A stretch of 64,000 bases of DNA from contig JADQCB010000002.1 of assembly GCA_016278325.1 (NCBI GenBank), positions 124,001 to 188,000 of the forward strand, given 5' to 3'. Shown in pieces: positions 1 through 64,000 of the stretch. The notes under the pieces are model-generated. The model did not search any database. It was not told the DNA's origin and saw nothing but the letters and a program-made list of their open reading frames with translations. The position numbers were made by a program, and so were the translations under genes. This DNA is from Actibacterium sp. Lineage in GTDB: Bacteria; Pseudomonadota; Alphaproteobacteria; Rhodobacterales; Rhodobacteraceae. Numbering within the stretch: position 1 is the first letter of the stretch; each line of letters opens with the position of its first letter.

Positions 1-651
1 GGTCTCGGCCACGTCGAAGTTGAAACGCGAATATTCCTGCTCGGTCTGGCGGAACACGTCGCCATAGCGCAGCGGGATCGGCGCGTCGGGGTCGTTATAG
101 GGCATGTCCATAACGTGATCGATGCCCAGCACATACATCGCCAGCCGCTCGATCCCGTAGGTCAGCTCGCCCGAGACAGGTTTGCAGTCATGCCCGCCGA
201 CCTGCTGGAAATAGGTGAACTGCGACACTTCCATCCCGTCGCACCAGACCTCCCATCCCAGGCCCCAGGCGCCCAGGGTGGGGCTTTCCCAGTCATCCTC
301 GACAAAGCGGATGTCATGCAGCGCCATGTCGATGCCGATCGCCTCCAGGCTGCCCAGGAAAAGCGCCTGAAGGTCCGGCGGGCTGGGTTTGATCAGGACC
401 TGGAACTGGTAGTAATGCTGCAACCGGTTGGGGTTCTCGCCATAACGCCCGTCGGTCGGCCGGCGCGAGGGCTGCACATAGGCTGCGGCCCAGGGGCGGC
501 TGCCCAGGGCGCGCAAGGTGGTCGCCGGATGGAAGGTGCCGGCGCCCACTTCCATGTCATAGGGCTGCAAGACGGCGCAGCCCCGGGACGCCCAGTAGCT
601 TTGCAGCCGCAGGATCACTTCCTGAAAACTGCGCGGTTTCGTGTCGGTCAT
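1..651 (-). CDS. glyQ: Glycyl-tRNA synthetase alpha subunit (N-terminal part, runs off the window)
   Basis: Class II aminoacyl-tRNA synthetase catalytic subunit of the bacterial alpha2beta2 enzyme, charging tRNA-Gly in the cytoplasm. Reading from the ATG at 651 gives 217 codons, open to the window edge. They start [20 protein letters not shown] and contain the family stretches [26 protein letters not shown] and [12 protein letters not shown]. The family is about 300 residues long, so roughly the last quarter, and probably glyS, lie beyond position 1. The gene diverges from the secreted protein at 830. Identification is firm. Only the missing 3' end limits it. Confidence 0.95.
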
Positions 652-682
652 CGTGCAGGCCCCGCTGATCGGAAACAGCGCC

Positions 683-711
683 TCAATAGGCAAGCGGCGC
701 GTCAGGGTCAA
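683..711 (-). promoter_or_regulatory. Probable sigma-70-type promoter of glyQ
   Basis: On the minus strand TTGACC (711-706) is followed after 17 bases by TATTGA (688-683). Transcription would start about 30 bases ahead of the glyQ ATG. This is a consensus match only; the -10 box is weak. Confidence 0.4.
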
Positions 712-829
712 TCGGCCCCCGGAAAAGGTCAAGTTTGACGTGCATTGGCCCCCGGCTTTGATACGGTCGACACTGGAATCGGCCGCGATACCCGGCCTGT
801 AAGCGCAGAAAGCGGGGAAGACCACAAGC

Positions 830-2578
830 ATGCGTCATTTTCTTTCAGTTCTTTTCGTGATCGTCCTGTGGATGGCACCGGCCACCGCGCAACAGCGCGC
901 CTGGGTGCAGATCGAGGCCCAGCCGACCCTGCGCGAGGCGCAGGGGCGCGCCCGCAGCTACGCGGTGGAGCTGCCCGACGTGAACGGGTTCCGCATGACC
1001 ACCGGCTGGTATGCGATCGCGCTTGGCCCCTACACGCCCGAGATGGCCGAAATTCGGCTGCGCAGCCTGCGACGCGACCGGCTGATCCCCGGCGATTCCT
1101 ATATCGTGGACGGCGGCAATTTCCTGCGTCAGTTCTGGCCGATCGGCGCGAACAGCCTGACCGCCGCGCCGGCAACGCCAGAGGCGGCACCAGAAGCCGC
1201 GCCCGGGATTGCGGCGGCGGACCCGGAGGGTGCCGCTGAAATGCCGATCCTGCGGGAAACGCCGGCAGAGGCGCGCCGCAACGAGCGCGGCCTGAGCGCA
1301 GCGCAGCGCGATCTCGTTCAGAAGGCGCTGCAATGGACCGGCTTCTATGACGGGGCCATCGACGGCGATTTCGGCCCGGGAACACGGGCCGCGATGCGCG
1401 ACTGGCAGGCCGCCAACAGTTACGAGATCACCGGCATCCTGACCACCCGGCAGCGTGCCGACCTGGTCGATGGCTACCGGGCCGACCTTGCCGCGCTGGG
1501 GCTGGAAACGGTGGACGACACCGCCGCGGGCATCCGCATCACGATGCCCACGAAGATGGTGGAATTCGCACGCTACGCGCCGCCTTTCGTGCATTACGAC
1601 AACACCGCCGGGAACGGCGTGCGGGTGCTGCTGATCAGCCAGCGCGGCGACCAGGCCACGTTGTCCGGGCTCTATGACATCATGCAGACGCTGGAAATCG
1701 TGCCGATCCAGGGCGCGCGCGACCGCGACAGCGACAGTTTCGTGCTGACCGGGCAGAACGCACAGCTGCACTCCTACACCTATGCCGCGCTGCGCGACGG
1801 GCGGATCAAGGGCTTCACGCTGACCTGGGATCCCGCGGATGCCCGGCGCATGAACCGGGTGGCGCAGATCATGCGCGACAGTTTCACGCCCTACGGCACG
1901 CAGGTCCTGGATGACTCGCTGGGCAGCGCCGGCGCCGGGCAGAGCGTGGACCTGCTGGCCGGGCTGAACATCCGCCGCCCCGAGATGTCGCGCAGCGGGT
2001 TTTACGTCGATGGCACGGGCACCGTCCTGACCACCGCGGAAATCCTGAACCAGTGCCAGCGCATCACCATCGGCGAATCGCAGGACGCCCGCGCCGCGGC
2101 GCGCGACGAGGCGCTGGGGCTTGCCATCCTGCGCCCGGTGCAGACGCTGGCCCCGGTCGCCCATGCCGCCTTCCGGACCAGCGAGCCGCGCCTGCAATCG
2201 GAGGTCGCCGTGGCCGGCTTTCCCTATGGCCCGGCGCTGACGATGCCGGTGCTGACCTATGGCAAGCTCGCCGCGCTGCGCGGGCTGAACGGCGAGACCG
2301 CGCTCAACCGGCTGTCGATGACGACCTTGCCCGGCGATGCGGGCGGGCCGGTCTTCGATGCCAGCGGCGCGGTCATGGGCGCCCTTCTGGCCGACCCCGA
2401 CGGCCCGCGCCAACTGCCCGAGGATGTCGGGTTGGCCGCCTCGGTCCCGGCGATTGCCACCTTCCTGTCGGCCAACGGAATCGAAATGACCGCCGCAGAT
2501 CCGGCCGGGACGATGGCGCCCGAAGACCTTACCGAACTGGCCGCGGACCTGACCGTAAGGGTGAGTTGCTGGAACTGA
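830..2578 (+). CDS. Secreted SPOR-like / peptidoglycan-binding protein with a degenerate trypsin-like domain
   Basis: A protein of 582 residues with a clear Sec signal peptide ([20 protein letters not shown], cleavage near residue 21). Residues about 22-105 resemble a SPOR-like cell-wall-binding module. Residues about 155-215 form a PG_binding_1 domain ([14 protein letters not shown]). The C-terminal part, from about residue 380, has the layout of a trypsin-fold protease. The usual TNAHVV stretch reads TTAEIL, with Glu404 where the catalytic His should be. GDSGGP reads GDAGGP, with Ala504 in place of the nucleophile Ser. The protein is therefore probably non-proteolytic, acting as a periplasmic binding or scaffold protein. 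Its substrate is unknown. It is transcribed away from glyQ and is followed by a hairpin/repeat element. Confidence 0.8.
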
Positions 2579-2650
2579 TCCGGCGCGCCGGATCGTTCGG
2601 CCCGCGCGCGTTTCGCAGGCGGGTCGGTTTGCCCCCAGGGCGCGGAGCGC

Positions 2651-2703
2651 GAGGGGGCGCTGCCCCCTCGGGCACCCCCGGAGTATTTCGGCCAAGGTGA
2701 AGG
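2651..2703 (+). repeat. Dispersed intergenic element, copy A, with terminator-like hairpin
   Basis: A perfect 8-bp stem (GAGGGGGC/GCCCCCTC, 2651-2658 with 2662-2669, 3-base loop) is followed by the core GAGTATTTCGGCC (2681-2693) and then AAGGTGAAG. It lies between the convergent gene ending at 2578 and folE2 ending at 2750. The same core recurs at 11704-11716, 22808-22820 and 62514-62526. There is no long T-run, so a role in 3'-end formation is inference. Confidence 0.6.
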
Positions 2704-2749
2704 GGATGACGGCGCCCGCCCCGGCACGACCCCAGACCGCAGCGCCGGC

Positions 2750-3835
2750 TCAGCCGCGGTGGATCAGCGAGGCAAAGAGCTGCGGATCGAGGCTGTCCGC
2801 GGCGAAGGTTTCGCCCTCGTAGAGCAGCGACACGGCATCGTGGCTGTGCAGGCTTTCCTGGTGGCTGGCAACGACCCGGAAATCGCCGATGCGCGGGTCT
2901 GCATCCAGATATTCGCAGAAGAGCCGTGCGGCATCCTCGACGAAAATCGGATTGGCGGCGTTGAGCTCGGCGAAGGCCTGTTCGTCCTCGCGCTTGACCA
3001 TCACCTGGGTTTCGGTGGGCACCGCTGTGCGGCAAAGTTCGATCAGGTCCTCGAACCACAGGCAGCCGCTGCCCGGCACCAGTTCGACCGAGATCCGCGC
3101 GACCGAGCGTTGCGCATGCGGCGTGGCCATCTGGCCGCGGGCATTGCGGGCATGTTCGGCCAGTTCCAGCGAGCAGGGACAGGTCGATGAATAGACATAG
3201 TCGAGATGCATGATCTTCTTGCGCACGCCGTCGCGTTCGACCAGCTCCAGGGCGATATCGTAATATTGATAGCCTTCGAGGCCCGAGCGCAGCGAGGAAA
3301 GCTTCACCGGAAAGGAAAAGCGCATCTGGATGCGCGCATCGAAGCTGTCGAGATGGCGCTTGTAGTCGTCCAGCGCCGCGTCGATGACGTCGAAGCTGAA
3401 GGCACGCTCGGCATGGGCATAAAAGCTGCGCATGATGCGCGACATGTTGATGCCCTTCTTCTCGGCCTCCAGGCTGACGGTGCCGGTGACCGAGGTTTCC
3501 AGCGTCAGATCCCCGTTGTCGCGCGTGTGGTATTTCAAGGGAAGCCGGAAATTCGAGATGCCCACATGCTGGATCGCCTGCCGCGCGCCGCGAATCAGGC
3601 TGGACGGTCCGTTCTGCAGATCCGGCAGGGACGCCTTGTAGGCGGCATCGACGGCAAAACCGGCCGGATAGTCCCGGCTGAGCGCCGGGCCGTTGGCCCC
3701 CGGGGCCAGCAGCCGTGCCAGGGCCGGGTCCAGCGCCGCGATCTCGTCCGCCCCGGCCGTGGCCGCCCAGCGTGCAAGTGTGTCGAGCGCCTTGCGCGCC
3801 TCGGCGCGATCCGGTTGCGGCTTGTGCAGGTTCAT
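2750..3835 (-). CDS. folE2: GTP cyclohydrolase FolE2 (type IB)
   Basis: Converts GTP to 7,8-dihydroneopterin triphosphate, the first step of folate (and queuosine) synthesis, using the metal-flexible FolE2 enzyme rather than the zinc enzyme FolE. The 361 residues match the family in length and in the conserved STCPCS segment, which carries the catalytic cysteine. Other family stretches are QHVGISNFR near residue 89, FSFPVKLSSLRSGLEGYQYYD, and SHQESLHSHDA near the C-terminus. A GGGAGG ribosome-binding site precedes the ATG. FolE2 is Zur-controlled in some bacteria, but no Zur-like palindrome was seen upstream here. Other folate genes (folK, folC) are elsewhere in the window, not linked. Confidence 0.95.
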   Translation of the reverse strand: MNLHKPQPDRAEARKALDTLARWAATAGADEIAALDPALARLLAPGANGPALSRDYPAGFAVDAAYKASLPDLQNGPSSLIRGARQAIQHVGISNFRLPLKYHTRDNGDLTLETSVTGTVSLEAEKKGINMSRIMRSFYAHAERAFSFDVIDAALDDYKRHLDSFDARIQMRFSFPVKLSSLRSGLEGYQYYDIALELVERDGVRKKIMHLDYVYSSTCPCSLELAEHARNARGQMATPHAQRSVARISVELVPGSGCLWFEDLIELCRTAVPTETQVMVKREDEQAFAELNAANPIFVEDAARLFCEYLDADPRIGDFRVVASHQESLHSHDAVSLLYEGETFAADSLDPQLFASLIHRG

Positions 3836-3932
3836 CGTGACCTCCCCTGGCGGGTTACGGCATCGTGCATGATGTAGACATGAAACGTCGCATGTCCAAT
3901 CGCTTCATTCACCATACGCGGCGGCGGCCCGG

Positions 3933-5111
3933 TCAGATCACATTGAGCGCCCCGGTCAGATCGGCCAGAAGGTCGGCGGGATCCTCCAGCCCCACCGAGA
4001 GGCGGACCAGGCCGGGGGTGATCCCAAGCGCCGCCTTCTGCGCATCGGGCAGGCGCTGATGCGTCGTCGTGGCCGGGTGCGTGACGAGGCTTTTCGCATC
4101 GCCCAGGTTGTTCGAGATCGTCACCAGCCTGAGCGCGTTCAACATCGCGAAGGCCGCGGTCTGCCCGCCGGCGACCTCCAGCGCGAGAACGGTCCCCCCC
4201 GCGCCCATCTGCGCCATTGCCAGCGCGTGCTGCGGATGCGACGGCAGGCCCGGATAGATCGTTCTCGTCAACCCGGGATGGGGCTGCAACGCCTCGGCCA
4301 GGGCCTGTGCTGTTTCGGTCTGCGCGCGCACCCGCAGATCGAGGGTTTCCAGCCCCTTGAGCATCACCCAGGCATTGAACGGGCTGAGCGCGCCGCCGGT
4401 ATGTTTCATGTAGGGTTCCAGCGTCTTGCGGATGAAATCGCGGCGGCCCAGAACGACGCCGCCCAGGCAGCGCCCCTGCCCGTCGATATGCTTGGTCGCG
4501 GAATAGACCACCACGTCGGCGCCCTGTTCCAGCGCGCGCGAGAAGACCGGCGTGGCGAACACGTTATCCACGATGACCAGCGCCCCGGCGGCATGGGCCA
4601 GGCGCGCGACCGCGGCGATATCGACGATTTCGAGCGTCGGGTTGGAGACGGATTCGAGGAACACCGCCTGCGTGTCCGGGGTGATCGCCGCCGCCCAGGC
4701 CGCCGGGTCGGTGCCGTCGACCAGGACGATCTCGACGCCGAAGCGGGCCAGGATGTCCTCGAGCACATAAAGGCAGGACCCGAACAGCGCCCGCGCCGCA
4801 ACCACGCGGTCGCCCGCCTTCAGCATCGACATCAGCGCGCCATTGACCGCGGCCATGCCCGACGCGGTCGCGAAGGCATCCTCGGCCCCTTCCAGCGCCG
4901 CGATCCGCTCTTCGAACATGCGCACCGTGGGGTTGCCATACCGGGCATAGATGTACTCGTCATCGCCAAGTTGCCGGAAACGCGCCTCGGCCTGTTCGGC
5001 GCTGTCATAGACGAATCCCTGGGTCAGGAAGATCGCCTCGGCCACCTCGCCATACTGGCTGCGCCTCGTGCCGGCATGAACCTGGACGGTGCGTCTGCTC
5101 CAATTGCTCAT
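3933..5111 (-). CDS. metZ: O-succinylhomoserine sulfhydrylase
   Basis: PLP enzyme of the Cys/Met-metabolism family that makes homocysteine directly from an O-acylhomoserine and sulfide in methionine synthesis. The 392 residues start MSNWSRRTVQVHAGTRRSQY. The PLP lysine lies in SATKHIDGQGR (about Lys207) and the cofactor-binding stretch YARYGNPTV is present. The frame stays open a further 39 codons upstream, but that part overlaps a riboswitch and terminator. AAGGAGA at 5125-5119 sits 7 bases before this ATG and fixes the start. Regulation by S-adenosylmethionine through the leader is strongly suggested. The choice of O-succinyl- over O-acetylhomoserine is by family resemblance. Confidence 0.93.
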   Translation of the reverse strand: MSNWSRRTVQVHAGTRRSQYGEVAEAIFLTQGFVYDSAEQAEARFRQLGDDEYIYARYGNPTVRMFEERIAALEGAEDAFATASGMAAVNGALMSMLKAGDRVVAARALFGSCLYVLEDILARFGVEIVLVDGTDPAAWAAAITPDTQAVFLESVSNPTLEIVDIAAVARLAHAAGALVIVDNVFATPVFSRALEQGADVVVYSATKHIDGQGRCLGGVVLGRRDFIRKTLEPYMKHTGGALSPFNAWVMLKGLETLDLRVRAQTETAQALAEALQPHPGLTRTIYPGLPSHPQHALAMAQMGAGGTVLALEVAGGQTAAFAMLNALRLVTISNNLGDAKSLVTHPATTTHQRLPDAQKAALGITPGLVRLSVGLEDPADLLADLTGALNVI

Positions 5112-5132
5112 CTGCGTGTCTCCTTGAGCACG

Positions 5133-5161
5133 AAAAACCCCCGACCGGGAAAGGACGGGGG
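5133..5161 (-). terminator. Intrinsic terminator in the metZ leader
   Basis: Read on the minus strand, CCCCCG (5161-5156) and CGGGGG (5143-5138) form a 6-bp GC stem followed at once by TTTTT (5137-5133). It lies between the SAM-II aptamer and the metZ ribosome-binding site, so it fits a transcription-attenuation expression platform. Confidence 0.8.
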
Positions 5162-5177
5162 TGGCGGGCAACCCGAA

Positions 5178-5233
5178 CCTCTTTAGCGGCTTGTTTAACG
5201 TGGCCCGCAATCCGGTACAAAGCGCCACGTTCC
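5178..5233 (-). ncRNA. SAM-II riboswitch (metA-type aptamer) upstream of metZ
   Basis: On the minus strand an 8-bp stem AACGTGGC/GCCACGTT (5231-5224 with 5204-5197) encloses CGCTTTGTACCGGATTGC. It is followed by the conserved single-stranded tail TTAAACAAGCCGCTAAAG, which forms the pseudoknot in SAM-II. This matches the published SAM-II layout: a P1 stem, a loop with TTTG..CCG..TTGC, then TTAAA..AAG..GCTAAA. It lies directly ahead of metZ, the gene class this riboswitch controls in alphaproteobacteria. S-adenosylmethionine binding would lower metZ expression. A covariance-model search (Rfam SAM-II) would settle the boundaries. Confidence 0.9.
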
Positions 5234-5234
5234 C

Positions 5235-5263
5235 CGCTTATCGCGGCGGCCATTTAGCGTCAA
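5235..5263 (-). promoter_or_regulatory. Possible metZ promoter
   Basis: On the minus strand TTGACG (5263-5258) is followed 17 bases later by TAAGCG (5240-5235), just ahead of the SAM-II aptamer. The predicted start would fall at or just inside the first stem, so the -10 may instead be GATAAG two bases upstream. Confidence 0.35.
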
Positions 5264-5364
5264 GGGCAGGCGCGCGGTTCGGCCGGTTCACAACCGCTTG
5301 TGGCCGCGCCCCCTTGTCGTGGCGGGCAAAAACCTCATGTTGTTACCGCAAAAGGAGGTTTGAG

Positions 5365-6069
5365 ATGCCCGAGACGATCGAACTCTATTACTGGCCCACG
5401 CCGAACGGATGGAAGATTTCCATCGCGCTGGAGGAGATGGGCCTGCCCTATGACCTGCACCTGGTCAATATCGGAAAGGGCGACCAGTTCGACCCCGAAT
5501 TCCTGAAGATTTCGCCCAATAACCGGATGCCGGCGCTCGTCGATGCCGATGGCCCAGACGGCCAGCCGATCTCGATCTTCGAATCCGGCGCGATCCTTCA
5601 ATACCTGGCGCGCAAGACGGGGCGTTTCTACGGCCGGAACGAGCGCGAGCGTGTCGCGGTCGAGCAATGGCTGATGTGGCAGATGGGCGGGCTGGGCCCG
5701 ATGGCCGGGCAGGCGCATCACTTCCTGAAATACGCACCGCAGATGGACCCGCCGCAGGCGCTGCCCTATGCGATGGACCGGTACCGGAACGAAACCGGGC
5801 GTCTTTACCGCGTGCTCGACACGCAACTGGCCAGGCACGAATTCGTGGCGGGCGATTTCTTCTCGATCGCCGACATGGCGATCTGGCCCTGGGCCTCGCT
5901 GTGGGAAGGTCAGGAACAGACGCTGGAGGACAAGCCCAACATGGCCCGCTGGTTCGACAGCGTCGGCACCCGTCCCGGGGTGCAGGCGGGCCGCGCGGTG
6001 GCCGCCGACAAGCGCACCGCCACGCGGGACCGGGATGCACAGAAAGTCCTGTTCGGCCAGAAAGGCTGA
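5365..6069 (+). CDS. Glutathione S-transferase (YfcG/YghU-like)
   Basis: Cytosolic glutathione transferase of 234 residues. An N-terminal thioredoxin-fold domain (about 1-85) contains the Thr/Asn-rich start YYWPTPNGWKISIALEE used by nu-class enzymes. It also has the cis-proline NNRMPAL and the glutathione-binding ES pair in IFESGAILQYLARK. A helical C-terminal domain follows, ending with FSIADMAIWPW. The start at 5365 is set by AAAGGAGGT 5 bases upstream; the longer frame overlaps the metZ leader. A role in disulfide or peroxide reduction is inferred from the nu-class relatives. The natural substrate is unknown. It is transcribed divergently from metZ. Confidence 0.9.
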   Translation: MPETIELYYWPTPNGWKISIALEEMGLPYDLHLVNIGKGDQFDPEFLKISPNNRMPALVDADGPDGQPISIFESGAILQYLARKTGRFYGRNERERVAVEQWLMWQMGGLGPMAGQAHHFLKYAPQMDPPQALPYAMDRYRNETGRLYRVLDTQLARHEFVAGDFFSIADMAIWPWASLWEGQEQTLEDKPNMARWFDSVGTRPGVQAGRAVAADKRTATRDRDAQKVLFGQKG

Positions 6070-6074
6070 TTGAC

Positions 6075-6107
6075 CGTGCGGGCCGGGCGCCGCGCGCGGC
6101 CCGCACG
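6075..6107. terminator. Terminator-like hairpin between convergent genes
   Basis: A perfect 10-bp inverted repeat, CGTGCGGGCC (6075-6084) with GGCCCGCACG (6098-6107), has a 13-base loop. It lies between the GST stop (6069) and the yjbF stop (6122). No T-run follows on either strand, so rho-independent termination is not certain. Confidence 0.4.
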
Positions 6108-6121
6108 ATGACCGCCGGGGA

Positions 6122-6772
6122 TCAGCGGTCTGGCAGATGCTTTTGCAGGATCGCCCCGATTTCGGGGCTGACCCATTGCCGCGATTGCAGGATTTCGCCG
6201 CCCCGGGCCGAGGTCCAGTAGAAATTCATGAAGCTTCCCGCCTCGCCCTTGCAGCGCTCGGCCATCAGCAGCGTGTCGCGCGGCGTGCCGTTGAAGTCGA
6301 TCCGGCGCGGGCCGCGCCGTTCGATCCGGCAATCGAAGCTGTGGATCACGATGTCATCCGCACCATCGAGATAGCCATGCGCGCGCGTCACCGGACCGGT
6401 CTGCCGGGCGGCGATCAGCGATGCGCTTTGCGCGACATCGGCCGACATCAGGTCGCGCCCCATGCCGCGGGTGCCGACCAGCAGACCCCGATCGAAGGTC
6501 AGGCTGACATTGTCCGGGCTCAGCCAGGTGGTGATCGTGCCGCGCCGGGCGATCTGCACGACGTCACCTTCGGTGTTCCGGTCCTCGATGATGATCTTCA
6601 TGCGCGGTGCGTTGCGCGCCTCGGCGGCGGCGATCCGGGATCGCGGCGACGCGATCTCGGGCCCGTCGCTGGCCAGAACTTTTCCCGAAAAGCCGGCCAG
6701 GCCGCCGACGCCGCTGCACGCCGCCTGGGTCAGCGCGATCAGGGTAAGCGCAAAAAACCGCATCGTCGTCAT
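6122..6772 (-). CDS. yjbF: YjbF-like lipoprotein (exopolysaccharide/group 4 capsule family)
   Basis: An exported protein of 216 residues with a short hydrophobic leader ending TQAAC, so Cys19 is the likely lipidated residue, although Gln at -3 makes the lipobox imperfect. The body resembles the YjbF/GfcB family of outer-membrane-associated lipoproteins linked to polysaccharide production (TTWLSPDNVSLTFDRGLLVGTRG, GYLDGADDIVIHSFDC). The ATG at 6772 overlaps the yjbH stop as ATGA, so the two are translationally coupled. This is the pairing known from the yjbEFGH operon of E. coli. YjbE and YjbG are absent here. Confidence 0.8.
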   Translation of the reverse strand: MTTMRFFALTLIALTQAACSGVGGLAGFSGKVLASDGPEIASPRSRIAAAEARNAPRMKIIIEDRNTEGDVVQIARRGTITTWLSPDNVSLTFDRGLLVGTRGMGRDLMSADVAQSASLIAARQTGPVTRAHGYLDGADDIVIHSFDCRIERRGPRRIDFNGTPRDTLLMAERCKGEAGSFMNFYWTSARGGEILQSRQWVSPEIGAILQKHLPDR

Positions 6773-8886
6773 CGCCAGAATTTCCCCCACCGGTCCTCAA
6801 GGTCCGGCAGATGACTGCCGCGCACCGTTTCATAAAGGCGGTTGCGGACATTCAGCCGGGCGCCGCCGTCGCGCGTTATCGGCCGGATCGTGGTGTCGAA
6901 TGCCGTCTTGCCCGGCTCGCCCGACAGCCAGGACAGCGGGATCGTCAGGTGAATCCCCTTGTCGAACGAGCCTTCGCCAAATTCCGAGAACGGCACATCC
7001 GTCAGCGTGAAGAAGGCGCCGACCCGGAAGCCGTTGTCGAATTCCCGATCGAGCGCGAAGGTCGCGCCCCAATCGCCGGCCAGATAGCGCCCGGCATCGA
7101 CCCGGGCGAGATAGCCGTCGGCAAATTCGTAATAGGCCGAGGCATGGCCCGTCGCGACGCTGTAATCCTGGAATCCGAACCCCAGGTCGAAATCGCGCTT
7201 GCGCACGTAATTCACCTCGACCCCCAGCGCCAGCGGCCCGGTAACCGGCTTCCACAGGATCTCTCCCGACAGGCCGCCATACATCCTTTCCAGGTACCCG
7301 GCCGTCACGCGCCCGTAAAGGTTGCGACCGGGACGAAAGAAATATTCCGCCGTCAGATAGGACAATTCAAGCTCGGACTGCTTTTCATACTGCACGATAT
7401 CGGTGCGGACATGCGGCAGGACCGAGTTCGACGCCCGGTCCGACTGGTCCAGGTTGCCGAAGATCGGCTGGCGCAGCTGGCCGGCGAAAACCAGGCCCGG
7501 CGCAGGGCTTAACGCGGCCGAAAGCTGGGCCCCGAAATCGGCGCGAACCGGGCTGTCGGGATCGAAATAGGAGGGCGAGATATAGGGGCCCAACCCGTAT
7601 TCGAATCGCGGATAGACCCCTTTCGAAAGATCCGCGGCCGAAAAGCCGAGCCCCGCGGCATCGGCAATCTCTGCCCGCGCAAGGCTCTGCCCGGCCCCGT
7701 CCAGCGCGGTCTCGAACCGTTCCAGATCGCTGCGGCGCAGGGTGACCGACGACATCGCCACCCCGTTGCGCACCGGGACGATGACGAAGGTTTCGACCGA
7801 TGCCGGCATGACCCGCGTCATCGCCCGCGCGGCGCGCCCGATCGCCTGGGCCTCGGCATCATAGAGCGGATTGCGCAGGTGAACCGTGGCGGTGTTTGCG
7901 TTCAGCCGAAGCGCGACCAGCTCCATCCCCAGGGCATCGAGAGCGGCGCGCAGATCGCTGCGGATCGTGCTGCGTGTCGCCGGGTCCGCGACCCAGTCCT
8001 GCGACCAGCCCAGCGGACCGCTCGCGCCCGGCCGCGCATAGACCGGCGGCGGCGCGCCCTCGCGCCCGCCGGGCAGCGGTGGCTTGTCCGGGTTCAGCGT
8101 AAAGCTCAACCGCGCCCCGATCTCCGAACCGTAAAGGTAATAGGCCCCCAGATCCACGCCCGGACGCAACCGGTAATTCACCCCGAAATTGAATGGAGAC
8201 CGATGGGTCAGAACGCCCTGCTTCTCTTCGAGGTCATAAGCATCGGAAGAATATTCCACGGCCAGGCTCAGCTTGTCGGTCGCCTGCCATTCAAGCCCGC
8301 CGAAAACCGCGGCATCACCACGAAACCAGTCCCCCGCGTTCAACGTGCCGCCGAGCGTCGAGTCATCCGACCGGGTTTCGAAACGATCGTCGATCACCGA
8401 TAGCGGGTTGGAAAACCCGCCAAAGCTGCCCAGGCGTCCCCATCCAAGGCCCAGCGTGCCCCGGAAACGCGCACCGAAGGTCTTGGTCGCCGTCAGGTAT
8501 TCCGCCGAATAAAGCCCGGTCCCGCCGAAATCCTGCAAGCCGACCGCCACGGCCGGCCGGACCCGGCCCTCGTTGAGAAGCTGGAAACGGAAATCGAAAC
8601 TACGGTCGTAATAATCCTCGTACCCGCCCAGATTCGCATCCCCCAGGCGGGAATAGCGGAAAACACCGGTAATGCGCGGCGCGAACTGGAAGGATACGGA
8701 ATTGCGCAGCGCGTTCCCGAACATCCCGACCGTGAACGACAGGTCGCCATCGGGCACCGCCTGCGCGCTCGGCATGTCGACAAGGCCCGGAACGCCGTAA
8801 AAGGATAGCGTCGGCCGCTCCTGCGCCGCGACGGCCGACGCCCCCCACGACAAGGCAAGGCCGGCGCTGGCGAACAGGCCCGTCAT
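6769..8886 (-). CDS. yjbH: YjbH-like outer-membrane exopolysaccharide protein
   Basis: Large exported protein of about 705 residues with a signal peptide ending near SAVAAQE. It is matched by the YjbH family start (PTLSFYGVPGLVDMPSA, DGDLSFTVGMFG). Many alternating hydrophobic strands (e.g. VAVGLQDFGGTGLYSAEYLTA) and a C-terminal repeat of such strands indicate an outer-membrane beta-barrel. Members are co-expressed with YjbF and affect exopolysaccharide. The start is unsettled: ATG at 8886 has a weak Shine-Dalgarno, GTG at 8892 adds a positive charge, and TTG at 8922 is the longest option. Family length (about 700) suits all three. Confidence 0.82.
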   Translation of the reverse strand: MTGLFASAGLALSWGASAVAAQERPTLSFYGVPGLVDMPSAQAVPDGDLSFTVGMFGNALRNSVSFQFAPRITGVFRYSRLGDANLGGYEDYYDRSFDFRFQLLNEGRVRPAVAVGLQDFGGTGLYSAEYLTATKTFGARFRGTLGLGWGRLGSFGGFSNPLSVIDDRFETRSDDSTLGGTLNAGDWFRGDAAVFGGLEWQATDKLSLAVEYSSDAYDLEEKQGVLTHRSPFNFGVNYRLRPGVDLGAYYLYGSEIGARLSFTLNPDKPPLPGGREGAPPPVYARPGASGPLGWSQDWVADPATRSTIRSDLRAALDALGMELVALRLNANTATVHLRNPLYDAEAQAIGRAARAMTRVMPASVETFVIVPVRNGVAMSSVTLRRSDLERFETALDGAGQSLARAEIADAAGLGFSAADLSKGVYPRFEYGLGPYISPSYFDPDSPVRADFGAQLSAALSPAPGLVFAGQLRQPIFGNLDQSDRASNSVLPHVRTDIVQYEKQSELELSYLTAEYFFRPGRNLYGRVTAGYLERMYGGLSGEILWKPVTGPLALGVEVNYVRKRDFDLGFGFQDYSVATGHASAYYEFADGYLARVDAGRYLAGDWGATFALDREFDNGFRVGAFFTLTDVPFSEFGEGSFDKGIHLTIPLSWLSGEPGKTAFDTTIRPITRDGGARLNVRNRLYETVRGSHLPDLEDRWGKFWR

Positions 8887-9055
8887 CTTCACTCGAACGC
8901 TTGGCAAGACCGCCCTCCACAATCCCTGTTCGCAGCAACATAATCAGACCCGCGCCGCAAAGTCACCCGTGCCGGCGATGCCAGCGGCAAATGATGCCGA
9001 TCTGCTGCATCCGCGCCCATGGCGACGGACACTGACCCGCAGGCCCGAAAAGCGA

Positions 9056-10432
9056 TCATCCCTGCGGGTTTTCCGCGATCAGCTTTTCGATCTCTGCCAG
9101 GCGCGTGGCGACCATCGCACGATCGCCGCGCGTCTCGATATTCAGTCGCAGCAACGGTTCGGTGTTCGACCGGCGCAGGTTCAGCCGCCAATCGGCGAAA
9201 CTCAGCGACAGGCCGTCCATCTGTGCGATATCGAGCGCCTCGGGGCCATGGCGCGCCAGCACCGCCTCCATCGCCCGATCCGCATCGGCCACCGGAAAGT
9301 TCACCTCGCCCGACGAGGGAAATCTCGCCCGCATCTCGCCCACAAGGGCCGACAGCGGCTGCCCGGTCCGCGCCATCCGCTCGACCACCTTGATCCAGGG
9401 GATCATCCCGCTGTCGCAGAACATGAAATCGCGAAAATAATGGTGCGCCGACATTTCTCCGCCATAAAGCGCACCCTCCTCGCGCATCTTCTGCTTCATG
9501 TAGACATGGCCGGTCCGCGACAGCACCGCCCGGCCGCCCCCTTCGGCGATCGCGGCTTGGGTGTTCCAGATCACGCGCGGGTCATGCACGATCGTCGCGC
9601 CCGGCATGTCCGCCAGGAACGCCCCGGCCAGCAAGGCGACCACATATTCGCCGTCGACGAAGGCCCCGGTCTCGTCGAACAGGAAGCAGCGGTCGAAATC
9701 ACCATCCCACGCCACTCCCAGATCGGCGCCATGCGCGCGCACGGCCCGGGCGGTGGCAGGCCGGTTTTCCACCAGGATCGGGTTGGGAATTCCATTCGGG
9801 AAGGCGCCGTCGGGCATGTGGTTGATCCGCTCGAAGGTCAGCGGCGCGCCCTGCGCCAAAAGCTCGGCCGCGATCGCATCGAAGGCCGGGCCGGCAATGC
9901 CGTTGCCGGCATTGACCACGATCTTCATCGGCCGCAGCTGCGCGGCGTCGACGAACCCCGCCACATGGCGGGCATAGGCCGGGCGCGGCGTTTCCGCCCG
10001 GTATCCGCCCGGCACCGCGGCCGGGGTGAAGGCATCGCCCTGCACCAGCGCCCGCATCCGCGACAACTCCGATTCGGGGTCCAGCGGGCGGCTCGCAGGA
10101 CCGACGAATTTCATCCCGTTATAGTCGATCGGATTGTGCGACGCGGTGACTTCCACCCCACCGGCCGCGTCGAAATGGCTGGTGGCGAAATAAACTTCCT
10201 CGGTCCCGGCCGTGCCGATGTCGATCACATCGCCACCCTGCACGCGGATCCCCTCGATCAGCGCGGCGGCCAGCCCGGGACTGGATTCGCGGCAGTCGCG
10301 CCCGACGACATAGCTTCCTTGCCCCAATACCGTGACAAGGGCCTGCCCGATGCGCCGCGCGATCCCCGCGTCCAGATCGACGCCGACACGCCCACGAATA
10401 TCGTAACTCTTGAAACAGGTCAGATCACGCAT
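9056..10432 (-). CDS. manB: Phosphomannomutase/phosphoglucomutase
   Basis: Alpha-D-phosphohexomutase of 458 residues that interconverts mannose-6-P and mannose-1-P (and possibly the glucose phosphates), feeding GDP-mannose or other sugar nucleotides for polysaccharide synthesis. The phosphoserine loop is TASHNP (Ser98), the magnesium loop DGDFDR lies near residue 237, and the C-terminal phosphate-binding loop reads RRSNTEPLLRLNIE. Length matches E. coli CpsG/ManB. Its place beside yjbF-yjbH supports a role in exopolysaccharide, but the three are not overlapping and may be separate transcripts. Sugar specificity cannot be read from sequence alone. Confidence 0.88.
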   Translation of the reverse strand: MRDLTCFKSYDIRGRVGVDLDAGIARRIGQALVTVLGQGSYVVGRDCRESSPGLAAALIEGIRVQGGDVIDIGTAGTEEVYFATSHFDAAGGVEVTASHNPIDYNGMKFVGPASRPLDPESELSRMRALVQGDAFTPAAVPGGYRAETPRPAYARHVAGFVDAAQLRPMKIVVNAGNGIAGPAFDAIAAELLAQGAPLTFERINHMPDGAFPNGIPNPILVENRPATARAVRAHGADLGVAWDGDFDRCFLFDETGAFVDGEYVVALLAGAFLADMPGATIVHDPRVIWNTQAAIAEGGGRAVLSRTGHVYMKQKMREEGALYGGEMSAHHYFRDFMFCDSGMIPWIKVVERMARTGQPLSALVGEMRARFPSSGEVNFPVADADRAMEAVLARHGPEALDIAQMDGLSLSFADWRLNLRRSNTEPLLRLNIETRGDRAMVATRLAEIEKLIAENPQG

Positions 10433-10573
10433 CGCCTTCCCTTCCGCTCGAATGCCCCGGGCGCATGTTTTCCTACATCGCGGCGCCGTGCAACCCGGGC
10501 GGCGCGCAACAGGCCGAAGCGCGATGGCGCATATCGCCGACGGGCCGCGCCGCGCCCGGCAAAGACGGCGCCG

Positions 10574-11302
10574 CTAACCTTCGCGTGACAACAGCTCCAC
10601 CAGCCGCTGGCGCGCCGGCGGCAAGGGTCGCTCGCCCAGTGCCGGGGCCAGGCGGGTGCGCAGGAAATGACCGGTCATCCGCAGCCCTTCGCCGATTTCC
10701 GGCCCCGCCACCGGCCCCTGCCCCAAAAGGCATTGCGGCAAGGGCAACAACCGATCGGCCCAGGCGCCGGCGCCCGCGACACTGACCGCGCGCCCGGTCC
10801 TGGGCGAGACATAGGCCAGGTCATCGCGACTTCCCGTGACCGCACAGCATGTCAGGTCCAGGCCGAACCCCATCTCCTCCAGCAACGCCAGTTCCCAGCG
10901 CAGATAGGCCAACGGCCAGGCATCGGCATGGCCCAGCAGGTCCAGCATGGTGATCGACCGCGCATAAAGCGCCGGATGCGCCTCGCGCTCGGGCAGGCAA
11001 AAGCACAGCAAGGCGGTGATCGCGTTCAATCCCGCCAGAGACAGCCTTCCCCCCATCGCCACCGCCGCGCGCGATCGGATCGGTTCGACCACGAAATGCC
11101 CCAGATGCGTGTCGAGCCGGGCCTTCCATGTGACATCGAGCTGCGATCCGGGTTGCAGGATCGGCGCGATCCTGCGGCTGGCGCCGCCACGAACCACGCC
11201 GGCATGGCGGCCATGTCCGGCGGTGAACACCTCGATGATCGCCGCGGATTCGCCATGCCGCCGGACCCGCAACAACGCCCCCTCGTCCCGCCATTCGATC
11301 AT
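10574..11302 (-). CDS. recO: DNA repair protein RecO
   Basis: Recombination mediator of the RecFOR pathway that helps load RecA onto SSB-coated single-stranded DNA. The 242 residues begin [27 protein letters not shown], an OB-fold start typical of RecO, and continue with [10 protein letters not shown] and [24 protein letters not shown], the conserved helical domain motif. It is the last gene of the minus-strand run that starts at rpoZ, downstream of era and DUF1491, an order common in Rhodobacteraceae. Confidence 0.93.
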
Positions 11303-11341
11303 CCGCCTTCCCCCGTGGCCCGGGTCACACCCGACAGAGTC

Positions 11342-11671
11342 TCACGAAAGCCCCGGCTCATCCAGCAGATGCCGTCCGCCCCGGTCCTCGACCTCGATCA
11401 CCCACAGATCCGGATCGAAACCGCGCTGGCGGGCGATCGAGGCATCGATGCTGGCCTCGTCGCCTTCGGCCAGAACCACCCAGGCCCGCTCGCCCGTCAC
11501 CGGATCGAAACTGCGCTGAAACAGTTTCGCGCGCTTGTCCAGCGTGTTCAGCTTTACCATGACCGATCCGGCCGTCGCATCGCCCCGCGCCGTGACGAAG
11601 GCCGGAATATCGGCCAGCCGCAGCCGCGTCAGGTAGGCCTGCACCCAGAAATCGGCCGTCAGGCGCGCCAT
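11342..11671 (-). CDS. DUF1491 family protein
   Basis: A small cytosolic protein of 109 residues found mainly in alphaproteobacteria and usually beside recO or era. It starts MARLTADFWVQAYLTRLRLADIP and includes RGDATAGSVMVKLNTLD and the DPDLWVIEVEDR region near its C-terminus. No catalytic motif is visible and no function is known. The ATG at 11671 has GGGGA at good spacing. An upstream GTG (11686) in the same frame is poorly placed. It lies 39 bases before recO and is preceded by copy B of the intergenic element. Confidence 0.8.
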   Translation of the reverse strand: MARLTADFWVQAYLTRLRLADIPAFVTARGDATAGSVMVKLNTLDKRAKLFQRSFDPVTGERAWVVLAEGDEASIDASIARQRGFDPDLWVIEVEDRGGRHLLDEPGLS

Positions 11672-11693
11672 GTCGTCCCCGCGCACCGTCGCG

Positions 11694-11733
11694 GCTTCTT
11701 CTCGGCCGAAATACTCCCGCCGGAGGCGCAGCT
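11694..11733 (-). repeat. Dispersed intergenic element, copy B
   Basis: On the minus strand CTCCGGCGG leads into GAGTATTTCGGCC (11716-11704) and then GAGAAGAAG. It lies between the era stop (11756) and the DUF1491 start. It matches copies at 2681, 22808 and 62526 over about 22 bases. No strong hairpin is attached in this copy. Confidence 0.65.
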
Positions 11734-11755
11734 CTCGCCGATGCGTGCCATGGCG

Positions 11756-12667
11756 TCAGTCACCCTCGTTGAAATCCAGCCCCATCTCGCCATAGCGTTC
11801 CGCGTCCTCCAGCCAGCCGGGCCGCACCTTGACCTGAAGGAACAGATGCACCTTGCGGCCCAGGAAATCCTCCAGCTCGGCCCGCGCCGCCTGGCCCACG
11901 GCCTTTATCGTCTCGCCCTTCCGACCCAGCAGGATGCCCTTGTGCCCCTCGCGGGCGACATAGATCAACTGGTCGATCCGCACCGATCCATCCTTGCGCT
12001 CGTCCCAGGTCTCGGTTTCCACGGTCAACTGATAGGGCAGCTCCTGGTGCAACCGCAGGGTCAGCTTCTCGCGGGTGATCTCGGCGGCGATCATGCGCAT
12101 CGGCAGGTCGGCGATCTGGTCCTCGGGATAGAGCCACGGCCCCGCGGGCAGTTCGCCGGCAAGCCAGTGGCGCAGGTCGTCCACGCCATGGCCCTTCTCG
12201 GCAGAGATCATGAAGGTCCGCGCGAAAGGATAGGCCGCGTTCAGCTTTTCCGACAAGCCCAGCAACACCTCGGCCTTGACCCGGTCGATCTTGTTGATCG
12301 CCAGGGCCACGCGCTGCGGGGCCACCGCCCGCGCGCGCAAGGCGTCCAGGATGGTCTGCACGCCGGGCGTCAGGCCGCGATGCGCCTCGACCAGCAGCAC
12401 CACCACATCGGCGTCGGCCGCCCCGCCCCAGGCCGCGGCCACCATCGCCCGGTCCAGCCGGCGGCGCGGCTGGAACAGGCCGGGCGTGTCGACGAAAACG
12501 ATCTGCGCCTCGCCCTCGATCACGACACCCCGGATGCGGGCGCGGGTCGTCTGCACCTTGTGGGTGACGATCGAGACCTTGGCCCCCACCATCCGGTTCA
12601 GCAGGGTGGATTTGCCCGCGTTGGGCTCTCCAATCAGGGCGACGAAGCCCGCGCGCGTTTCAGCCAT
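11756..12667 (-). CDS. era: GTPase Era
   Basis: Essential GTPase that binds the 3' end of 16S rRNA and helps 30S subunit maturation. All motifs are present in 303 residues: G1 GEPNAGKST (13-21), the switch region VQTTR, G3 DTPG, G4 NKID and G5 SAEKG. A C-terminal KH RNA-binding domain follows, with [15 protein letters not shown]. The ATG at 12667 overlaps the end of rnc by 8 bases, so Era and RNase III synthesis are probably coupled, as in many proteobacteria. Confidence 0.97.
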
Positions 12668-13349
12668 CTGCCGCCTCCAGCTCTTTCAGAAGCGCACCGG
12701 CGGCGGCCATTTCGGCGGCGCGCTTGGTTCCCGCACTGGCCTGTGCCCGGTGGCCCGATTCCAGCTGCACCGCGATCGTGAAGACCGGGCTGTGATCGGG
12801 CCCGGTCCGGGCGATCTCGACATAGCTCGGCGGGGTCTGTCCGCGCGCCTGCGCCCATTCCTGAAGCGCCGTCTTGGGATCGCGCGAATCCGCCTCGACC
12901 GTGGCGATCCGCTCGGCCCAGATCCGCAAGATCGCGCGGCGCGCGGCCTCGAACCCGGCGTCGAGATAGATCGCGGCGATCACCGCCTCCATCGCGTCGC
13001 CCAGAAGCGCCTCTTTCCGGCGCCCGCCCGAGAGCATCTCGGAGCGGCCCAGTTTCAGCACGGCGCCCAGATCGACGCGGCGGGCCATCGCGGCGCAGGT
13101 CTCCTTGCGCACCAGCGCGTTGAACCGCGGCGCCAGCTGGCCTTCGGTGGCCGCCGTGTCGGCCGAAAGCAGCGCCTCGGCCATGACCAGCCCCAGCACC
13201 CGGTCGCCCAGGAATTCCAGCCGCTGGTTGTCGGGCCGCGTCGCCGAGGAGATCGACGGATGGGTGAGCGCGCGCAGCAACAGCTCCGGCTGCTGGAACT
13301 GATGCCCGAGCCGGCCTTCGAAGGCCCTGATTTCCGCCGAAAGCTTCAC
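12660..13349 (-). CDS. rnc: Ribonuclease III
   Basis: Double-strand-specific endoribonuclease processing rRNA precursors. The 229 residues contain the signature [13 protein letters not shown], with an Arg where many family members have Ser/Ala. The second metal-binding block is [14 protein letters not shown], and a C-terminal dsRNA-binding domain ([10 protein letters not shown]..., [11 protein letters not shown]) is present. The start is the GTG at 13349, overlapping the lepB stop as GTGA. The frame stays open far upstream only because it runs through lepB out of frame. It also overlaps era by 8 bases. Confidence 0.95.
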
Positions 13350-14134
13350 TCGACCGCCTTGAAGAACCGATCCGCGCGCCATGTCCAGAAGAAGAACAGC
13401 GACCGACCGGCGGCCGAGAACATGATCCGGTCGGCCCGGCCGATCAGGTATTGCGCAGGCAGCATGCCGACACCGCCGCTGACCCGCGGAAAGCGGCTGT
13501 CCTGGCTGTTGTCGCGGTTGTCGCCCATGAAGAAATACTCCCCCTCGGGCACGGTGAAGACCTCGGTATTGTCGGCATAGCCGCCATCGCGGATATTCAG
13601 GATGTGATGCGAGACGCCATTGGGCAGCGTCTCGATGAAACGCTCCTTCTTGCACACACCGCCCTCGCCCACCGGGGCGTTGGAACAATGCGGATAATAG
13701 CCCTGCGGCCCCTGTTTGTGGAAGATTTCCGTGAACATGCCCGCAGGTTCCATCTTGACCGGCTCGCCATTGATGTAAAGCCGGCCATCGCGCATCTGCA
13801 CCGTATCGCCGGGCAACCCGATCAGGCGCTTGATGAAATCCGAGCCGTTGGTCGGGTGGCGGAACACCACCACGTCGCCACGTTCGGGCGCACGCGCCAG
13901 GATGCGGCCCTCGAAGGGGCACAGGCTGAACGGGCAGGAATATTTCGAATAGCCATAGGCCATCTTGTTGACGAACAGGAAATCGCCCACCAGCAGCGTA
14001 TCCTTCATCGAGCCGGACGGGATCCAGAAGGGCTGAAAGAACAGGGTGCGAAAGACGCCCGCGATCAGAAGGGCATAGACGATCGTCTTGATGGTTTCCT
14101 TGATGCCGCCATCGGCCTTGCTCTTGCTTGCCAT
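13346..14134 (-). CDS. lepB: Signal peptidase I
   Basis: Inner-membrane protease that removes Sec and Tat signal peptides. The 262 residues have an N-terminal membrane segment (about 14-32). The catalytic Ser42 lies in [13 protein letters not shown] and the general-base Lys102 in [11 protein letters not shown]. The late boxes are [12 protein letters not shown] and a C-terminal hydrophobic patch, LFFFWTW. The start is the ATG at 14134 ([10 protein letters not shown]); an in-frame upstream start adds 11 residues without support. The stop overlaps rnc. Confidence 0.95.
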
Positions 14135-14197
14135 GAAACGCTGCCCTGCCTGTCCGCTGTGATGCACGACGCTTCATGCTGGGGCGGAGGGGGGGAG

Positions 14198-14599
14198 TCA
14201 AGCCACCGGCCGTGCCTCGATCAACACGAAAGCCTGAGCCCAGGGATGATCGTCGGTCAGAGTTACATGCACGATCGCCTTGTGCCCGGGCGGGGTCAGG
14301 TCGGCCAGACGCCCGGCCGCCCATCCGGTCAGCTGCATTACCGGCTGGCCCGTGTCCAGATTGGTCACCGCCATGTCCTTCCATGCGATGCCCATGCGCA
14401 ACCCGGTGCCCAGCGCCTTGGAACACGCCTCTTTCGCCGCCCAGCGCTTGGCATAGGTGCCGGCGGTATCGGCCCTGCGCTCGGCCTTGTGCTGCTCAGT
14501 TGCCGTGAACACCCGGTTGCGGAAGCGGTCGCCATGCCGGTCGAGCACCCGCTGGATGCGTTCGATATTGGCCAGGTCGGTGCCGATGCCCAGGATCAT
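14198..14599 (-). CDS. acpS: Holo-[acyl-carrier-protein] synthase
   Basis: Transfers 4'-phosphopantetheine from CoA to apo-ACP, activating fatty acid synthesis. The 133 residues have the family's metal-binding motifs [10 protein letters not shown] (Asp8) and [16 protein letters not shown], plus the C-terminal strand IVHVTLTDD. It sits 9 bases after the LysE-type gene and ahead of lepB, an arrangement conserved in this group. Confidence 0.95.
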
Positions 14600-14608
14600 C
14601 GCCGCATC

Positions 14609-15232
14609 CTAGATCCGGCCCAGAAGGATCGACAGGCCGGCGGCCCCGAACATCGCGGCAAAGCCGGCCTCGATCCCGCGCCGCGCCCGGGCGTAAAGCG
14701 CGACCGCGCGCCGGGTCGAGAATACCAGGGCATAGCCCACCAACATCGTGATGCTGACCGCGATGCAGGCGGCCAGCAGGGTCAGCACATCGCCGCTGGC
14801 CGCGTCTTGCGGCAATGCGACGGCAAAGACCGAGCCCCAGAAGAAAACCGCCTTGGGGTTCGACAGGTGAATTGCCGCGCCCCTGGCCCAGCCCCGCAAT
14901 GGCGATACAGGCACTGCCCCGCGCGCCGGCACGGCCGCGCCCGGTTGCGCCGCCCGGCGGGCCGCCCCCCAGGCCAGCCAGAGCAGGTAAAGCGCACCGC
15001 CATGGCGCAACAGCGAAAACGCCCAGGCATTCGAGGCCAGCGCCGCGCCCAGGCCCAGCGCCGCCATGCTGCCCCAGAAGAGCGAGCCGGTGCAGACCCC
15101 TGCCGTCACCGCCAGCGCGGCCATGCGTCCCTGCGCCAGGGCCGCGTTCAGGATCGCCATCGTCGCCGGTCCCGGGCTGATCACCGCGATCGCCCAGCCC
15201 GCCAGCAGTGGAAGCAGCATCGCCAGCGTCAT
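14609..15232 (-). CDS. LysE/RhtB-family amino acid exporter
   Basis: Polytopic inner-membrane protein of 207 residues with about six hydrophobic segments. It carries the family signature [15 protein letters not shown] at residues 18-32, the loop [18 protein letters not shown], and the conserved [14 protein letters not shown]. Members export amino acids or homoserine-type compounds; the substrate here is unknown. The start codon overlaps the pdxJ stop (ATGA), placing it inside the pdxJ-acpS run. Confidence 0.88.
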
Positions 15233-15996
15233 CGCGCGCGCGCCGCATCCATCAGGCGGCGCATCTCGCGGATCGCCGGGTCGAGCCCGCGAAAGATCGC
15301 CTCACCGATCAGGAAATGACCGATATTCAGCTCGACCACCTCCGCCAGGGCCGCCACCGGCTGCACCGTGTCATAGCTCAGCCCGTGCCCGGCATGCACC
15401 TCCAGGCCCAGCGCATGGGCATAGGCCGCCATTTCGCGCAAACGCTCCAGTTCCGCATCGCGGGCCGCAAGGTCGCCATCGGCGTGGAAGTCGCAATAGG
15501 CGCCGGTGTGCAGCTCGATCACCGCCGCCCCGATCCGCGCGGCCGCCTCGATCTGGGCCGGTTCGGCAGCTATGAAGATCGACACCCGGCACCCGGCCTC
15601 GGCCAGCGGCGCGATGAAATGCGCCAGGCGGTTCTCTTCCCGCGCGACATCCAGGCCGCCTTCGGTGGTCCGCTCTTCGCGCTTTTCGGGCACCAGGCAG
15701 ACTGCGTGCGGCCGGTGGCGCAGCGCGATCGCCTGCATCTCGTCGGTGGCAGCCATTTCCAGGTTCAACGGCAGCGACAGCGCCGCCATCAGCGCGTCGA
15801 TATCGGCATCCGAGATATGCCGGCGATCCTCGCGCAGATGCGCGGTGATGCCGTCGGCCCCGGCCGCCTGGGCCAGCTCCGCGGCGCGCACCGGATCGGG
15901 ATAGCTGCCGCCCCGCGCATTCCGCACGGTCGCGACATGGTCGATATTCACGCCAAGCCGCAGCCGCCCCAGCGGGTCAGTCCCGGTTATCCCCAT
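15229..15996 (-). CDS. pdxJ: Pyridoxine 5'-phosphate synthase
   Basis: TIM-barrel enzyme that condenses 1-deoxyxylulose-5-phosphate with aminoacetone-3-phosphate to form pyridoxine 5'-phosphate, the last ring-forming step of DXP-dependent vitamin B6 synthesis. The 255 residues contain [19 protein letters not shown], the [12 protein letters not shown] loop, [10 protein letters not shown] and the C-terminal [14 protein letters not shown]. Length and motifs match the family closely. It overlaps the downstream exporter by 4 bases. Confidence 0.97.
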
Positions 15997-16035
15997 TGCC
16001 TTCGTCCCCCTGTCCTGCCGGGCCGCATCGCCCGT

Positions 16036-16683
16036 TCAAACACCTTCATCGGCCTTGCGCGCCGTTTTGCTGCGCAGGCTGTCCATCTTTTTCTTCAACC
16101 GGGCCCGGCGGTGTTTCTGATAGGCCCGCACGACCGGCAGGCTGAGGTAATAACAGGCCAGCCCGGACACGATCCCCGGCACGATCCCCCCCACCAGGGC
16201 GGGAAAGAACACGTCGTGATAGAACACTGCCAGATGGGTCCAGTTCGCTTCGACCGGGGTGAACAGCGCCAGGAAGTTCTCCAGCAGGTCGCGGGCCGCG
16301 CCGAAGAAACTTTCCAGCACCGAATTGTCGACCTCGCGCTGCAATTCGGTGCCCAGGATGAAATGCCCGGTCTTGAGCGAGATCGCGATGATCGGAATAT
16401 AGGTCAGCGGGTTGCCGAAGAAAGTGCCGATCAGTGCCGCCACCACGTTGCCCTTCATTGCACGTGCCAGCAAGACGGCCAGGATGAAATGCAGCCCGTA
16501 GAACGGGGTGAAGGTCGCATAGACCCCGGCGAAGATGCCGCGCGCGATCCGCTCGGGGCTGTCGGGAATGCGCCGCAACCGGTGGTGCATGTACTGGAAC
16601 GCCCGCGCCCAGCCCCCGCGCGGATACAGGACCTCGACCGCGATGCGGAGCCATGATCGTCTTTCGCGGCGTTTGAAAACCAA
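16036..16683 (-). CDS. DUF2062 domain membrane protein
   Basis: A protein of 215 residues. A basic N-terminus is followed by the DUF2062 region (RIARGIFAGVYATFTPFYGLHF, GTFFGNPLTYIPI) and two to three membrane segments, then a Lys/Arg-rich tail (RRARLKKKMDSL). Members are inner-membrane proteins of unknown function. The gene lies between rsh and pdxJ (21 and 39 bases away), an association kept in this bacterial group, so it is probably part of the same transcript. Confidence 0.85.
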   Translation of the reverse strand: MVFKRRERRSWLRIAVEVLYPRGGWARAFQYMHHRLRRIPDSPERIARGIFAGVYATFTPFYGLHFILAVLLARAMKGNVVAALIGTFFGNPLTYIPIIAISLKTGHFILGTELQREVDNSVLESFFGAARDLLENFLALFTPVEANWTHLAVFYHDVFFPALVGGIVPGIVSGLACYYLSLPVVRAYQKHRRARLKKKMDSLRSKTARKADEGV

Positions 16684-16704
16684 GGCACGTCTTCCTTGTG
16701 GCGG

Positions 16705-18831
16705 TCACGGTTTGCGGGACACGTCCCTGTCGCGATGGATCTCGGCCACGTCGCTTTCGGCTTCCAGCGCCGTCATGACCGTGTGCAGATGTTCCACATC
16801 GCGCAGATCGGTATCTATCAGAAGGCGGTAGAAATCGGGTTTCCGGTCGGCGAAGTGCAGATCCGAGATATTGGCCTTCTGCTCGCCGATCAAGGTGCAG
16901 ATCCGGCCCAGAACGCCCGCATCGTTGCGAATCGTCACATTGAGCGTGACGGTATGCGCGGCCGGGTGCTTGCCCGAGTGCCAGTGCAGGTCGATCCAAC
17001 GCTCGGGCTGGTTTTCCAGCTCGGCCAGCGCCGGGCAGTCGATCGCATGGACCACCACGCCACGCCCGCGATACGTGATGCCGACGATTCGCTCGCCCGG
17101 GACCGGCTGGCAACAAGCGGCGCGGGTAAAGCGCTGCTCGGGCGACAGGCCCACCACGGCCCGTTCGGCCGAAACCTCTTCGCCCTTCTCGATCGACAGG
17201 TCGGGATACAGCGCCTCGACCACCTCGCCGGCGCGCAGCTCGGCGCTGCCCAGGCGGGCCAGAACCTCGGCCGCGTTGTCCAGCCCCAGCCTGCGCGCGG
17301 CGGTCTTGAGCGCCTTGTCGGTCGCCTTCTTGCCGACATGCTCGAAGGCCACGCGCGCCAGTTCGCGGCCCAGCTTGATGAACCGCTCGCGGTCTTCCTC
17401 GCGCAGGCTGCGCCGGATCGCCGCCTTGGCGCGGCCCGTCACCACGATGTCCAGCCAGGTGGCTTGCGGGCGCTGGCCCTCGGCGGTGATGATCTCGACC
17501 GACTGACCGTTCTTCAGCCGGGTCCAGAGCGGCACCCGCAGGTGATCGACCTTGGCCCCGACGCAACTGTCGCCGATGCGCGTGTGGATCGCATAGGCGT
17601 AATCCAGCGGCGTCGCCCCCTTGGGCAGCTTGACCACCTCGCCCTTGGGCGAAAAGCAGAAGACCTGGTCGGCATACATCTCCAGCTTGACGTTTTCGAG
17701 GAACTCGTCGTGATCCTCGGCATTGGCGAAACTCTCGTTCAACGCGGCCAGCCATTTGGCCGGGTCCACCGCGAAGGGGTTCTCGGCGCGCACCCCGTCG
17801 CGATAGGACCAGTGCGCGGCCACGCCCGCCTCGGCCACCTCGTGCATCTGCCGGGTGCGGATCTGCACCTCGACCCGCTTGCCGTCGCGCCCCGACACCG
17901 TCGTGTGGATCGACCGGTAGCCGTTGCTCTTGGGCTGGCTGATGTAATCCTTGAACCGCCCCGGCACCGAGCGCCAGCGACGGTGAATCGCCCCCAGCAC
18001 GCGATAGCAATCGGGCTCGGACGTGGTGATGACGCGGAACCCGTAAATGTCGGACAGGCGCGAAAAACCCTGCCCCTTTTCCTGCATCTTGCGCCAGATC
18101 GCATAGGGTTTCTTGGCGCGGCCGAACACGTCGGCCTCGATCCCCTCGCGCGCCAGCTCGGTGCGGATGTCCTGGGTGATCCGGTGGATCACGTCGCCGG
18201 TTTCGCGCTGCAAGGTGATGAAACGCCGGATGATCGAATTGCGCCCCTCGGGGTTGAGAACCCGGAACGCCAGGTCCTCCAGCTCCTCGCGCATCCACTG
18301 CATGCCCATGCGGCCGGCCAGCGGCGCGTAGATATCCATCGTCTCGCGCGCCTTCTGGACCTGCTTTTCATGGCGCATCGAACGGATCGTGCGCATGTTG
18401 TGCAGCCGGTCGGCCAGCTTGACCAGGATCACCCGAAGATCCTTGGACATGGCCATGAAAAGCTTGCGGAAATTCTCGGCCTGGCGTGTCTCCGACGAGG
18501 ACAGCTGAAGATTGGTCAGCTTGGTGACGCCATCCACCAGCTCGGCCACATCGGTGCCGAACATCTCGACCAGTTCGGAATAGGTGGACTTGGTATCCTC
18601 GATCGTGTCGTGCAGCAGCGCGGTGATGATCGTGGCGTCGTCCAGCCGCATCTCGGTCAGGATCGCGGCCACCGAGACCGGGTGCATGAAATAGGGCTCG
18701 CCGGATTGGCGAAACTGCCCTTCATGCATCCGCTCGCCATAGGCATAGGCCCGGCGCAGCGCATCCTCGTTCGTCTTCGGGTTGTAGTTGCGGACCAGCG
18801 AGATCAGGTCGTCGACATCGATCTTCTGCAT
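16705..18831 (-). CDS. rsh: Bifunctional (p)ppGpp synthetase/hydrolase (RelA/SpoT homologue)
   Basis: Stringent-response enzyme of 708 residues that makes and breaks (p)ppGpp. The order is an HD hydrolase domain (ALLHDTIEDT, His74-Asp75; DRLHNMRTI), a synthetase domain (YGFRVIT, KSNGYRSIHTTV), a TGS domain near residue 390-450 (FCFSPKGEVVKLPKGATPLDYAY) and a C-terminal ACT domain from about residue 635. Both catalytic halves look intact, so it is probably the cell's main long RSH. It follows rpoZ by 40 bases, the usual rpoZ-spoT arrangement. Confidence 0.96.
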   Translation of the reverse strand: MQKIDVDDLISLVRNYNPKTNEDALRRAYAYGERMHEGQFRQSGEPYFMHPVSVAAILTEMRLDDATIITALLHDTIEDTKSTYSELVEMFGTDVAELVDGVTKLTNLQLSSSETRQAENFRKLFMAMSKDLRVILVKLADRLHNMRTIRSMRHEKQVQKARETMDIYAPLAGRMGMQWMREELEDLAFRVLNPEGRNSIIRRFITLQRETGDVIHRITQDIRTELAREGIEADVFGRAKKPYAIWRKMQEKGQGFSRLSDIYGFRVITTSEPDCYRVLGAIHRRWRSVPGRFKDYISQPKSNGYRSIHTTVSGRDGKRVEVQIRTRQMHEVAEAGVAAHWSYRDGVRAENPFAVDPAKWLAALNESFANAEDHDEFLENVKLEMYADQVFCFSPKGEVVKLPKGATPLDYAYAIHTRIGDSCVGAKVDHLRVPLWTRLKNGQSVEIITAEGQRPQATWLDIVVTGRAKAAIRRSLREEDRERFIKLGRELARVAFEHVGKKATDKALKTAARRLGLDNAAEVLARLGSAELRAGEVVEALYPDLSIEKGEEVSAERAVVGLSPEQRFTRAACCQPVPGERIVGITYRGRGVVVHAIDCPALAELENQPERWIDLHWHSGKHPAAHTVTLNVTIRNDAGVLGRICTLIGEQKANISDLHFADRKPDFYRLLIDTDLRDVEHLHTVMTALEAESDVAEIHRDRDVSRKP

Positions 18832-18871
18832 CCGCTCAGCATCCCGCCGGGCGCCCGCGCGCCCGTCCCCG

Positions 18872-19228
18872 TCACCTGGGCCCCTGCGCTTCCATCAGGG
18901 CGCGCAGCAGCTTTTCCTCGGACATGTCGTCCTCGGCCGGCTTGTCGGCGGCACCGCCCCCCATCAGAAGCGACATCGAGTCCTCTTCGGGCTCGTCCAC
19001 CTCGATCTGGGTCTGGTTGCTTTCGATCAGCCGCTCGCGCAGCGCGTCGGCCGACTGGGTCTCATCGGCGATCTCACGCAGCGCCACGACCGGGTTCTTG
19101 TCATTATCGCGATCCACGGTGACCGGCGATCCGGCGGAAATCTCGCGCGCCCGGTGGGCGGCAAGCATCACCAGCTCGAACCGGTTGGGAACCTTGTCAA
19201 CGCAATCTTCGACCGTAACGCGGGCCAT
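18872..19228 (-). CDS. rpoZ: RNA polymerase omega subunit
   Basis: Small subunit that stabilises RNA polymerase and forms part of one ppGpp site in proteobacteria. The 118 residues start [30 protein letters not shown] and include the conserved VALREIADE segment. An acidic C-terminal tail ([19 protein letters not shown]) follows, as is usual in alphaproteobacteria. It is immediately upstream of rsh. Confidence 0.96.
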
Positions 19229-19264
19229 GGAATACTCCGATCCATCTGGGAAGGTTGAATGCCC

Positions 19265-19293
19265 TCTCTATTGCGTTGCGAAAGACTTGACAA
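19265..19293 (-). promoter_or_regulatory. Possible rpoZ-rsh promoter
   Basis: On the minus strand TTGTCA (19293-19288) and TAGAGA (19270-19265) are separated by 17 bases in the 89-base gap between folK and rpoZ. The start would be about 30 bases before the rpoZ ATG. The -35 is good and the -10 mediocre. Confidence 0.4.
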
Positions 19294-19317
19294 GGGCGGA
19301 ATCTCCTGCATTGCCGC

Positions 19318-19905
19318 CTAAACCGGACGAATTTCGGCTTTTTCCGCCGCAGGCAAATCGGCGAGCATGGCCGAGACGTCCTTTCCGCTGACCGGATGCA
19401 CCCAATCCGGCGCGACATCGGCCAGCGGCACCAGCACGAAGGCCCGGTCTTGCAGCCGCGGATGCGGCAGGATCAGGCGGTCCGGGGCAATCCGGGCCTG
19501 ATCCGGCGCGGCCAGGTCGCGCCACGCAAGGTAGGTTTCGGCATCGGGCAGGATGCGACCGCCGAAATCCAGAAGATCCAGGTCCAGCGTGCGGGCCCCC
19601 CAGCGGCCGCGACGCTGGCGTGCGAAGCGCTGTTCGATCCGGTGCAGATGCGCCAGCAAAGCCTGCGGCTCCAGGCCAGTCTTCACCAGCGCCACCGCGT
19701 TCACGAAATCGTCGCCGGCCCCGGGCGGAAAGCACGGCGTGCGGAAGAATCGGCTTTTTGAGACCAGGCGCACCGCCCTGCTCGCGAGGGCGGAAAGCGC
19801 CGCACGAAGGGTATCGGCCGGCGACCCGGCCGGAGAGGCCATGTTGCTGCCGAGCGCGACAAGCGCGAATGTATCGATTTCGTGACCCTCCGAGGCTTGC
19901 AGCAT
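19318..19905 (-). CDS. folK: 2-amino-4-hydroxy-6-hydroxymethyldihydropteridine diphosphokinase
   Basis: HPPK, which transfers pyrophosphate from ATP to 6-hydroxymethyl-dihydropterin in folate synthesis. The 195 residues carry VALGSNM near the N-terminus and SRFFRTPCFPPGAGDDFVNAV. The HPPK signature RWGARTLDLDLLDFGG is intact, with the metal-binding DLDLLDF, and LPHPRLQDRAFVLVPL follows. A GGAAG lies directly before the ATG. It is divergent from the NYN gene and upstream of rpoZ. Confidence 0.95.
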   Translation of the reverse strand: MLQASEGHEIDTFALVALGSNMASPAGSPADTLRAALSALASRAVRLVSKSRFFRTPCFPPGAGDDFVNAVALVKTGLEPQALLAHLHRIEQRFARQRRGRWGARTLDLDLLDFGGRILPDAETYLAWRDLAAPDQARIAPDRLILPHPRLQDRAFVLVPLADVAPDWVHPVSGKDVSAMLADLPAAEKAEIRPV

Positions 19906-20027
19906 CTTCCGATATCCCCTAAATCCCCACTCAATTGCTCGGCGTCCAATTCCAGTGCCTCACTCTTTTTCAAGTGCACCACCACTCACGATCGGGACCC
20001 GCGCAATCTTTAGCGGAAGGATATTGT

Positions 20028-20600
20028 ATGTTCTACAGAGACGAACGGCTGGCGCTGTTCATCGACGGATCAAACCTCTATGCGGCCGCCAAGGCGCTGG
20101 GGTTCGACATCGACTACAAGCTCTTGCGGCAGGAATTCATGCGCCGCGGCAAACTGCTGCGCGCGTTCTACTATACCGCGATGCTTGAAAACGACGACTA
20201 TTCCCCGATCCGGCCCCTGGTCGACTGGCTGCATTACAACGGCTTCTCGATGGTCACCAAGCCGGCCAAGGAATACATTGACAGCCAGGGTCGGCGGAAG
20301 GTCAAGGGAAACATGGATATCGAGCTGACGGTCGATGCCATGGAGCTGGCGCCGCATGTCGATCATATCGTGCTTTTCTCGGGCGACGGGGATTTCCGGC
20401 CGCTGGTCGAAAGCCTCCAGCGCAACGGCGTGCGGGTATCGGTCGTGTCGACGATTCGCAGCCAGCCGCCGATGATCGCCGACGAACTGCGCCGTCAGGC
20501 CGACAACTTCATCGAGCTCGAGGAGCTGAAAGAGGCGATCGGCCGGCCGCCGCGCGAACCCCGGCCCGAGCCGCAGGGCGAATACGCCGTCGAGGAATAG
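20028..20600 (+). CDS. NYN/LabA-like domain protein (putative ribonuclease fold)
   Basis: A protein of 190 residues with a single PIN-like NYN domain of the LabA/DUF88 type. Acidic positions expected for a metal-dependent nuclease are present: ALFIDGSNLY at residues 9-18, VKGNMDIELTVDAM, and LFSGDGDFRPLVESL. The C-terminal 20 residues are Pro/Glu-rich. The domain family includes RNA-processing nucleases, but no substrate is known here. The start at 20028 is set by GCGGAAGGA upstream; earlier in-frame codons read through an intergenic region. Confidence 0.85.
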   Translation: MFYRDERLALFIDGSNLYAAAKALGFDIDYKLLRQEFMRRGKLLRAFYYTAMLENDDYSPIRPLVDWLHYNGFSMVTKPAKEYIDSQGRRKVKGNMDIELTVDAMELAPHVDHIVLFSGDGDFRPLVESLQRNGVRVSVVSTIRSQPPMIADELRRQADNFIELEELKEAIGRPPREPRPEPQGEYAVEE

Positions 20601-20633
20601 ACGCGCCAGTCAGCGCAAAACGCGCAGGAAGCG

Positions 20634-20657
20634 CCGCCGCGGCCCGCGCCGCGGCGG
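20634..20657 (+). terminator. GC-rich hairpin after the NYN gene
   Basis: A 9-bp inverted repeat, CCGCCGCGG (20634-20642) and CCGCGGCGG (20649-20657), with a 6-base loop. It lies 33 bases past the stop and has no T-run. It may mark a transcript end but could also be chance in GC-rich sequence. Confidence 0.3.
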
Positions 20658-20749
20658 TCGCGCGACAATGTCCTGACGCCGCGCCCCTGCCGGGCGGAGG
20701 CCTCCGCAGCCGGTTGAAAATCCACCGGCCCCGGCTATTCCTGAGACGC

Positions 20750-21196
20750 ATGACAGTGCTCGAAACCCTTGCGCAACTTGCCGGGTTGTTCGCGGCCGCC
20801 TTCGGCGCGGCGACGGTTCTGCCATTCCAGTCGGAAATCGTCTTTGCCGGCCTGCAGATTGCCGATGGCCTGGACCTGGTGACGCTGATCGCGGTGGCCA
20901 GCATCGGCAACACGCTGGGCGCGGTGGTCAATTACGCCATGGGCATGGGGCTGGAACGGTTTCGCAACCGCCGCTGGTTTCCATTCTCCCCGGCGCAGCT
21001 GGCGCGCGCCCGGAATTGGTATCTGCGATGGGGGCTCTGGACGCTTCTGCTCAGCTGGGCGCCGTTCGGCGACGGATTCACCGTGATCGCCGGCGTGATG
21101 CGCACCCCGTTCTGGCTGTTCCTGGCGCTGGTGGGCCTGGCCAAGACCGGCCGCTATGCCGCGCTGGCCTGGATCACGACGCTGGCCGGGGGGTAG
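20750..21196 (+). CDS. YqaA-like (DedA/VTT superfamily) membrane protein
   Basis: A protein of 148 residues with three to four membrane segments. Family stretches are FGAATVLPFQSEIVFAGL, ASIGNTLGAVVNYAMGMGLE and LLSWAPFGDGFTVIAGVMRTPFW. This matches the short YqaA branch of the DedA-related proteins, which have been tied to envelope homeostasis and lipid transport. The function of this branch is not established. The start at 20750 is the second in-frame ATG and removes an unsupported 12-residue extension. ispH begins 48 bases downstream. Confidence 0.82.
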   Translation: MTVLETLAQLAGLFAAAFGAATVLPFQSEIVFAGLQIADGLDLVTLIAVASIGNTLGAVVNYAMGMGLERFRNRRWFPFSPAQLARARNWYLRWGLWTLLLSWAPFGDGFTVIAGVMRTPFWLFLALVGLAKTGRYAALAWITTLAGG

Positions 21197-21244
21197 ACGC
21201 TGGCGCCGCTTGGCCTTACCTGTTGCCGCGCGAAAGGACATGCC

Positions 21245-22195
21245 ATGCCAAAGCCGCCGCTTACCCTTTACCTCGCCGCGCCGCGCGGCTTCTGTGCCGG
21301 TGTCGACCGGGCGATCAAGATCGTCGAGATGGCGCTGGAGAAATGGGGCGCACCGGTCTATGTGCGCCACGAGATCGTGCATAACCGCTTCGTCGTGGAA
21401 AACCTGCGCGACAAGGGCGCGGTCTTCGTCGAGGAACTTGACGAATGCCCGGCCGACCGACCGGTGATCTTCTCGGCCCATGGCGTGCCCAAATCGGTGC
21501 CGGCCGAGGCTGCCCGGCGCAACATGATCCAGGTCGACGCCACCTGCCCGCTGGTCAGCAAGGTGCATATCGAGGCCGAGCGCCACCATGCCGAGGGCAT
21601 GCAGATCGTGATGATCGGGCATGCCGGTCATCCCGAAACCATCGGCACGATGGGTCAGCTGCCCGAGGGCGACGTGCTGCTGGTGGAAACGCCCGCGGAT
21701 GTCGCCGGGCTGCGCGTCCGCGACCCGCAAAAACTGGCCTTCATAACGCAAACCACCCTGTCGGTGGATGACACCGCCGATATCGTCGCCGCGCTGAGGG
21801 CGCGGTTCCCGGCGATCGTCGGCCCGCGGAAAAAGGATATCTGTTACGCCACGACCAACCGGCAGGCGGCAGTCAAGGCGATGGCGCAGAAGGTCGCGGC
21901 AGTGCTGGTGATCGGCGCCTCCAATTCGTCCAATTCCCGCCGTCTGGTCGAAGTGGCCGCCGCGGCCGGCTGCGGCTATGCCCAGCTTGTGCAGCGCGCC
22001 GCCGATATCGACTGGCGCGCACTGGACGGCGTGCGCGCGCTGGGGTTGACCGCCGGCGCCTCGGCCCCAGAAGTGTTGATCGACGAGGTGATCGCCGCCG
22101 CCCGCGCCCGTTTCGAGGTCACGGTGCAAACCGTCGAAACCGCGCAGGAAGACGTGGAGTTCAAGGTGCCGCGGATCCTGCGGGAACCGGCATGA
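21245..22195 (+). CDS. ispH: 4-hydroxy-3-methylbut-2-enyl diphosphate reductase
   Basis: Iron-sulfur enzyme of the MEP pathway that reduces HMBPP to IPP and DMAPP. The three cluster cysteines are visible in 316 residues: Cys17 (APRGFCAGV), Cys101 ([12 protein letters not shown]) and Cys200 ([12 protein letters not shown]). The substrate-binding EIVHN, SAHGVP and GHAGHPE motifs are also present. An AAAGGAC-type ribosome-binding site precedes the ATG. It is followed by rnhA, an order common in alphaproteobacteria. Confidence 0.97.
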
Positions 22196-22304
22196 GCGCG
22201 GTCCTTCGCACCGCAGGGCGGCACGGGCTGACCGGTCCGGCCGCAATCGCAATCGCCGGCCTGCCTGTCGGCCACTCGTGATCCAAGCCGAAGGCGCCGC
22301 CCCG

Positions 22305-22766
22305 ATGCCTGAAATCTTTGCCTATACCGATGGCGCCTGTTCCGGCAATCCCGGCCCCGGCGGCTGGGGCGTGCTGTTGCAGGCAAAGGATGGCGGGCGG
22401 ATCGTGAGGCAGCGCGAACTGTCCGGCGGCGAGGCCCGGACCACCAACAACCGGATGGAGCTTCTGGCTGCGATCAACGCGCTGGAAAGCCTCTCGCGCC
22501 CCTCGGCGATCACCATCGTGACCGACAGCGCCTATGTGAAGAACGGCGTCACCCAGTGGATCCACGGATGGAAACGCAACGGCTGGAAAACCGCCGGGAA
22601 AAAGCCGGTGAAGAATGTCGAGCTCTGGCAAAGGCTGGACGCCGCGCAGCAGCGCCACGCGGTCAGCTGGGAATGGGTCAAGGGCCATGCCGGCCACCCC
22701 GAGAACGAACGCGCCGACGAACTGGCGCGTGAAGGGATGAAACCGTTCAGGCCGAAAAGGCCGTGA
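22305..22766 (+). CDS. rnhA: Ribonuclease HI
   Basis: Degrades RNA in RNA-DNA hybrids. The 153 residues from the ATG at 22305 contain the DEDD active site: [16 protein letters not shown] (Asp9), TNNRMELLA (Glu), TDSAYV (Asp) and ENERADELA (Asp). The basic handle segment [16 protein letters not shown] is also present. An upstream GTG at 22278 would add nine residues but is less well placed. It is followed by the hairpin and element of copy C. Confidence 0.95.
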
Positions 22767-22778
22767 TTCAGGCCAGGG

Positions 22779-22829
22779 CGGGGGCGTTCCGCCCCCGAAC
22801 CCCCTGAGAGTATTTGGCCCGAGAAGAAG
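22779..22829 (+). repeat. Dispersed intergenic element, copy C, with terminator-like hairpin
   Basis: A perfect 8-bp stem, CGGGGGCG (22779-22786) and CGCCCCCG (22790-22797) with a 3-base loop, is followed by GAGTATTTGGCCC (22808-22820) and GAGAAGAAG. It sits 12 bases after the rnhA stop and before the convergent small membrane gene. The hairpin-then-core order repeats that of copy A. Confidence 0.65.
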
Positions 22830-22840
22830 GCTCAGCGGCG

Positions 22841-23071
22841 CTAAACATAGCTTCGCCACAGCCAGATCAGCAGGACCGCGCCCAGCACCGCCCCGATGAA
22901 GCCGGCAAGAAGGCCGGTCAGAAGCAGCAGGAAGCGCAGGATCAGGCCGCCAAGCAGCGCCCCCAGCACACCGATGCCGACGGTGGCGAGGATATTGGCC
23001 TTCACGTCCATCACCCGTGTGGCGATGTAACCCGCGGCGGCGCCAATGATGATCAGGAAGATGATTTCCAT
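22841..23071 (-). CDS. GlsB/YeaQ/YmgE-family small membrane protein
   Basis: A protein of 76 residues, nearly all hydrophobic, with about three membrane segments and the glycine-rich pattern of the transglycosylase-associated (GlsB/YeaQ) family: IIGAAAGYIATRVM, ILATVGIGVLGALLGGLILRF. Members are stress-linked inner-membrane proteins of unknown activity. The ATG at 23071 is chosen because the longer frame upstream has neither hydrophobic character nor family resemblance. Confidence 0.8.
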   Translation of the reverse strand: MEIIFLIIIGAAAGYIATRVMDVKANILATVGIGVLGALLGGLILRFLLLLTGLLAGFIGAVLGAVLLIWLWRSYV

Positions 23072-23180
23072 GGCTTGACTATGCGCGCGCGTGCCGGAAT
23101 TGCAAGGGCTGGTCCGCGGGGGGCCCTGCCCGAAGGGCACCAACGAATGTCTTGCGCCGCGCAAGCGGCGCGCCGCCAGG

Positions 23181-24083
23181 TCAGGCCAGGCGATCGGGCA
23201 GCGCGATGCCGCGCAGGAAGTCCTCCGCCGCCATCGGGCGGCGGCCCGGGCGTTGCAGCACAAGCAGGTCGACCGCGCCGCTGCCGCAGGCGACCACCAG
23301 CCCGCCCAGCACCGCGCCCGGCGCGCCCTTGCCGGCCACGACGCGGGAGCGCAACAGTTTCACCCGTTCGTCGCCGATCCGGCACCACGCCCCGGGCACC
23401 GGCGACAAGCCGCGGATCAGCCGGTCCACCTCGATTGCCGGTCGGCGCCAGTCCACCCGAGTTTCGGCCTTGTCGATCTTGGCGGCATAGCGCACGCCGT
23501 CCTCGGGCTGGGGCTGCGGCGTCAGGCTGTCGAGCCGCGACAGGGTCTCGACGATCAGCCTTGCGCCCAGCGCCGACAGCCGCTCATGCAGCGCGCCCGT
23601 CGTGTCTTGCGCGCCGATCTCCACCGCCTCGCTCAGCAGAACCGGGCCGGTGTCCAGCCCGGCCTCCATCCGCATGATACTAACCCCCGTCTTCCGGTCC
23701 CCGGCCATGATCGCGCGCTGGATCGGCGCCGCCCCGCGCCAGCGCGGCAGCAGCGAGGCATGGATATTCAGGCACCCGTGCTTCGGCGCATCGAGAACCG
23801 GCTGCGGCAGGATCAGCCCGTAGGCCACGACCACCGCCACGTCGGCATCGAGCGCGGCGAACGCGGTCTGTTCCTTTGCGTCGCGCAGCGTCTGGGGATG
23901 GCGCACGGGCAGCCCCAGCGCCTCGGCCCGCGCCTGCACTGGTGCCGCGCGCGCGCGTTTGCCACGGCCGGCGGGGCGCGGCGGCTGGCAATAGACGCAG
24001 GCGATCTCGTGCCCGGCATCGACCAGCGCATCCAGCGCAGGCACCGAAAACGCCGGCGTTCCCATGAAAACGATCCGCATCAT
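23181..24083 (-). CDS. fmt: Methionyl-tRNA formyltransferase
   Basis: Formylates initiator Met-tRNA using 10-formyltetrahydrofolate. The 300 residues start [20 protein letters not shown]. The catalytic segment is [20 protein letters not shown] and the [13 protein letters not shown] loop follows. A C-terminal OB-like domain ends at LPDRLA. The ATG overlaps the stop of the upstream deformylase-like gene, keeping formylation and deformylation genes in one transcript. Confidence 0.97.
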
Positions 24084-24577
24084 CGCCTCTGCAATTTGCC
24101 GGCGCGTTTGAGCAGCCGGTCGCGCCGGAGTTTCGACAGGCGGTCGAAATACATCTTTCCGTCGAGATGGTCGATCTGGTGCTGCACGCTGGTCGCCCAG
24201 AGATCGACGAAATCGCGCTCCTCGACCGCGCCGTCGGAGGACATGAAACGCACGGTGGCCGCGCGCGGCCGGTCGATGGCCGCGGCCACGCCGGGCAGGT
24301 TCGGGCTTGCCTCTTCATGCCGCCGCAGCCTCGCGGAGGCGTGCAGGATTTCGGGATTGGCGATGCGCACCGCCTGCCCCCGTTCGAGCGAGCAATCCAC
24401 CACCGCCAGACGCAGTGGCACCCCGATCTGCGGCGCAGCCAGGCCATAGCCCGGCATCGCGTCCATGGTTTCGACCATGTCGTCCCAGATCGCGCGGATT
24501 TCGTCACTGATCGCCTCGACCGGGGCGGCGGGGCGGCACAGGCGCGGATCGGGCCAGGGCAGGACGGGCCGGATCAT
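24080..24577 (-). CDS. Peptide deformylase paralogue with altered catalytic motifs
   Basis: A deformylase-fold protein of 165 residues. Motif 1 is intact ([10 protein letters not shown], 43-52). Motif 2, normally EGCLS with the metal-binding cysteine, reads EASPN, with Ser91 at the Cys position. Motif 3, normally HEIDH, reads HQIDH (133-137), with Gln134 replacing the catalytic Glu. Both histidine ligands remain. A deformylase lacking the Cys ligand and the Glu is expected to be inactive or to do something else; this is inference from the known mechanism. It is coupled to fmt downstream and to a 49-codon remnant upstream, each by 4 bases. Confidence 0.85.
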
Positions 24578-24723
24578 GCAGTATATCCGTCGATCGCCGC
24601 GCGCCGCGCGGGCCCGCGCCGGTGGTCGGTGCGCAGCGTCCCGTCCAGGTGATCGCGCACATGCCGGGCGCAGGCGGCGCGCAACCGCGCATGGCGATGG
24701 CGCAGGATCGCCCGTCCGGTCAT
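24574..24723 (-). pseudogene. 49-codon deformylase-like remnant between two def genes
   Basis: An intact short frame, ATG at 24723 to TGA at 24574. It overlaps the stop of def and the start of the deformylase-like gene, ATGA at both ends. Residues 18-30 read CARHVRDHLDGTL, which lines up with CVQHEIDHLDGKL of the neighbouring def: Cys, both metal-ligand histidines (21 and 25), and LDG are kept. The catalytic Glu is Val22. The first two motifs are absent, so this looks like the tail of a third deformylase copy that lost its N-terminal two thirds. Whether the peptide is made is unknown. The clean overlaps suggest at least that translation passes through. Confidence 0.65.
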
Positions 24724-25241
24724 GCCCGGGCCCGTTCGCGTTTGAGCTTTATCATCTTGCGGGTGATCATCTGGCGGCGCAGCGGCTTGAGGTAGTCGAT
24801 GAACAGCTTGCCGTCGAGGTGGTCGATTTCATGCTGGACACAGGTCGACCACAGGCCGCTGAAATGTTCTTCGCGTTCATTGCCCTCGGGATCGATCCAG
24901 CGCACCCGCACCTCGGCCGGGCGATCCACATCGGCATATTGATCGGGGATCGACAGGCAGCCTTCCTCATAGGTGGTGACATCCTCCGAGGCCCAGACCA
25001 CCTCGGGGTTGAACAGCGCCATGGGCCGCGGCGCGGCGCCCTCTTCCTTGACGCAATCCATCACCAGCAACCGCCTCGGCACGCCGACCTGCGGCGCGGC
25101 CAGGCCGATGCCCGGCGCATGGTACATCGTTTCCAGCATGTCCCGGGCCAGCTGGCGCAACTCTTCGGTGATGTCGTCCACCGGCGCGGCCGCCTTCTTT
25201 AGACGCGGGTCGGGATGGATCAGGATCGGCAGAATGCTCAT
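24720..25241 (-). CDS. def: Peptide deformylase
   Basis: Removes the formyl group from nascent protein N-termini. The 173 residues have all three motifs intact: GIGLAAPQ, EEGCLSIP with metal-binding Cys95, and HEIDH (His137, Glu138, His141). This is the functional copy of the cluster. The start is the ATG at 25241; earlier frame extension overlaps the divergent lyase promoter. There is no Shine-Dalgarno-like sequence upstream, and a possible promoter would start the transcript within a few bases of the ATG. The order def, remnant, def-like, fmt appears to be a single operon. Confidence 0.96.
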   Translation of the reverse strand: MSILPILIHPDPRLKKAAAPVDDITEELRQLARDMLETMYHAPGIGLAAPQVGVPRRLLVMDCVKEEGAAPRPMALFNPEVVWASEDVTTYEEGCLSIPDQYADVDRPAEVRVRWIDPEGNEREEHFSGLWSTCVQHEIDHLDGKLFIDYLKPLRRQMITRKMIKLKRERARA

Positions 25242-25249
25242 GACGCAGG

Positions 25250-25278
25250 GATTTAGGCCAAGCCGCGGCGTTTCGCAA
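25250..25278 (-). promoter_or_regulatory. Possible def promoter giving a near-leaderless mRNA
   Basis: On the minus strand TTGCGA (25278-25273) and TAAATC (25255-25250) are 17 bases apart. The expected start would be around 25243, one to two bases from the ATG. The boxes are only moderate matches. Confidence 0.3.
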
Positions 25279-25291
25279 CGCCAGTTGGGAC

Positions 25292-25319
25292 TTGCACGCA
25301 AGACCGATCCGGTTAGCCT
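25292..25319 (+). promoter_or_regulatory. Possible promoter of the C-S lyase gene
   Basis: TTGCAC (25292-25297) and TAGCCT (25314-25319) are separated by 16 bases, ending 22 bases before the ATG at 25342. The -10 keeps the T1, A2 and T6 positions only. Confidence 0.3.
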
Positions 25320-25341
25320 GCGCCGGAAAAGGGAGAAGTGA

Positions 25342-26514
25342 ATGAATTTCGACGAGATCATCGACCGGCGCGGCACCCATTCCTCGAAATGGGACATGAT
25401 GGAAAGGATCTTTGGCGTATCGCCCGACACGGGCATCGCCATGTGGGTCGCGGACATGGACTTCCGCCCGCCGCAATGCGTGGCGCAGGCGGTGCAGGCG
25501 ATGGTCGATCACGGGATTTTCGGCTATTTCGGCGACGATCGCGCCTGCAAGGAAGCGATTCGCTGGTGGATGGGCACCCGTCACGCATGGCCGGTCGAGC
25601 CCGAATGGATCTTCACCACCAACGGGCTGGTGAACGGCACCGGCCTTTGCGTCGATGCCTTTACCGCGCCGGGTGACGGCGTGGTGCTGATGACGCCCGT
25701 TTATCACGCCTTCGCCCGCGTCATCAAAGCCGCCGGGCGCGACGTGGTGGAATGCCCGCTGGCGCTGCACGATGGCCGCTATCACATGGATTTCGACGCC
25801 TGGGACGCGCGCATGAGCGGGCGGGAACGAATGCTGATCCTGTGTTCGCCGCACAATCCCGGTGGCCGCGTCTGGAGCGCGGCCGAGCTGAAGGGCGTTG
25901 CCGATTTCTGCCGCCGCCACGACCTGATCCTGGTGGCCGACGAGATTCATCACGACCTCGTTCTGCCCGGTCACAGCCACACGGTGATGCCGCTGGCCGA
26001 CCCCGAAATCGCCGCACGGCTGGTGATGATGACCGCCACCACCAAGACCTTCAACATCGCCGGCGCGCATGTCGGAAACGTGATCATCCCCGATGCGACG
26101 CTGCGCGCGCGTTTCGCCACGCGGATGGGGGCATTGGGAATCTCGCCCAACGCGTTCGGAATGCATATGGCCACGGCAGCCTATTCGCAGGAAGGGGCGG
26201 ATTGGGTGGACACGCTGATGACCTATCTGGAGGGGAACCGGCAGGTCTTCGACGCCGGCGTGAACGCGATCCCGGGGGTGAAATCCATGCCGCTGGAGGC
26301 GACCTATCTGGCCTGGGTGGATTTCGCCGGCACCGGGATGACCCGCGAAGAGATCAACCGCCGCGTTCAGACCGAGGCGCAGATCGCCGCCAATCTCGGC
26401 GAAACATTCGGCACCGGCGGCGAGACCTTCCTGCGGTTCAACCTGGCGACACCACGGACCCGCGTGCAAGAGGCCGTCGCGCGATTGCAAGAGGCTTTCG
26501 CCGATTTGCAGTGA
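25342..26514 (+). CDS. PatB/MalY-type PLP C-S lyase
   Basis: Fold-type I aminotransferase-like enzyme of 390 residues. It is close to the MalY/PatB cystathionine beta-lyase group that cleaves C-S bonds in cystathionine or cysteine conjugates. Visible features are WVADMDFRPP at the N-terminus, CSPHNPGGRVW, LVADEIHHDLV, and the PLP lysine in TATTKTFNIAG (Lys235). The C-terminus has FLRFNLATPRTRV. A GGGAGAAG site precedes the start. It is divergent from the def operon. The natural substrate (methionine synthesis, DMSP-related thiols or others) is not decided by sequence. Confidence 0.9.
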   Translation: MNFDEIIDRRGTHSSKWDMMERIFGVSPDTGIAMWVADMDFRPPQCVAQAVQAMVDHGIFGYFGDDRACKEAIRWWMGTRHAWPVEPEWIFTTNGLVNGTGLCVDAFTAPGDGVVLMTPVYHAFARVIKAAGRDVVECPLALHDGRYHMDFDAWDARMSGRERMLILCSPHNPGGRVWSAAELKGVADFCRRHDLILVADEIHHDLVLPGHSHTVMPLADPEIAARLVMMTATTKTFNIAGAHVGNVIIPDATLRARFATRMGALGISPNAFGMHMATAAYSQEGADWVDTLMTYLEGNRQVFDAGVNAIPGVKSMPLEATYLAWVDFAGTGMTREEINRRVQTEAQIAANLGETFGTGGETFLRFNLATPRTRVQEAVARLQEAFADLQ

Positions 26515-26516
26515 CC

Positions 26517-26864
26517 TCAGCGCGGCAACAGGGCGATCGGCGCGTCGGGGTCGCGGTAGAAATCCAGCGGCGCGCGATCCGACGCGGCCGTGTTGCGCTT
26601 GAATTCGAACAGGATCTCGCCATCCTCCTCGGACGAGGCGACGATCAGCGCCTGGTAAAGATGCTTGCCGCGATCGTAAAGATCGACCAGTCCGCGCAGA
26701 TGCGGCGCGTCCTCGGCATCCAGCGAAAACCCCGTGGACCAGAAGCGCAGCACCGCGTAGCGCTGGCCACCGGCCTCGACCGACAGGCGGCGCTTTTTGC
26801 GAAGCGCGTCCTTGCGGGCCTTTTCCAGGCCCTCGCGCACCTCTTTGGGCAAGTATTCGGACAT
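26517..26864 (-). CDS. Conserved hypothetical protein, possibly PilZ-like
   Basis: A protein of 115 residues starting MSEYLPKEVREGLEKARKDA, soluble and without signal or membrane segments. A basic patch, RKKRRLSVEAG, is followed by strands including LRFWSTGFSLDAED, RGLVDLYDRGKHLYQALIVAS and EILFEFKR. Similar short proteins occur in related bacteria. The basic motif and the small beta-rich body recall PilZ domains, but the diagnostic D/N-x-S-x-x-G is not clearly present, so c-di-GMP binding is only a guess. AAGGA lies 8 bases before the ATG at 26864. It converges on the C-S lyase, with stops 2 bases apart. Confidence 0.6.
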   Translation of the reverse strand: MSEYLPKEVREGLEKARKDALRKKRRLSVEAGGQRYAVLRFWSTGFSLDAEDAPHLRGLVDLYDRGKHLYQALIVASSEEDGEILFEFKRNTAASDRAPLDFYRDPDAPIALLPR

Positions 26865-27041
26865 CACGGCATTCCTTCCCTGACGTTCAGAAACGATGAA
26901 AACCCGATTCCGGTCAAGACTTCATTGCCGCGGCGCAATTTCCGGTCCGGTGCGCTGTTGCAGGCCGGCTGCGCGGATTTTCGGGTGCACAGGCGCGGCG
27001 CCACGCCCTATTGTCCATGAAACCGAAATGCGGAGGAAGAA

Positions 27042-28031
27042 ATGGGCCAACTGATCGACGGCACCTGGCACGATACCTGGTATGATACGAAATCGACCGG
27101 CGGCCGATTCAAGCGCACCGACGCGACGTTTCGCAACTGGATCACGCCCGACGGCGCGGCGGGTCCCAGCGGCGCGGGTGGTTTCGCCGCCGAAAGCGGC
27201 CGCTATCACCTCTATGTTTCCTATGCCTGCCCATGGGCGCATCGGACACTGATCTTCCGCGCCCTGAAGGGGTTGGAAGATCACATCGACGTTTCGGTGG
27301 TGCATCCCGACATGCTGTCGGACGGGTGGACCTTCGACACCGATTTCCCCGGCGCGACGGGCGACCGGCTTTTCGACCTGCCCTTCATGCGCGATGTCTA
27401 TCTCAGGGCCGAGCCGAAAATGACCGGCCGGGTGACGGTGCCGGTTCTGTGGGACAAGCAGCGCAACACGATCGTGTCCAACGAATCGGCCGAGATCATC
27501 CGCATGTTCAATTCGGCCTTCGACCGGATCACCGGCGACAGTCAGGATTTCCGGCCCGCGCATCTGCAAGACGAGATCGACCAGGTGAACGCGCGCGTCT
27601 ATTCGGACGTGAACAATGGCGTCTACAAGGCTGGATTTGCCACCACGCAATCCGCCTATGACGAGGCGGTTCATGCGCTGTTCGACGCGCTGGACTGGCT
27701 GGAAGAGCGCCTGTCGTCGCGCCGCTATCTGACCGGCGCGCGGGTGACCGAGGCCGATTGGCGCCTGTTCACCACGCTGGTGCGCTTCGATCCGGTCTAT
27801 CACCTGCATTTCAAATGCAACCGCAACCGGCTGATCGACTTTCCCGCTCTGTGGGGCTATGCGCGCGAACTCTATCAATGGCCGGGCGTGGCCGAGACCG
27901 TGCATTTCGACCATATCGTGCGCCATTATCACTACAGCCACGCGACCATCAATCCGAACCGGATCATCCCGATCAACCCGCAGATCGACTGGCACGAGCC
28001 GCATCGCCGCGAAAGGCTGCGCGCGGCCTGA
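27042..28031 (+). CDS. Xi-class glutathione transferase / glutathionyl-hydroquinone reductase
   Basis: A protein of 329 residues of the YqjG/ECM4 type, which reduces glutathionyl-hydroquinones using glutathione. The catalytic Cys63 lies in SYACPWAHRTL. The class-typical VVHPDMLSDGWTF, VPVLWDKQRNTIVSNESAEIIRMFN and the C-terminal HYHYSHATINPNRIIP with LNPxxI-like end are visible. GGAGGAAG precedes the ATG. The next gene, a transglycosylase, starts 58 bases downstream and is functionally unrelated. Confidence 0.92.
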   Translation: MGQLIDGTWHDTWYDTKSTGGRFKRTDATFRNWITPDGAAGPSGAGGFAAESGRYHLYVSYACPWAHRTLIFRALKGLEDHIDVSVVHPDMLSDGWTFDTDFPGATGDRLFDLPFMRDVYLRAEPKMTGRVTVPVLWDKQRNTIVSNESAEIIRMFNSAFDRITGDSQDFRPAHLQDEIDQVNARVYSDVNNGVYKAGFATTQSAYDEAVHALFDALDWLEERLSSRRYLTGARVTEADWRLFTTLVRFDPVYHLHFKCNRNRLIDFPALWGYARELYQWPGVAETVHFDHIVRHYHYSHATINPNRIIPINPQIDWHEPHRRERLRAA

Positions 28032-28089
28032 ACGCTTGTATGTCCGCGACGGGCTGTTACCATCCTTCCCACGAAACCGGGAGGATGGC

Positions 28090-29268
28090 ATGCGTCTGGC
28101 GATCTCCATTGCGACGACCCTGGCCCTGGCCACGGGGGCACAGGCGCAATCGGTGCCCTGCGGCGGCCCGTTCGGCGATTTCGTCGCCGGCCTGAAACGG
28201 CAGGCCGCCCGCCAGGGATATTCCGACCGCGCGATCGACGGGTTCTTCCGCACCGTCCGCCACGATCCGCGCACGATCCGCGCCGACCGGGCGCAGGGGG
28301 TGTTCCAGCTGGATTTCCTGGCCTTTTCGCGGCGGATCATCAGCCAGAACCGGATCGAGAACGGTCAGCGCAACAGCCGCAAATGGGATGGCGTGTTCGA
28401 CGCGATCGAACGGCAGCTGGGCGTGCCCCGCGGCGTGCTGCTGGCGTTCTGGGCGCTGGAAACCGATTACGGCCAGGTGCAGGGCGATTTCAACACGGCC
28501 AATTCGCTGGTGACCCTGGCCCATGATTGCCGGCGGCCCGAACTGTTCCGCCCGCAAGTCTTCGCGGCGCTGGAGCTTTACGAACGCGGCGATTTCGATC
28601 CGGCCGAGACGACAGGCGCCTGGGCCGGCGAAATCGGGATGGTGCAGATGCTGCCCGGGGACATCCTGGAACACGGCACCGACGGCGATGGCGATGGCCA
28701 TGTGCGGCTGAAAACCTCGGCGCCTGACGCGCTGGTCTCGGGGGCGCAGATGTTGCGCGGGATGGGTTGGCGCGCGAACGAGCCCTGGTTGCAGGAGGTC
28801 GTGATCCCACGAGATCTGGACTGGGCCGAAACCGGGCTGGACCACCGCAAGAGCGTGGCGGACTGGGCGCGGCTCGGGGTGCGGGCGCGCAACGGCACGC
28901 TGGGACCGGCCGGCCTGCCCGCCTCGGTGCTGCTGCCGATGGGGCGCAAGGGGCCGGCCTTCCTCGCCTATCCGAATTTCCGTGTCTTTTTCGAATGGAA
29001 CCGGAGCTTCGTCTATGTCACCACTGCGGCCTATTTCGCAACAAGGCTGTCGGGGGCGCCGGTTTATGACCCCGGGACTCCCGATCCCGGGCTGGACGGC
29101 GCGCAAATGAAGGCGTTGCAACGCAAGCTGATCGCGCATGGGTATGACGTGGGCGGGGTGGATGGCATCCTGGGCGAAAGGACACGCGCGGCGGTTCAGC
29201 GCGAACAGATCCGCCTGGGCCTGCCCGCCGATTCCTGGCCGACGCTGGATCTGCTGAACCGGCTGTAA
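28090..29268 (+). CDS. MltB-family lytic murein transglycosylase with C-terminal PG-binding domain
   Basis: A periplasmic enzyme of 392 residues that cleaves peptidoglycan glycan strands to anhydro-muropeptides. A signal peptide ([20 protein letters not shown]) is followed by the SLT/MltB catalytic domain, with the catalytic Glu124 in [12 protein letters not shown] and the later [12 protein letters not shown]. It ends with a PG_binding_1 domain (about 325-390, [18 protein letters not shown]). There is no lipobox, so it is soluble rather than membrane-anchored. GGGAGGATGGC precedes the ATG at 28090; the longer frame upstream runs through the previous gene. Confidence 0.92.
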
Positions 29269-29333
29269 CGCCCGATCGCCGGGGCAGGCCGCCCCTTTCC
29301 CCGGGCCGCGCGATCGCCTATATCCCTGCAACC

Positions 29334-29810
29334 ATGAGCCAGGCCAAGACAAACCCGAATTACAAGGTCGTCGCCGAGAACCGGCGCGCGCGGTTCGACT
29401 ATGCCATCCAGGACGACCTGGAATGCGGCATCATGCTGGAAGGGTCCGAGGTGAAATCGCTGCGCGAGGGGCAGGCGAACATCGCCGAAAGCTATGCCAG
29501 CATCGAGGATGGCGAGTTGTGGCTGATCAATGGCTATATCGCCCCCTATGCCCAGGCCAAGACCTTCGGCCATGACGAGCGGCGCAAGCGCAAGCTGCTG
29601 GTCTCGCGCAAGGAACTGGCGCGCCTGTGGAACGAGACGCAGCGCAAGGGCATGACGCTGGTCCCGCTCGTTCTGTATTTCAATCACAAGGGCGTGGCCA
29701 AGCTGAAGATCGGCATCGCCAAGGGCAAGAAACTGGCCGACAAGCGCGAAACCGCGGCCAAGCGCGATTGGCAGCGCCAGAAGCAGCGGCTGCTGAAGGA
29801 AAACGGATAG
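29334..29810 (+). CDS. smpB: SsrA-binding protein SmpB
   Basis: Partner of tmRNA in trans-translation that rescues stalled ribosomes. The 158 residues start [23 protein letters not shown] and contain the family's [34 protein letters not shown], the Lys/Arg block [10 protein letters not shown], and the basic C-terminal tail [19 protein letters not shown] that mimics an anticodon stem. No tmRNA gene was found in this window. Confidence 0.97.
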
Positions 29811-29888
29811 CGCTCGGCGCCCGGCTTGCCACGCGCCTGCGCGCGTTCTAATCAGGGGGCGTCAACCGCGCAGAGGGGAACCGACGAG

Positions 29889-30740
29889 ATGGCGAACGAC
29901 GATCCGCAGACCCTCGTCTCGACCGACTGGCTGGCCGCGCATCTGACCGATCCGGATCTGCGGGTGCTCGACGCGTCGTGGTATCTGCCCGGCAGCGGGC
30001 GCGACGCGCGGGCCGAATACGATGCCGCCCATATCCCCGGCGCGCGGTTTTTCGATATCGACGAGATTTCCGATCACCGCTCGGACCTGCCGCACATGGC
30101 CCCCGAGCCCGAGAAATTCATCAGCCGGATGCGCGCCATGGGCGTGGGCGACGGCCACCAGGTCGTGGTCTATGACGGGATGGGCCTGTTTTCGGCCGCG
30201 CGGGTGTGGTGGCTGTTCCGCCTGATGGGCAAGCGCGACATCGCGGTGATGGACGGCGGTTTTCCAAAATGGCAGGCCGAGGATCGCCCGGTCGAGGACA
30301 TGCCGCCGGTAATGCGCGACCGGCACATGACGGTGCAGCGCCAGGCCGGGCTGGTCAAGGACGTGACCCAGGTCGCCGCCGCCGCCAAGCTGGGCGATCG
30401 CGAAATCCTCGACGCGCGGGCCGCCGAGCGGTTTCGCGGCGACACGCCGGAGCCGCGGCCCGGGCTGCGCGCGGGCCACATTCCCGGCGCCCGCAACCTG
30501 CCCTTCACGGCGCTGCTGAACCCGGACGGCACGATGAAGGATCCGGCCGCGCTGAAGGCGGCGATCGAGGCCACCGGCGCGAACCTGTCGAAACCGGTCA
30601 TAACCACCTGCGGCTCGGGCGTGACCGCGGCGATCATCAACCTCGCGCTGGAACGGATCGGCCACCGCGATCACTCCCTCTATGACGGGTCCTGGGCCGA
30701 ATGGGGAATGTTCGGCGATCTGAAGGTTGCCACCGGATGA
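29889..30740 (+). CDS. sseA: 3-mercaptopyruvate sulfurtransferase (SseA-type)
   Basis: Two-rhodanese-domain enzyme of 283 residues. The N-terminal domain (about 8-125) is inactive. The C-terminal domain has the active cysteine Cys241 in the loop CGSGVTA, the form typical of mercaptopyruvate rather than thiosulfate sulfurtransferases. Other family stretches are ASWYLPGSGRDA, GHIPGARNLPF and YDGSWAEWG. It transfers sulfur from 3-mercaptopyruvate, itself a product of cysteine transamination. The stop overlaps the start of the next gene, an aminotransferase (ATGA), which fits a two-step transaminase/sulfurtransferase route. Confidence 0.92.
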   Translation: MANDDPQTLVSTDWLAAHLTDPDLRVLDASWYLPGSGRDARAEYDAAHIPGARFFDIDEISDHRSDLPHMAPEPEKFISRMRAMGVGDGHQVVVYDGMGLFSAARVWWLFRLMGKRDIAVMDGGFPKWQAEDRPVEDMPPVMRDRHMTVQRQAGLVKDVTQVAAAAKLGDREILDARAAERFRGDTPEPRPGLRAGHIPGARNLPFTALLNPDGTMKDPAALKAAIEATGANLSKPVITTCGSGVTAAIINLALERIGHRDHSLYDGSWAEWGMFGDLKVATG

Positions 30741-31927
30741 GCGTTTTCGCCGGGCTTTCGGACCAGCCGCGGGACCAGATCATCGCCCTGATGCAGGCGT
30801 TTCAGAACGACCCCCGATCGCGAAAGGTGGACATGGGCGTCGGCGTCTATCGCGACGCCGGCGGGCGCACACCGGTGATGCGCGCGATCAAGACCGCCGA
30901 AGGCCGGCTGTGGGACCAGCAGACCACGAAATCCTATACCGATCTGGCAGGCGACGCGGGGTTCCGCGATGCGATGGCAGGGCTTGTGCTGGGCGAAGCG
31001 CGCGATGCGCGCCGCATCGCCACGCTGGCGACCGTCGGCGGCACCGGCGCGATCCGCATCGCGCTGGAACTGGTTCGCAGCGCCGCACCGCAAGCGCGGG
31101 TCTGGATCCCGGACCCGACCTGGCCCAATCATTCGCCGATCATCCGGCAGGCCGGGCTTGCGCAGGCCAGCTATCGCTATTTCGACGCGGCCACGGGGGC
31201 GGTGGATTTCGGCGCCGTGATGGCCGATCTGGACCGGGTCCGCGCCGGCGACATCGTGTTGCTGCATGGCTGCTGTCACAATCCCACCGGCGCCAACCTG
31301 AGCATCGGGCAATGGAAAGACGTGGCCCGCCGGCTGAACGACCGCGGCGCGGTGCCGCTGATCGACATCGCCTACCAGGGCTTCGGCGACGGGCTGGACG
31401 ACGACGCCGCACCGGTCCGCCTTGTCGCGCGGGACTGCCCCGAGGTTCTTGTCGCGGCCAGTTGCTCCAAGAATTTCGGCGTCTATCGCGACCGGGCGGG
31501 TGTCCTGCTCGCGCTGGCCGGCAACAAAGCGGGCGCGGCGCGCATCCAGGCAAACCTGACCGCGCTCAACCGGCTGGCCTATTCCTTCCCGCCGGACCAC
31601 GGCGCGCGGCTGGTCACGATGGTGTTGGCCGACCCGGCCCTGCGCAGCGCGTGGCAGGCGGAGCTGGAGGCGATGCGCGCGCGGATGCTGGCCCTGCGCG
31701 AAGGCCTGGCGGATGCGTTGCGGCGGCAAAGCGGCTCGGACCGGTTCGGTTTTCTGGGACAGCACCGCGGCATGTTCTCGCGGCTTGGCGCCACGCCCGG
31801 CCAGATCGACCGCCTGCGCGAAGATCACGGGATCTACATTCTGGGCGACGGCCGGATGAACATCGCCGGGCTGCACGATGATACCATCGACATGATCGCG
31901 CGGGCGATCGTCGATGTCGGCCTGTGA
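30737..31927 (+). CDS. Aromatic/aspartate-type amino acid aminotransferase
   Basis: Fold-type I PLP aminotransferase of 396 residues, closest to the TyrB/AspC group. It starts MSVFAGLSDQPRDQIIALMQAF, with DMGVGVYRDAGGRTPVM, the glycine-rich TVGGTGAIRIAL, HGCCHNPTGANL, the PLP lysine in ASCSKNFGVYRDRAG and the C-terminal SRLGATPGQIDRLREDHGIYI. The coupling to the mercaptopyruvate sulfurtransferase suggests it can transaminate cysteine as well as aromatic or acidic amino acids; this is inference. Confidence 0.9.
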   Translation: MSVFAGLSDQPRDQIIALMQAFQNDPRSRKVDMGVGVYRDAGGRTPVMRAIKTAEGRLWDQQTTKSYTDLAGDAGFRDAMAGLVLGEARDARRIATLATVGGTGAIRIALELVRSAAPQARVWIPDPTWPNHSPIIRQAGLAQASYRYFDAATGAVDFGAVMADLDRVRAGDIVLLHGCCHNPTGANLSIGQWKDVARRLNDRGAVPLIDIAYQGFGDGLDDDAAPVRLVARDCPEVLVAASCSKNFGVYRDRAGVLLALAGNKAGAARIQANLTALNRLAYSFPPDHGARLVTMVLADPALRSAWQAELEAMRARMLALREGLADALRRQSGSDRFGFLGQHRGMFSRLGATPGQIDRLREDHGIYILGDGRMNIAGLHDDTIDMIARAIVDVGL

Positions 31928-31970
31928 TCGGCCTGGTTTCCGGCCTGTCCCGATCCGCCCCGCGCGCAGG

Positions 31971-31999
31971 CAAAAGGCCCGGGCGCGTACGCCCGGGCC
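31971..31999 (-). terminator. Rho-independent terminator of glnK-amtB
   Basis: A 10-bp perfect inverted repeat, GGCCCGGGCG (31976-31985) and CGCCCGGGCC (31990-31999), with a 4-base loop. On the minus strand it is followed by TTTTG (31975-31971). It lies 28 bases past the amtB stop. The plus side has no T-run, so it serves the minus-strand operon. Confidence 0.75.
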
Positions 32000-32027
32000 G
32001 TCCGTGCCGTGAGCTTGGCGCGAAAGC

Positions 32028-33356
<1,329 letters not shown>

Positions 33357-33386
33357 TTGCTTGGAGTCCTTGTTCCGCTCACGCGC

Positions 33387-33725
33387 TCAAAGCGCGTCTT
33401 CGTTGGTCTCGCCGGTGCGAACGCGAACCGCCTGGCCCACGTCGACGACGAAGATCTTGCCGTCGCCGATCTTGTCGGTCTTGGCGGTGACGGCGATGGT
33501 CTCGACCACCTGATCGGCCATGCCGTCCGAGACGACGATCTCGAGCTTGACCTTCGGGACGAAATTCACGGCGTATTCGGCACCGCGATAGATCTCGGTG
33601 TGCCCGGACTGAGAGCCGAATCCCTTTATCTCGGTCACCATCATTCCGCGCACGCCGACCGAGGTGAGCGCCTCTCTCACCTCCTCGAGCTTGAACGGCT
33701 TGATTGCTGCAATGATCAGTTTCAC
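33387..33725 (-). CDS. glnK: PII nitrogen regulatory protein
   Basis: A PII-type signal protein of 112 residues with the T-loop GFGSQSGHTEIYRGAEYAVNF. Tyr51 is the uridylylation site, and the PII C-terminal block GDGKIFVVDVGQAVRVRTGE is present. It senses glutamine, 2-oxoglutarate and ATP/ADP and blocks AmtB. The start is GTG at 33725, with GAAGGG 8 bases upstream; the ATG five bases earlier is out of frame. No convincing NtrC or sigma-54 site was found in the upstream 260 bases. Confidence 0.96.
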   Translation of the reverse strand: MKLIIAAIKPFKLEEVREALTSVGVRGMMVTEIKGFGSQSGHTEIYRGAEYAVNFVPKVKLEIVVSDGMADQVVETIAVTAKTDKIGDGKIFVVDVGQAVRVRTGETNEDAL

Positions 33726-33854
33726 GTCATTACCCTTCGATTGACCGGTGCCCCTGCGACACCTTCACGCGATCATGCAGGACGGCATTGGCGCGCCGGC
33801 ACAAGCCGGCACAGCCCCCGACAGCGGCCGGATTCCGCGCCAGTTGCACATTTT

Positions 33855-33883
33855 TTGCACCAATCATGGCTTTTGCCTATTTT
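33855..33883 (+). promoter_or_regulatory. Probable promoter of the class A PBP gene
   Basis: TTGCAC (33855-33860), a 17-base spacer, then TATTTT (33878-33883). A second TTGCAC lies 11 bases upstream (33844-33849), giving a direct repeat that could also be a regulator site. The start would be near 33890, about 100 bases before the ATG. Confidence 0.45.
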
Positions 33884-33987
33884 ATGTGCGGCCGAAGAAG
33901 GCAGACGCCGCCCGCGCAAACGGCTCCACATTTCCGGCATGGCAAGTTATCGTGCGGCAACACGACAAGAACGGCATCGAGGACCGC

Positions 33988-36120
33988 ATGAGCAGCACGG
34001 GCAGACGAACCCCGCCCCCGACACGGCAAGGGCCCAACCGCGGACGGACCGCCAAGCCGAAAGGCGCGGCGCGCCGCGCGGCCACGCGGCGACGGCGCAA
34101 CCCCGTCGTGGCGCTGTTTTCCGGCCTCGTGGCGTGGATCCTGCGGCTGGTCTGGCGCATCACCTGGCGGGCGGGCGCGGTGCTGGCCATGGTGGTCGGG
34201 CTGGCCGTGCTTTATGTCTATACCACCTTGCCGCCGGCCTCGGCCCTGCTCGACGCGCGCACCCGCGGATCGGTCACGTTGCTGGACAGGCATGGCGAGG
34301 TCTTTGCCTGGCGCGGCGACCAGTTCGGCGGGCAGATCAGCGCCGACACCGTGGCCCCGATCCTGAAAAATGCCGTCATCGCGACCGAGGACAAGCGGTT
34401 CCGCCATCATTTCGGCATCGACCCGATCGGCATTGCCGGGGCGATCCGCATCAACCTGAGCGAAGGCCGCGGCCCGCTCGAAGGGCATGGCGGATCGACC
34501 ATCACCCAGCAGACGGCCAAGCTGCTCTGCCTGGGGCGCCCCTACGACCCGAACGAATGGAAAAGCGAAGCGGCCTATGAGGACGACTGCCGCCGGACCA
34601 CGCTGTGGCGCAAGATAAAGGAGGCCGTCTATGCCATGGCGATGGAGGTGCGCTATACCAAGGACGAGATCCTGACCATCTACCTTAACCGGGCCTATCT
34701 CGGCGCCGGGGCGCGCGGCTTCGAGGCCGCCGCCAACCGCTATTTCGGCAAGTCCGCCAACCAGGTGAACACGGCCGAGGCGGCGATGCTGGCCGGTCTG
34801 CTCAAGGCCCCGTCGGCCTATGCGCCCACCTCGGATCTGGACGCGGCCCGCGACCGCGCAGCCGTCATCGTCGGGCTGATGCGCGAGCAGGGCTATCTGA
34901 CCGCCGCCGAGGCCGCCCGCGCCCGCGCCAACCCCGCGCAGCTGTCCGAGGCCGCCGCGGCGCGCGCCGGCGGGTATTTTGCCGATTGGGTGATGGAGGC
35001 CGGCCCTGCCTTCCTGACGCGCGAGACCACCGAGGACGTGATCATCCGCACCACCTTCGACCCGAAGATCCAGAAGGCCGCGGAAGAGGCGATGAAGCAG
35101 GTTTTCGAAAACAAGGTGAAAGAGGATTCCGAAGCCCAGGCGGCGATTGTCGTCATGTCCGCCGACGGCGCCGTGCGGGCGATGGTGGGCGGGCGCCGGA
35201 CCCGGGTATCGGGGCTTTTCAACCGCGCCACGATGGCCAAGCGGCAGACCGGCTCGGCCTTCAAGCCCTTCGTCTATGCCGCGGCCATGGATCTCGGCTT
35301 CAGCCCCTATGCCACCGTGGTGGACGAGCCGATCACCATCGACGTGCCTGGCTCGGGGCCCTATTCGCCGTCGAATTACGACCACGAGTTTCACGGCCGC
35401 GTGACGCTGGTCGAGGCGCTCACGCATTCCTACAACATTCCCGCCGTGCGCGTGTCCGAATCGGTCGGGCGCGAGACTGTCCGCAAGGTCGCCGAACAGT
35501 TCGGCATCAAGAGCGATCTTGCCGCGGGACCGGCCATCGCCCTTGGCACCTCTGAATCGAGCCTGCTCGAAATGACCGGGGCCTATGCCGGGATACTCAA
35601 TGGCGGGCGCAGCGTGCGCCCCTACGGTCTGACCGAATTGCGGCTTCAGGGCGAGGAGGAGCCGCTGATGGGGCAGGCCGGCGGCATGGGCGAAAGGGTG
35701 ATTTCGCGCGAGGCCGCCGAGAACCTGATCTTCATGATGCACAAGGTCGTCGAGGAAGGCACCGGCCGACGCGCCGATCTGCCGAACCGGCAGGCCGCGG
35801 GAAAGACCGGCACCACCCAGGCCGCGCGCGATGCCTGGTTCATCGGTTTCACGGCCGATTACGTCGCCGGCGTCTGGATGGGCAATGACGACAACACGCC
35901 GCTGACCGGCGTGACCGGCGGCGGTTTGCCGGCCGAGATCTGGCGCGAAACGATGGTCCGCGTGCACAAGGATCTGCCGCCACGGCCCCTGCCCATGGCC
36001 ACGCCGAAGCCACCGCGATCGCAACCCCAGCAACGGCAGACAGCGCCGCGCGACGGGGCGCGCGACCCGGTCGAGCGTGTGCTGATGGACGTGCTGCGCG
36101 GCATCCTGAACAACAACTGA
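33988..36120 (+). CDS. Class A penicillin-binding protein (PBP1A family)
   Basis: Bifunctional peptidoglycan polymerase of 710 residues anchored by one N-terminal membrane segment (about 58-80) after a very basic cytoplasmic stretch. The GT51 domain has ATEDKRFRHHFGIDPIGI and GHGGSTITQQTAKLL. The transpeptidase domain has the active Ser in TGSAFKPF (SxxK), HSYNIP (SxN) and AGKTGTTQ (KTGT). The C-terminus is Pro/Gln-rich. The start at 33988 has GAGGA upstream; the frame stays open 80 codons earlier through the promoter region and is rejected. The transcript diverges from glnK. Confidence 0.93.
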   Translation: MSSTGRRTPPPTRQGPNRGRTAKPKGAARRAATRRRRNPVVALFSGLVAWILRLVWRITWRAGAVLAMVVGLAVLYVYTTLPPASALLDARTRGSVTLLDRHGEVFAWRGDQFGGQISADTVAPILKNAVIATEDKRFRHHFGIDPIGIAGAIRINLSEGRGPLEGHGGSTITQQTAKLLCLGRPYDPNEWKSEAAYEDDCRRTTLWRKIKEAVYAMAMEVRYTKDEILTIYLNRAYLGAGARGFEAAANRYFGKSANQVNTAEAAMLAGLLKAPSAYAPTSDLDAARDRAAVIVGLMREQGYLTAAEAARARANPAQLSEAAAARAGGYFADWVMEAGPAFLTRETTEDVIIRTTFDPKIQKAAEEAMKQVFENKVKEDSEAQAAIVVMSADGAVRAMVGGRRTRVSGLFNRATMAKRQTGSAFKPFVYAAAMDLGFSPYATVVDEPITIDVPGSGPYSPSNYDHEFHGRVTLVEALTHSYNIPAVRVSESVGRETVRKVAEQFGIKSDLAAGPAIALGTSESSLLEMTGAYAGILNGGRSVRPYGLTELRLQGEEEPLMGQAGGMGERVISREAAENLIFMMHKVVEEGTGRRADLPNRQAAGKTGTTQAARDAWFIGFTADYVAGVWMGNDDNTPLTGVTGGGLPAEIWRETMVRVHKDLPPRPLPMATPKPPRSQPQQRQTAPRDGARDPVERVLMDVLRGILNNN

Positions 36121-36148
36121 TCCGGCCGCGCCCGGGCGCCGCGACTGC

Positions 36149-36757
36149 TCAGCCGGCGGTTTTCAGATCCTCGATCAGCCGGTCCAGGTTGCCGCCGCGC
36201 ATGTCCAGCATCGCGCCGATCTCGGCGCGTTCCGAGGCCAGCATGTTCACGCCCTCGATATACATGTTGAAAAACAGGTTCCGGCCGCTCTTGTCCGACA
36301 CCAGGAAGGTCACTTCGAACGGTGCCTCGCCCTTCAGATAGGCGGTGGTGCGCACCTCGTGAAAGCTCTTGACGGCACGCGCCGCCTTGACCTCCAGGCG
36401 CCCGCCGATGAATTCGCGGAACCGCTTGCCGTATTTGCGCGCGATATAGCCGCGGAACGCATTGATAAAGGCCCGCATCTGGGCGTCGCTGGCAGACCGG
36501 GCCGCCACGCCCAGGGCCGAACGCGCAATAATCTCGACATCCGCATATTCATCGAAGATCTTTTCGAACTGGCGATACATCGCCGGTTCGGAAACGCCCG
36601 AATTGAGGACGCCGTTGATTTCGTCGACGAGACGCGAAATCAGGTCGCTTGCCTGCGCCTCGGTCAGCGCCAGCGCCATGCGCGGCAGGGCAAACAGGGC
36701 GGGCGCGCCTGCGAAAAGCCCGGCCAGGACCGACCGGCGGCTCGGGTTATTGGACAT
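36149..36757 (-). CDS. mlaC: MlaC/Ttg2D-family phospholipid-binding protein with Tat-like signal
   Basis: Periplasmic protein of 202 residues of the MlaC family, which carries phospholipids between the outer-membrane MlaA complex and the inner-membrane MlaFEDB transporter. The body has FEKIFDEYADVEIIARSALG, FINAFRGYIARKYGKRF and VTFLVSDKSGRNLFFNMYIEG. The N-terminus is unusual: PSRRSVLAGLFAGAPALFALP is a twin-arginine-type signal ending near ALA. The ATG at 36757 overlaps the end of mlaA by 11 bases. mlaFED genes are not in the window. Confidence 0.88.
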   Translation of the reverse strand: MSNNPSRRSVLAGLFAGAPALFALPRMALALTEAQASDLISRLVDEINGVLNSGVSEPAMYRQFEKIFDEYADVEIIARSALGVAARSASDAQMRAFINAFRGYIARKYGKRFREFIGGRLEVKAARAVKSFHEVRTTAYLKGEAPFEVTFLVSDKSGRNLFFNMYIEGVNMLASERAEIGAMLDMRGGNLDRLIEDLKTAG

Positions 36758-37523
36758 TGAGAGCCTCGTAGGGGTCTGAATAGGTGGGTTTTTCATCGCC
36801 TCTCAACTCGAAACGACGGTTCTGGAGATACAGCAACTGCCCCTGAGCATAGCTGTCGGCGCTTTCATATAAAACCGAATCGATGGTTTCCGAATACTCG
36901 TAGCGCTCATTTGCCACATCGGCGATGCCGGCGACGGTCTCGCCCGCCTGAAATTCGTCCGAAAACATCAGGCGCGTCGGGTTCAACGCCACATCCACGA
37001 CCTTGCCGACCATGTCACGCTCGGTCGAGGGGCCGAGCAGCGGAAGTTCGACATAGGCCCCCTCGCCCACTCCCCAGACATGCAGCGTCTCTCCGAAATC
37101 GGTTTCCCGCTCATAAAGCCCGATATCCGAGGCAGGATCGAAGAACCCGGCCAGGCCCACGGTCGAGTTGAACAGGAAACGCGCCGAATTGGTGATCGCA
37201 TCCGCCAGCCGGACCTGAAGCAGATCGTTCACGACCATTCCCGGCAGGTCCAGATTCGCGCTGAACCGGCTGAGCCCGCCGCGCACCGGGGCCGGCACCG
37301 TATTGCCGTAGGCGCGCGATACCGGCCGCAGCACGGTGCGGTCGATATCCTTGTTGATCTCGTGAACTTCCCGGTTATGCGCCTCGTAGGGATCGTTTAT
37401 GCCTTGCGCCTGCGGCGCGGCACAGGCCGAAAGCACTGCCAGCGCAAGGATTGCACCGAACTTGCGGCCCCGGGAAATAACGGGCGACGCTATGCCCTGT
37501 GGCGATGAAAAGACATGAAGCAA
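36747..37523 (-). CDS. mlaA: MlaA/VacJ-family outer-membrane lipoprotein
   Basis: Lipoprotein of the Mla lipid-asymmetry pathway that removes phospholipids from the outer leaflet. The leader ends in LALAVLSAC with a clear lipobox. The mature part has NDPYEAHNREVHEINKDIDRTVLRP, LPGMVVNDLLQ, GFFDPASDIGL and GVGEGAYVELPLLGPSTERD. The true start is unresolved: no in-frame ATG exists near the signal peptide. The TTG at 37523 (258 residues, AGG nearby) is the best placed, while the frame opens to another TTG at 37658. It is coupled to mlaC. Confidence 0.85.
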   Translation of the reverse strand: MLHVFSSPQGIASPVISRGRKFGAILALAVLSACAAPQAQGINDPYEAHNREVHEINKDIDRTVLRPVSRAYGNTVPAPVRGGLSRFSANLDLPGMVVNDLLQVRLADAITNSARFLFNSTVGLAGFFDPASDIGLYERETDFGETLHVWGVGEGAYVELPLLGPSTERDMVGKVVDVALNPTRLMFSDEFQAGETVAGIADVANERYEYSETIDSVLYESADSYAQGQLLYLQNRRFELRGDEKPTYSDPYEALNVQ

Positions 37524-37627
37524 AACCTGGATTCCCGTGTATGAATGATGTTTCAACAACGCATGACAGGCCCCATGCGCCCGCCAGCGATTCAAGACAC
37601 CCGGCGTTTCCTGTTTCCGGATCCTCG

Positions 37628-37633
37628 TATAAG
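37628..37633 (+). promoter_or_regulatory. Possible -10 box of the type I secretion operon
   Basis: TATAAG at 37628-37633 matches the -10 consensus at five of six positions and lies 42 bases before the ATG at 37675. No good -35 box is seen at standard spacing, so an activator may be needed, or the match may be chance. Confidence 0.35.
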
Positions 37634-37674
37634 CTAGTCTCGGGTCAGAGAAAACCAAGAAGGACGATCAGGCA

Positions 37675-39417
37675 ATGGCCGCGCGGCGCATCAATCCGGA
37701 AAAGGGCCTGAAGGAACTGCGCGACGCCCGTCGCAAGGGCAACGGGCTTTTCGGATCTGTCTTCCTTTTCAGTATCTTCGTCAACCTTCTGATGCTGACG
37801 GGGCCGATCTTCATGCTCCAGGTTTACGACCGGGTCCTGGGCAGCCGCTCGGAAGAGACGCTGGCCGCGCTTTTCGCGCTCGTGGCGTTCCTCTACCTGA
37901 TGATGGCGCTGCTGGATTATGCCCGTGGGCGGATTGCCGCCCGGGCCGCGGCGCGGTTCCAGACGCTGCTGGATTCGCGCGTCTTCGCGGCGATGATCCG
38001 CCGCGCATCGCTGACACGCGAAAAACTGTCGCCGACGGCCGGGCTGCGCGATCTCGAAGCGGTGCAGCGGCTGATGGCATCGCCCGCGTTGCTGGCCTTT
38101 TTCGACATCCCCTGGACGCCCCTGTTCCTGCTGGGGATCTTCGTGTTCCACCCGTGGCTGGGCATTCTGGCGGTGGTCGGCGGCGCGATCCTGGTCGTCG
38201 TCGCGCTGATGAACCAGATCCGCACCCGCCATCCGGTGACCGAGGCCAACACGGCCGCGGCCCGGGCCGACCAGATGGCCGAGCAGCTGCGCGCCGAGGC
38301 CGAGATGGTGCGCAGCCTCGGGATGCAGGGCGCGGCCTTCGACCGCTGGAACATCGCGCGCGTCCGGGCGCAGGAACTGGGGCTGAACGCGGCCGACCGG
38401 TCCGGCAGCTACATGACGGTTTCCAAGTCCTTCCGGCTGTTCCTGCAATCGGCGATGCTGGGGCTGGGGGCGTATCTGGTGCTTCAGGGTAGCGTCACCG
38501 CCGGCGCGATGATCGCCGCGTCGATTCTCATGGGCCGGGCGCTGGCCCCGATCGAGCAGGCGATCGGCCAGTGGTCGCTTTTGCAATCGGCGATCCGGGC
38601 ATGGGGGAACCTGGGCGAATTGCTGTCCGAGGTGCCGCCCGAACAGTCGCGCACCGCCCTACCGCGCCCGCGTGCGCGGCTCAACGTGCAGCAGATCACC
38701 GTCGTGCCGCCGGGACAGGCCCAGGCCGCGCTGCGGCTGGTCTCGTTCACGCTCGCGCCCGGCGAGGCCCTGGGCGTGATCGGCCCCTCCGGCGCGGGAA
38801 AATCGACCCTTGCGCGGGCGCTGACCGGAATCTGGCCGCCGGCCGGCGGGCGGATCCGCCTGGATGACGCGACACTGGATCAATACGATCCCGACGTTCT
38901 GGGGCAGTATATCGGATACCTGCCCCAGCGGGTCACCCTGTTCGACGGAACCATCGCCGAGAACATTGCCAAGCTGTCATTGAACCCCGATGCCGAAAAG
39001 GTCGTCGCCGCCGCGCGCAAGGCCGCCGCGCATGAGATGATCCTGAAACTGCCCGACGGTTACGATACGCGGGTGTCGGCCAATGGCGGCGGATTGTCCG
39101 GCGGACAGATCCAGCGCATCGGCCTGGCCCGCGCGATGTATGGCGACCCGGTGATCCTTGTTCTGGACGAGCCCAATTCGAACCTCGACAACGACGGCTC
39201 GGCCGCGCTGAACCAGGCGATCCGCGACGTCAAGGCCGGCGGTGGCGCGGTGCTGATCATGGCGCATCGCCCCGCCGCGATCCAGGAATGCGATTTGCTG
39301 CTGGTGCTTGAGGACGGGATGCGCAAGGCGTTCGGCCCGCGCGACGAAGTGCTCCGCAGCACCGTCAGAAACCACGAACTGATCGCACAATCCAAGGGCA
39401 CCGGAGGGGTTTCATGA
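37675..39417 (+). CDS. Type I secretion ABC transporter (PrtD/PrsD family)
   Basis: A protein of 580 residues with an N-terminal membrane domain of about six helices and a C-terminal ATPase. The ATPase has Walker [10 protein letters not shown] (about 365-373), signature [12 protein letters not shown], Walker [11 protein letters not shown] and the H-loop MAHRP. There is no N-terminal C39 peptidase-like domain, as expected of PrtD-type exporters of RTX proteins or proteases. The stop overlaps the adaptor gene start. No substrate gene or outer-membrane TolC partner is adjacent. Confidence 0.92.
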
Positions 39418-40721
39418 CAACGCCGCAAATACCCCGCTGGTCCGCACGCACGCCGCTTGTCATCGGCTTCCTGGCGCTTTTGATGCTGGTCGGCGGGTTC
39501 GGTGGCTGGGCGGTATTTTCCAACATCGCGGGCGCGGTGGTGGCCTCGGGCCAGGTCAAGGTCGAACAGAACCGCCAGGTGGTGCAGCACCCCGATGGCG
39601 GGGTGGTCGCGGAAATCCTGGTTGAAGAGGGCGAGATCGTGGACCCGGGCGACGTGCTGATCCGGCTCGATTCGGAGGAACTGCGCTCGGAGCTGTCGAT
39701 CGTCGAAAATCAGCTTTTCGAACTGATGGCCCGCCGCGGCCGGCTGACGGCGGAGCGCGATGGCGAGGACCGGGTCAAGTTCGAGCCGGAGCTGGCCGAG
39801 ATCGCCGCCACGCGGCCGGAAGTGGCCGACATGCTGGAGGGGCAGCGACGGCTGTTCCTGGCCCGGCGCGCGAGCATGGCAAAGGAAGGCGAGCAACTTG
39901 CGCAGCGCCAGAATCAGATCGCCGACCAGGTCGACGGCATCAGGGCGCAGCAGAACGCGCTGAAGACCCAGCTTGCCCTGATCGAACGCGAACTGGCCGA
40001 CCAGCAATCGCTGCTCGACAAGGGGTTGGCCCAGGCCAGCCGCGTGCTGTCGCTGCAACGCGAACGCGCCCGGCTTGAAGGGCAGGTCGGCGAGCTGGCG
40101 GCCAAGGCCGCCGAGGCGCGCGGCCGGATCACCGAGCTGGAATCCCAGAAGCTCAGCCTGGAAACGACGCGGCGCGAAGAAGCGATCACCCGCCTGCGCG
40201 ACCTGCAATACCGCGAACTGGAACTGGCCGAACGCCGCCAGTCCCTGCGCGCGCGGCTGCGCCGGCTGGAGATCCGCGCACCGGTGGGCGGCAAGATCTT
40301 CGGCCTGACGGTCTTTGCCGAACGCTCGGTCGTGAAGGCGGCCGAGCCGGTGATGTATATCGTGCCGCAGAACCGCCCGTTGTTGATCGAGGCCAGGGTC
40401 AGCCCGATCCATGTGGACGAGGTGACCATCGGTCAGCCGGTCACGCTGCGATTCGCCACATTCGACACGCGCACCACGCCGGTTCTGCAAGGCCAGGTCA
40501 CCGGGATTTCCGCCGACACTTTCACCGACGAGACCACGAAACAAAGCTATTATCGTGTCGAGATCGTTCTGGCCGAAGGCGAAATCGCCAAGCTGGGCAC
40601 GGAAAAGATCGTGCCCGGCATGCCGGTCGAGACCTTCATCCGCACCGCCGAACGCAGCCCGCTGGCCTATCTGGTCAAGCCGCTGGCGGTCTATTTCAAC
40701 CGCGCCTTCCGCGAAAGCTGA
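39414..40721 (+). CDS. HlyD-family type I secretion membrane-fusion protein
   Basis: Periplasmic adaptor of 435 residues. It has one N-terminal membrane helix (about 18-40), then a lipoyl/barrel-sandwich half ([22 protein letters not shown]). A long coiled coil (about 95-270, e.g. [20 protein letters not shown]) follows, then the second lipoyl half ([12 protein letters not shown]) and a beta-barrel domain. It joins the ABC transporter to an outer-membrane channel, matching the PrtE/PrsE group. ATG overlaps the ATPase stop by 4 bases, so the pair is coupled. Confidence 0.92.
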
Positions 40722-40792
40722 GTTTCGGCCTTTCGCCCCGTCCCGCGCGCGGATAGCCTCGCGCCGCGAGCAACCTTGAAAGGAGCGACAGG

Positions 40793-41257
40793 ATGAGCGG
40801 AAAATACGAGGCCCGGCTGGCCGAAATGGGCGTCACCCTGCCCGACGCGCAGGCCCCGGCGGCCAATTATGTGCCCCATGTGACCAGCGGCGACCTGGTT
40901 TTCGTCTCGGGCCAGGTGTCGATGGCCGAGGGTGAGTTGATCAAGGGCAAGCTTGGCGCCGACATGGACGTGACACAGGGCGCGAAGGCCGCCCGCGCCT
41001 GCGCCATCGGCCTTCTGTCGCAGGTCAAGGCCGCCTGCGGCGGCGATCTGGACCGGCTGCAAAGGGTGGTAAAGCTGACCGGCTTCGTCAATTCGACGGC
41101 CGATTTCGGCGACCAGCCCAAGGTGGTCAATGGCTGCTCGGATTTCCTGGTCGAAGCCCTGGGCGAGGCCGGGCGGCACGCGCGCTCGGCCGTTTCCGCC
41201 GCCGCCCTGCCCTTTGGCGTGGCGGTCGAGATCGAGGGAATATTCGAGATCCGATGA
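40793..41257 (+). CDS. RidA/YjgF-family protein
   Basis: A protein of 154 residues of the RidA superfamily, whose founding members hydrolyse reactive enamine/imine products of PLP enzymes. Visible are VTSGDLVFVSGQVSM, the mid-protein VVKLTGFVNSTADF and the C-terminal RSAVSAAALPFGVAVEIEG, where the Arg and Glu of the substrate pocket normally sit. The length suits the longer YjgH-like branch, for which enamine deaminase activity is not always shown. AAAGGAG precedes the ATG. It overlaps the next gene by 4 bases. Confidence 0.88.
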   Translation: MSGKYEARLAEMGVTLPDAQAPAANYVPHVTSGDLVFVSGQVSMAEGELIKGKLGADMDVTQGAKAARACAIGLLSQVKAACGGDLDRLQRVVKLTGFVNSTADFGDQPKVVNGCSDFLVEALGEAGRHARSAVSAAALPFGVAVEIEGIFEIR

Positions 41258-42024
41258 CCCCCTTGCCCGCGGGTTTTCTGCGTGTTCCGCTGGCCCATCG
41301 CGCCTATCACGACCGCGCCGCGGGCCGGCCGGAAAATTCGCGCGCCGCGGTGCGCGCGGCCCTGGCGGCGGGATACGGGATCGAGCTGGACGTGCAATCC
41401 TCGGCCGATGGCCGGGCGATGGTGTTCCACGACGACAGGCTGCGCCGCCTGACCGGGCAACGCGGCGCGATCCGATCGCGCAGCGCGGCGGAATTGCAGG
41501 CCCTGCCGCTGCTCGGCGGCGCCGAAGGGATCCCTGCCCTGGCGGATATCCTGGCGCTGGTGGCGGGCCGGGTGCCGCTGCTGATCGAGATCAAGGACCA
41601 GGACGGCCGGATGGGGCCGGATGTGGGCCCGCTGGAGCGCGCCGTCGCGGGCGATCTTGCCGGGTATCGCGGCGATGTCGCGCTGATGTCGTTCAACCCG
41701 CATTCGGTAGCGGCCCTGGCAGAGCTGGCGCCGGACCGTCCGCGCGGGCTGACCACGGCGGCCTTCGATGCGGCCAGCTGGCCGCGCCTGCCCGGCGCCA
41801 CCCGGCGTCATCTGCGCATGATCCCGGATTTCGAAGCCACCGGCGCCGTTTTCATCAGCCACCAGGCAACCGACCTGGACCGCCCGCGCGTCGCCGAGCT
41901 GAGGGCACAGGGCGCGGCGGTGCTTTGCTGGACCGTCCGCTCGCCGCAGGCCGAGGCCGAAGCGCGCAAGCACGCCGACAACATCACCTTCGAAGGCTAC
42001 GCCGCGCGAATTCCCGGCGCTTGA
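41254..42024 (+). CDS. Glycerophosphodiester phosphodiesterase
   Basis: A GDPD TIM-barrel protein of 256 residues, predicted to hydrolyse glycerophosphodiesters to glycerol-3-phosphate and an alcohol. Motifs are LAHRAYHDRAAGRPENS (active His and Glu), GIELDVQSSADGRAMVFHDD (Glu-Asp metal ligands and second His) and LLIEIKDQDG. There is no signal peptide, so it is cytoplasmic, like UgpQ. The start overlaps the RidA-like gene (ATGA). Confidence 0.9.
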   Translation: MTPLPAGFLRVPLAHRAYHDRAAGRPENSRAAVRAALAAGYGIELDVQSSADGRAMVFHDDRLRRLTGQRGAIRSRSAAELQALPLLGGAEGIPALADILALVAGRVPLLIEIKDQDGRMGPDVGPLERAVAGDLAGYRGDVALMSFNPHSVAALAELAPDRPRGLTTAAFDAASWPRLPGATRRHLRMIPDFEATGAVFISHQATDLDRPRVAELRAQGAAVLCWTVRSPQAEAEARKHADNITFEGYAARIPGA

Positions 42025-42072
42025 CCCGCAGGGACAGGACACCAGTTAATATACGGATGACAGGCAGGAGCG

Positions 42073-43260
42073 ATGCGCGAAACCCAGGTTGAAATCGACG
42101 TTCTGACCGGCGTCTCGCAGCTCGATTCCGCGCTGTGGGATTCCTGTGCCTGCCCGGAAACCGCCGATGGCAGCCGCCCCGACGACCCGTTCACCACGCA
42201 TCGCTTCCTCAGCGCGCTGGAACAGGGCGGCGCGGTCGGCCCCGGCACCGGCTGGCATCCGCGCCCGCTGGTGGCAAAGGCCGGCAATGAGGTGATCGCC
42301 GTCGCCCCGCTTTACGTGAAATCCCATTCCCAGGGCGAGTATATCTTCGATTTCAACTGGGCCCATGCCTATGAACGCGCGGGCGGCGACTATTACCCCA
42401 AGCTTCAGATCGCGGTGCCATTCACCCCGGCCACCGGGCGGCGGATGCTGGCAAGGCCGGGCCATGCGGAAACCGGACAGGCCGCCCTGGTGCAGGGCGC
42501 GGTCCGGCTGGCCAGCGAAAACGGCTTGTCCTCGCTGCATTGCACGTTCTGCACCGAACAGGAGGCGGCGGCCTGCGCCTCGATGGGCCTGATGCACCGC
42601 GTCACCCAGCAATTTCACTGGGTCAATCGCGGCTATGCCGATTTTGACGACTTTCTTGCCGGCCTGTCCTCGCGAAAGCGCAAGAATATCCGCAAGGAAC
42701 GCCGCACCGCCCGGGATTTCGGCGGCACGATCCGCGCGCTGACCGGCGACGACATCCGGCCCGAGCACTGGGATGCCTTCTGGACCTTCTACCAGGATAC
42801 CGGCGCGCGCAAATGGGGCACGCCCTATCTGACACGCCGCTTTTTCGACATCGCGCAAGAGACGATGCGCCACGACATGCTGCTGGTGCTGGCCGAACGC
42901 GACGGCAGGCCGGTCGCCGGCGCGCTGAATTTCATCGGCCGTGACAGGCTTTACGGCCGGTATTGGGGCGCGGTCGAGCATCATCCATGCCTGCATTTCG
43001 AACTTTGCTACTATCAGGCGATGGATTTCGCCATCGCCCATGGCCTGCACACGGTCGAGGCTGGCGCCCAGGGCGAACACAAGCTGGCGCGCGGCTATCT
43101 GCCGGTGCAGACCCATTCGGTGCATTGGGTGGCCGATCCGGGTTTCCGCGACGCGATCGCGCAATACCTCAAAGCCGAACATGCGGCCGTGGACGAGGAA
43201 ATCGAGATCCTGACCAGCTACGGGCCGTTTCGAAAGACGCAAATGGAGGAACAGCAATGA
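42073..43260 (+). CDS. GNAT/FemAB-like protein (DUF482 family)
   Basis: A protein of 395 residues of the DUF482 (peptidogalycan biosynthesis) family, two tandem acyltransferase-like folds related to FemAB. Visible stretches are [56 protein letters not shown] and [21 protein letters not shown]. The family's true substrate is unproven; aminoacyl transfer to cell-wall precursors is only suggested. GGCAGGAGCG lies upstream of the ATG. It is coupled to phhB by 4 bases. Confidence 0.85.
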
Positions 43261-43550
43261 CCGAGAAACTGACCGAGGCCGAGCGCGCCGCGCAGCTGGC
43301 CCCCCTGATCGCGGCCGGCTGGACGATCGCCGAAGACCGCGATGCCATCGCCAAGACCTTCACCTTCGACAATTTCGTCGAGGCGTTCGGATGGATGACC
43401 CGGGTTGCGCTCTGGGCCGAAAAATGGAACCACCATCCCGAATGGTTCAACGTCTTCAAGACCGTCGAGGTCACGCTTTCGACCCATGATGCCGGCGGGC
43501 TGACGGCGTTGGACGTGAAACTGGCCCGGAAAATGGAAGATCTCGCGTGA
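43257..43550 (+). CDS. phhB: Pterin-4a-carbinolamine dehydratase
   Basis: A protein of 97 residues that dehydrates 4a-hydroxytetrahydropterin, recycling the cofactor of aromatic hydroxylases and also acting in pterin metabolism. The active-site block [22 protein letters not shown], with the two histidines and the following Trp, is complete, then [11 protein letters not shown]. No phenylalanine hydroxylase is nearby. It overlaps both neighbours by 4 bases (ATGA upstream, GTGA downstream). Confidence 0.93.
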
Positions 43551-44377
43551 ATATTGACATTGCCTCTGTCGAGAAGCTGATTGCCGAAAATTTCGACCGC
43601 ATCGTCGGGCTCGGGCTCAACGTGGTCTATGCCTTCGTCATCCTGCTGGTGGCGCTGTGGATCAGCGGGCGGGTCCGCAACCGCATCACCGGACTGCCCC
43701 GGCGCAACAAGCGTTTCGATCCGACGCTGACTAGCTTTCTCGGCAGCCTGGCGAAATACGCGATCCTGGCGCTGGCACTGATCTTCATCCTTGGCCGGTT
43801 CGGCATCCAGACGACATCTCTGGTGGCGCTGATCGGTGCCGCCGGCCTGGCCATCGGCCTGGCCTTGCAGGGCACCTTGTCGAACCTCGCAGCGGGGGTG
43901 ATGCTGATCGGGTTCCGCCCGTTCCGGGTGGGCGACTACATTTCCGCCGCCGGACAATCCGGCACCGTGTCCGAGATCAGCCTGATCTTCACCGAGATGA
44001 CGACGCCGGACAATGTTCAGATCATCGTGCCCAACAGCGATATCTGGTCGTCCTCGATCGTCAATTACTCGGCGCATGACACGCGGCGCTGCGATTTCGT
44101 GTTCGGCGTTTCCTATGGCGCCGACCTGAACGCCGCCGAGACCGTGATCCGCCAAGCCATCGCCGCCGACCCCCGGGCGAAGGACGATCCCGCCCCCTTC
44201 GTGAAGGTTTCGAACCTGGGCGACTTCTCGGTCGATTTCACGGTGCGCGTCTGGTGCGATGCGGCCGATTACTGGGATCTGAAATTCGATCTGACCCGCG
44301 CGGTGAAGGACGGGCTCGATGCTGCCGGCGTGGAAATCCCGTTCCCCACGCGCACCGTGCTGAACGCGCCAGCCTAG
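43547..44377 (+). CDS. mscS: Small-conductance mechanosensitive channel (MscS family)
   Basis: A protein of 276 residues with three membrane segments. TM3 is Gly/Ala-rich, [21 protein letters not shown], followed by [19 protein letters not shown] and a soluble vestibule domain, the MscS layout. It relieves turgor under hypo-osmotic shock. The start is a GTG overlapping the phhB stop (GTGA). Its TAG stop shares the four bases CTAG (44374-44377) with the stop of the convergent MFS gene. Confidence 0.93.
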
Positions 44378-45618
44378 GCCGGCGCGAGCGCGCTGCGCTC
44401 TTCCTTCACCGGCAGGTGCACGATCGCCGAAAAGGCGCCGACCCCGACCCCGATCCACCAGACGAGCGTGTAATCGCCGTGAAGGTCGTAAAGCCGCCCG
44501 CCCAGCCAGACACCGATGAAACTGCCGATCTGGTGGCTCAGGAACACGATCCCGTAAAGCGTGCCCATGTAGCGTAGCCCGTAGATATGCGCCACCAGCC
44601 CCGAGGTCAGCGGCACCGTGGCCAGCCACAGCGTGCCCATCACCACCGAGAAGATCAGCACCGAGCCGGGCGTGATCGGCAGCATGATGAACAGGGCCGC
44701 GGCGATGGTGCGCCCGACATAGATGGCCGAAAGCAGGTATTTGCGGCTGAATTTCCGCCCCAGCCAGCCGGCATAGACCGTGCCCGCGATATTGGCCAGG
44801 CCGATCACCGAGATCGACACCGCCCCCAGCGCCGAGGTGGTCGATACTCCCAGCGAGGCCAGCATGCCCGACGGGTCGATGGCGCCGCACATCTCGGTCA
44901 CGAAGGCCGGGAAATGCGCGGTGATGAAGCCCAGCTGGTAGCCGCAGGAAAAGAACCCGAGGAAGATCAGTGTATAGGAGGGATCGCGAAAGGCGCGCGA
45001 CAGGATGGTGCCCATGCTCTCTTCCAGCTCGGCCCGGCCGGCCGGCGGCGCGGGCGAGCGCATCATCGGCAGCACCATCAGGACCGCCAGGATCAAAGCG
45101 GCGAAGATCAGGAAAACCTGCTGCCAGCCCATCATCGACAGCAGCCATTGGGCCGCCGGCGCGCCGAAGACCTGCCCGGCCGATCCGGCGGCGGTGGCGA
45201 TCCCCAGCGCCAGCGAGCGGTTCTCGTCGCTGGCCGCGCGTCCGACCACGGCCAGGATCACGCCGAACCCGGTGCCGGCAATGCCGAATCCCACCAGGAT
45301 TTCCAGCATCTGATGCGCCGCGGGCGTCACCGCGAAGGACGAAAGCACCAGCCCCGCGGCATAGGTCAGCGCCCCCAGCACGATCGCCTTTCGGTCGCCA
45401 AAGCGTTCGGCAAGCGCCCCGAAGAACGGCTGACCGATCCCCCAGGCCAGGTTCTGGATCGCGATGGCGAAGGAAAACTCGGCCCGCATCCAGCCGAACT
45501 CTTCGGCGATCGGGATCTGGAACACGCCGAAACTCGCGCGGATGGCAAAACCGGTCATGATGATCAGGCATCCCGCGATCAGCACGGGCGAGAAAAGCGG
45601 GGCGCGGTCGGTCTGCAT
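44374..45618 (-). CDS. Major facilitator superfamily transporter
   Basis: Inner-membrane carrier of 414 residues with twelve predicted helices. It has the loop 2-3 MFS motif (GALAERFGDRKAIVLGA), helix IV VGFGIAGTGFGVILAVVGRAAS and the mirrored GWLGRKFSRKYLLSAIYVGR. It resembles the oxalate/formate- and monocarboxylate-type group, but the substrate cannot be inferred. The ATG at 45618 has AAGGAG at good spacing. Convergent with mscS, sharing CTAG. Confidence 0.88.
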   Translation of the reverse strand: MQTDRAPLFSPVLIAGCLIIMTGFAIRASFGVFQIPIAEEFGWMRAEFSFAIAIQNLAWGIGQPFFGALAERFGDRKAIVLGALTYAAGLVLSSFAVTPAAHQMLEILVGFGIAGTGFGVILAVVGRAASDENRSLALGIATAAGSAGQVFGAPAAQWLLSMMGWQQVFLIFAALILAVLMVLPMMRSPAPPAGRAELEESMGTILSRAFRDPSYTLIFLGFFSCGYQLGFITAHFPAFVTEMCGAIDPSGMLASLGVSTTSALGAVSISVIGLANIAGTVYAGWLGRKFSRKYLLSAIYVGRTIAAALFIMLPITPGSVLIFSVVMGTLWLATVPLTSGLVAHIYGLRYMGTLYGIVFLSHQIGSFIGVWLGGRLYDLHGDYTLVWWIGVGVGAFSAIVHLPVKEERSALAPA

Positions 45619-45733
45619 CGGGATCTCCTTCGGGCGCAAACAGGCATACCGCCGGGCACGCCGGCGTCAACTGCATTGTCGCAAGGGCGCGGATCGGCTT
45701 TTCTTGTCCGCCGTCCCTGAATATGAGGGGCGG

Positions 45734-46816
45734 ATGACGATGACGCTGCGCCAGTTATACGACCACGAGGTTGCCGCCGGGACGCTGCATGCCGATCCCG
45801 GACAGCTTGCCGTTCTCGATCCGCTGGAGCGCGTGCGCCGCGCGCTGGAGGACGGGCAAGGAGATCGGCGCGGCCTGCCCTTCCTGCGCCGCAAGCCCGA
45901 ACCGGTGACCGGGATCTACCTGTGGGGCGGCGTCGGGCGCGGCAAATCCATGCTGATGGATTTCTTCTTTTCGCATGTGGCGATCGACGGGAAACGCCGG
46001 GTGCATTTCCACGCCTTCATGCAAGAGGTTCACGCCGCGCTGCACCGGTCCCGCCAGAGCGGCACCGCCGACGCCCTGAAACCGGTGACCGACGCGCTGT
46101 CGCGCGAACTGCGGCTGTTGTGCTTCGACGAGATGCAGATCACCGACATCACCGACGCGATGATCGTCGGGCGGCTTTTCGGACTGTTGTTCGAAAACGG
46201 CGTGACGGTGGTCACCACCTCGAACCGGGTGCCGGACGACCTGTACAAGGACGGGTTGCAGCGCGACCGTTTCCTGCCGTTCATCGATCTGCTCAAGACG
46301 CGGCTCGAGGTGCATCACCTGGCCTCGGCCACCGATTACCGGCAGAACCGGCTGTCGGGCTCCGAGGTCTATTTCACCCCCGCCGACGCGGCCGCCCGGG
46401 CGGCGATGGACGAGATCTGGCAGGATCTCACCGGCGCCGCCGCGGCCCGGCCGCATTCGTTGACGGTGCAAGGCCGCCAGGTGGAATTGCCCGCCTTCCA
46501 CAACGGCGTCGCCCGCGCGCGCTTCTGGGATCTGTGCGCCAGGCCATTGGGCCCGGCCGATTACCTGGCGATCGCCGCGGCGGTGCGGGTGCTGATCCTG
46601 GACGACATCCCGCGCCTGTCGCGCGCCAATTTCAACGAGGCGAAACGCTTTGTCACGCTGATCGACGCGCTTTACGAGGCGAAGACCCGCCTGATCTGTT
46701 CGGCCGCCGCCGCGCCCGAAATGCTCTATGTCGAGGGGACCGGCGCCTTCGAATTCGAACGCACCGCCAGCCGCCTGCGGGAAATGCAGGATTCCGACTG
46801 GGGCCGGGACGGCTGA
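45734..46816 (+). CDS. zapE: Cell division protein ZapE (AFG1-like ATPase)
   Basis: P-loop ATPase of 360 residues of the AFG1/ZapE family, an FtsZ-associated protein in bacteria needed at the division ring under stress. Walker A is GGVGRGKSMLMD, Walker B LLCFDEMQITD, with the sensor VVTTSNRVPDDLYKDGLQRDRFLPFI and a late GARARFWDLC-type segment. GAGGGG lies 3 bases before the ATG at 45734; the frame upstream is open but overlaps the MFS leader. Confidence 0.92.
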   Translation: MTMTLRQLYDHEVAAGTLHADPGQLAVLDPLERVRRALEDGQGDRRGLPFLRRKPEPVTGIYLWGGVGRGKSMLMDFFFSHVAIDGKRRVHFHAFMQEVHAALHRSRQSGTADALKPVTDALSRELRLLCFDEMQITDITDAMIVGRLFGLLFENGVTVVTTSNRVPDDLYKDGLQRDRFLPFIDLLKTRLEVHHLASATDYRQNRLSGSEVYFTPADAAARAAMDEIWQDLTGAAAARPHSLTVQGRQVELPAFHNGVARARFWDLCARPLGPADYLAIAAAVRVLILDDIPRLSRANFNEAKRFVTLIDALYEAKTRLICSAAAAPEMLYVEGTGAFEFERTASRLREMQDSDWGRDG

Positions 46817-46836
46817 GACCGGCCGTTCCGGGCCGT

Positions 46837-48111
46837 TCAGCCGTTTTCCTTCAGCACATCCCCGGCCAGATAGAGCGAGCCGCAGATCAGGATACGCGCG
46901 TTCGGCGCCGTGGCGACGATATCGCGGATCGCCCGTGCCACGTCTTGCGCGACCGAAGCGGGCATCCCCACGGCCTGCGCCGCCTCGGCGGTGCGCGTCG
47001 CGGGCAATGTCGCGTCAGCACCGGGGATCGACACCGCGTGCAGCCGCTGCGCCACCCGCGCCAGCGGCCGCAGATAGCCGGTCACGTCCTTGGTGTTCAG
47101 CATCCCGCAGACCAGGTGCAGCGGGCGCGGTGGCAGCCGCGACAGCGCCTCGGCCAGCGCGTCGCCGGCGGCCGGGTTATGCCCGCCATCCAGCCACAGC
47201 TCGGCCCGTCCGGCGGTATCGACCAGCGGGCCGCGGCGCAGGCGCTGCATCCGCGCGGGCCACTCGGCGCGGGTCACGGCCGCCTCACAGGCCGCATCGC
47301 CTGCCCCGAGCCGGCGCAGCGCCGCCAGCGCCATGCCGGCATTCTGCACCTGGTGCGCCCCCAGAAGGCCCGGCAACGGCAGGTCCAGCAACCCGGTCTC
47401 GTCCTGATAGACCATGCGCCCGCGTTCTTCGCGGAGATGCCAGTGCTGGCCATGGGCCAGAAGCGGCGCACCGACCCGCGCGGCCTGCGCCTCTATCACC
47501 GCCAGCGCGGCCTCTTCCTGCGGGCCGACGATGCAGGGCACCCCGCGTTTCAGGATACCCGCCTTTTCGCCGGCGATCTGCGCCAGGGTATCGCCCAGGT
47601 ATTGCTGATGATCCAGCGACACCGGGGTAATCACCGTCAGCGCCGGCCGTTCGACGACATTGGTCGCGTCCAGCCGCCCGCCCAGGCCGACCTCCAGCAG
47701 GCAGTAATCCGCGGGGTAGCGCGAAAACGCCACCAGCGCCGCGACGGTCGTGATCTCGAAATAGGTGATCGGCGCGCCGTCATTGGCGCGCTCGCATTCC
47801 TCCAGGATGGCGCTCAGCTCGGCCTCGGAAATCAGCGTGCCGGCCAGCCGGATACGTTCGTGAAAACGTGCCAGATGCGGCGAGGTATAGGCATGCACGC
47901 GATGCCCCGCGGCCTCCAGCCCGGCGCGGATCATCGCCTGGGTCGATCCCTTGCCGTTGGTTCCGGCCAGGTGGATCACCGGGGCAAGCCGCCGCTCGGG
48001 GTGGTCCATCGCCGCCAGAAGCCGCCAGACACGATCGAGCACCAGGTCGATCACCTTGGGGTGAAGGGACATCATCCGCTCCAGGATGATGTCGCTATTC
48101 GCAGAGCTCAC
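46837..48111 (-). CDS. folC: Bifunctional folylpolyglutamate/dihydrofolate synthase
   Basis: ATP-dependent ligase of 424 residues that adds glutamate to dihydropteroate and to tetrahydrofolates. Motifs include the P-loop GTNGKGST near residue 52, [44 protein letters not shown] and [15 protein letters not shown]. The start is GTG at 48111, overlapping the accD stop (GTGA). It retains the [18 protein letters not shown] opening seen in relatives. The accD-folC order is widely conserved. Confidence 0.95.
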
Positions 48112-49163
48112 TTGCCGGACCCGGCGGATTTCGCCGGTTTCGCCCCGGCCTCGTCCTTCTTGCCCTTCTCCGGCGTCCTGGCGTCCGGTGCCGCCTTGCC
48201 GCCCCGCGACTCGCCCTGGTCCGGCGCCACGGCCGCGTCCGCCGCCACCGGCGTCACGGCGGCCTCGGCCAGCGCGGCCGGATCCGGGGCCGGAAGCGTG
48301 CCGCGCACCGCGGGGGGCTGGTTCATCAGCATCCGGGTGATCGTTATCAACTCGTCGCGCAGCTCCAGCCGGTGCGTCACCCGGTCGAGCATGCCGTGAT
48401 CGAGAAGATATTCGGCACGCTGAAACCCCTCGGGCAGTTTTTCACGGATCGTCTGCTCGATCACGCGCGGCCCGGCGAAACAGATCAGGGCGTTGGGCTC
48501 TGCGATCTGCACATCGCCCAGCATCGCGTAGCTGGCGGTCACGCCGCCGGTCGTGGGATGGGTCAGGACGACGATATAGGGCAGCCCGGCCTCTTTCAGC
48601 ATCTCCACCGCGACCGTGCTGCGCGGCATCTGCATCAGCGACAGGATGCCTTCCTGCATCCGCGCGCCCCCGGCCGCCGAGAACAGGATCAGCGGCCGGC
48701 CCAGCTTGACCGCGCGTTCGGCCGCGGCAATGATCGCATTGCCGACATACATCCCCATCGAGCCGCCCATGAAGCGGAAATCCTGGGCCGCGGCGACGAT
48801 CGGCGTGCCGCCCATCTCGCCTTCGGCCGCCAGCATCGCCTCGGCCTCGTTGGTGGCTTTCTGCGCCGCGCGCATCCGGTCGGGATATTTCTTCTGATCG
48901 CGGAAATGCAGCGGGTCGGCGAGCGGCCGGGGCACCTTGATCTCGGTGAAAATGCCGCCGTCGAACAGCGCCGCGAACCGCTCTCGCGGGGGCAGCGCCA
49001 TGTGATGGCCGCAACTGGTGCAGACATTCAGGTTTTCGCTGAGTTCGCGATGGAACAGCATGGTGCCGCAGTCGTCGCACTTGCTCCACAGGTTCTCGGG
49101 CACTTCGCGGCGCGAGAACAGCGAATTGATCTTGGGGCGGACAAAATTGGAAATCCAGTTCAT
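48108..49163 (-). CDS. accD: Acetyl-CoA carboxylase carboxyltransferase subunit beta
   Basis: Zn-ribbon subunit of the carboxyltransferase that makes malonyl-CoA for fatty acid synthesis. The 351 residues begin with the zinc ribbon (CDDCGTMLF ... CTSCGHHM), then the crotonase-like core with [28 protein letters not shown] and [17 protein letters not shown]. Residues from about 290 form an Ala/Pro/Lys-rich tail ([19 protein letters not shown]) that is not part of the catalytic fold. The GTGA overlap with folC suggests coupling. Confidence 0.96.
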
Positions 49164-49195
49164 GGGGGCTGCCTGTCGCTCCGGGTGCTGCGCCC

Positions 49196-49224
49196 GAAAT
49201 AAGCCGGGAACGCGGGAATTGCAA
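49196..49224 (-). promoter_or_regulatory. Probable accD-folC promoter
   Basis: On the minus strand TTGCAA (49224-49219) and TATTTC (49201-49196) are exactly 17 bases apart, in the 66-base gap before accD. The start would be near 49189, about 26 bases before the ATG. Confidence 0.4.
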
Positions 49225-49229
49225 TTGCA

Positions 49230-50117
49230 CTAGCGGCCAAGCGCAAGGCGTATCGCGCGCCAGATCACCACCAGCACCAGAACGTCCAGCGCCAGGCCGG
49301 GCAACAGCGACCCTGCCGCATCGAGACCGAACGGCGTGACGTAAAGCGCAAGCCCGGTGATCGTGCCCTTGACAGAGACCAGAAGCATCGCGTTGACGTT
49401 GTTCAGGAAATGCAGCGCCATGGCGGCGCCCAGGCTGCCCGTTTTCTCGGTCAGGTCGGCCGCGATCAGCGCGAAGGCGAATGTCGCGCCGACGATCGCC
49501 CAGGCATTGGCGCCGGCCTGCGGGTTCCAGTGCAGCGCCGCGAAGATCACTGCCGGAAGTCCCATCCAGATGGCGCGGGCGCGAAACCGGGCGGCAAGCT
49601 GCTGTTGCAGGTAGCCGCGGAAAAGCAGCTCTTCGGCGGTGGTCTGCAACAGGATCAGCGGCAGCGCCAGCGGCAGGAACCGCGCCCAGACCGCCAGTTC
49701 CATGTTCGCCACCGGGCGGGTCAGCGCCCATGTCGCCGACAGCGCCACCGCGTAGATCGGCACCAGGACCGCCAGGGTCACGGCGAATGTGCGACGGGTT
49801 TCATCGGCCGGACCGAACAGGCTGCCGGGGCTGCGATAGTGGCAGGCCGGCGCGGCCACGATCGTGCCCAGGAACAGCCCGGCGAAACTGGCAAGCAACA
49901 CCAGCGTGGGCCAGGGGGTGGTCGGGCCGGCCAGCTGCATCACCCAGCCGAAGTAATCAAGCGGTCCCAGCACCGGATAGAGCGCCACCAGGATCAGCGA
50001 GATTCCCCCCAGATAGATCAGCAGGATCAGGCCGATCCCCAGCAAGAGCCGCCAGATCTCGGGGTGGGTCCGGGCCGGTCCGATATAGGCGGTGAATTCG
50101 GGCGCGCGCATCTGCAT
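49230..50117 (-). CDS. CPBP-family intramembrane metalloprotease-like protein
   Basis: Polytopic membrane protein of 295 residues with about seven to eight hydrophobic helices and the three CPBP (Abi) motifs: TAEELLFRGYLQQ (EExxxR), VIFAALHWNP (FxxxH) and ALHFLNNVNAM (HxxxN/B). The catalytic Glu pair, Arg and His are all present, so intramembrane proteolysis is possible. Substrates are unknown, and members act in prenyl-protein-like processing or bacteriocin self-immunity. GGATCAGGATC lies just before the ATG. Confidence 0.88.
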   Translation of the reverse strand: MQMRAPEFTAYIGPARTHPEIWRLLLGIGLILLIYLGGISLILVALYPVLGPLDYFGWVMQLAGPTTPWPTLVLLASFAGLFLGTIVAAPACHYRSPGSLFGPADETRRTFAVTLAVLVPIYAVALSATWALTRPVANMELAVWARFLPLALPLILLQTTAEELLFRGYLQQQLAARFRARAIWMGLPAVIFAALHWNPQAGANAWAIVGATFAFALIAADLTEKTGSLGAAMALHFLNNVNAMLLVSVKGTITGLALYVTPFGLDAAGSLLPGLALDVLVLVVIWRAIRLALGR

Positions 50118-50179
50118 TGATCCTGATCCTTGCCTGCCCGCGCGAGGCTAGCCTGCCCCGGCACCGGCCGCAATCACGC

Positions 50180-50208
50180 TTGTGAAAGCGCCTGTCGGGG
50201 GATATTCC
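50180..50208 (+). promoter_or_regulatory. Possible ilvD promoter
   Basis: TTGTGA (50180-50185), 17 bases, TATTCC (50203-50208). GGAGGA (50225-50230) then serves as the ribosome-binding site for ilvD. No leader peptide or attenuator was recognised in the short gap. Confidence 0.35.
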
Positions 50209-50239
50209 CGAGACAGACCAGACCGGAGGAAATTTCGAC

Positions 50240-52003
50240 ATGCTCAAGCGCCCAACCGACAAGTCCCGCCTTCCCAGCCGCCATGTGACCGAGGGCCCGG
50301 CCCGCGCCCCGCACCGGTCCTATTTCTACGCGATGGGGATCAGTGACGAAGAGATCCACCAGCCCTGGGTCGGGGTTGCGACCTGCTGGAACGAGGCGGC
50401 GCCGTGCAACATCGCGCTCAGCCGGCAGGCGCAGGCCGTCAAGATGGGGGTCAAGGCCGGCGGCGGCACCCCGCGCGAGTTCACCACGATCACCGTGACC
50501 GACGGGATCGCCATGGGGCATGAGGGGATGCGCTCCAGCCTGGCCTCGCGCGAGGCGATCGCCGACACCGTGGAGCTGACGATGCGCGGTCATTGCTATG
50601 ACGCGCTGGTGGGGCTGGCGGGCTGCGACAAGTCGCTGCCGGGCATGATGATGGCGATGGTGCGGCTGAATACGCCCTCGGTATTCATCTATGGTGGCTC
50701 GATCCTGCCGGGCAAGGCGCCGCAGGTCGACGAGATCCCCGAGGATTTCCGCACCCGCGACCTGACCGTGCAGGACATGTTCGAGGCGGTGGGCCGCAAC
50801 CAGAACGGCAGCCTGTCGGACGCGGCGCTGGACATGCTGGAGCGGGTGGCCTGCCCCAGTTCGGGCGCCTGCGGCGGCCAGTTCACCGCCAACACCATGG
50901 CCTGCGTGTCCGAGGCGATCGGCCTGGCGCTGATGAACTCCTCGGGGATGCCCGCCCCTTACGAAAGCCGCGACCAGTATGGCGAGGCGTCGGGCGAGGC
51001 GGTGATGAACCTGATCGAAAAGAACATCCGCGCGCGCGACATCGTGACCTATGAAAGCCTGGTGAATGCCGCCCGCGTGGTGGCCTGCACCGGCGGCTCG
51101 ACCAATGCCGGGCTGCATCTTCCGGCGATCGCGCATGAGGCGGGGATCGATTTCGACCTGCTGGATGTCTGCGAGATCTTCCGCGACACGCCCTATTTCG
51201 TCGATCTCAAGCCGGGCGGCCAATATGTGGCCAAGGATCTGTACGAGGCCGGCGGCGTTCCGGTCGTCCTGAAGGAACTGCGCCGGGCCGGCCTGATCCA
51301 CGAGGATTGCATGACGGCCAGCGGCCGCAGCATCGGCGAAGAGCTGGACCTGATCACGCGCCAGGCCGATGGCCGCGTGATCCATCCGGTGGACAAGCCG
51401 CTGTCGAAGACCGGCGGCGTGGTCGGGCTGACCGGAAACCTGGCGCCCGACGGCGCGATCGTGAAGGTCGCCGGCATGACCGCCGAGCAGCAGGTCTTTA
51501 CCGGCCCGGCCCGCGTGTTCGAATGCGAAGAGGACGCGTTCGAGGCGGTAAAGGCCCGCGAATACGAGGAAGGCGAGGTCATCGTGATCCGCAATGAGGG
51601 GCCCGCGGGCGGACCCGGGATGCGCGAGATGCTGGCCACCACCGCCGCGCTGTCCGGCCAGGGCATGGGCAAGAAGGTGGCGCTTATCACCGATGGGCGC
51701 TTTTCCGGCGCAACGCGGGGTTTCTGCGTCGGCCATGTCGGCCCCGAAGCCGCACATGGCGGCCCGATCGCGTTTTTGAAAAACGGCGACCGGATCACCA
51801 TCGACGCGATCAAGGGCGAGATTTCGGTGGCGCTGAGCGACGCGGAACTGGCCGCGCGCAAGGCCGAGTGGAAAGGCCCGCGCCCGACCGATTACGCCTC
51901 GGGCGCATTGTGGAAATACGCGCAGCTGGTGGGCGATACGCGCAAGGGCGCCGTGACCCATCCCGGGGCCCGGGCGGAAACCCATGTCTATATGGACCAG
52001 TAG
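50240..52003 (+). CDS. ilvD: Dihydroxy-acid dehydratase
   Basis: Iron-sulfur enzyme of valine, isoleucine and pantothenate synthesis that dehydrates 2,3-dihydroxy-isovalerate and -methylvalerate. The 587 residues carry [17 protein letters not shown], the cluster/Mg region [30 protein letters not shown], and the C-terminal [23 protein letters not shown]. This is the typical bacterial IlvD layout with three cluster cysteines. The next gene starts 20 bases inside its end. Confidence 0.96.
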
Positions 52004-52664
52004 GGGCCTGTCCGGCGCCGCGGCCCTGTTTATGCTTCTGGCGGGCTGCGCCGTTCCGGGCGCCAGCCCGCCGCAGACCCAAACCGTCGCCGGCGGGGCC
52101 GTGGTCGTGGCCGGGCCGCGCGGCTATTGCATCGATCGGGCCGGCTCGCGCGCGGCGGCCGACTCGTCCTTCGTGCTGCTGGGCAGTTGCGCCGCGATCA
52201 GCGGCGATGCCTCGGCGCCGCGCCCGCTGTTCCCCGCTGTGCTGACGGTCACCGTCGCGCCGAAACCGCCCGGCACCGGGGCGATCGCGGATCAGGCCGG
52301 AATCCTCGAACGCTATTTCGCGGCCCCGGAAGGCCGCGCCGCGATGGCGCGTGACGGCGACCCCGAAAGCGTCGAGATCGTCGAGACGATGACCCGCGAC
52401 GGGCTGTTCATCGTGCATGCCCGCGACCGGTTGGCGGAAACCGACGATGCGCTGACCCCGGACCGGTGGCGCGCGATCTTCGATCTGAACGGACAGATCG
52501 TCAACGCATCGGTCACCGGCATGGATATCCGGCCGATCACCCGCGATGTCGGACTGGCCCTGGTGTCGAGATTTGCCGCACGGATCCGCGAAGAGACCCG
52601 CGCGGCCGCGGCCGAAAAGCAGGCCGCACCGCCCCTGCCAGACAATCCGGCCCCGGGGGGATGA
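51984..52664 (+). CDS. Hypothetical lipoprotein downstream of ilvD
   Basis: A protein of 226 residues with a short signal peptide and the lipobox LLAGC (Cys22), so probably membrane-anchored in the periplasm. The body reads [40 protein letters not shown] and [14 protein letters not shown], ending in a long Ala/Arg-rich helix and Pro-rich tail. No domain is recognised. The ATG overlaps the end of ilvD by 20 bases; this start is favoured because it gives a complete lipoprotein signal. The following two genes are also uncharacterised. Confidence 0.65.
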
Positions 52665-52734
52665 AAATCGTTCATGGTCTTGTCTTGGACGGCCGGGCGA
52701 TTGTATCAGCAAGTGAAGGATGAGGCGGGGCAGA

Positions 52735-53508
52735 ATGGCGCGACGGCTTGGCATGTTCCTCGACACGGTGCTGCGCAGGCGGGCCCTGCGCCGCTGGGCC
52801 CGGGTCGCGGACCGGGCCGAAACGCTGGATCTGCCCCGGCTGCGCACCGAGCGCGGCCATGCGCGGCAGTTGCGCCGGCAGGTGGATCGCGTCCTGCATG
52901 TGGCCGACGGGCGTCTGAGCCTGCCGCTGATCGGGTCCAACGCCTTCCGCAAGCCGCTGGGAACGGACTGGAGCTATCGGCCCGAGCTGTGGCGCGGCCC
53001 GTTGCATCCGCCGGGGGCCGCGGCGGTCGAAAGCCGCACCCGCATCGGCGACGAGGTCGTGGTTTTTCACGACTGCCAGGTGAGCGAGCTGACCCTGCGC
53101 CAGATCCGCAATCGCCTTGAAGGCGATCTTGCGCCTTTCGGCCTGCGGATGGACGTGTTCCGGTTCGACGGCTCGTTCCTTTCGGTGGTGATCGAACTGC
53201 CGGACTCCGCCGTCGAAGGCCTCAGGCAACGCCACCTGGTCCGGCTCGACACCATCGTCGAGATGGAAAAGCCGCTGGAAATCTTTGCCCGGCTGAATCT
53301 GCGCTATGGTCCGAATACCGAACAGATCGTGCGTGAGCTGCCGCTGGACGATCCGGAGGTGCATGTGGAGTTCGACCTCGCCTATACCGACGTGAAGGAC
53401 ATGCGGATCGACCGGATGTGGCTGGACCTGATCTTCGAGGATCCGGAAATGAACCAGATTACCCTGCGCGACCTGACGCTGAGCCGTCGTCCACGGGCCG
53501 AATTGTGA
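52735..53508 (+). CDS. DUF6478 family protein
   Basis: A protein of 257 residues with an Arg-rich N-terminus and no signal peptide. It belongs to a family described mainly in Rhodobacteraceae (assigned from memory of the family). Residues from about 90 are rich in alternating strands (RIGDEVVVFHDCQVSEL, FGLRMDVFRFDGSFLSVVIELP, DTIVEMEKPLEIFARLNLRYG, VHVEFDLAYTDVKDMRIDR), suggesting a beta-sandwich. Function is unknown. The ATG at 52735 has GGCGGGG at good spacing; an ATG 15 bases upstream has its GAAGG too close. The next gene begins 20 bases after its stop. Confidence 0.7.
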   Translation: MARRLGMFLDTVLRRRALRRWARVADRAETLDLPRLRTERGHARQLRRQVDRVLHVADGRLSLPLIGSNAFRKPLGTDWSYRPELWRGPLHPPGAAAVESRTRIGDEVVVFHDCQVSELTLRQIRNRLEGDLAPFGLRMDVFRFDGSFLSVVIELPDSAVEGLRQRHLVRLDTIVEMEKPLEIFARLNLRYGPNTEQIVRELPLDDPEVHVEFDLAYTDVKDMRIDRMWLDLIFEDPEMNQITLRDLTLSRRPRAEL

Positions 53509-53528
53509 AAATGCAGAAAGGCGCCGCG

Positions 53529-53909
53529 ATGGCCCAGACGCGACTGACGAAAACCCGATTGCAGGCCGGACGCTGGCAAGGCGTCCTGACCACCGATCCC
53601 CCGGCCGAGGCACCGCCCCCGCTGGAGGTTCGCCATCTCGACCGCAGTCTTGACGATCTCCGGGTGGAGCCGGCGCCGGGCCAGGCGGGCCGTTTCCTGG
53701 TCTCGGTTCCGATCCCGGCCGAGCTGTTGTCCGACGGGGTCCAGACCTTCGTGATCTGCGCCGCGGAAACCGGCGAGACGCTGGACAGCTTCACCATCAT
53801 CGCCGGCGAGGCGCTGGACGATGACATTCGCGCGGAAATCGCGCTGTTGCGCGCGGAACTGGACATGATGAAGAAAGCCTTTCGGCGGCATTGCCTGGAG
53901 ACGACATGA
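53529..53909 (+). CDS. Hypothetical protein with beta-rich body and C-terminal helix
   Basis: A protein of 126 residues, soluble, with two parts. The first is a strand-rich domain (RFLVSVPIPAELLSDGVQTFVI, TGETLDSFTIIAGE). The second is a C-terminal amphipathic helix, DIRAEIALLRAELDMMKKAFRR, that may form a coiled coil. No family is recognised. It follows the DUF6478 gene by 20 bases, and the two may form a complex; this is inference. The ATG at 53529 has AAAGG upstream; an ATG at 53511 lacks one. Confidence 0.55.
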   Translation: MAQTRLTKTRLQAGRWQGVLTTDPPAEAPPPLEVRHLDRSLDDLRVEPAPGQAGRFLVSVPIPAELLSDGVQTFVICAAETGETLDSFTIIAGEALDDDIRAEIALLRAELDMMKKAFRRHCLETT

Positions 53910-53941
53910 GGTTGCGCGATTGCCGGCACCAGGCGCGGCTG

Positions 53942-54388
53942 TCAGTGATGGTGATGGCCCAGCCCGCGGCGGATCATGACGTAGTTGATCGGAAACGCCG
54001 CGGCAAAGCCCACCGGCACCGCCACCAGAAGCGCGATCCAGAAGAGCGGCACGAAAATGCTGCTGACCGATGCGCCGCCCAGCAGGTATTCGGCCAGGTT
54101 CATCGCCAGTTCCATCGCGGCGATCGAGGCGACCTCGCCCACCCAGATCATCCGGAATGCCGCCCCGAGCGGGATTGACTGGCTGCGCGCCAGCGGCACG
54201 GTGGCCAGGCTCAGCCCGACGATGAAGGCCAGAACGGTGCCGATCCCCATCGACCACCACGCCCCCAGCCCGAGGCTGATGCCGATGGCAAGGCCGGCCA
54301 CCTCGCCGATCGTGCAGCCGATCGTGCAATGCGCCGTCGCGTGCAAGGCTGCCGAAAATGTGTGTTGTTTTTCATGTTCATGCGCCAT
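53942..54388 (-). CDS. DUF4396 membrane protein with histidine-rich ends
   Basis: A protein of 148 residues with about four membrane helices. The DUF4396 signature is HATAHCTIGCTIGEVAGLAIG near residue 20. Both ends carry histidines: MAHEHEKQHTF at the start and GLGHHHH at the stop. The CxxxC-type pair in the first helix and the histidines suggest metal contact, but no transport activity is known. AGGTGAAAGG precedes the ATG at 54388. It is divergent from a LysR regulator, and a palindrome lies between them. The TTGACA at 54422-54417 may be its -35. Confidence 0.75.
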   Translation of the reverse strand: MAHEHEKQHTFSAALHATAHCTIGCTIGEVAGLAIGISLGLGAWWSMGIGTVLAFIVGLSLATVPLARSQSIPLGAAFRMIWVGEVASIAAMELAMNLAEYLLGGASVSSIFVPLFWIALLVAVPVGFAAAFPINYVMIRRGLGHHHH

Positions 54389-54490
54389 GCCTTTCACCTA
54401 AAATCCGACGACGCGATGTCAACCGCGGCCTCACCCGCGCAGGGGCTCCGGGGTGGCGGCGCCTGTTTCGATCTCATTTACGATCCACTT

Positions 54491-54506
54491 CAATACCCAA
54501 GTATTG
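54491..54506. promoter_or_regulatory. Inverted repeat, possible LysR operator
   Basis: CAATAC (54491-54496), CCAA, GTATTG (54501-54506): a perfect 6-bp inverted repeat in the 198-base gap between the DUF4396 gene and the LysR gene. Such AT-containing palindromes are typical of LysR-type sites, and the region is AT-richer than its surroundings. Binding by the adjacent regulator is inference. Confidence 0.5.
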
Positions 54507-54586
54507 TCGGTGCCGTTCCGCAATCTTGCCCGAATTGCCCGCCATACCCGGGAGCAGAGGGACGGACACGGCGTAAAGGGTATGAG

Positions 54587-55492
54587 ATGGACCGATTGAC
54601 CGAAATGGAGGCCTTTGCCACGGTTGTGGACCAGGGCGGTTTCACCGACGCGGCCAAGAAGATGGGCATTTCCAAATCCGCCGTTTCCAAGCATGTCTCG
54701 TCGCTGGAAGCACGGCTGGGCGCAAGGCTTCTCAACCGCACAACGCGCCGGGTCTCTCCGACCGAGATCGGGCTGGCCTATTACGACCGGGCCCGCCGGG
54801 TGTTGAACGATGCCGGCGAGGCCGATGCGCTGGTCACCTCGATGCAGTCTGCGCCCTCGGGGTTGTTGCGCATTTCGGTTGCCACCGATTTCGGGGTCAA
54901 TCACCTGTCGCCGATCCTCAGCGATTTCCTGAAGGAATATCCCGACATCACCGTCAACATGGTTCTGAACAACCGCTATGTCGAACTGATCTCGGAAGGG
55001 TTCGACCTCGCGATCCGGGTGGGCGAGCTGGAGGACAGCACCCTGCGCGCGCGCAAGCTGACCGAAACCACCAAGCGCATGATCGGCGCGCCGACCTATT
55101 TCCAGCAATACGGGCGGCCGCAACGGATTGACGACCTGAACGAACACAAACTGCTGCATTATTCCAACCAGGCGGCCGGGAACATGTGGAAGATCACCGC
55201 GCCCTCGGGCGAGAAACGGCAGGTGCGCACCGCGGGCTGGCTGACCGTCAATGACGGCCAGTCATTGCTGAACGCGGCGATTTCGGGGCTGGGAATCGCC
55301 TATCTTCCCAGCTTTCTCTATCGCGACGCCCTGCAAAAGGGGCTGGTCGAGGAAGCGATCCCGGATCTGCCGGTCGAGAACCTGGGGATCTACGCGGTCT
55401 ATCCGCCCGGGCGTTTCACCCAGCCGAAAGTGCGTGCTTTCATCGATTTCCTGGTTGCCAGCTTTTCCGGCAAGGGGCCGGACATCTGGTAG
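54587..55492 (+). CDS. LysR-family transcriptional regulator
   Basis: A DNA-binding regulator of 301 residues. The N-terminal winged helix-turn-helix reads GGFTDAAKKMGISKSAVSKHVSSLEARLGARLLNRTTRRVSPTE split over residues 17-60. An effector-binding domain follows (RISVATDFGVNHLSPILSDFL, LGIAYLPSFLYRDAL). It resembles the CrgA/DsdC-like branch. The target and ligand are unknown; the divergent DUF4396 gene is the obvious candidate, with itself. AAAGGG lies before the ATG at 54587; the open frame further upstream is intergenic. Confidence 0.92.
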   Translation: MDRLTEMEAFATVVDQGGFTDAAKKMGISKSAVSKHVSSLEARLGARLLNRTTRRVSPTEIGLAYYDRARRVLNDAGEADALVTSMQSAPSGLLRISVATDFGVNHLSPILSDFLKEYPDITVNMVLNNRYVELISEGFDLAIRVGELEDSTLRARKLTETTKRMIGAPTYFQQYGRPQRIDDLNEHKLLHYSNQAAGNMWKITAPSGEKRQVRTAGWLTVNDGQSLLNAAISGLGIAYLPSFLYRDALQKGLVEEAIPDLPVENLGIYAVYPPGRFTQPKVRAFIDFLVASFSGKGPDIW

Positions 55493-55523
55493 AGGGCGCC
55501 CGGCAGGAAGGGAAAGCCGCGTT

Positions 55524-56495
55524 TTACCGGGTCGAGGTCAGAACAGCCTCGACCCTTCTGTTTTCGCGCCGGCCCTGTTCGGTCAGGTTGCTGGCGATCG
55601 GAACCAGAAACCCGACACCGCGGGCCGAAATCTGCCCGGCCGGGACGCCGAATTCGTTGACGAGCCGATCCTTGACCGATTGCGCCCGGTCGCGCGAAAG
55701 CGCGATATTGCCCTCCAGCGTCCCTTCGGCATCGGTATGACCGACAAGGGTGATCCGGCGCCCGGGATTGTCCTGCAGGTAAGCCGCCAGCTGGGACAGG
55801 CTGGTGAAGCTGCCGCTGCCCAGGGCGGAAGATCCCGTCGCGAAATTCAGATCGCCCAGCACCGCCCGGCCGCGCGATTCCAGGACCTGACCCAACGGCC
55901 CCGCATCCGAGAGCGTTCCCGGGCCGATCCGGGCGCCCTGCGGGGCCGGGGTCTTGGTCGAAACCGTGGCCGTGGGCATCGCGTCGGATTCCGCGCCCAC
56001 GCGCACCACATGCACATAGCCGCTGGTCGATGACCGGCTGACCAGCAGGCAGACATATTCCGGTTCGTCATCCGCGTCGACGCCCGTGCGTCGCGCGAAC
56101 AGGAACTGGAAATCGCCGAGATCGACATGCATCTGGGGCTCTGGCAGGATGTCCGAGGCATAGCGGAAATCGAACCCGCCGCAGGCATCGTCATCGCACT
56201 GGAACGGGATTTCGAATCCCTTTTCCCGCAGTTGGGCCCGCAACGGATCGAGAATCTGAAGCGTGGTCATGCCATTGATCGGGAATTTCCAGGCACGCTG
56301 GGTCACCGCCCCCTCGGCGCGCACCGTCGGCATGTTGCCATCGGCCCATGGTCCGGCCGGCAGATGATAGCTGGCCAGCTTGCCGATCTGCTCGCCCGAA
56401 AGGGTTGCCCGTTCGGGCAGTTTGAGAAGCTGCGCAGAGGCGCCGACGGGCACCAGGGCCATGATCGTGGCGAATATGAGGGCTCGGCTTGTCAT
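55524..56495 (-). CDS. OmpA-family outer-membrane/peptidoglycan-associated protein
   Basis: A protein of 323 residues with a signal peptide (MTSRALIFATIMALVPVGASAQ). The N-terminal half is of unknown type (about 22-200, with CDDDACGGFDFRYA and EPEYVCLLVSRS), and the OmpA/MotB C-terminal domain lies at about 205-320. That domain has the peptidoglycan-binding block VGHTDAEGTLEGNIALSRDRAQSVKDRLV and ARGVGFLVPIASN. The start overlaps the stop of the gene upstream (ATGA), so it is the last gene of the minus-strand run beginning with the sarcosine oxidase cluster. Confidence 0.88.
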   Translation of the reverse strand: MTSRALIFATIMALVPVGASAQLLKLPERATLSGEQIGKLASYHLPAGPWADGNMPTVRAEGAVTQRAWKFPINGMTTLQILDPLRAQLREKGFEIPFQCDDDACGGFDFRYASDILPEPQMHVDLGDFQFLFARRTGVDADDEPEYVCLLVSRSSTSGYVHVVRVGAESDAMPTATVSTKTPAPQGARIGPGTLSDAGPLGQVLESRGRAVLGDLNFATGSSALGSGSFTSLSQLAAYLQDNPGRRITLVGHTDAEGTLEGNIALSRDRAQSVKDRLVNEFGVPAGQISARGVGFLVPIASNLTEQGRRENRRVEAVLTSTR

Positions 56496-57055
56496 CGATA
56501 GGCGCCGTGATAGGCATCATTGGGTTGCATGTCGATGGCCGCGGCCACCCGGTTCGTCATGTTGAAGAACGCCGCGACCGAGGCAATGTCGAATATATCC
56601 CGGTCGGTGAAGCCCGCCTTGCGCAGGGCTTCACGGTCCTGTTCCTCTATCCTGTCACTCGATTCGGTTAATTTTGCGGCAAAATCCAGCATCGCACGCT
56701 GGCGTGGGTCCAGCTTCGCCGCGCGATAGTTCATGACCATGGCTTCGCCCAGCTTCGGATCGCCCGACAATTGCCGCACCGCGGCGCCATGCGCGACCTG
56801 GCAATACCAGCACCGGTTGATCGAGGAGACGACGACCGCGATCATTTCGCGTTCCAGCTTGCTCAGGCCGCTGTCGCCCAGCATCAACTCGTTATACATC
56901 GCGGTGAAGGCGTTGAGCTTGTCGATATCAAAAGCATAGGCCCGGAGCACGTTCGGCACCAGCCCGAGCTTTTCCTCGCACAGGTCGAAATATGACCGCG
57001 TCGCATCCGGAAGCGGATCGACCATTTCCAGGTCAAGCGCGGTCACTTTATCCAC
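56492..57055 (-). CDS. Carboxymuconolactone decarboxylase/AhpD-like peroxidase-related protein
   Basis: A protein of 187 residues of the AhpD-like fold with the CxxC active pair in RCWYCQVAHGAAVRQL. It also has LGLVPNVLRAYAFD and MLDFAAKLTESSDRI, as in the peroxidase-related branch of this family. A role as alkylhydroperoxidase-type reductant is suggested but not shown. The start is uncertain: GTG at 57055 lies one base past the GNAT stop and avoids overlap. A longer GTG (57115) runs into the previous gene. Coupled to the OmpA-family gene. Confidence 0.85.
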   Translation of the reverse strand: MDKVTALDLEMVDPLPDATRSYFDLCEEKLGLVPNVLRAYAFDIDKLNAFTAMYNELMLGDSGLSKLEREMIAVVVSSINRCWYCQVAHGAAVRQLSGDPKLGEAMVMNYRAAKLDPRQRAMLDFAAKLTESSDRIEEQDREALRKAGFTDRDIFDIASVAAFFNMTNRVAAAIDMQPNDAYHGAYR

Positions 57056-57056
57056 G

Positions 57057-57794
57057 TTACCCAACTGCTCCGGCCTCTTGTGTGCCCTTTTCAAGATAAT
57101 GGTAGTGTCCCACAATCTTCATCCCCAGGGAAGCATAGAGCGCGCGCGCCGGCGCGTTGGCGCGCGTGACCAGTACGCAGAGCGCCCCGGCGCCATGATC
57201 TTGTGCCCAGCATGCCGCCGCCCGCATCATGTTGACGGCGGTTCCTTGCCGACGCTGGCCCGGCGCGACCACCAGCGCATGGGTCACGGCAATTCCGCGA
57301 TGAATCGCGACGAAGGCGGCCCCGGCGGCCCGGTCGCGCGAGCGGCCGAGAACGGCGGTTTTCGGCTCGGGCGCCCGGGCCATGATCGCCTGTCGTGCCG
57401 GTCCGATACCGGCCTCGCTCCACAGCGCGCGCATGATCTCCAGCGGCTCCCATATGGTGAAGGCCGAGATCGGCGGCGGCGGGCTGGCCAGGGTGTGCAC
57501 CGGGCAGGCCAGGATATCGACCGGATCGACAACGCGATAGCCAAGGGGGTGCAAAAGCCCGTCGAGCCGATCCGCGCCGGGGCGGACCATGAACAGCGGC
57601 GCCTGCCCCAGCGCCCGCATCGCGTCTTCGGCCAGGGCTATATCGTCTGCCGTCACGGGCGCCTCGGCCGTCGCGGCCGACACCCGTTTTCCGCCACCCT
57701 GCCCGGCGCGGATCGTCCAGGGGCCGACACGCCGGGCCGAGGCCGGCGGCCATGTCGCCGCGGCGGCAGCCAGATACGCGGCGGGGTCTGTCAA
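57057..57794 (-). CDS. GNAT-family N-acetyltransferase
   Basis: A protein of 245 residues with a C-terminal GNAT fold. The acetyl-CoA loop is VVAPGQRRQGTAVNMMRAAACWA, followed by the late ANAPARALYASLGMKIVGHYHYLEK. The N-terminal 90 residues form an extra region with no recognised domain. Substrate unknown. It overlaps the upstream MoaB/CinA-like gene (ATGA). Confidence 0.85.
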   Translation of the reverse strand: MTDPAAYLAAAAATWPPASARRVGPWTIRAGQGGGKRVSAATAEAPVTADDIALAEDAMRALGQAPLFMVRPGADRLDGLLHPLGYRVVDPVDILACPVHTLASPPPPISAFTIWEPLEIMRALWSEAGIGPARQAIMARAPEPKTAVLGRSRDRAAGAAFVAIHRGIAVTHALVVAPGQRRQGTAVNMMRAAACWAQDHGAGALCVLVTRANAPARALYASLGMKIVGHYHYLEKGTQEAGAVG

Positions 57795-58522
57795 GCGGCG
57801 CTCTCGGGGAACAGCGCCACCAGTTCGGCCATCGCCGCCTCGACCCGGGCGGCATCGGCGCCGCGGATCACGATTTGCGCGCCGAAGGCCCCGTCGCGCT
57901 GAAACGGGTAAGAACCGATCGAAAGGTCGGGATAGGCATCGGCCAGCCGCGCCAGCGGGCCGGCGATCTCTCCCTCGCCACGATCTATCCGCAGGCTCTG
58001 GCTGAGCAGCGGCGCGCCACCGACAATCGTCGGCAGCACCGAGGCCACCATCGCCTGGAAGATCGCCGGGACCCCGGCCATGACATGCACATTGCCCAGC
58101 GAGAATCCCGGTGCCGCGGAAATCGGGTTGTCGATCAGCACCGCCCCCTCGGGGATGCGGGCCATGCGCAGGCGCGCCGCGTTCAGTTCGGCCCCGGTGG
58201 CGGCATAATGCGCTTCGAGCAATGCGCGCGCATCGTCGCGCACGCCGATCGGCAGATCGAAGGCGGCGGCCACCGCCTCGGCGGTGATGTCGTCATGCGT
58301 GGGGCCGATCCCGCCCGAGGTGAACACCGTGTCATAGGCCGCGCTCAGGGCCCGAACCGCGTCGATGATCGCCTGCCGGTTGTCGCTGACGATCCGGGCC
58401 TCGGCCAGGGTCACGCCGCGCTTGGCCAGTTCTCCGGCCAGGTAATGCATGTTGGCATCGCGGGTCCGGCCAGACAGGATTTCATCGCCGATGACAAGCA
58501 TCGCAGCGGTCGGATTGGCCAT
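57791..58522 (-). CDS. Molybdopterin-binding (MoaB/CinA N-terminal-like) protein
   Basis: A protein of 243 residues with a MoCF domain: GDEILSGRTRDANMHYLAGEL near the N-terminus and FTSGGIGPTHDDITAEAVA, the pterin-phosphate-binding loop. It continues with the CinA-like AAPGFSLGNVHVMAGVP. It lacks the CinA deamidase C-terminus. A role in molybdenum cofactor or NAD-derivative recycling is possible, not shown. GGAGAA lies 5 bases before the ATG at 58522. Confidence 0.88.
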   Translation of the reverse strand: MANPTAAMLVIGDEILSGRTRDANMHYLAGELAKRGVTLAEARIVSDNRQAIIDAVRALSAAYDTVFTSGGIGPTHDDITAEAVAAAFDLPIGVRDDARALLEAHYAATGAELNAARLRMARIPEGAVLIDNPISAAPGFSLGNVHVMAGVPAIFQAMVASVLPTIVGGAPLLSQSLRIDRGEGEIAGPLARLADAYPDLSIGSYPFQRDGAFGAQIVIRGADAARVEAAMAELVALFPESAA

Positions 58523-58576
58523 GCGCGTTCTCCATTCGACAGGGTCCATGCCGGTATAGGCGTGCAACCCCGGCTT

Positions 58577-59296
58577 TCAAACCCCTCTTGTGCACGGGCC
58601 GGCGACAGTCCCGACCCGCCTTGCCCGTGGCACAAGCGCCGATGGAAACCGCCGCGCCGCCCGGTGCAAGACCACGCCACATCCGGCCCCGGCAACGGGA
58701 AGCGACCATGGATGTGCCTGGCGGGTGAGGCTTTCGCGATCATTCCCCGCGCCGGCGCGTGCCGAAACGCCACGCATCGCCGTTGCCAGTTCCTCCACCG
58801 CCGTCCCGGTCATCGAGCGCGGGACCATGATCTCGTAGCCATCCACCGCATCGCGGCTCAGCGCCACCTTCATGTGCCCCAGCAATGTTCGTGCCGTATG
58901 GCCGGTCGCGAAGACCTGCGGGCGCAGGTCGAGCGGGCACAACCGCGCCAGCACGTCCCGCGCCCCGGTCCCGTCCAGCCGGATCACCGCCCAGGCGTCG
59001 CCCTGATCGGTCAGGGCGGCGTGATCCGCCAGCGCGGCCCGGTCGGGCGCCGGGCCGACAAGGAATGCCTGCTCGCGCCCCGACCACAGGCACCGGGCCG
59101 CCCCCGCCGCGCTGATCCGTCCCGGGCCGGGATACTCCACGCCATGCGCCGCGCGAAGCGCCCGCGACAGGGCCGCCCCCGCGCCACGCCACGGGGCCAG
59201 CGCGGTGATGTGGCCCGGGTCGGTCAGCGACAGGGTCATCCCGCCGATTTCCAGCGGCAGCGCCTGGGTCGCCGGGTTCGCAAGAAGCCTAACCAC
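58577..59296 (-). CDS. soxG: Sarcosine oxidase gamma subunit with extended C-terminus
   Basis: Subunit of the heterotetrameric sarcosine oxidase, 239 residues, starting at the GTG at 59296 (overlapping soxA by 8 bases; GGGGAGG upstream). The first 180 residues match the family (GGMTLSLTDPGHITAL, ISAAGAARCLWSGREQAFLVG, GTGARDVLARLCPLDL, SMTGTAVEELATAMRG). Relatives end near residue 185-200. Here about 55 Arg/Ala-rich residues follow. An out-of-frame TGA at 58740-58742, at codon about 185, would give the usual length after a single-base shift, so a recent frameshift is suspected. Confidence 0.85.
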   Translation of the reverse strand: MVRLLANPATQALPLEIGGMTLSLTDPGHITALAPWRGAGAALSRALRAAHGVEYPGPGRISAAGAARCLWSGREQAFLVGPAPDRAALADHAALTDQGDAWAVIRLDGTGARDVLARLCPLDLRPQVFATGHTARTLLGHMKVALSRDAVDGYEIMVPRSMTGTAVEELATAMRGVSARAGAGNDRESLTRQAHPWSLPVAGAGCGVVLHRAARRFPSALVPRARRVGTVAGPCTRGV

Positions 59297-62222
59297 GCGC
59301 GCGCCTCCCCTCCGAATCGAAGAACACCGGATCGCAAACCTCGCACGATGTCTCGATCCCGCGCAGGTGATCGACCAGCCGCACCCGGTGGCCATGCCGC
59401 GCGCGCCCGTCCTTCAGGAAGGCCAGCGCGATCTCGTGCCCCAGGGTGACGGAATGGCAGGCCGAGGTGACATGACCCTGGTCGTTCACCCGCACCGCCT
59501 GCGCGCCTTGGGCGAACAGATGCGCGCCGGCGCTCAGCCGGCCGTCGGGGGCGACCGGTTTCAACCCGACCAGTTGTTCGCGGGTCGCGCAGTGCAGCCC
59601 GGGGCGCTGCGCCGCTGCCCGTCCGATGAAATCCTTCCCGCGCGCCAGCATCCGGCCCAGCCCGAGGTCGAACGCCGTGGTCCGCCCGTTCAGCTCGGCA
59701 TGGGTCAGCAACCCCTTCTCGATCCGCAGCACGTTCAACGCCTCCATTCCGTAGGGCCCGCCGCCAAACTGTTCGGCCAGGCACAGAAGCTGGCGGAAAA
59801 GCGCGGCGCCGAACCGTGCGGGCACCGCCAGTTCATAAGCATGCTCGCCCGAGAAGGAGATACGGAACAACCGCGCCGCACCCCCCATCACCGCGACCTC
59901 GCCACATGCCATGAAGGGAAATTCGCCCCCGTCGAGCGGGGTGTCGAGCAGGGCGTTCAGCAAGGCCCGCGATTTCGGCCCGGCAATGGCGAACTGCGCC
60001 CATTGCTCGGTCACCGGGATGAATCGCAGGTCCAGATGCGGCACCAGGCATTGGTGCACGAATTCCAGGTGGCGCGTGACCTGCTCTGCCGCGGCGGTGG
60101 TGGTCGTCACCAGGAAATGCTGCGGCGCCAGCCGGGCGCAGGTGCCATCGTCCATCACATGCCCGTCCTCGCGCAGCATGATGCCATAGCGCACCCGCCC
60201 GACCCGCAGGCCCGAAACCGTGTTGGCATGAACCAGGTCCAGGAACGCCCCCGCATCCGGCCCCTGGACGTCGATCTTGCCCAGGGTCGAGACATCGCAG
60301 ATCCCGACCGCGGAGCGGACCATCCGCACCTCGCGGTCGCAGGACTCGCGCCAGCTGGTCTCGCCATTGCGCGGGAAACAGGCCGGGCGATACCACAGCC
60401 CGGCCTCGATCATCGGCGCATCGCGCTGAACCGCGACATCATGCGCGGCGGTGAACTGCGCCGGCGCAAAGCCCTTGCCGCGCGCCCCCGCCCCCATCGC
60501 CGCGATCGGGACGGGGGTATAGGGCGGGCGAAAGGTCGTGGTCCCGGTTTGCGGAATCGTGCGCCCGGTCGCCTCGGCCAGGACCGCCAGCGCCCCGATA
60601 TTCGAGCTCTTGCCCTGGTCCGGTGCCATGCCCTGCGTGGTATAGCGCTTCATGTGCTCGACCGAGGCGAAATTCTCGCGCGCGGCAAGCTGCACGTCCT
60701 TGACCGTCACGTCGTTCTGAAAATCCAGAAAGGCCCGCCCCCTGCCCGGCACATGCCAAAGCGGCGCGATCCGCCAGGCGCCATCCTCGGCGCGCGGCAG
60801 ATCGATGGCGCCCGGCGTCATGCCCATTTCCGTCAGCGCGGCCCGCGCGGCATCGGCCCCGTCGGCCAGGCAACCGGCGGTCGAGAACACGCCGCGCGCC
60901 GCCCCGGCCACCATCATCCCCGGCACCGCCCCCTCGGGCGCCACGAACCCGGCCAGCCCGTCCTGCCAGATCGGCCGGGCATTCATGTGACAGGCCAGGT
61001 GAACCGTCGGGTTCCATCCCCCCGCCACGGCCAGGCAATCGGTCTCCAGTCGCCGCTGCCCGCCGGCATGGCGAACCAGGATCTCGCGCAGGCCGTGCCG
61101 GCCCCGCGTGCCGATCACCTGCGCGCCTGCGAAAACCGGGTAACCGGCGCCCTCTGGCGCATCGGCGCGGCAATCGATCACCCCGGCCACACCGACCCCG
61201 GCCGCGCGCAGATCGCGCGCGGTGCGATGGCCGCTGTCGTTATTGGTGAACACGCTCACGTTTTGCCCCGTGGCCACGCCCCAGCGATGCAGAAAGGCGC
61301 GCACCGCACCGGCCTGCATGATGCCGGGCCGGTCGTTGTCGGCAAAGGCGATCGGCCGCTCCAGCGCACCGGCGGCCAGCACCGTGCGCCGGGCAACGAT
61401 GCGCCAGAAGCTCGCCAGCGGCAGATCCGGGCCCGGCGCGGCCAGATGCAGCCCGACCCGCTCCAGCGCAGCGTAAGTGCCCTGGTCATGGGCACCGGTC
61501 ACGGTGGTGCGCGGCATCAGCCGCACATTGGGCAACGCCGCCAGCTCGGCCACGACGCCGGCCACCCATTGCACGGCCGATCCGCCGTCCACCTCCTCGG
61601 CCTCGGCCAGCAATCGCCCGCCGAATTCGCGATCCTCGTCGGCCAGGATCACGTCGGCGCCGGCGCGGCCGGCCACCAGCGCCGCCATCAGACCGGCCGG
61701 CCCGCCACCGATCACCAGCAGGTCGCAATGGGCAAAGGCCTTCTCGTAGCAGCCCGTGTCGGCCTCGCCCGAAAGCGCGCCGGGCCCGGCGGCCCGCCGG
61801 ATCACCGGCTCATAGACCCGCTCCCAGAAGGCGCGCGGCCACATGAACGTCTTGTAATAGAACCCCGCGCCGAAAAACGGCGCCAACAGGTCGTTCACCG
61901 CCAGCAAGTCCCGCCTGAGCGACGGCCAGGCCGCCTGGCTGCGGGCGCACAGCCCCTCGTAAAGCTCCTGCATGGGGGCGCGGACATTCGGCCTGCGCGC
62001 CGCGCCGCGGCCGATGGTCACCAGCGCGCCCGGATCCTCCGACCCGTCGGCGACAATGCCCCGCGGCCGGTGATACTTGAACGACCGCCCGACCAGGCGA
62101 ACGCCGTTGGCCAGCAGCGCCGAGGCCAGCGTGTCACCCTCGTGCCCCCAGAAACGGCGCCCGTCAAAGGTGAAGGGGATGGTGACCCTGCGGTCCACCC
62201 GCCCATGGCCGGCGACCCTCAT
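59289..62222 (-). CDS. soxA: Sarcosine oxidase alpha subunit
   Basis: Large flavoprotein subunit of 977 residues that holds NAD and, with beta, FMN, and binds tetrahydrofolate. It oxidises sarcosine (N-methylglycine) to glycine with a folate-linked one-carbon unit. The N-terminal Fer2_4-like domain (about 13-95) is followed by the Rossmann motif VIGGGPAGLMAALVAGRAG (160-178) and a C-terminal GcvT-like folate domain (about 600-960, with DQGKSSNIGAL upstream and GRTTAFDLGLGRMLA). The start at 62222 overlaps the soxD stop (ATGA). Confidence 0.93.
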   Translation of the reverse strand: MRVAGHGRVDRRVTIPFTFDGRRFWGHEGDTLASALLANGVRLVGRSFKYHRPRGIVADGSEDPGALVTIGRGAARRPNVRAPMQELYEGLCARSQAAWPSLRRDLLAVNDLLAPFFGAGFYYKTFMWPRAFWERVYEPVIRRAAGPGALSGEADTGCYEKAFAHCDLLVIGGGPAGLMAALVAGRAGADVILADEDREFGGRLLAEAEEVDGGSAVQWVAGVVAELAALPNVRLMPRTTVTGAHDQGTYAALERVGLHLAAPGPDLPLASFWRIVARRTVLAAGALERPIAFADNDRPGIMQAGAVRAFLHRWGVATGQNVSVFTNNDSGHRTARDLRAAGVGVAGVIDCRADAPEGAGYPVFAGAQVIGTRGRHGLREILVRHAGGQRRLETDCLAVAGGWNPTVHLACHMNARPIWQDGLAGFVAPEGAVPGMMVAGAARGVFSTAGCLADGADAARAALTEMGMTPGAIDLPRAEDGAWRIAPLWHVPGRGRAFLDFQNDVTVKDVQLAARENFASVEHMKRYTTQGMAPDQGKSSNIGALAVLAEATGRTIPQTGTTTFRPPYTPVPIAAMGAGARGKGFAPAQFTAAHDVAVQRDAPMIEAGLWYRPACFPRNGETSWRESCDREVRMVRSAVGICDVSTLGKIDVQGPDAGAFLDLVHANTVSGLRVGRVRYGIMLREDGHVMDDGTCARLAPQHFLVTTTTAAAEQVTRHLEFVHQCLVPHLDLRFIPVTEQWAQFAIAGPKSRALLNALLDTPLDGGEFPFMACGEVAVMGGAARLFRISFSGEHAYELAVPARFGAALFRQLLCLAEQFGGGPYGMEALNVLRIEKGLLTHAELNGRTTAFDLGLGRMLARGKDFIGRAAAQRPGLHCATREQLVGLKPVAPDGRLSAGAHLFAQGAQAVRVNDQGHVTSACHSVTLGHEIALAFLKDGRARHGHRVRLVDHLRGIETSCEVCDPVFFDSEGRRARG

Positions 62223-62491
62223 TGCGCACCCGCCCGGACATCGCTGGCCAGCCTCACCGACAGCACCGCGTGGCTGAGCGTGTTGCGCCCGACCACCAGC
62301 CAGGCACCGCAGCCGGCCGCGTGCTGCCACAAATCGCGCGTCTCGCCCGCCGGGTTGTCGCGCAGATGCAGGTAATCCTCCCATGCCTCGGGCGGCGCCT
62401 GGGGGCCGGGGCGATCCAGATAGACCGCGCAGCCCAGGTAATGGAACTCGCGCCGGTCGCGCGCCCCGCACAGCGGGCATGTGATCCTCAT
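62219..62491 (-). CDS. soxD: Sarcosine oxidase delta subunit
   Basis: Zinc-binding small subunit of 90 residues: CPLCGARDRREFHYLGCAVYLDRP holds the Cys ligands, with a later His/Cys pair in WQHAAGCGAWLVVGRNT. It stabilises the heterotetramer. The ATG at 62491 has AAGGGAG upstream, which is the end of the copy D intergenic element, so that element seems to supply its ribosome-binding site. Confidence 0.92.
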   Translation of the reverse strand: MRITCPLCGARDRREFHYLGCAVYLDRPGPQAPPEAWEDYLHLRDNPAGETRDLWQHAAGCGAWLVVGRNTLSHAVLSVRLASDVRAGAQ

Positions 62492-62500
62492 TGCGCGCTC

Positions 62501-62548
62501 CCTTCTTCTTCTCGGCCCAAATACTCTCGCCGAAGGCGGCGTCGGCGC
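62501..62548 (-). repeat. Dispersed intergenic element, copy D, inside the sox operon
   Basis: On the minus strand GCCGCCTTCGGCGA leads into GAGTATTTGGGCC (62526-62514) and then GAGAAGAAGAAGG. It fills most of the gap between soxB (stop 62560) and soxD (ATG 62491). Its tail provides the purine-rich ribosome-binding region. No perfect 8-bp stem as in copies A and C is present. Confidence 0.6.
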
Positions 62549-62559
62549 AGGACGCCCCC

Positions 62560-63810
62560 TCAATGCAGATTGTGGCAAGAGCCTGTGCCCTCTTCATCCA
62601 GCAGATCGCCGCGCGCGAACCGGTCCAGCCGGAACCGCGCCGCCGGGTCGTGGTGGCGCCCCGTCGCCAGCAGATGCGCGAACGACCAGCCAGAGCCCGG
62701 CACCGCCTTGAACCCGCCATAGCACCAGCCGCAATTGACATAGAGCCCGTCCACCGATGTGCGGTCGATGATCGGGCTGCCATCGGGCGTCATGTCCATG
62801 ATCCCGCCCCAGCTGCGCAGGATGCGCGCCTTGCCGATCATCGGCATCAGCGTCATCCCGGCCTCCATCACATGCTCGGCCATCGGCAGGTTTCCGCGTT
62901 GCGCATAGGAGGCATGGAAATCCAGGTCGCCGCCAAAGACAAGCCCGCCCTTGTCCGACTGGCTGATATAGAAATGCCCCATGCCGAAGCTCACCACATG
63001 ATCGATCACCGGCTTCAGCCCCTCGGTGACGAAGGCCTGCAGGATATGGCTCTCGATCGGCAGGCGCAGGCCGGCCATCGCCGCCACCTGACCCGAGCGG
63101 CCGGCCACCACGATCCCGACCTTGCCCGCGCGGATCGGCCCGCGGCTGGTCTGCACCCCCCTGACCCGGCCGCCCTCGATGTCGATGCCCGTCACCTCGC
63201 AGTTCTGGATCAGGTCCACCCCGCGCGAATCCGCGCCGCGGGCATAGCCCCAGGCCACCGCGTCATGCCGCGCGGTGCCGCCGCGCGGGTGATACAACCC
63301 GCCATGGATCGGAAAGCGCGCCTGCTCGAAATCCAGATAGGGCAGGATCGCGCGCACCCCTTCGCGATCCAGCAGGATCGCGTCGTCGCCCTGGTTGATC
63401 ATCGCGTTGCCACGCCGGGCGAAAGCGTCGCGCTGCCCGTCGGAATGGAACAGGTTGATCAGCCCGCGCTGCGAATGCATCACGTTGAAGTTCAGTTCCT
63501 GCGACAGCCCCTCCCACAGCTTCAGCGAATGGCTGTAGAACTCGGAATTGCCGGGCAGAAAGTAATTGGCGCGCACGATGGTGGTGTTTCGCCCGACATT
63601 GCCGCCGCCCAGATACCCCTTTTCCAGCACCGCGACATTGCGCAGCCCGTGTTCGCGCGCCAGGTAATAGGCGGTGGCCAGCCCGTGCCCGCCGCCGCCC
63701 ACGATGACGATGTCGTAATGCGGTTTCGGCTCGGGGTCACGCCAGACCGGGCGCCAGCCCCGGTTTCCGGTGAGCCCCTGGGCGAGCAGCCTGAACCCCG
63801 AATATCGCAT
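62560..63810 (-). CDS. soxB: Sarcosine oxidase beta subunit
   Basis: FAD/FMN-containing catalytic subunit of 416 residues. The dinucleotide-binding motif is DIVIVGGGGHGLATAYYLA (33-51), with EKGYLGGGNVGRNTTIVRANY next to it. In GGLYHPRGGTARHDAVAWGY, His174 lies at the position that carries covalent FMN in characterised enzymes. The C-terminus ends with WCYGGFKAVPGSGW. The start is ATG at 63810; a TTG 24 bases upstream is possible. It is the first sox gene here, after the TRAP permease. Confidence 0.93.
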   Translation of the reverse strand: MRYSGFRLLAQGLTGNRGWRPVWRDPEPKPHYDIVIVGGGGHGLATAYYLAREHGLRNVAVLEKGYLGGGNVGRNTTIVRANYFLPGNSEFYSHSLKLWEGLSQELNFNVMHSQRGLINLFHSDGQRDAFARRGNAMINQGDDAILLDREGVRAILPYLDFEQARFPIHGGLYHPRGGTARHDAVAWGYARGADSRGVDLIQNCEVTGIDIEGGRVRGVQTSRGPIRAGKVGIVVAGRSGQVAAMAGLRLPIESHILQAFVTEGLKPVIDHVVSFGMGHFYISQSDKGGLVFGGDLDFHASYAQRGNLPMAEHVMEAGMTLMPMIGKARILRSWGGIMDMTPDGSPIIDRTSVDGLYVNCGWCYGGFKAVPGSGWSFAHLLATGRHHDPAARFRLDRFARGDLLDEEGTGSCHNLH

Positions 63811-63888
63811 GCGCCTGTCCCTGCCCTTCAGCAATGCATCAAAGCAACTCGGACCAGCCCGATCAATGCCTGATATTCGCGTCGCGCC

Positions 63889-64000
63889 CTACCTGTAGAC
63901 CAAGGTCGGCAGCCACATCGTGACCATCGGGACATAGGTGATGAACAGCAACACCAGGACCAGGGGGATCAGGAACGGCGCGGTGCCGACCACGGCACGC
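63889..64000 (-). CDS. TRAP transporter large permease, C-terminal end (runs off the window)
   Basis: The last 36 codons of a membrane protein, ending in TAG at 63891-63889. The sequence (GTAPFLIPLVLVLLFITYVPM, WLPTLV) matches the end of the DctM/large-subunit family of sodium-driven TRAP carriers. In related bacteria a TRAP carrier beside sox genes imports betaine- or sarcosine-like substrates; that role here is inference. The start and the other TRAP genes lie beyond position 64000. Confidence 0.75.
   Translation of the reverse strand, partial: RAVVGTAPFLIPLVLVLLFITYVPMVTMWLPTLVYR

Follow-up and report, generated by a model that had tools for sequence, protein, structure and literature searches.

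A frame of 49 codons between two deformylase genes of Actibacterium sp. almost certainly derives from a third deformylase gene, mid, that lost its interior by deletion, as judged from its alignment with the intact gene of a relative. As an overall explanation, we regard it as somewhat more probable than otherwise that the dead gene has been kept as a translational bridge; remnants like this one may be kept for handing ribosomes to the next gene, with the peptide itself being irrelevant.

The window (the whole stretch of 64,000 nucleotides that was analysed) carries the gene chain listed in Table 1, in which a 4-nt ATGA overlap occurs at every junction, i.e. def1/49-codon frame, 49-codon frame/def3 and def3/fmt. 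The frame runs from ATG to TGA with 49 sense codons, and it has the stop-start overlap with both the upstream and the downstream gene by which a translationally coupling short ORF is recognised. The initial annotation had described a frame of exactly this length, overlapping each neighbour by 4 bases and locked in a stop-start chain, and it is borne out on both points. The sole Rfam match in the window at the gathering threshold is RF00521, which is also given in Table 1.

Table 1. Positions of the features in the window.
Feature	Position	Strand	Description
def1	24720-25241	minus	Peptide deformylase with all three motifs
49-codon frame	24574-24723 (stop included)	minus	Almost certainly a remnant of the third deformylase gene mid
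Kept 5' piece	24679-24723	minus	Remnant codons 1-15, corresponding to sister mid codons 1-15
Kept 3' piece	24577-24678	minus	Remnant codons 16-49, corresponding to sister mid codons 132-165; motif III with Val
Junction of the 348-nt deletion	24678/24679	minus	Placed by alignment with sister mid
def3	24080-24577	minus	Deformylase paralogue without motif II Cys; Gln replaces motif III Glu
fmt	23181-24083	minus	Methionyl-tRNA formyltransferase; ATGA overlap with def3
ATGA overlap, def1/remnant	24720-24723	minus	def1 stop (TGA), remnant start (ATG)
ATGA overlap, remnant/def3	24574-24577	minus	Remnant stop (TGA), def3 start (ATG)
SAM-alpha riboswitch (RF00521)	5162-5238	minus	58.7 bits

Origin of the frame and its deformylase neighbours

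The within-genus comparison was made with one other Actibacterium genome (both genus genomes, 2/2, were searched). The sister locus L044, from Actibacterium sp. isolate Soudan_11, has the same def cluster, and its slot holds a full-length deformylase, mid, of 165 aa with the motifs GRGLAAPQ, EGCLS and HERDH, which likewise overlaps its neighbours by 4 nt on either side. When the slot DNA of the window is aligned with that of the sister, there is a single in-frame gap of 348 nt (116 codons), which corresponds to codons 16-131 of the sister mid; the remainder is ungapped and the other differences are substitutions. Identity to the sister mid is 33/45 bases in the kept 5' piece and 74/102 bases in the kept 3' piece, and each piece has its single best ungapped placement here among about 127,900 window positions on both strands. 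The proposal of a third deformylase copy is therefore supported by the alignment, and the full-length version looked for at the equivalent place in a relative was found in the genus sister. On the other hand, 15 N-terminal codons are kept together with 34 C-terminal ones, and therefore the remnant is not merely C-terminal, as had been supposed; both ends of the gene are joined by one in-frame deletion. A search of the window's genome with def1 at E 0.001 returned def1 and def3 and nothing else.

The motif III block of the remnant is CARHVRDHLDGTL, in which HVRDH retains both His and has Val in place of the catalytic Glu, departing from HExxH. Motif I (GxGxAAxQ) and motif II (EGCLS) are missing, and both lie within the deleted 116 codons; the translation agrees with the earlier description of all three motifs. 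The expected deformylase-like similarity held in one respect and not in another: the PF01327 profile gave E 0.039 and 14 bits, which is below the cut-off of 22.8 and leaves the frame outside the family by this measure, whereas the match to the sister's mid is a strong one (E 2.5e-7). Profile searches by themselves were rejected as proof of origin, being too weak for 49 residues, and the question was settled by the genus sister, where the end-to-end alignment with one gap and the E value point to descent from a deformylase gene.

In deformylases, the Cys of motif II binds the metal and the Glu of motif III is catalytic. It was found that def3 lacks this Cys in 78/78 copies (Ser in 77, Gly in 1) and has Gln for the Glu in 78/78 copies, while the background dN/dS values are 0.063 and 0.080, def3 being as low as def1. 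These substitutions suggest that def3, which is strongly constrained, is probably an inactive, conserved pseudo-deformylase; motifs are imperfect guides to deformylase activity (PMC12690207). In the tree, the def3 clade has support of 1.0 and the mid clade 0.997, compared with just 0.22 for def1. Our search of open-licence PMC by title and start of abstract returned no paper describing inactive or pseudo-deformylases. When 190 genomes of the class were scanned for an HQxxH pattern, it turned up in the genome that the window comes from and in 3 of 187 from other families; the frames around these three matches show no further deformylase feature. The pattern missed both other family members sampled, and therefore it says little.

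Two further observations concern the other paralogues. Seven residues beyond the motif II Cys, where E. coli has Arg97, the def1 residue is Tyr in 66/81 loci and Phe in 15/81; a Tyr there is reported to reduce the actinonin susceptibility of V. cholerae deformylases (PMC12690207). In motif I, full-length mid reads G-Arg-G in 28/28 copies and def1 has Ile or Val at the Arg position.

The slot across the family and the bridging frames

The gene order in the window and the best 80 of 392 loci, 81 loci together, is def1-mid-def3 in 29, def1-def3 in 49, def1-fmt in 2 and def1 alone in 1. An enlarged collection of 384 loci was reduced to 354 distinct ones after 4 were dropped (def1 missing or cut) and 26 merged as duplicates. 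Among these, 153 have a full mid, 129 have def1 and def3 within 10 nt (in 75 of them the stop of def1 and the start of def3 overlap directly), 29 have a def1-def3 spacer of 11-300 nt, 3 have a larger one, and in 40 def3 is out of reach, fmt being present in 34 of the 40. According to PMC12690207, deformylase genes are clustered in 98.1% of Rhodobacterales reference species and three stand together in 62.5% of these; it deals with the same gene cluster as is found in the window, and the gene orders of the 81 loci fit its figure. Partial copies, bridging frames and a paralogue that has lost active-site residues are absent from its account in the sections at hand, where the reason for the clustering is called elusive. 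A likely inactive def3 beside def and fmt bears on why Rhodobacterales cluster these genes.

The first example in relatives came from the spacers of the 81 loci. It lies in L049 (Rhodobacter sp. isolate MO_135.B1) at 3519-3581, where 20 codons of a deformylase N-terminus overlap both def1 and def3 through GTGA, in parallel to the window frame. A locus was then defined as eligible if mid is absent, a restart codon lies at the def1 stop (ATGA/GTGA/TTGA), def3 has an NTGA start and there is a spacer between them. The rule was formed on 221 distinct loci, where 4/4 eligible ones were joined by an unbroken frame against 1.09 expected (P 0.005, or 0.028 without the window). The extension brought 143 loci from 150 genomes, picked by match number (mostly one) irrespective of spacer, and the new eligible loci found after the rule was stated were joined in 6/6 cases (P 8.9e-5). 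Altogether, 10/10 eligible loci among the 354 are joined by an unbroken frame of 5-53 codons that overlaps def1 and def3 by exactly 4 nt each (P 3.8e-7). In the null both ends were fixed, the spacer was shuffled and its frame randomised, and the loci were treated as independent.

The bridges have 49 codons in the window, 15 in L026, 20 in L049, 9 in L059, 6 in L332, 5 each in L363 and L370, 28 in L394, 53 in L402 (which starts with TTG) and 18 in L440, and def1 identity among these ten loci is 66-80%. Clear deformylase pieces are found in the window, L049 and L394 (0/100 shuffles reach their score); the other 7/10 bridges have no similarity to mid above shuffles, and the peptides are mutually unrelated. 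Origin by deletion, established for the window through the sister alignment, is likely for L049 and L394 as well.

Some loci do not follow the pattern. L306 was left out of the tally, since the codon at its def1 stop shares the frame of def3 and was read as the start of that gene; if it is scored as a miss, 10/11 loci are joined (P 5e-6), or 6/7 of the new ones (P 8e-4). L088 and L262 have the restart codon, their def3 start is not NTGA, and their frames overrun that start by 11 nt. The usual restart codon is missing at the def1 stop in 16/29 spacer loci, so that coupling is dispensable in those lineages. Nine of these 16 have CTGA and serve as a control, 7 of them with an NTGA def3 start, in which the frame gives an exact link in 3/7 and overruns in 4/7. 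The contrast with the bridged loci is marginal (Fisher P 0.015 for 10/10 vs 3/7, and 0.047 for 10/11 vs 3/7). Since the frames of 9/9 CTGA loci also reach or enter def3, reaching it is in itself uninformative in GC-rich DNA; the observation that 12/12 restart frames reach def3 was dropped as evidence for this reason, and the evidence for the rule is restricted to the exact 4-nt link on both sides.

The other two junctions were evaluated with restart frames other than the next gene's own start. Between def1 and mid, 6/11 frames are exactly linked (five by 4 nt and one by 1 nt), 3/11 stop 2-26 nt short and 2/11 overrun; two of the linked frames, at 149 and 153 codons, are possibly real genes. 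Between mid and def3, 2/2 are exactly linked, one with 121 codons. The rule holds strongly between def1 and def3 and less so between def1 and mid. Short frames with 4-nt overlaps at both ends also occur where a full mid is present, namely of 41 and 12 codons in L055 and L265 (def1-mid) and of 38 codons in L033 (mid-def3).

Constraint on the peptide and competing explanations

Compared with the sister locus, the remnant has 73% DNA and 57% protein identity, while def1 has 88% and 89% and def3 has 83% and 81%. Counted by codon position (1/2/3), the remnant shows 10/14/16 differences, def1 shows 12/8/42 and def3 shows 19/16/50, and GC at codon position 2 is 0.63 in the remnant vs 0.41 in L044. 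We fitted a joint codon model to def1, def3 and the 49 codons in five taxa with shared branch lengths. The remnant dN/dS on the window branch was 0.65 (profile interval about 0.31-1.5) vs 0.16 on the other branches, with 2dlnL of 10.36 against equality and 1.20 against dN/dS of 1, by which neutrality is not rejected. The gene-by-gene fit with separate branch lengths gave 0.34, with 2dlnL of 1.07 and 2.72; both are reported and the joint fit is preferred because the separate one is underpowered. The proposed dN/dS check thus indicates that constraint on the peptide has very probably been relaxed, with a wide interval that includes neutrality.

In simulated neutral decay, the frame remained stop-free in 57-83% of runs, and it was intact in 7-28% when the start codon and frame-breaking indels were counted. 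For frame-breaking indels a rate of 0.034 per substitution was used, obtained by subtracting the rate in predicted coding DNA from that in noncoding DNA, most gaps in predicted coding DNA probably being artefacts of alignment or of draft genomes. In the neighbouring genes, too, alternative reading frames often lack a stop over 49 codons. Since neutral decay often leaves 49 codons open in GC-rich DNA, one open frame proves nothing, and the survival of the window frame by itself was rejected as evidence that selection has kept it. These results, together with a dN/dS compatible with 1, agree with a plain decaying pseudogene that is open by chance and will be lost, its overlaps being inherited and unmaintained. 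What speaks against this explanation is that 10/10 (or 10/11) eligible loci are joined when about one third or less is expected per locus, and that six of the joined loci were found after the rule had been stated. We hold it to be doubtful, with a substantial chance of being right all the same.

The 49-residue peptide might instead be a functional microprotein that acts in its own right, for instance by attaching to the ribosome or to a deformylase partner. Its frame is intact, the peptide is basic, part of the motif III residues is retained, and dN/dS values down to 0.31 lie inside the interval. However, the fold is mostly lost and two motifs are gone, GC at the second position has risen as given above with changes almost evenly spread over codon positions, and the bridges of other genera encode unrelated peptides as short as 5 codons, and we consider a microprotein improbable. 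Between the two fates that the initial annotation had left side by side, the coupling fossil is favoured over the microprotein because of the relaxed constraint and because similar bridges in relatives encode unrelated peptides. An assembly or sequencing artefact hiding a full-length mid is very improbable even though the species is represented by one draft genome of 62 contigs, because the kept ends are about threefold more diverged than def1 and def3 at codon positions 1 and 2, catalytic Glu included, a divergence that a deletion artefact would not give, and because the def1 query described earlier matched only def1 and def3 in the genome.

Translational bridging and known systems

The sequence of events that we favour is as follows. 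One in-frame deletion of 348 nt almost certainly took out the catalytic middle of mid, as the sister alignment shows. A ribosome finishing def1 would restart at the overlapping ATG of the remnant, translate the 49 codons, terminate at the second ATGA and restart on def3, and then, through the third ATGA, on fmt. The frame would persist through its role as a bridging micro-cistron, and the peptide is probably a dead product. We infer the coupling, its importance for def3 and fmt, and its being a selected trait from the architecture, the comparative statistics and published coupling experiments. Termination-reinitiation takes place at ATGA overlaps (PMC6728339), and reinitiation needs overlaps or very short distances, a distance of about 20 nt almost abolishing it, while as little as the final 15 nt of the upstream gene suffices (PMC10666635). 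A frameless spacer would therefore sever def3 and fmt from def1, and even a 5-codon bridge could maintain the link. That the frame has been kept for coupling was at first rated fairly probable; because of the outcome of the CTGA control, we now put it only a little above even.

Predicted Shine-Dalgarno strength before def3 was also compared, with medians of -3.4 in bridged loci, -3.9 in direct overlaps and -5.8 in unlinked spacers. Bridged loci do not differ from unlinked spacers (P 0.29), two bridges have strong sites, and def1's own starts are weaker still at -1.5. This contrast was left out as support for bridging, the result being mixed.

A broader possibility, which we put forward tentatively and at slightly less than even confidence, is that gene loss in an overlapped operon is channelled, so that mid deletions persist mainly if the stop-start chain stays continuous, either with the neighbours joined at an overlapping start or through a sequence-free micro-cistron of 5-53 codons. 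If this is true, many tiny "hypothetical" operon frames could be ribosome bridges and not microproteins. Their signature, 4-nt overlaps at both ends with the frame kept and the amino acids free, could aid small-ORF annotation, and the slot offers a test case for gene loss from coupled operons without silencing of the downstream genes.

Several known systems resemble the window frame in part. In the tap and repY leaders of plasmid replication genes, translation of a short frame, and not its peptide, drives the next gene; they are dedicated regulatory leaders, unlike the remnant of a decayed enzyme. The reinitiation pairs of PMC6728339 and PMC10666635 have 4-nt stop-start overlaps such as those at the ends of the remnant, and in the reporters of PMC10666635 a very short upstream coding stretch is enough; the pairs consist of working genes, whereas one member in the window is a dead remnant. 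We found no paper on gene remnants as translational couplers when open-licence PMC was searched by title and start of abstract. Short ORFs serving only ribosome delivery are reviewed in PMC12548453, including the mycobacterial MIRU elements with -4 spacing. The window frame is like a MIRU in being short and having -4 spacing to the next gene, to which it may be coupled, and its peptide may likewise be beside the point. A MIRU, however, is the insertion of a mobile repeat, whereas no such insertion at the start codon is seen in the window, where the frame aligns with the resident mid across the deletion. MIRUs arrive as mobile repeats, and bridges of the window type recur in one slot across genera. 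What differs from the known ribosome-delivering frames is the origin by deletion of a resident gene and the recurrence in one slot across genera.
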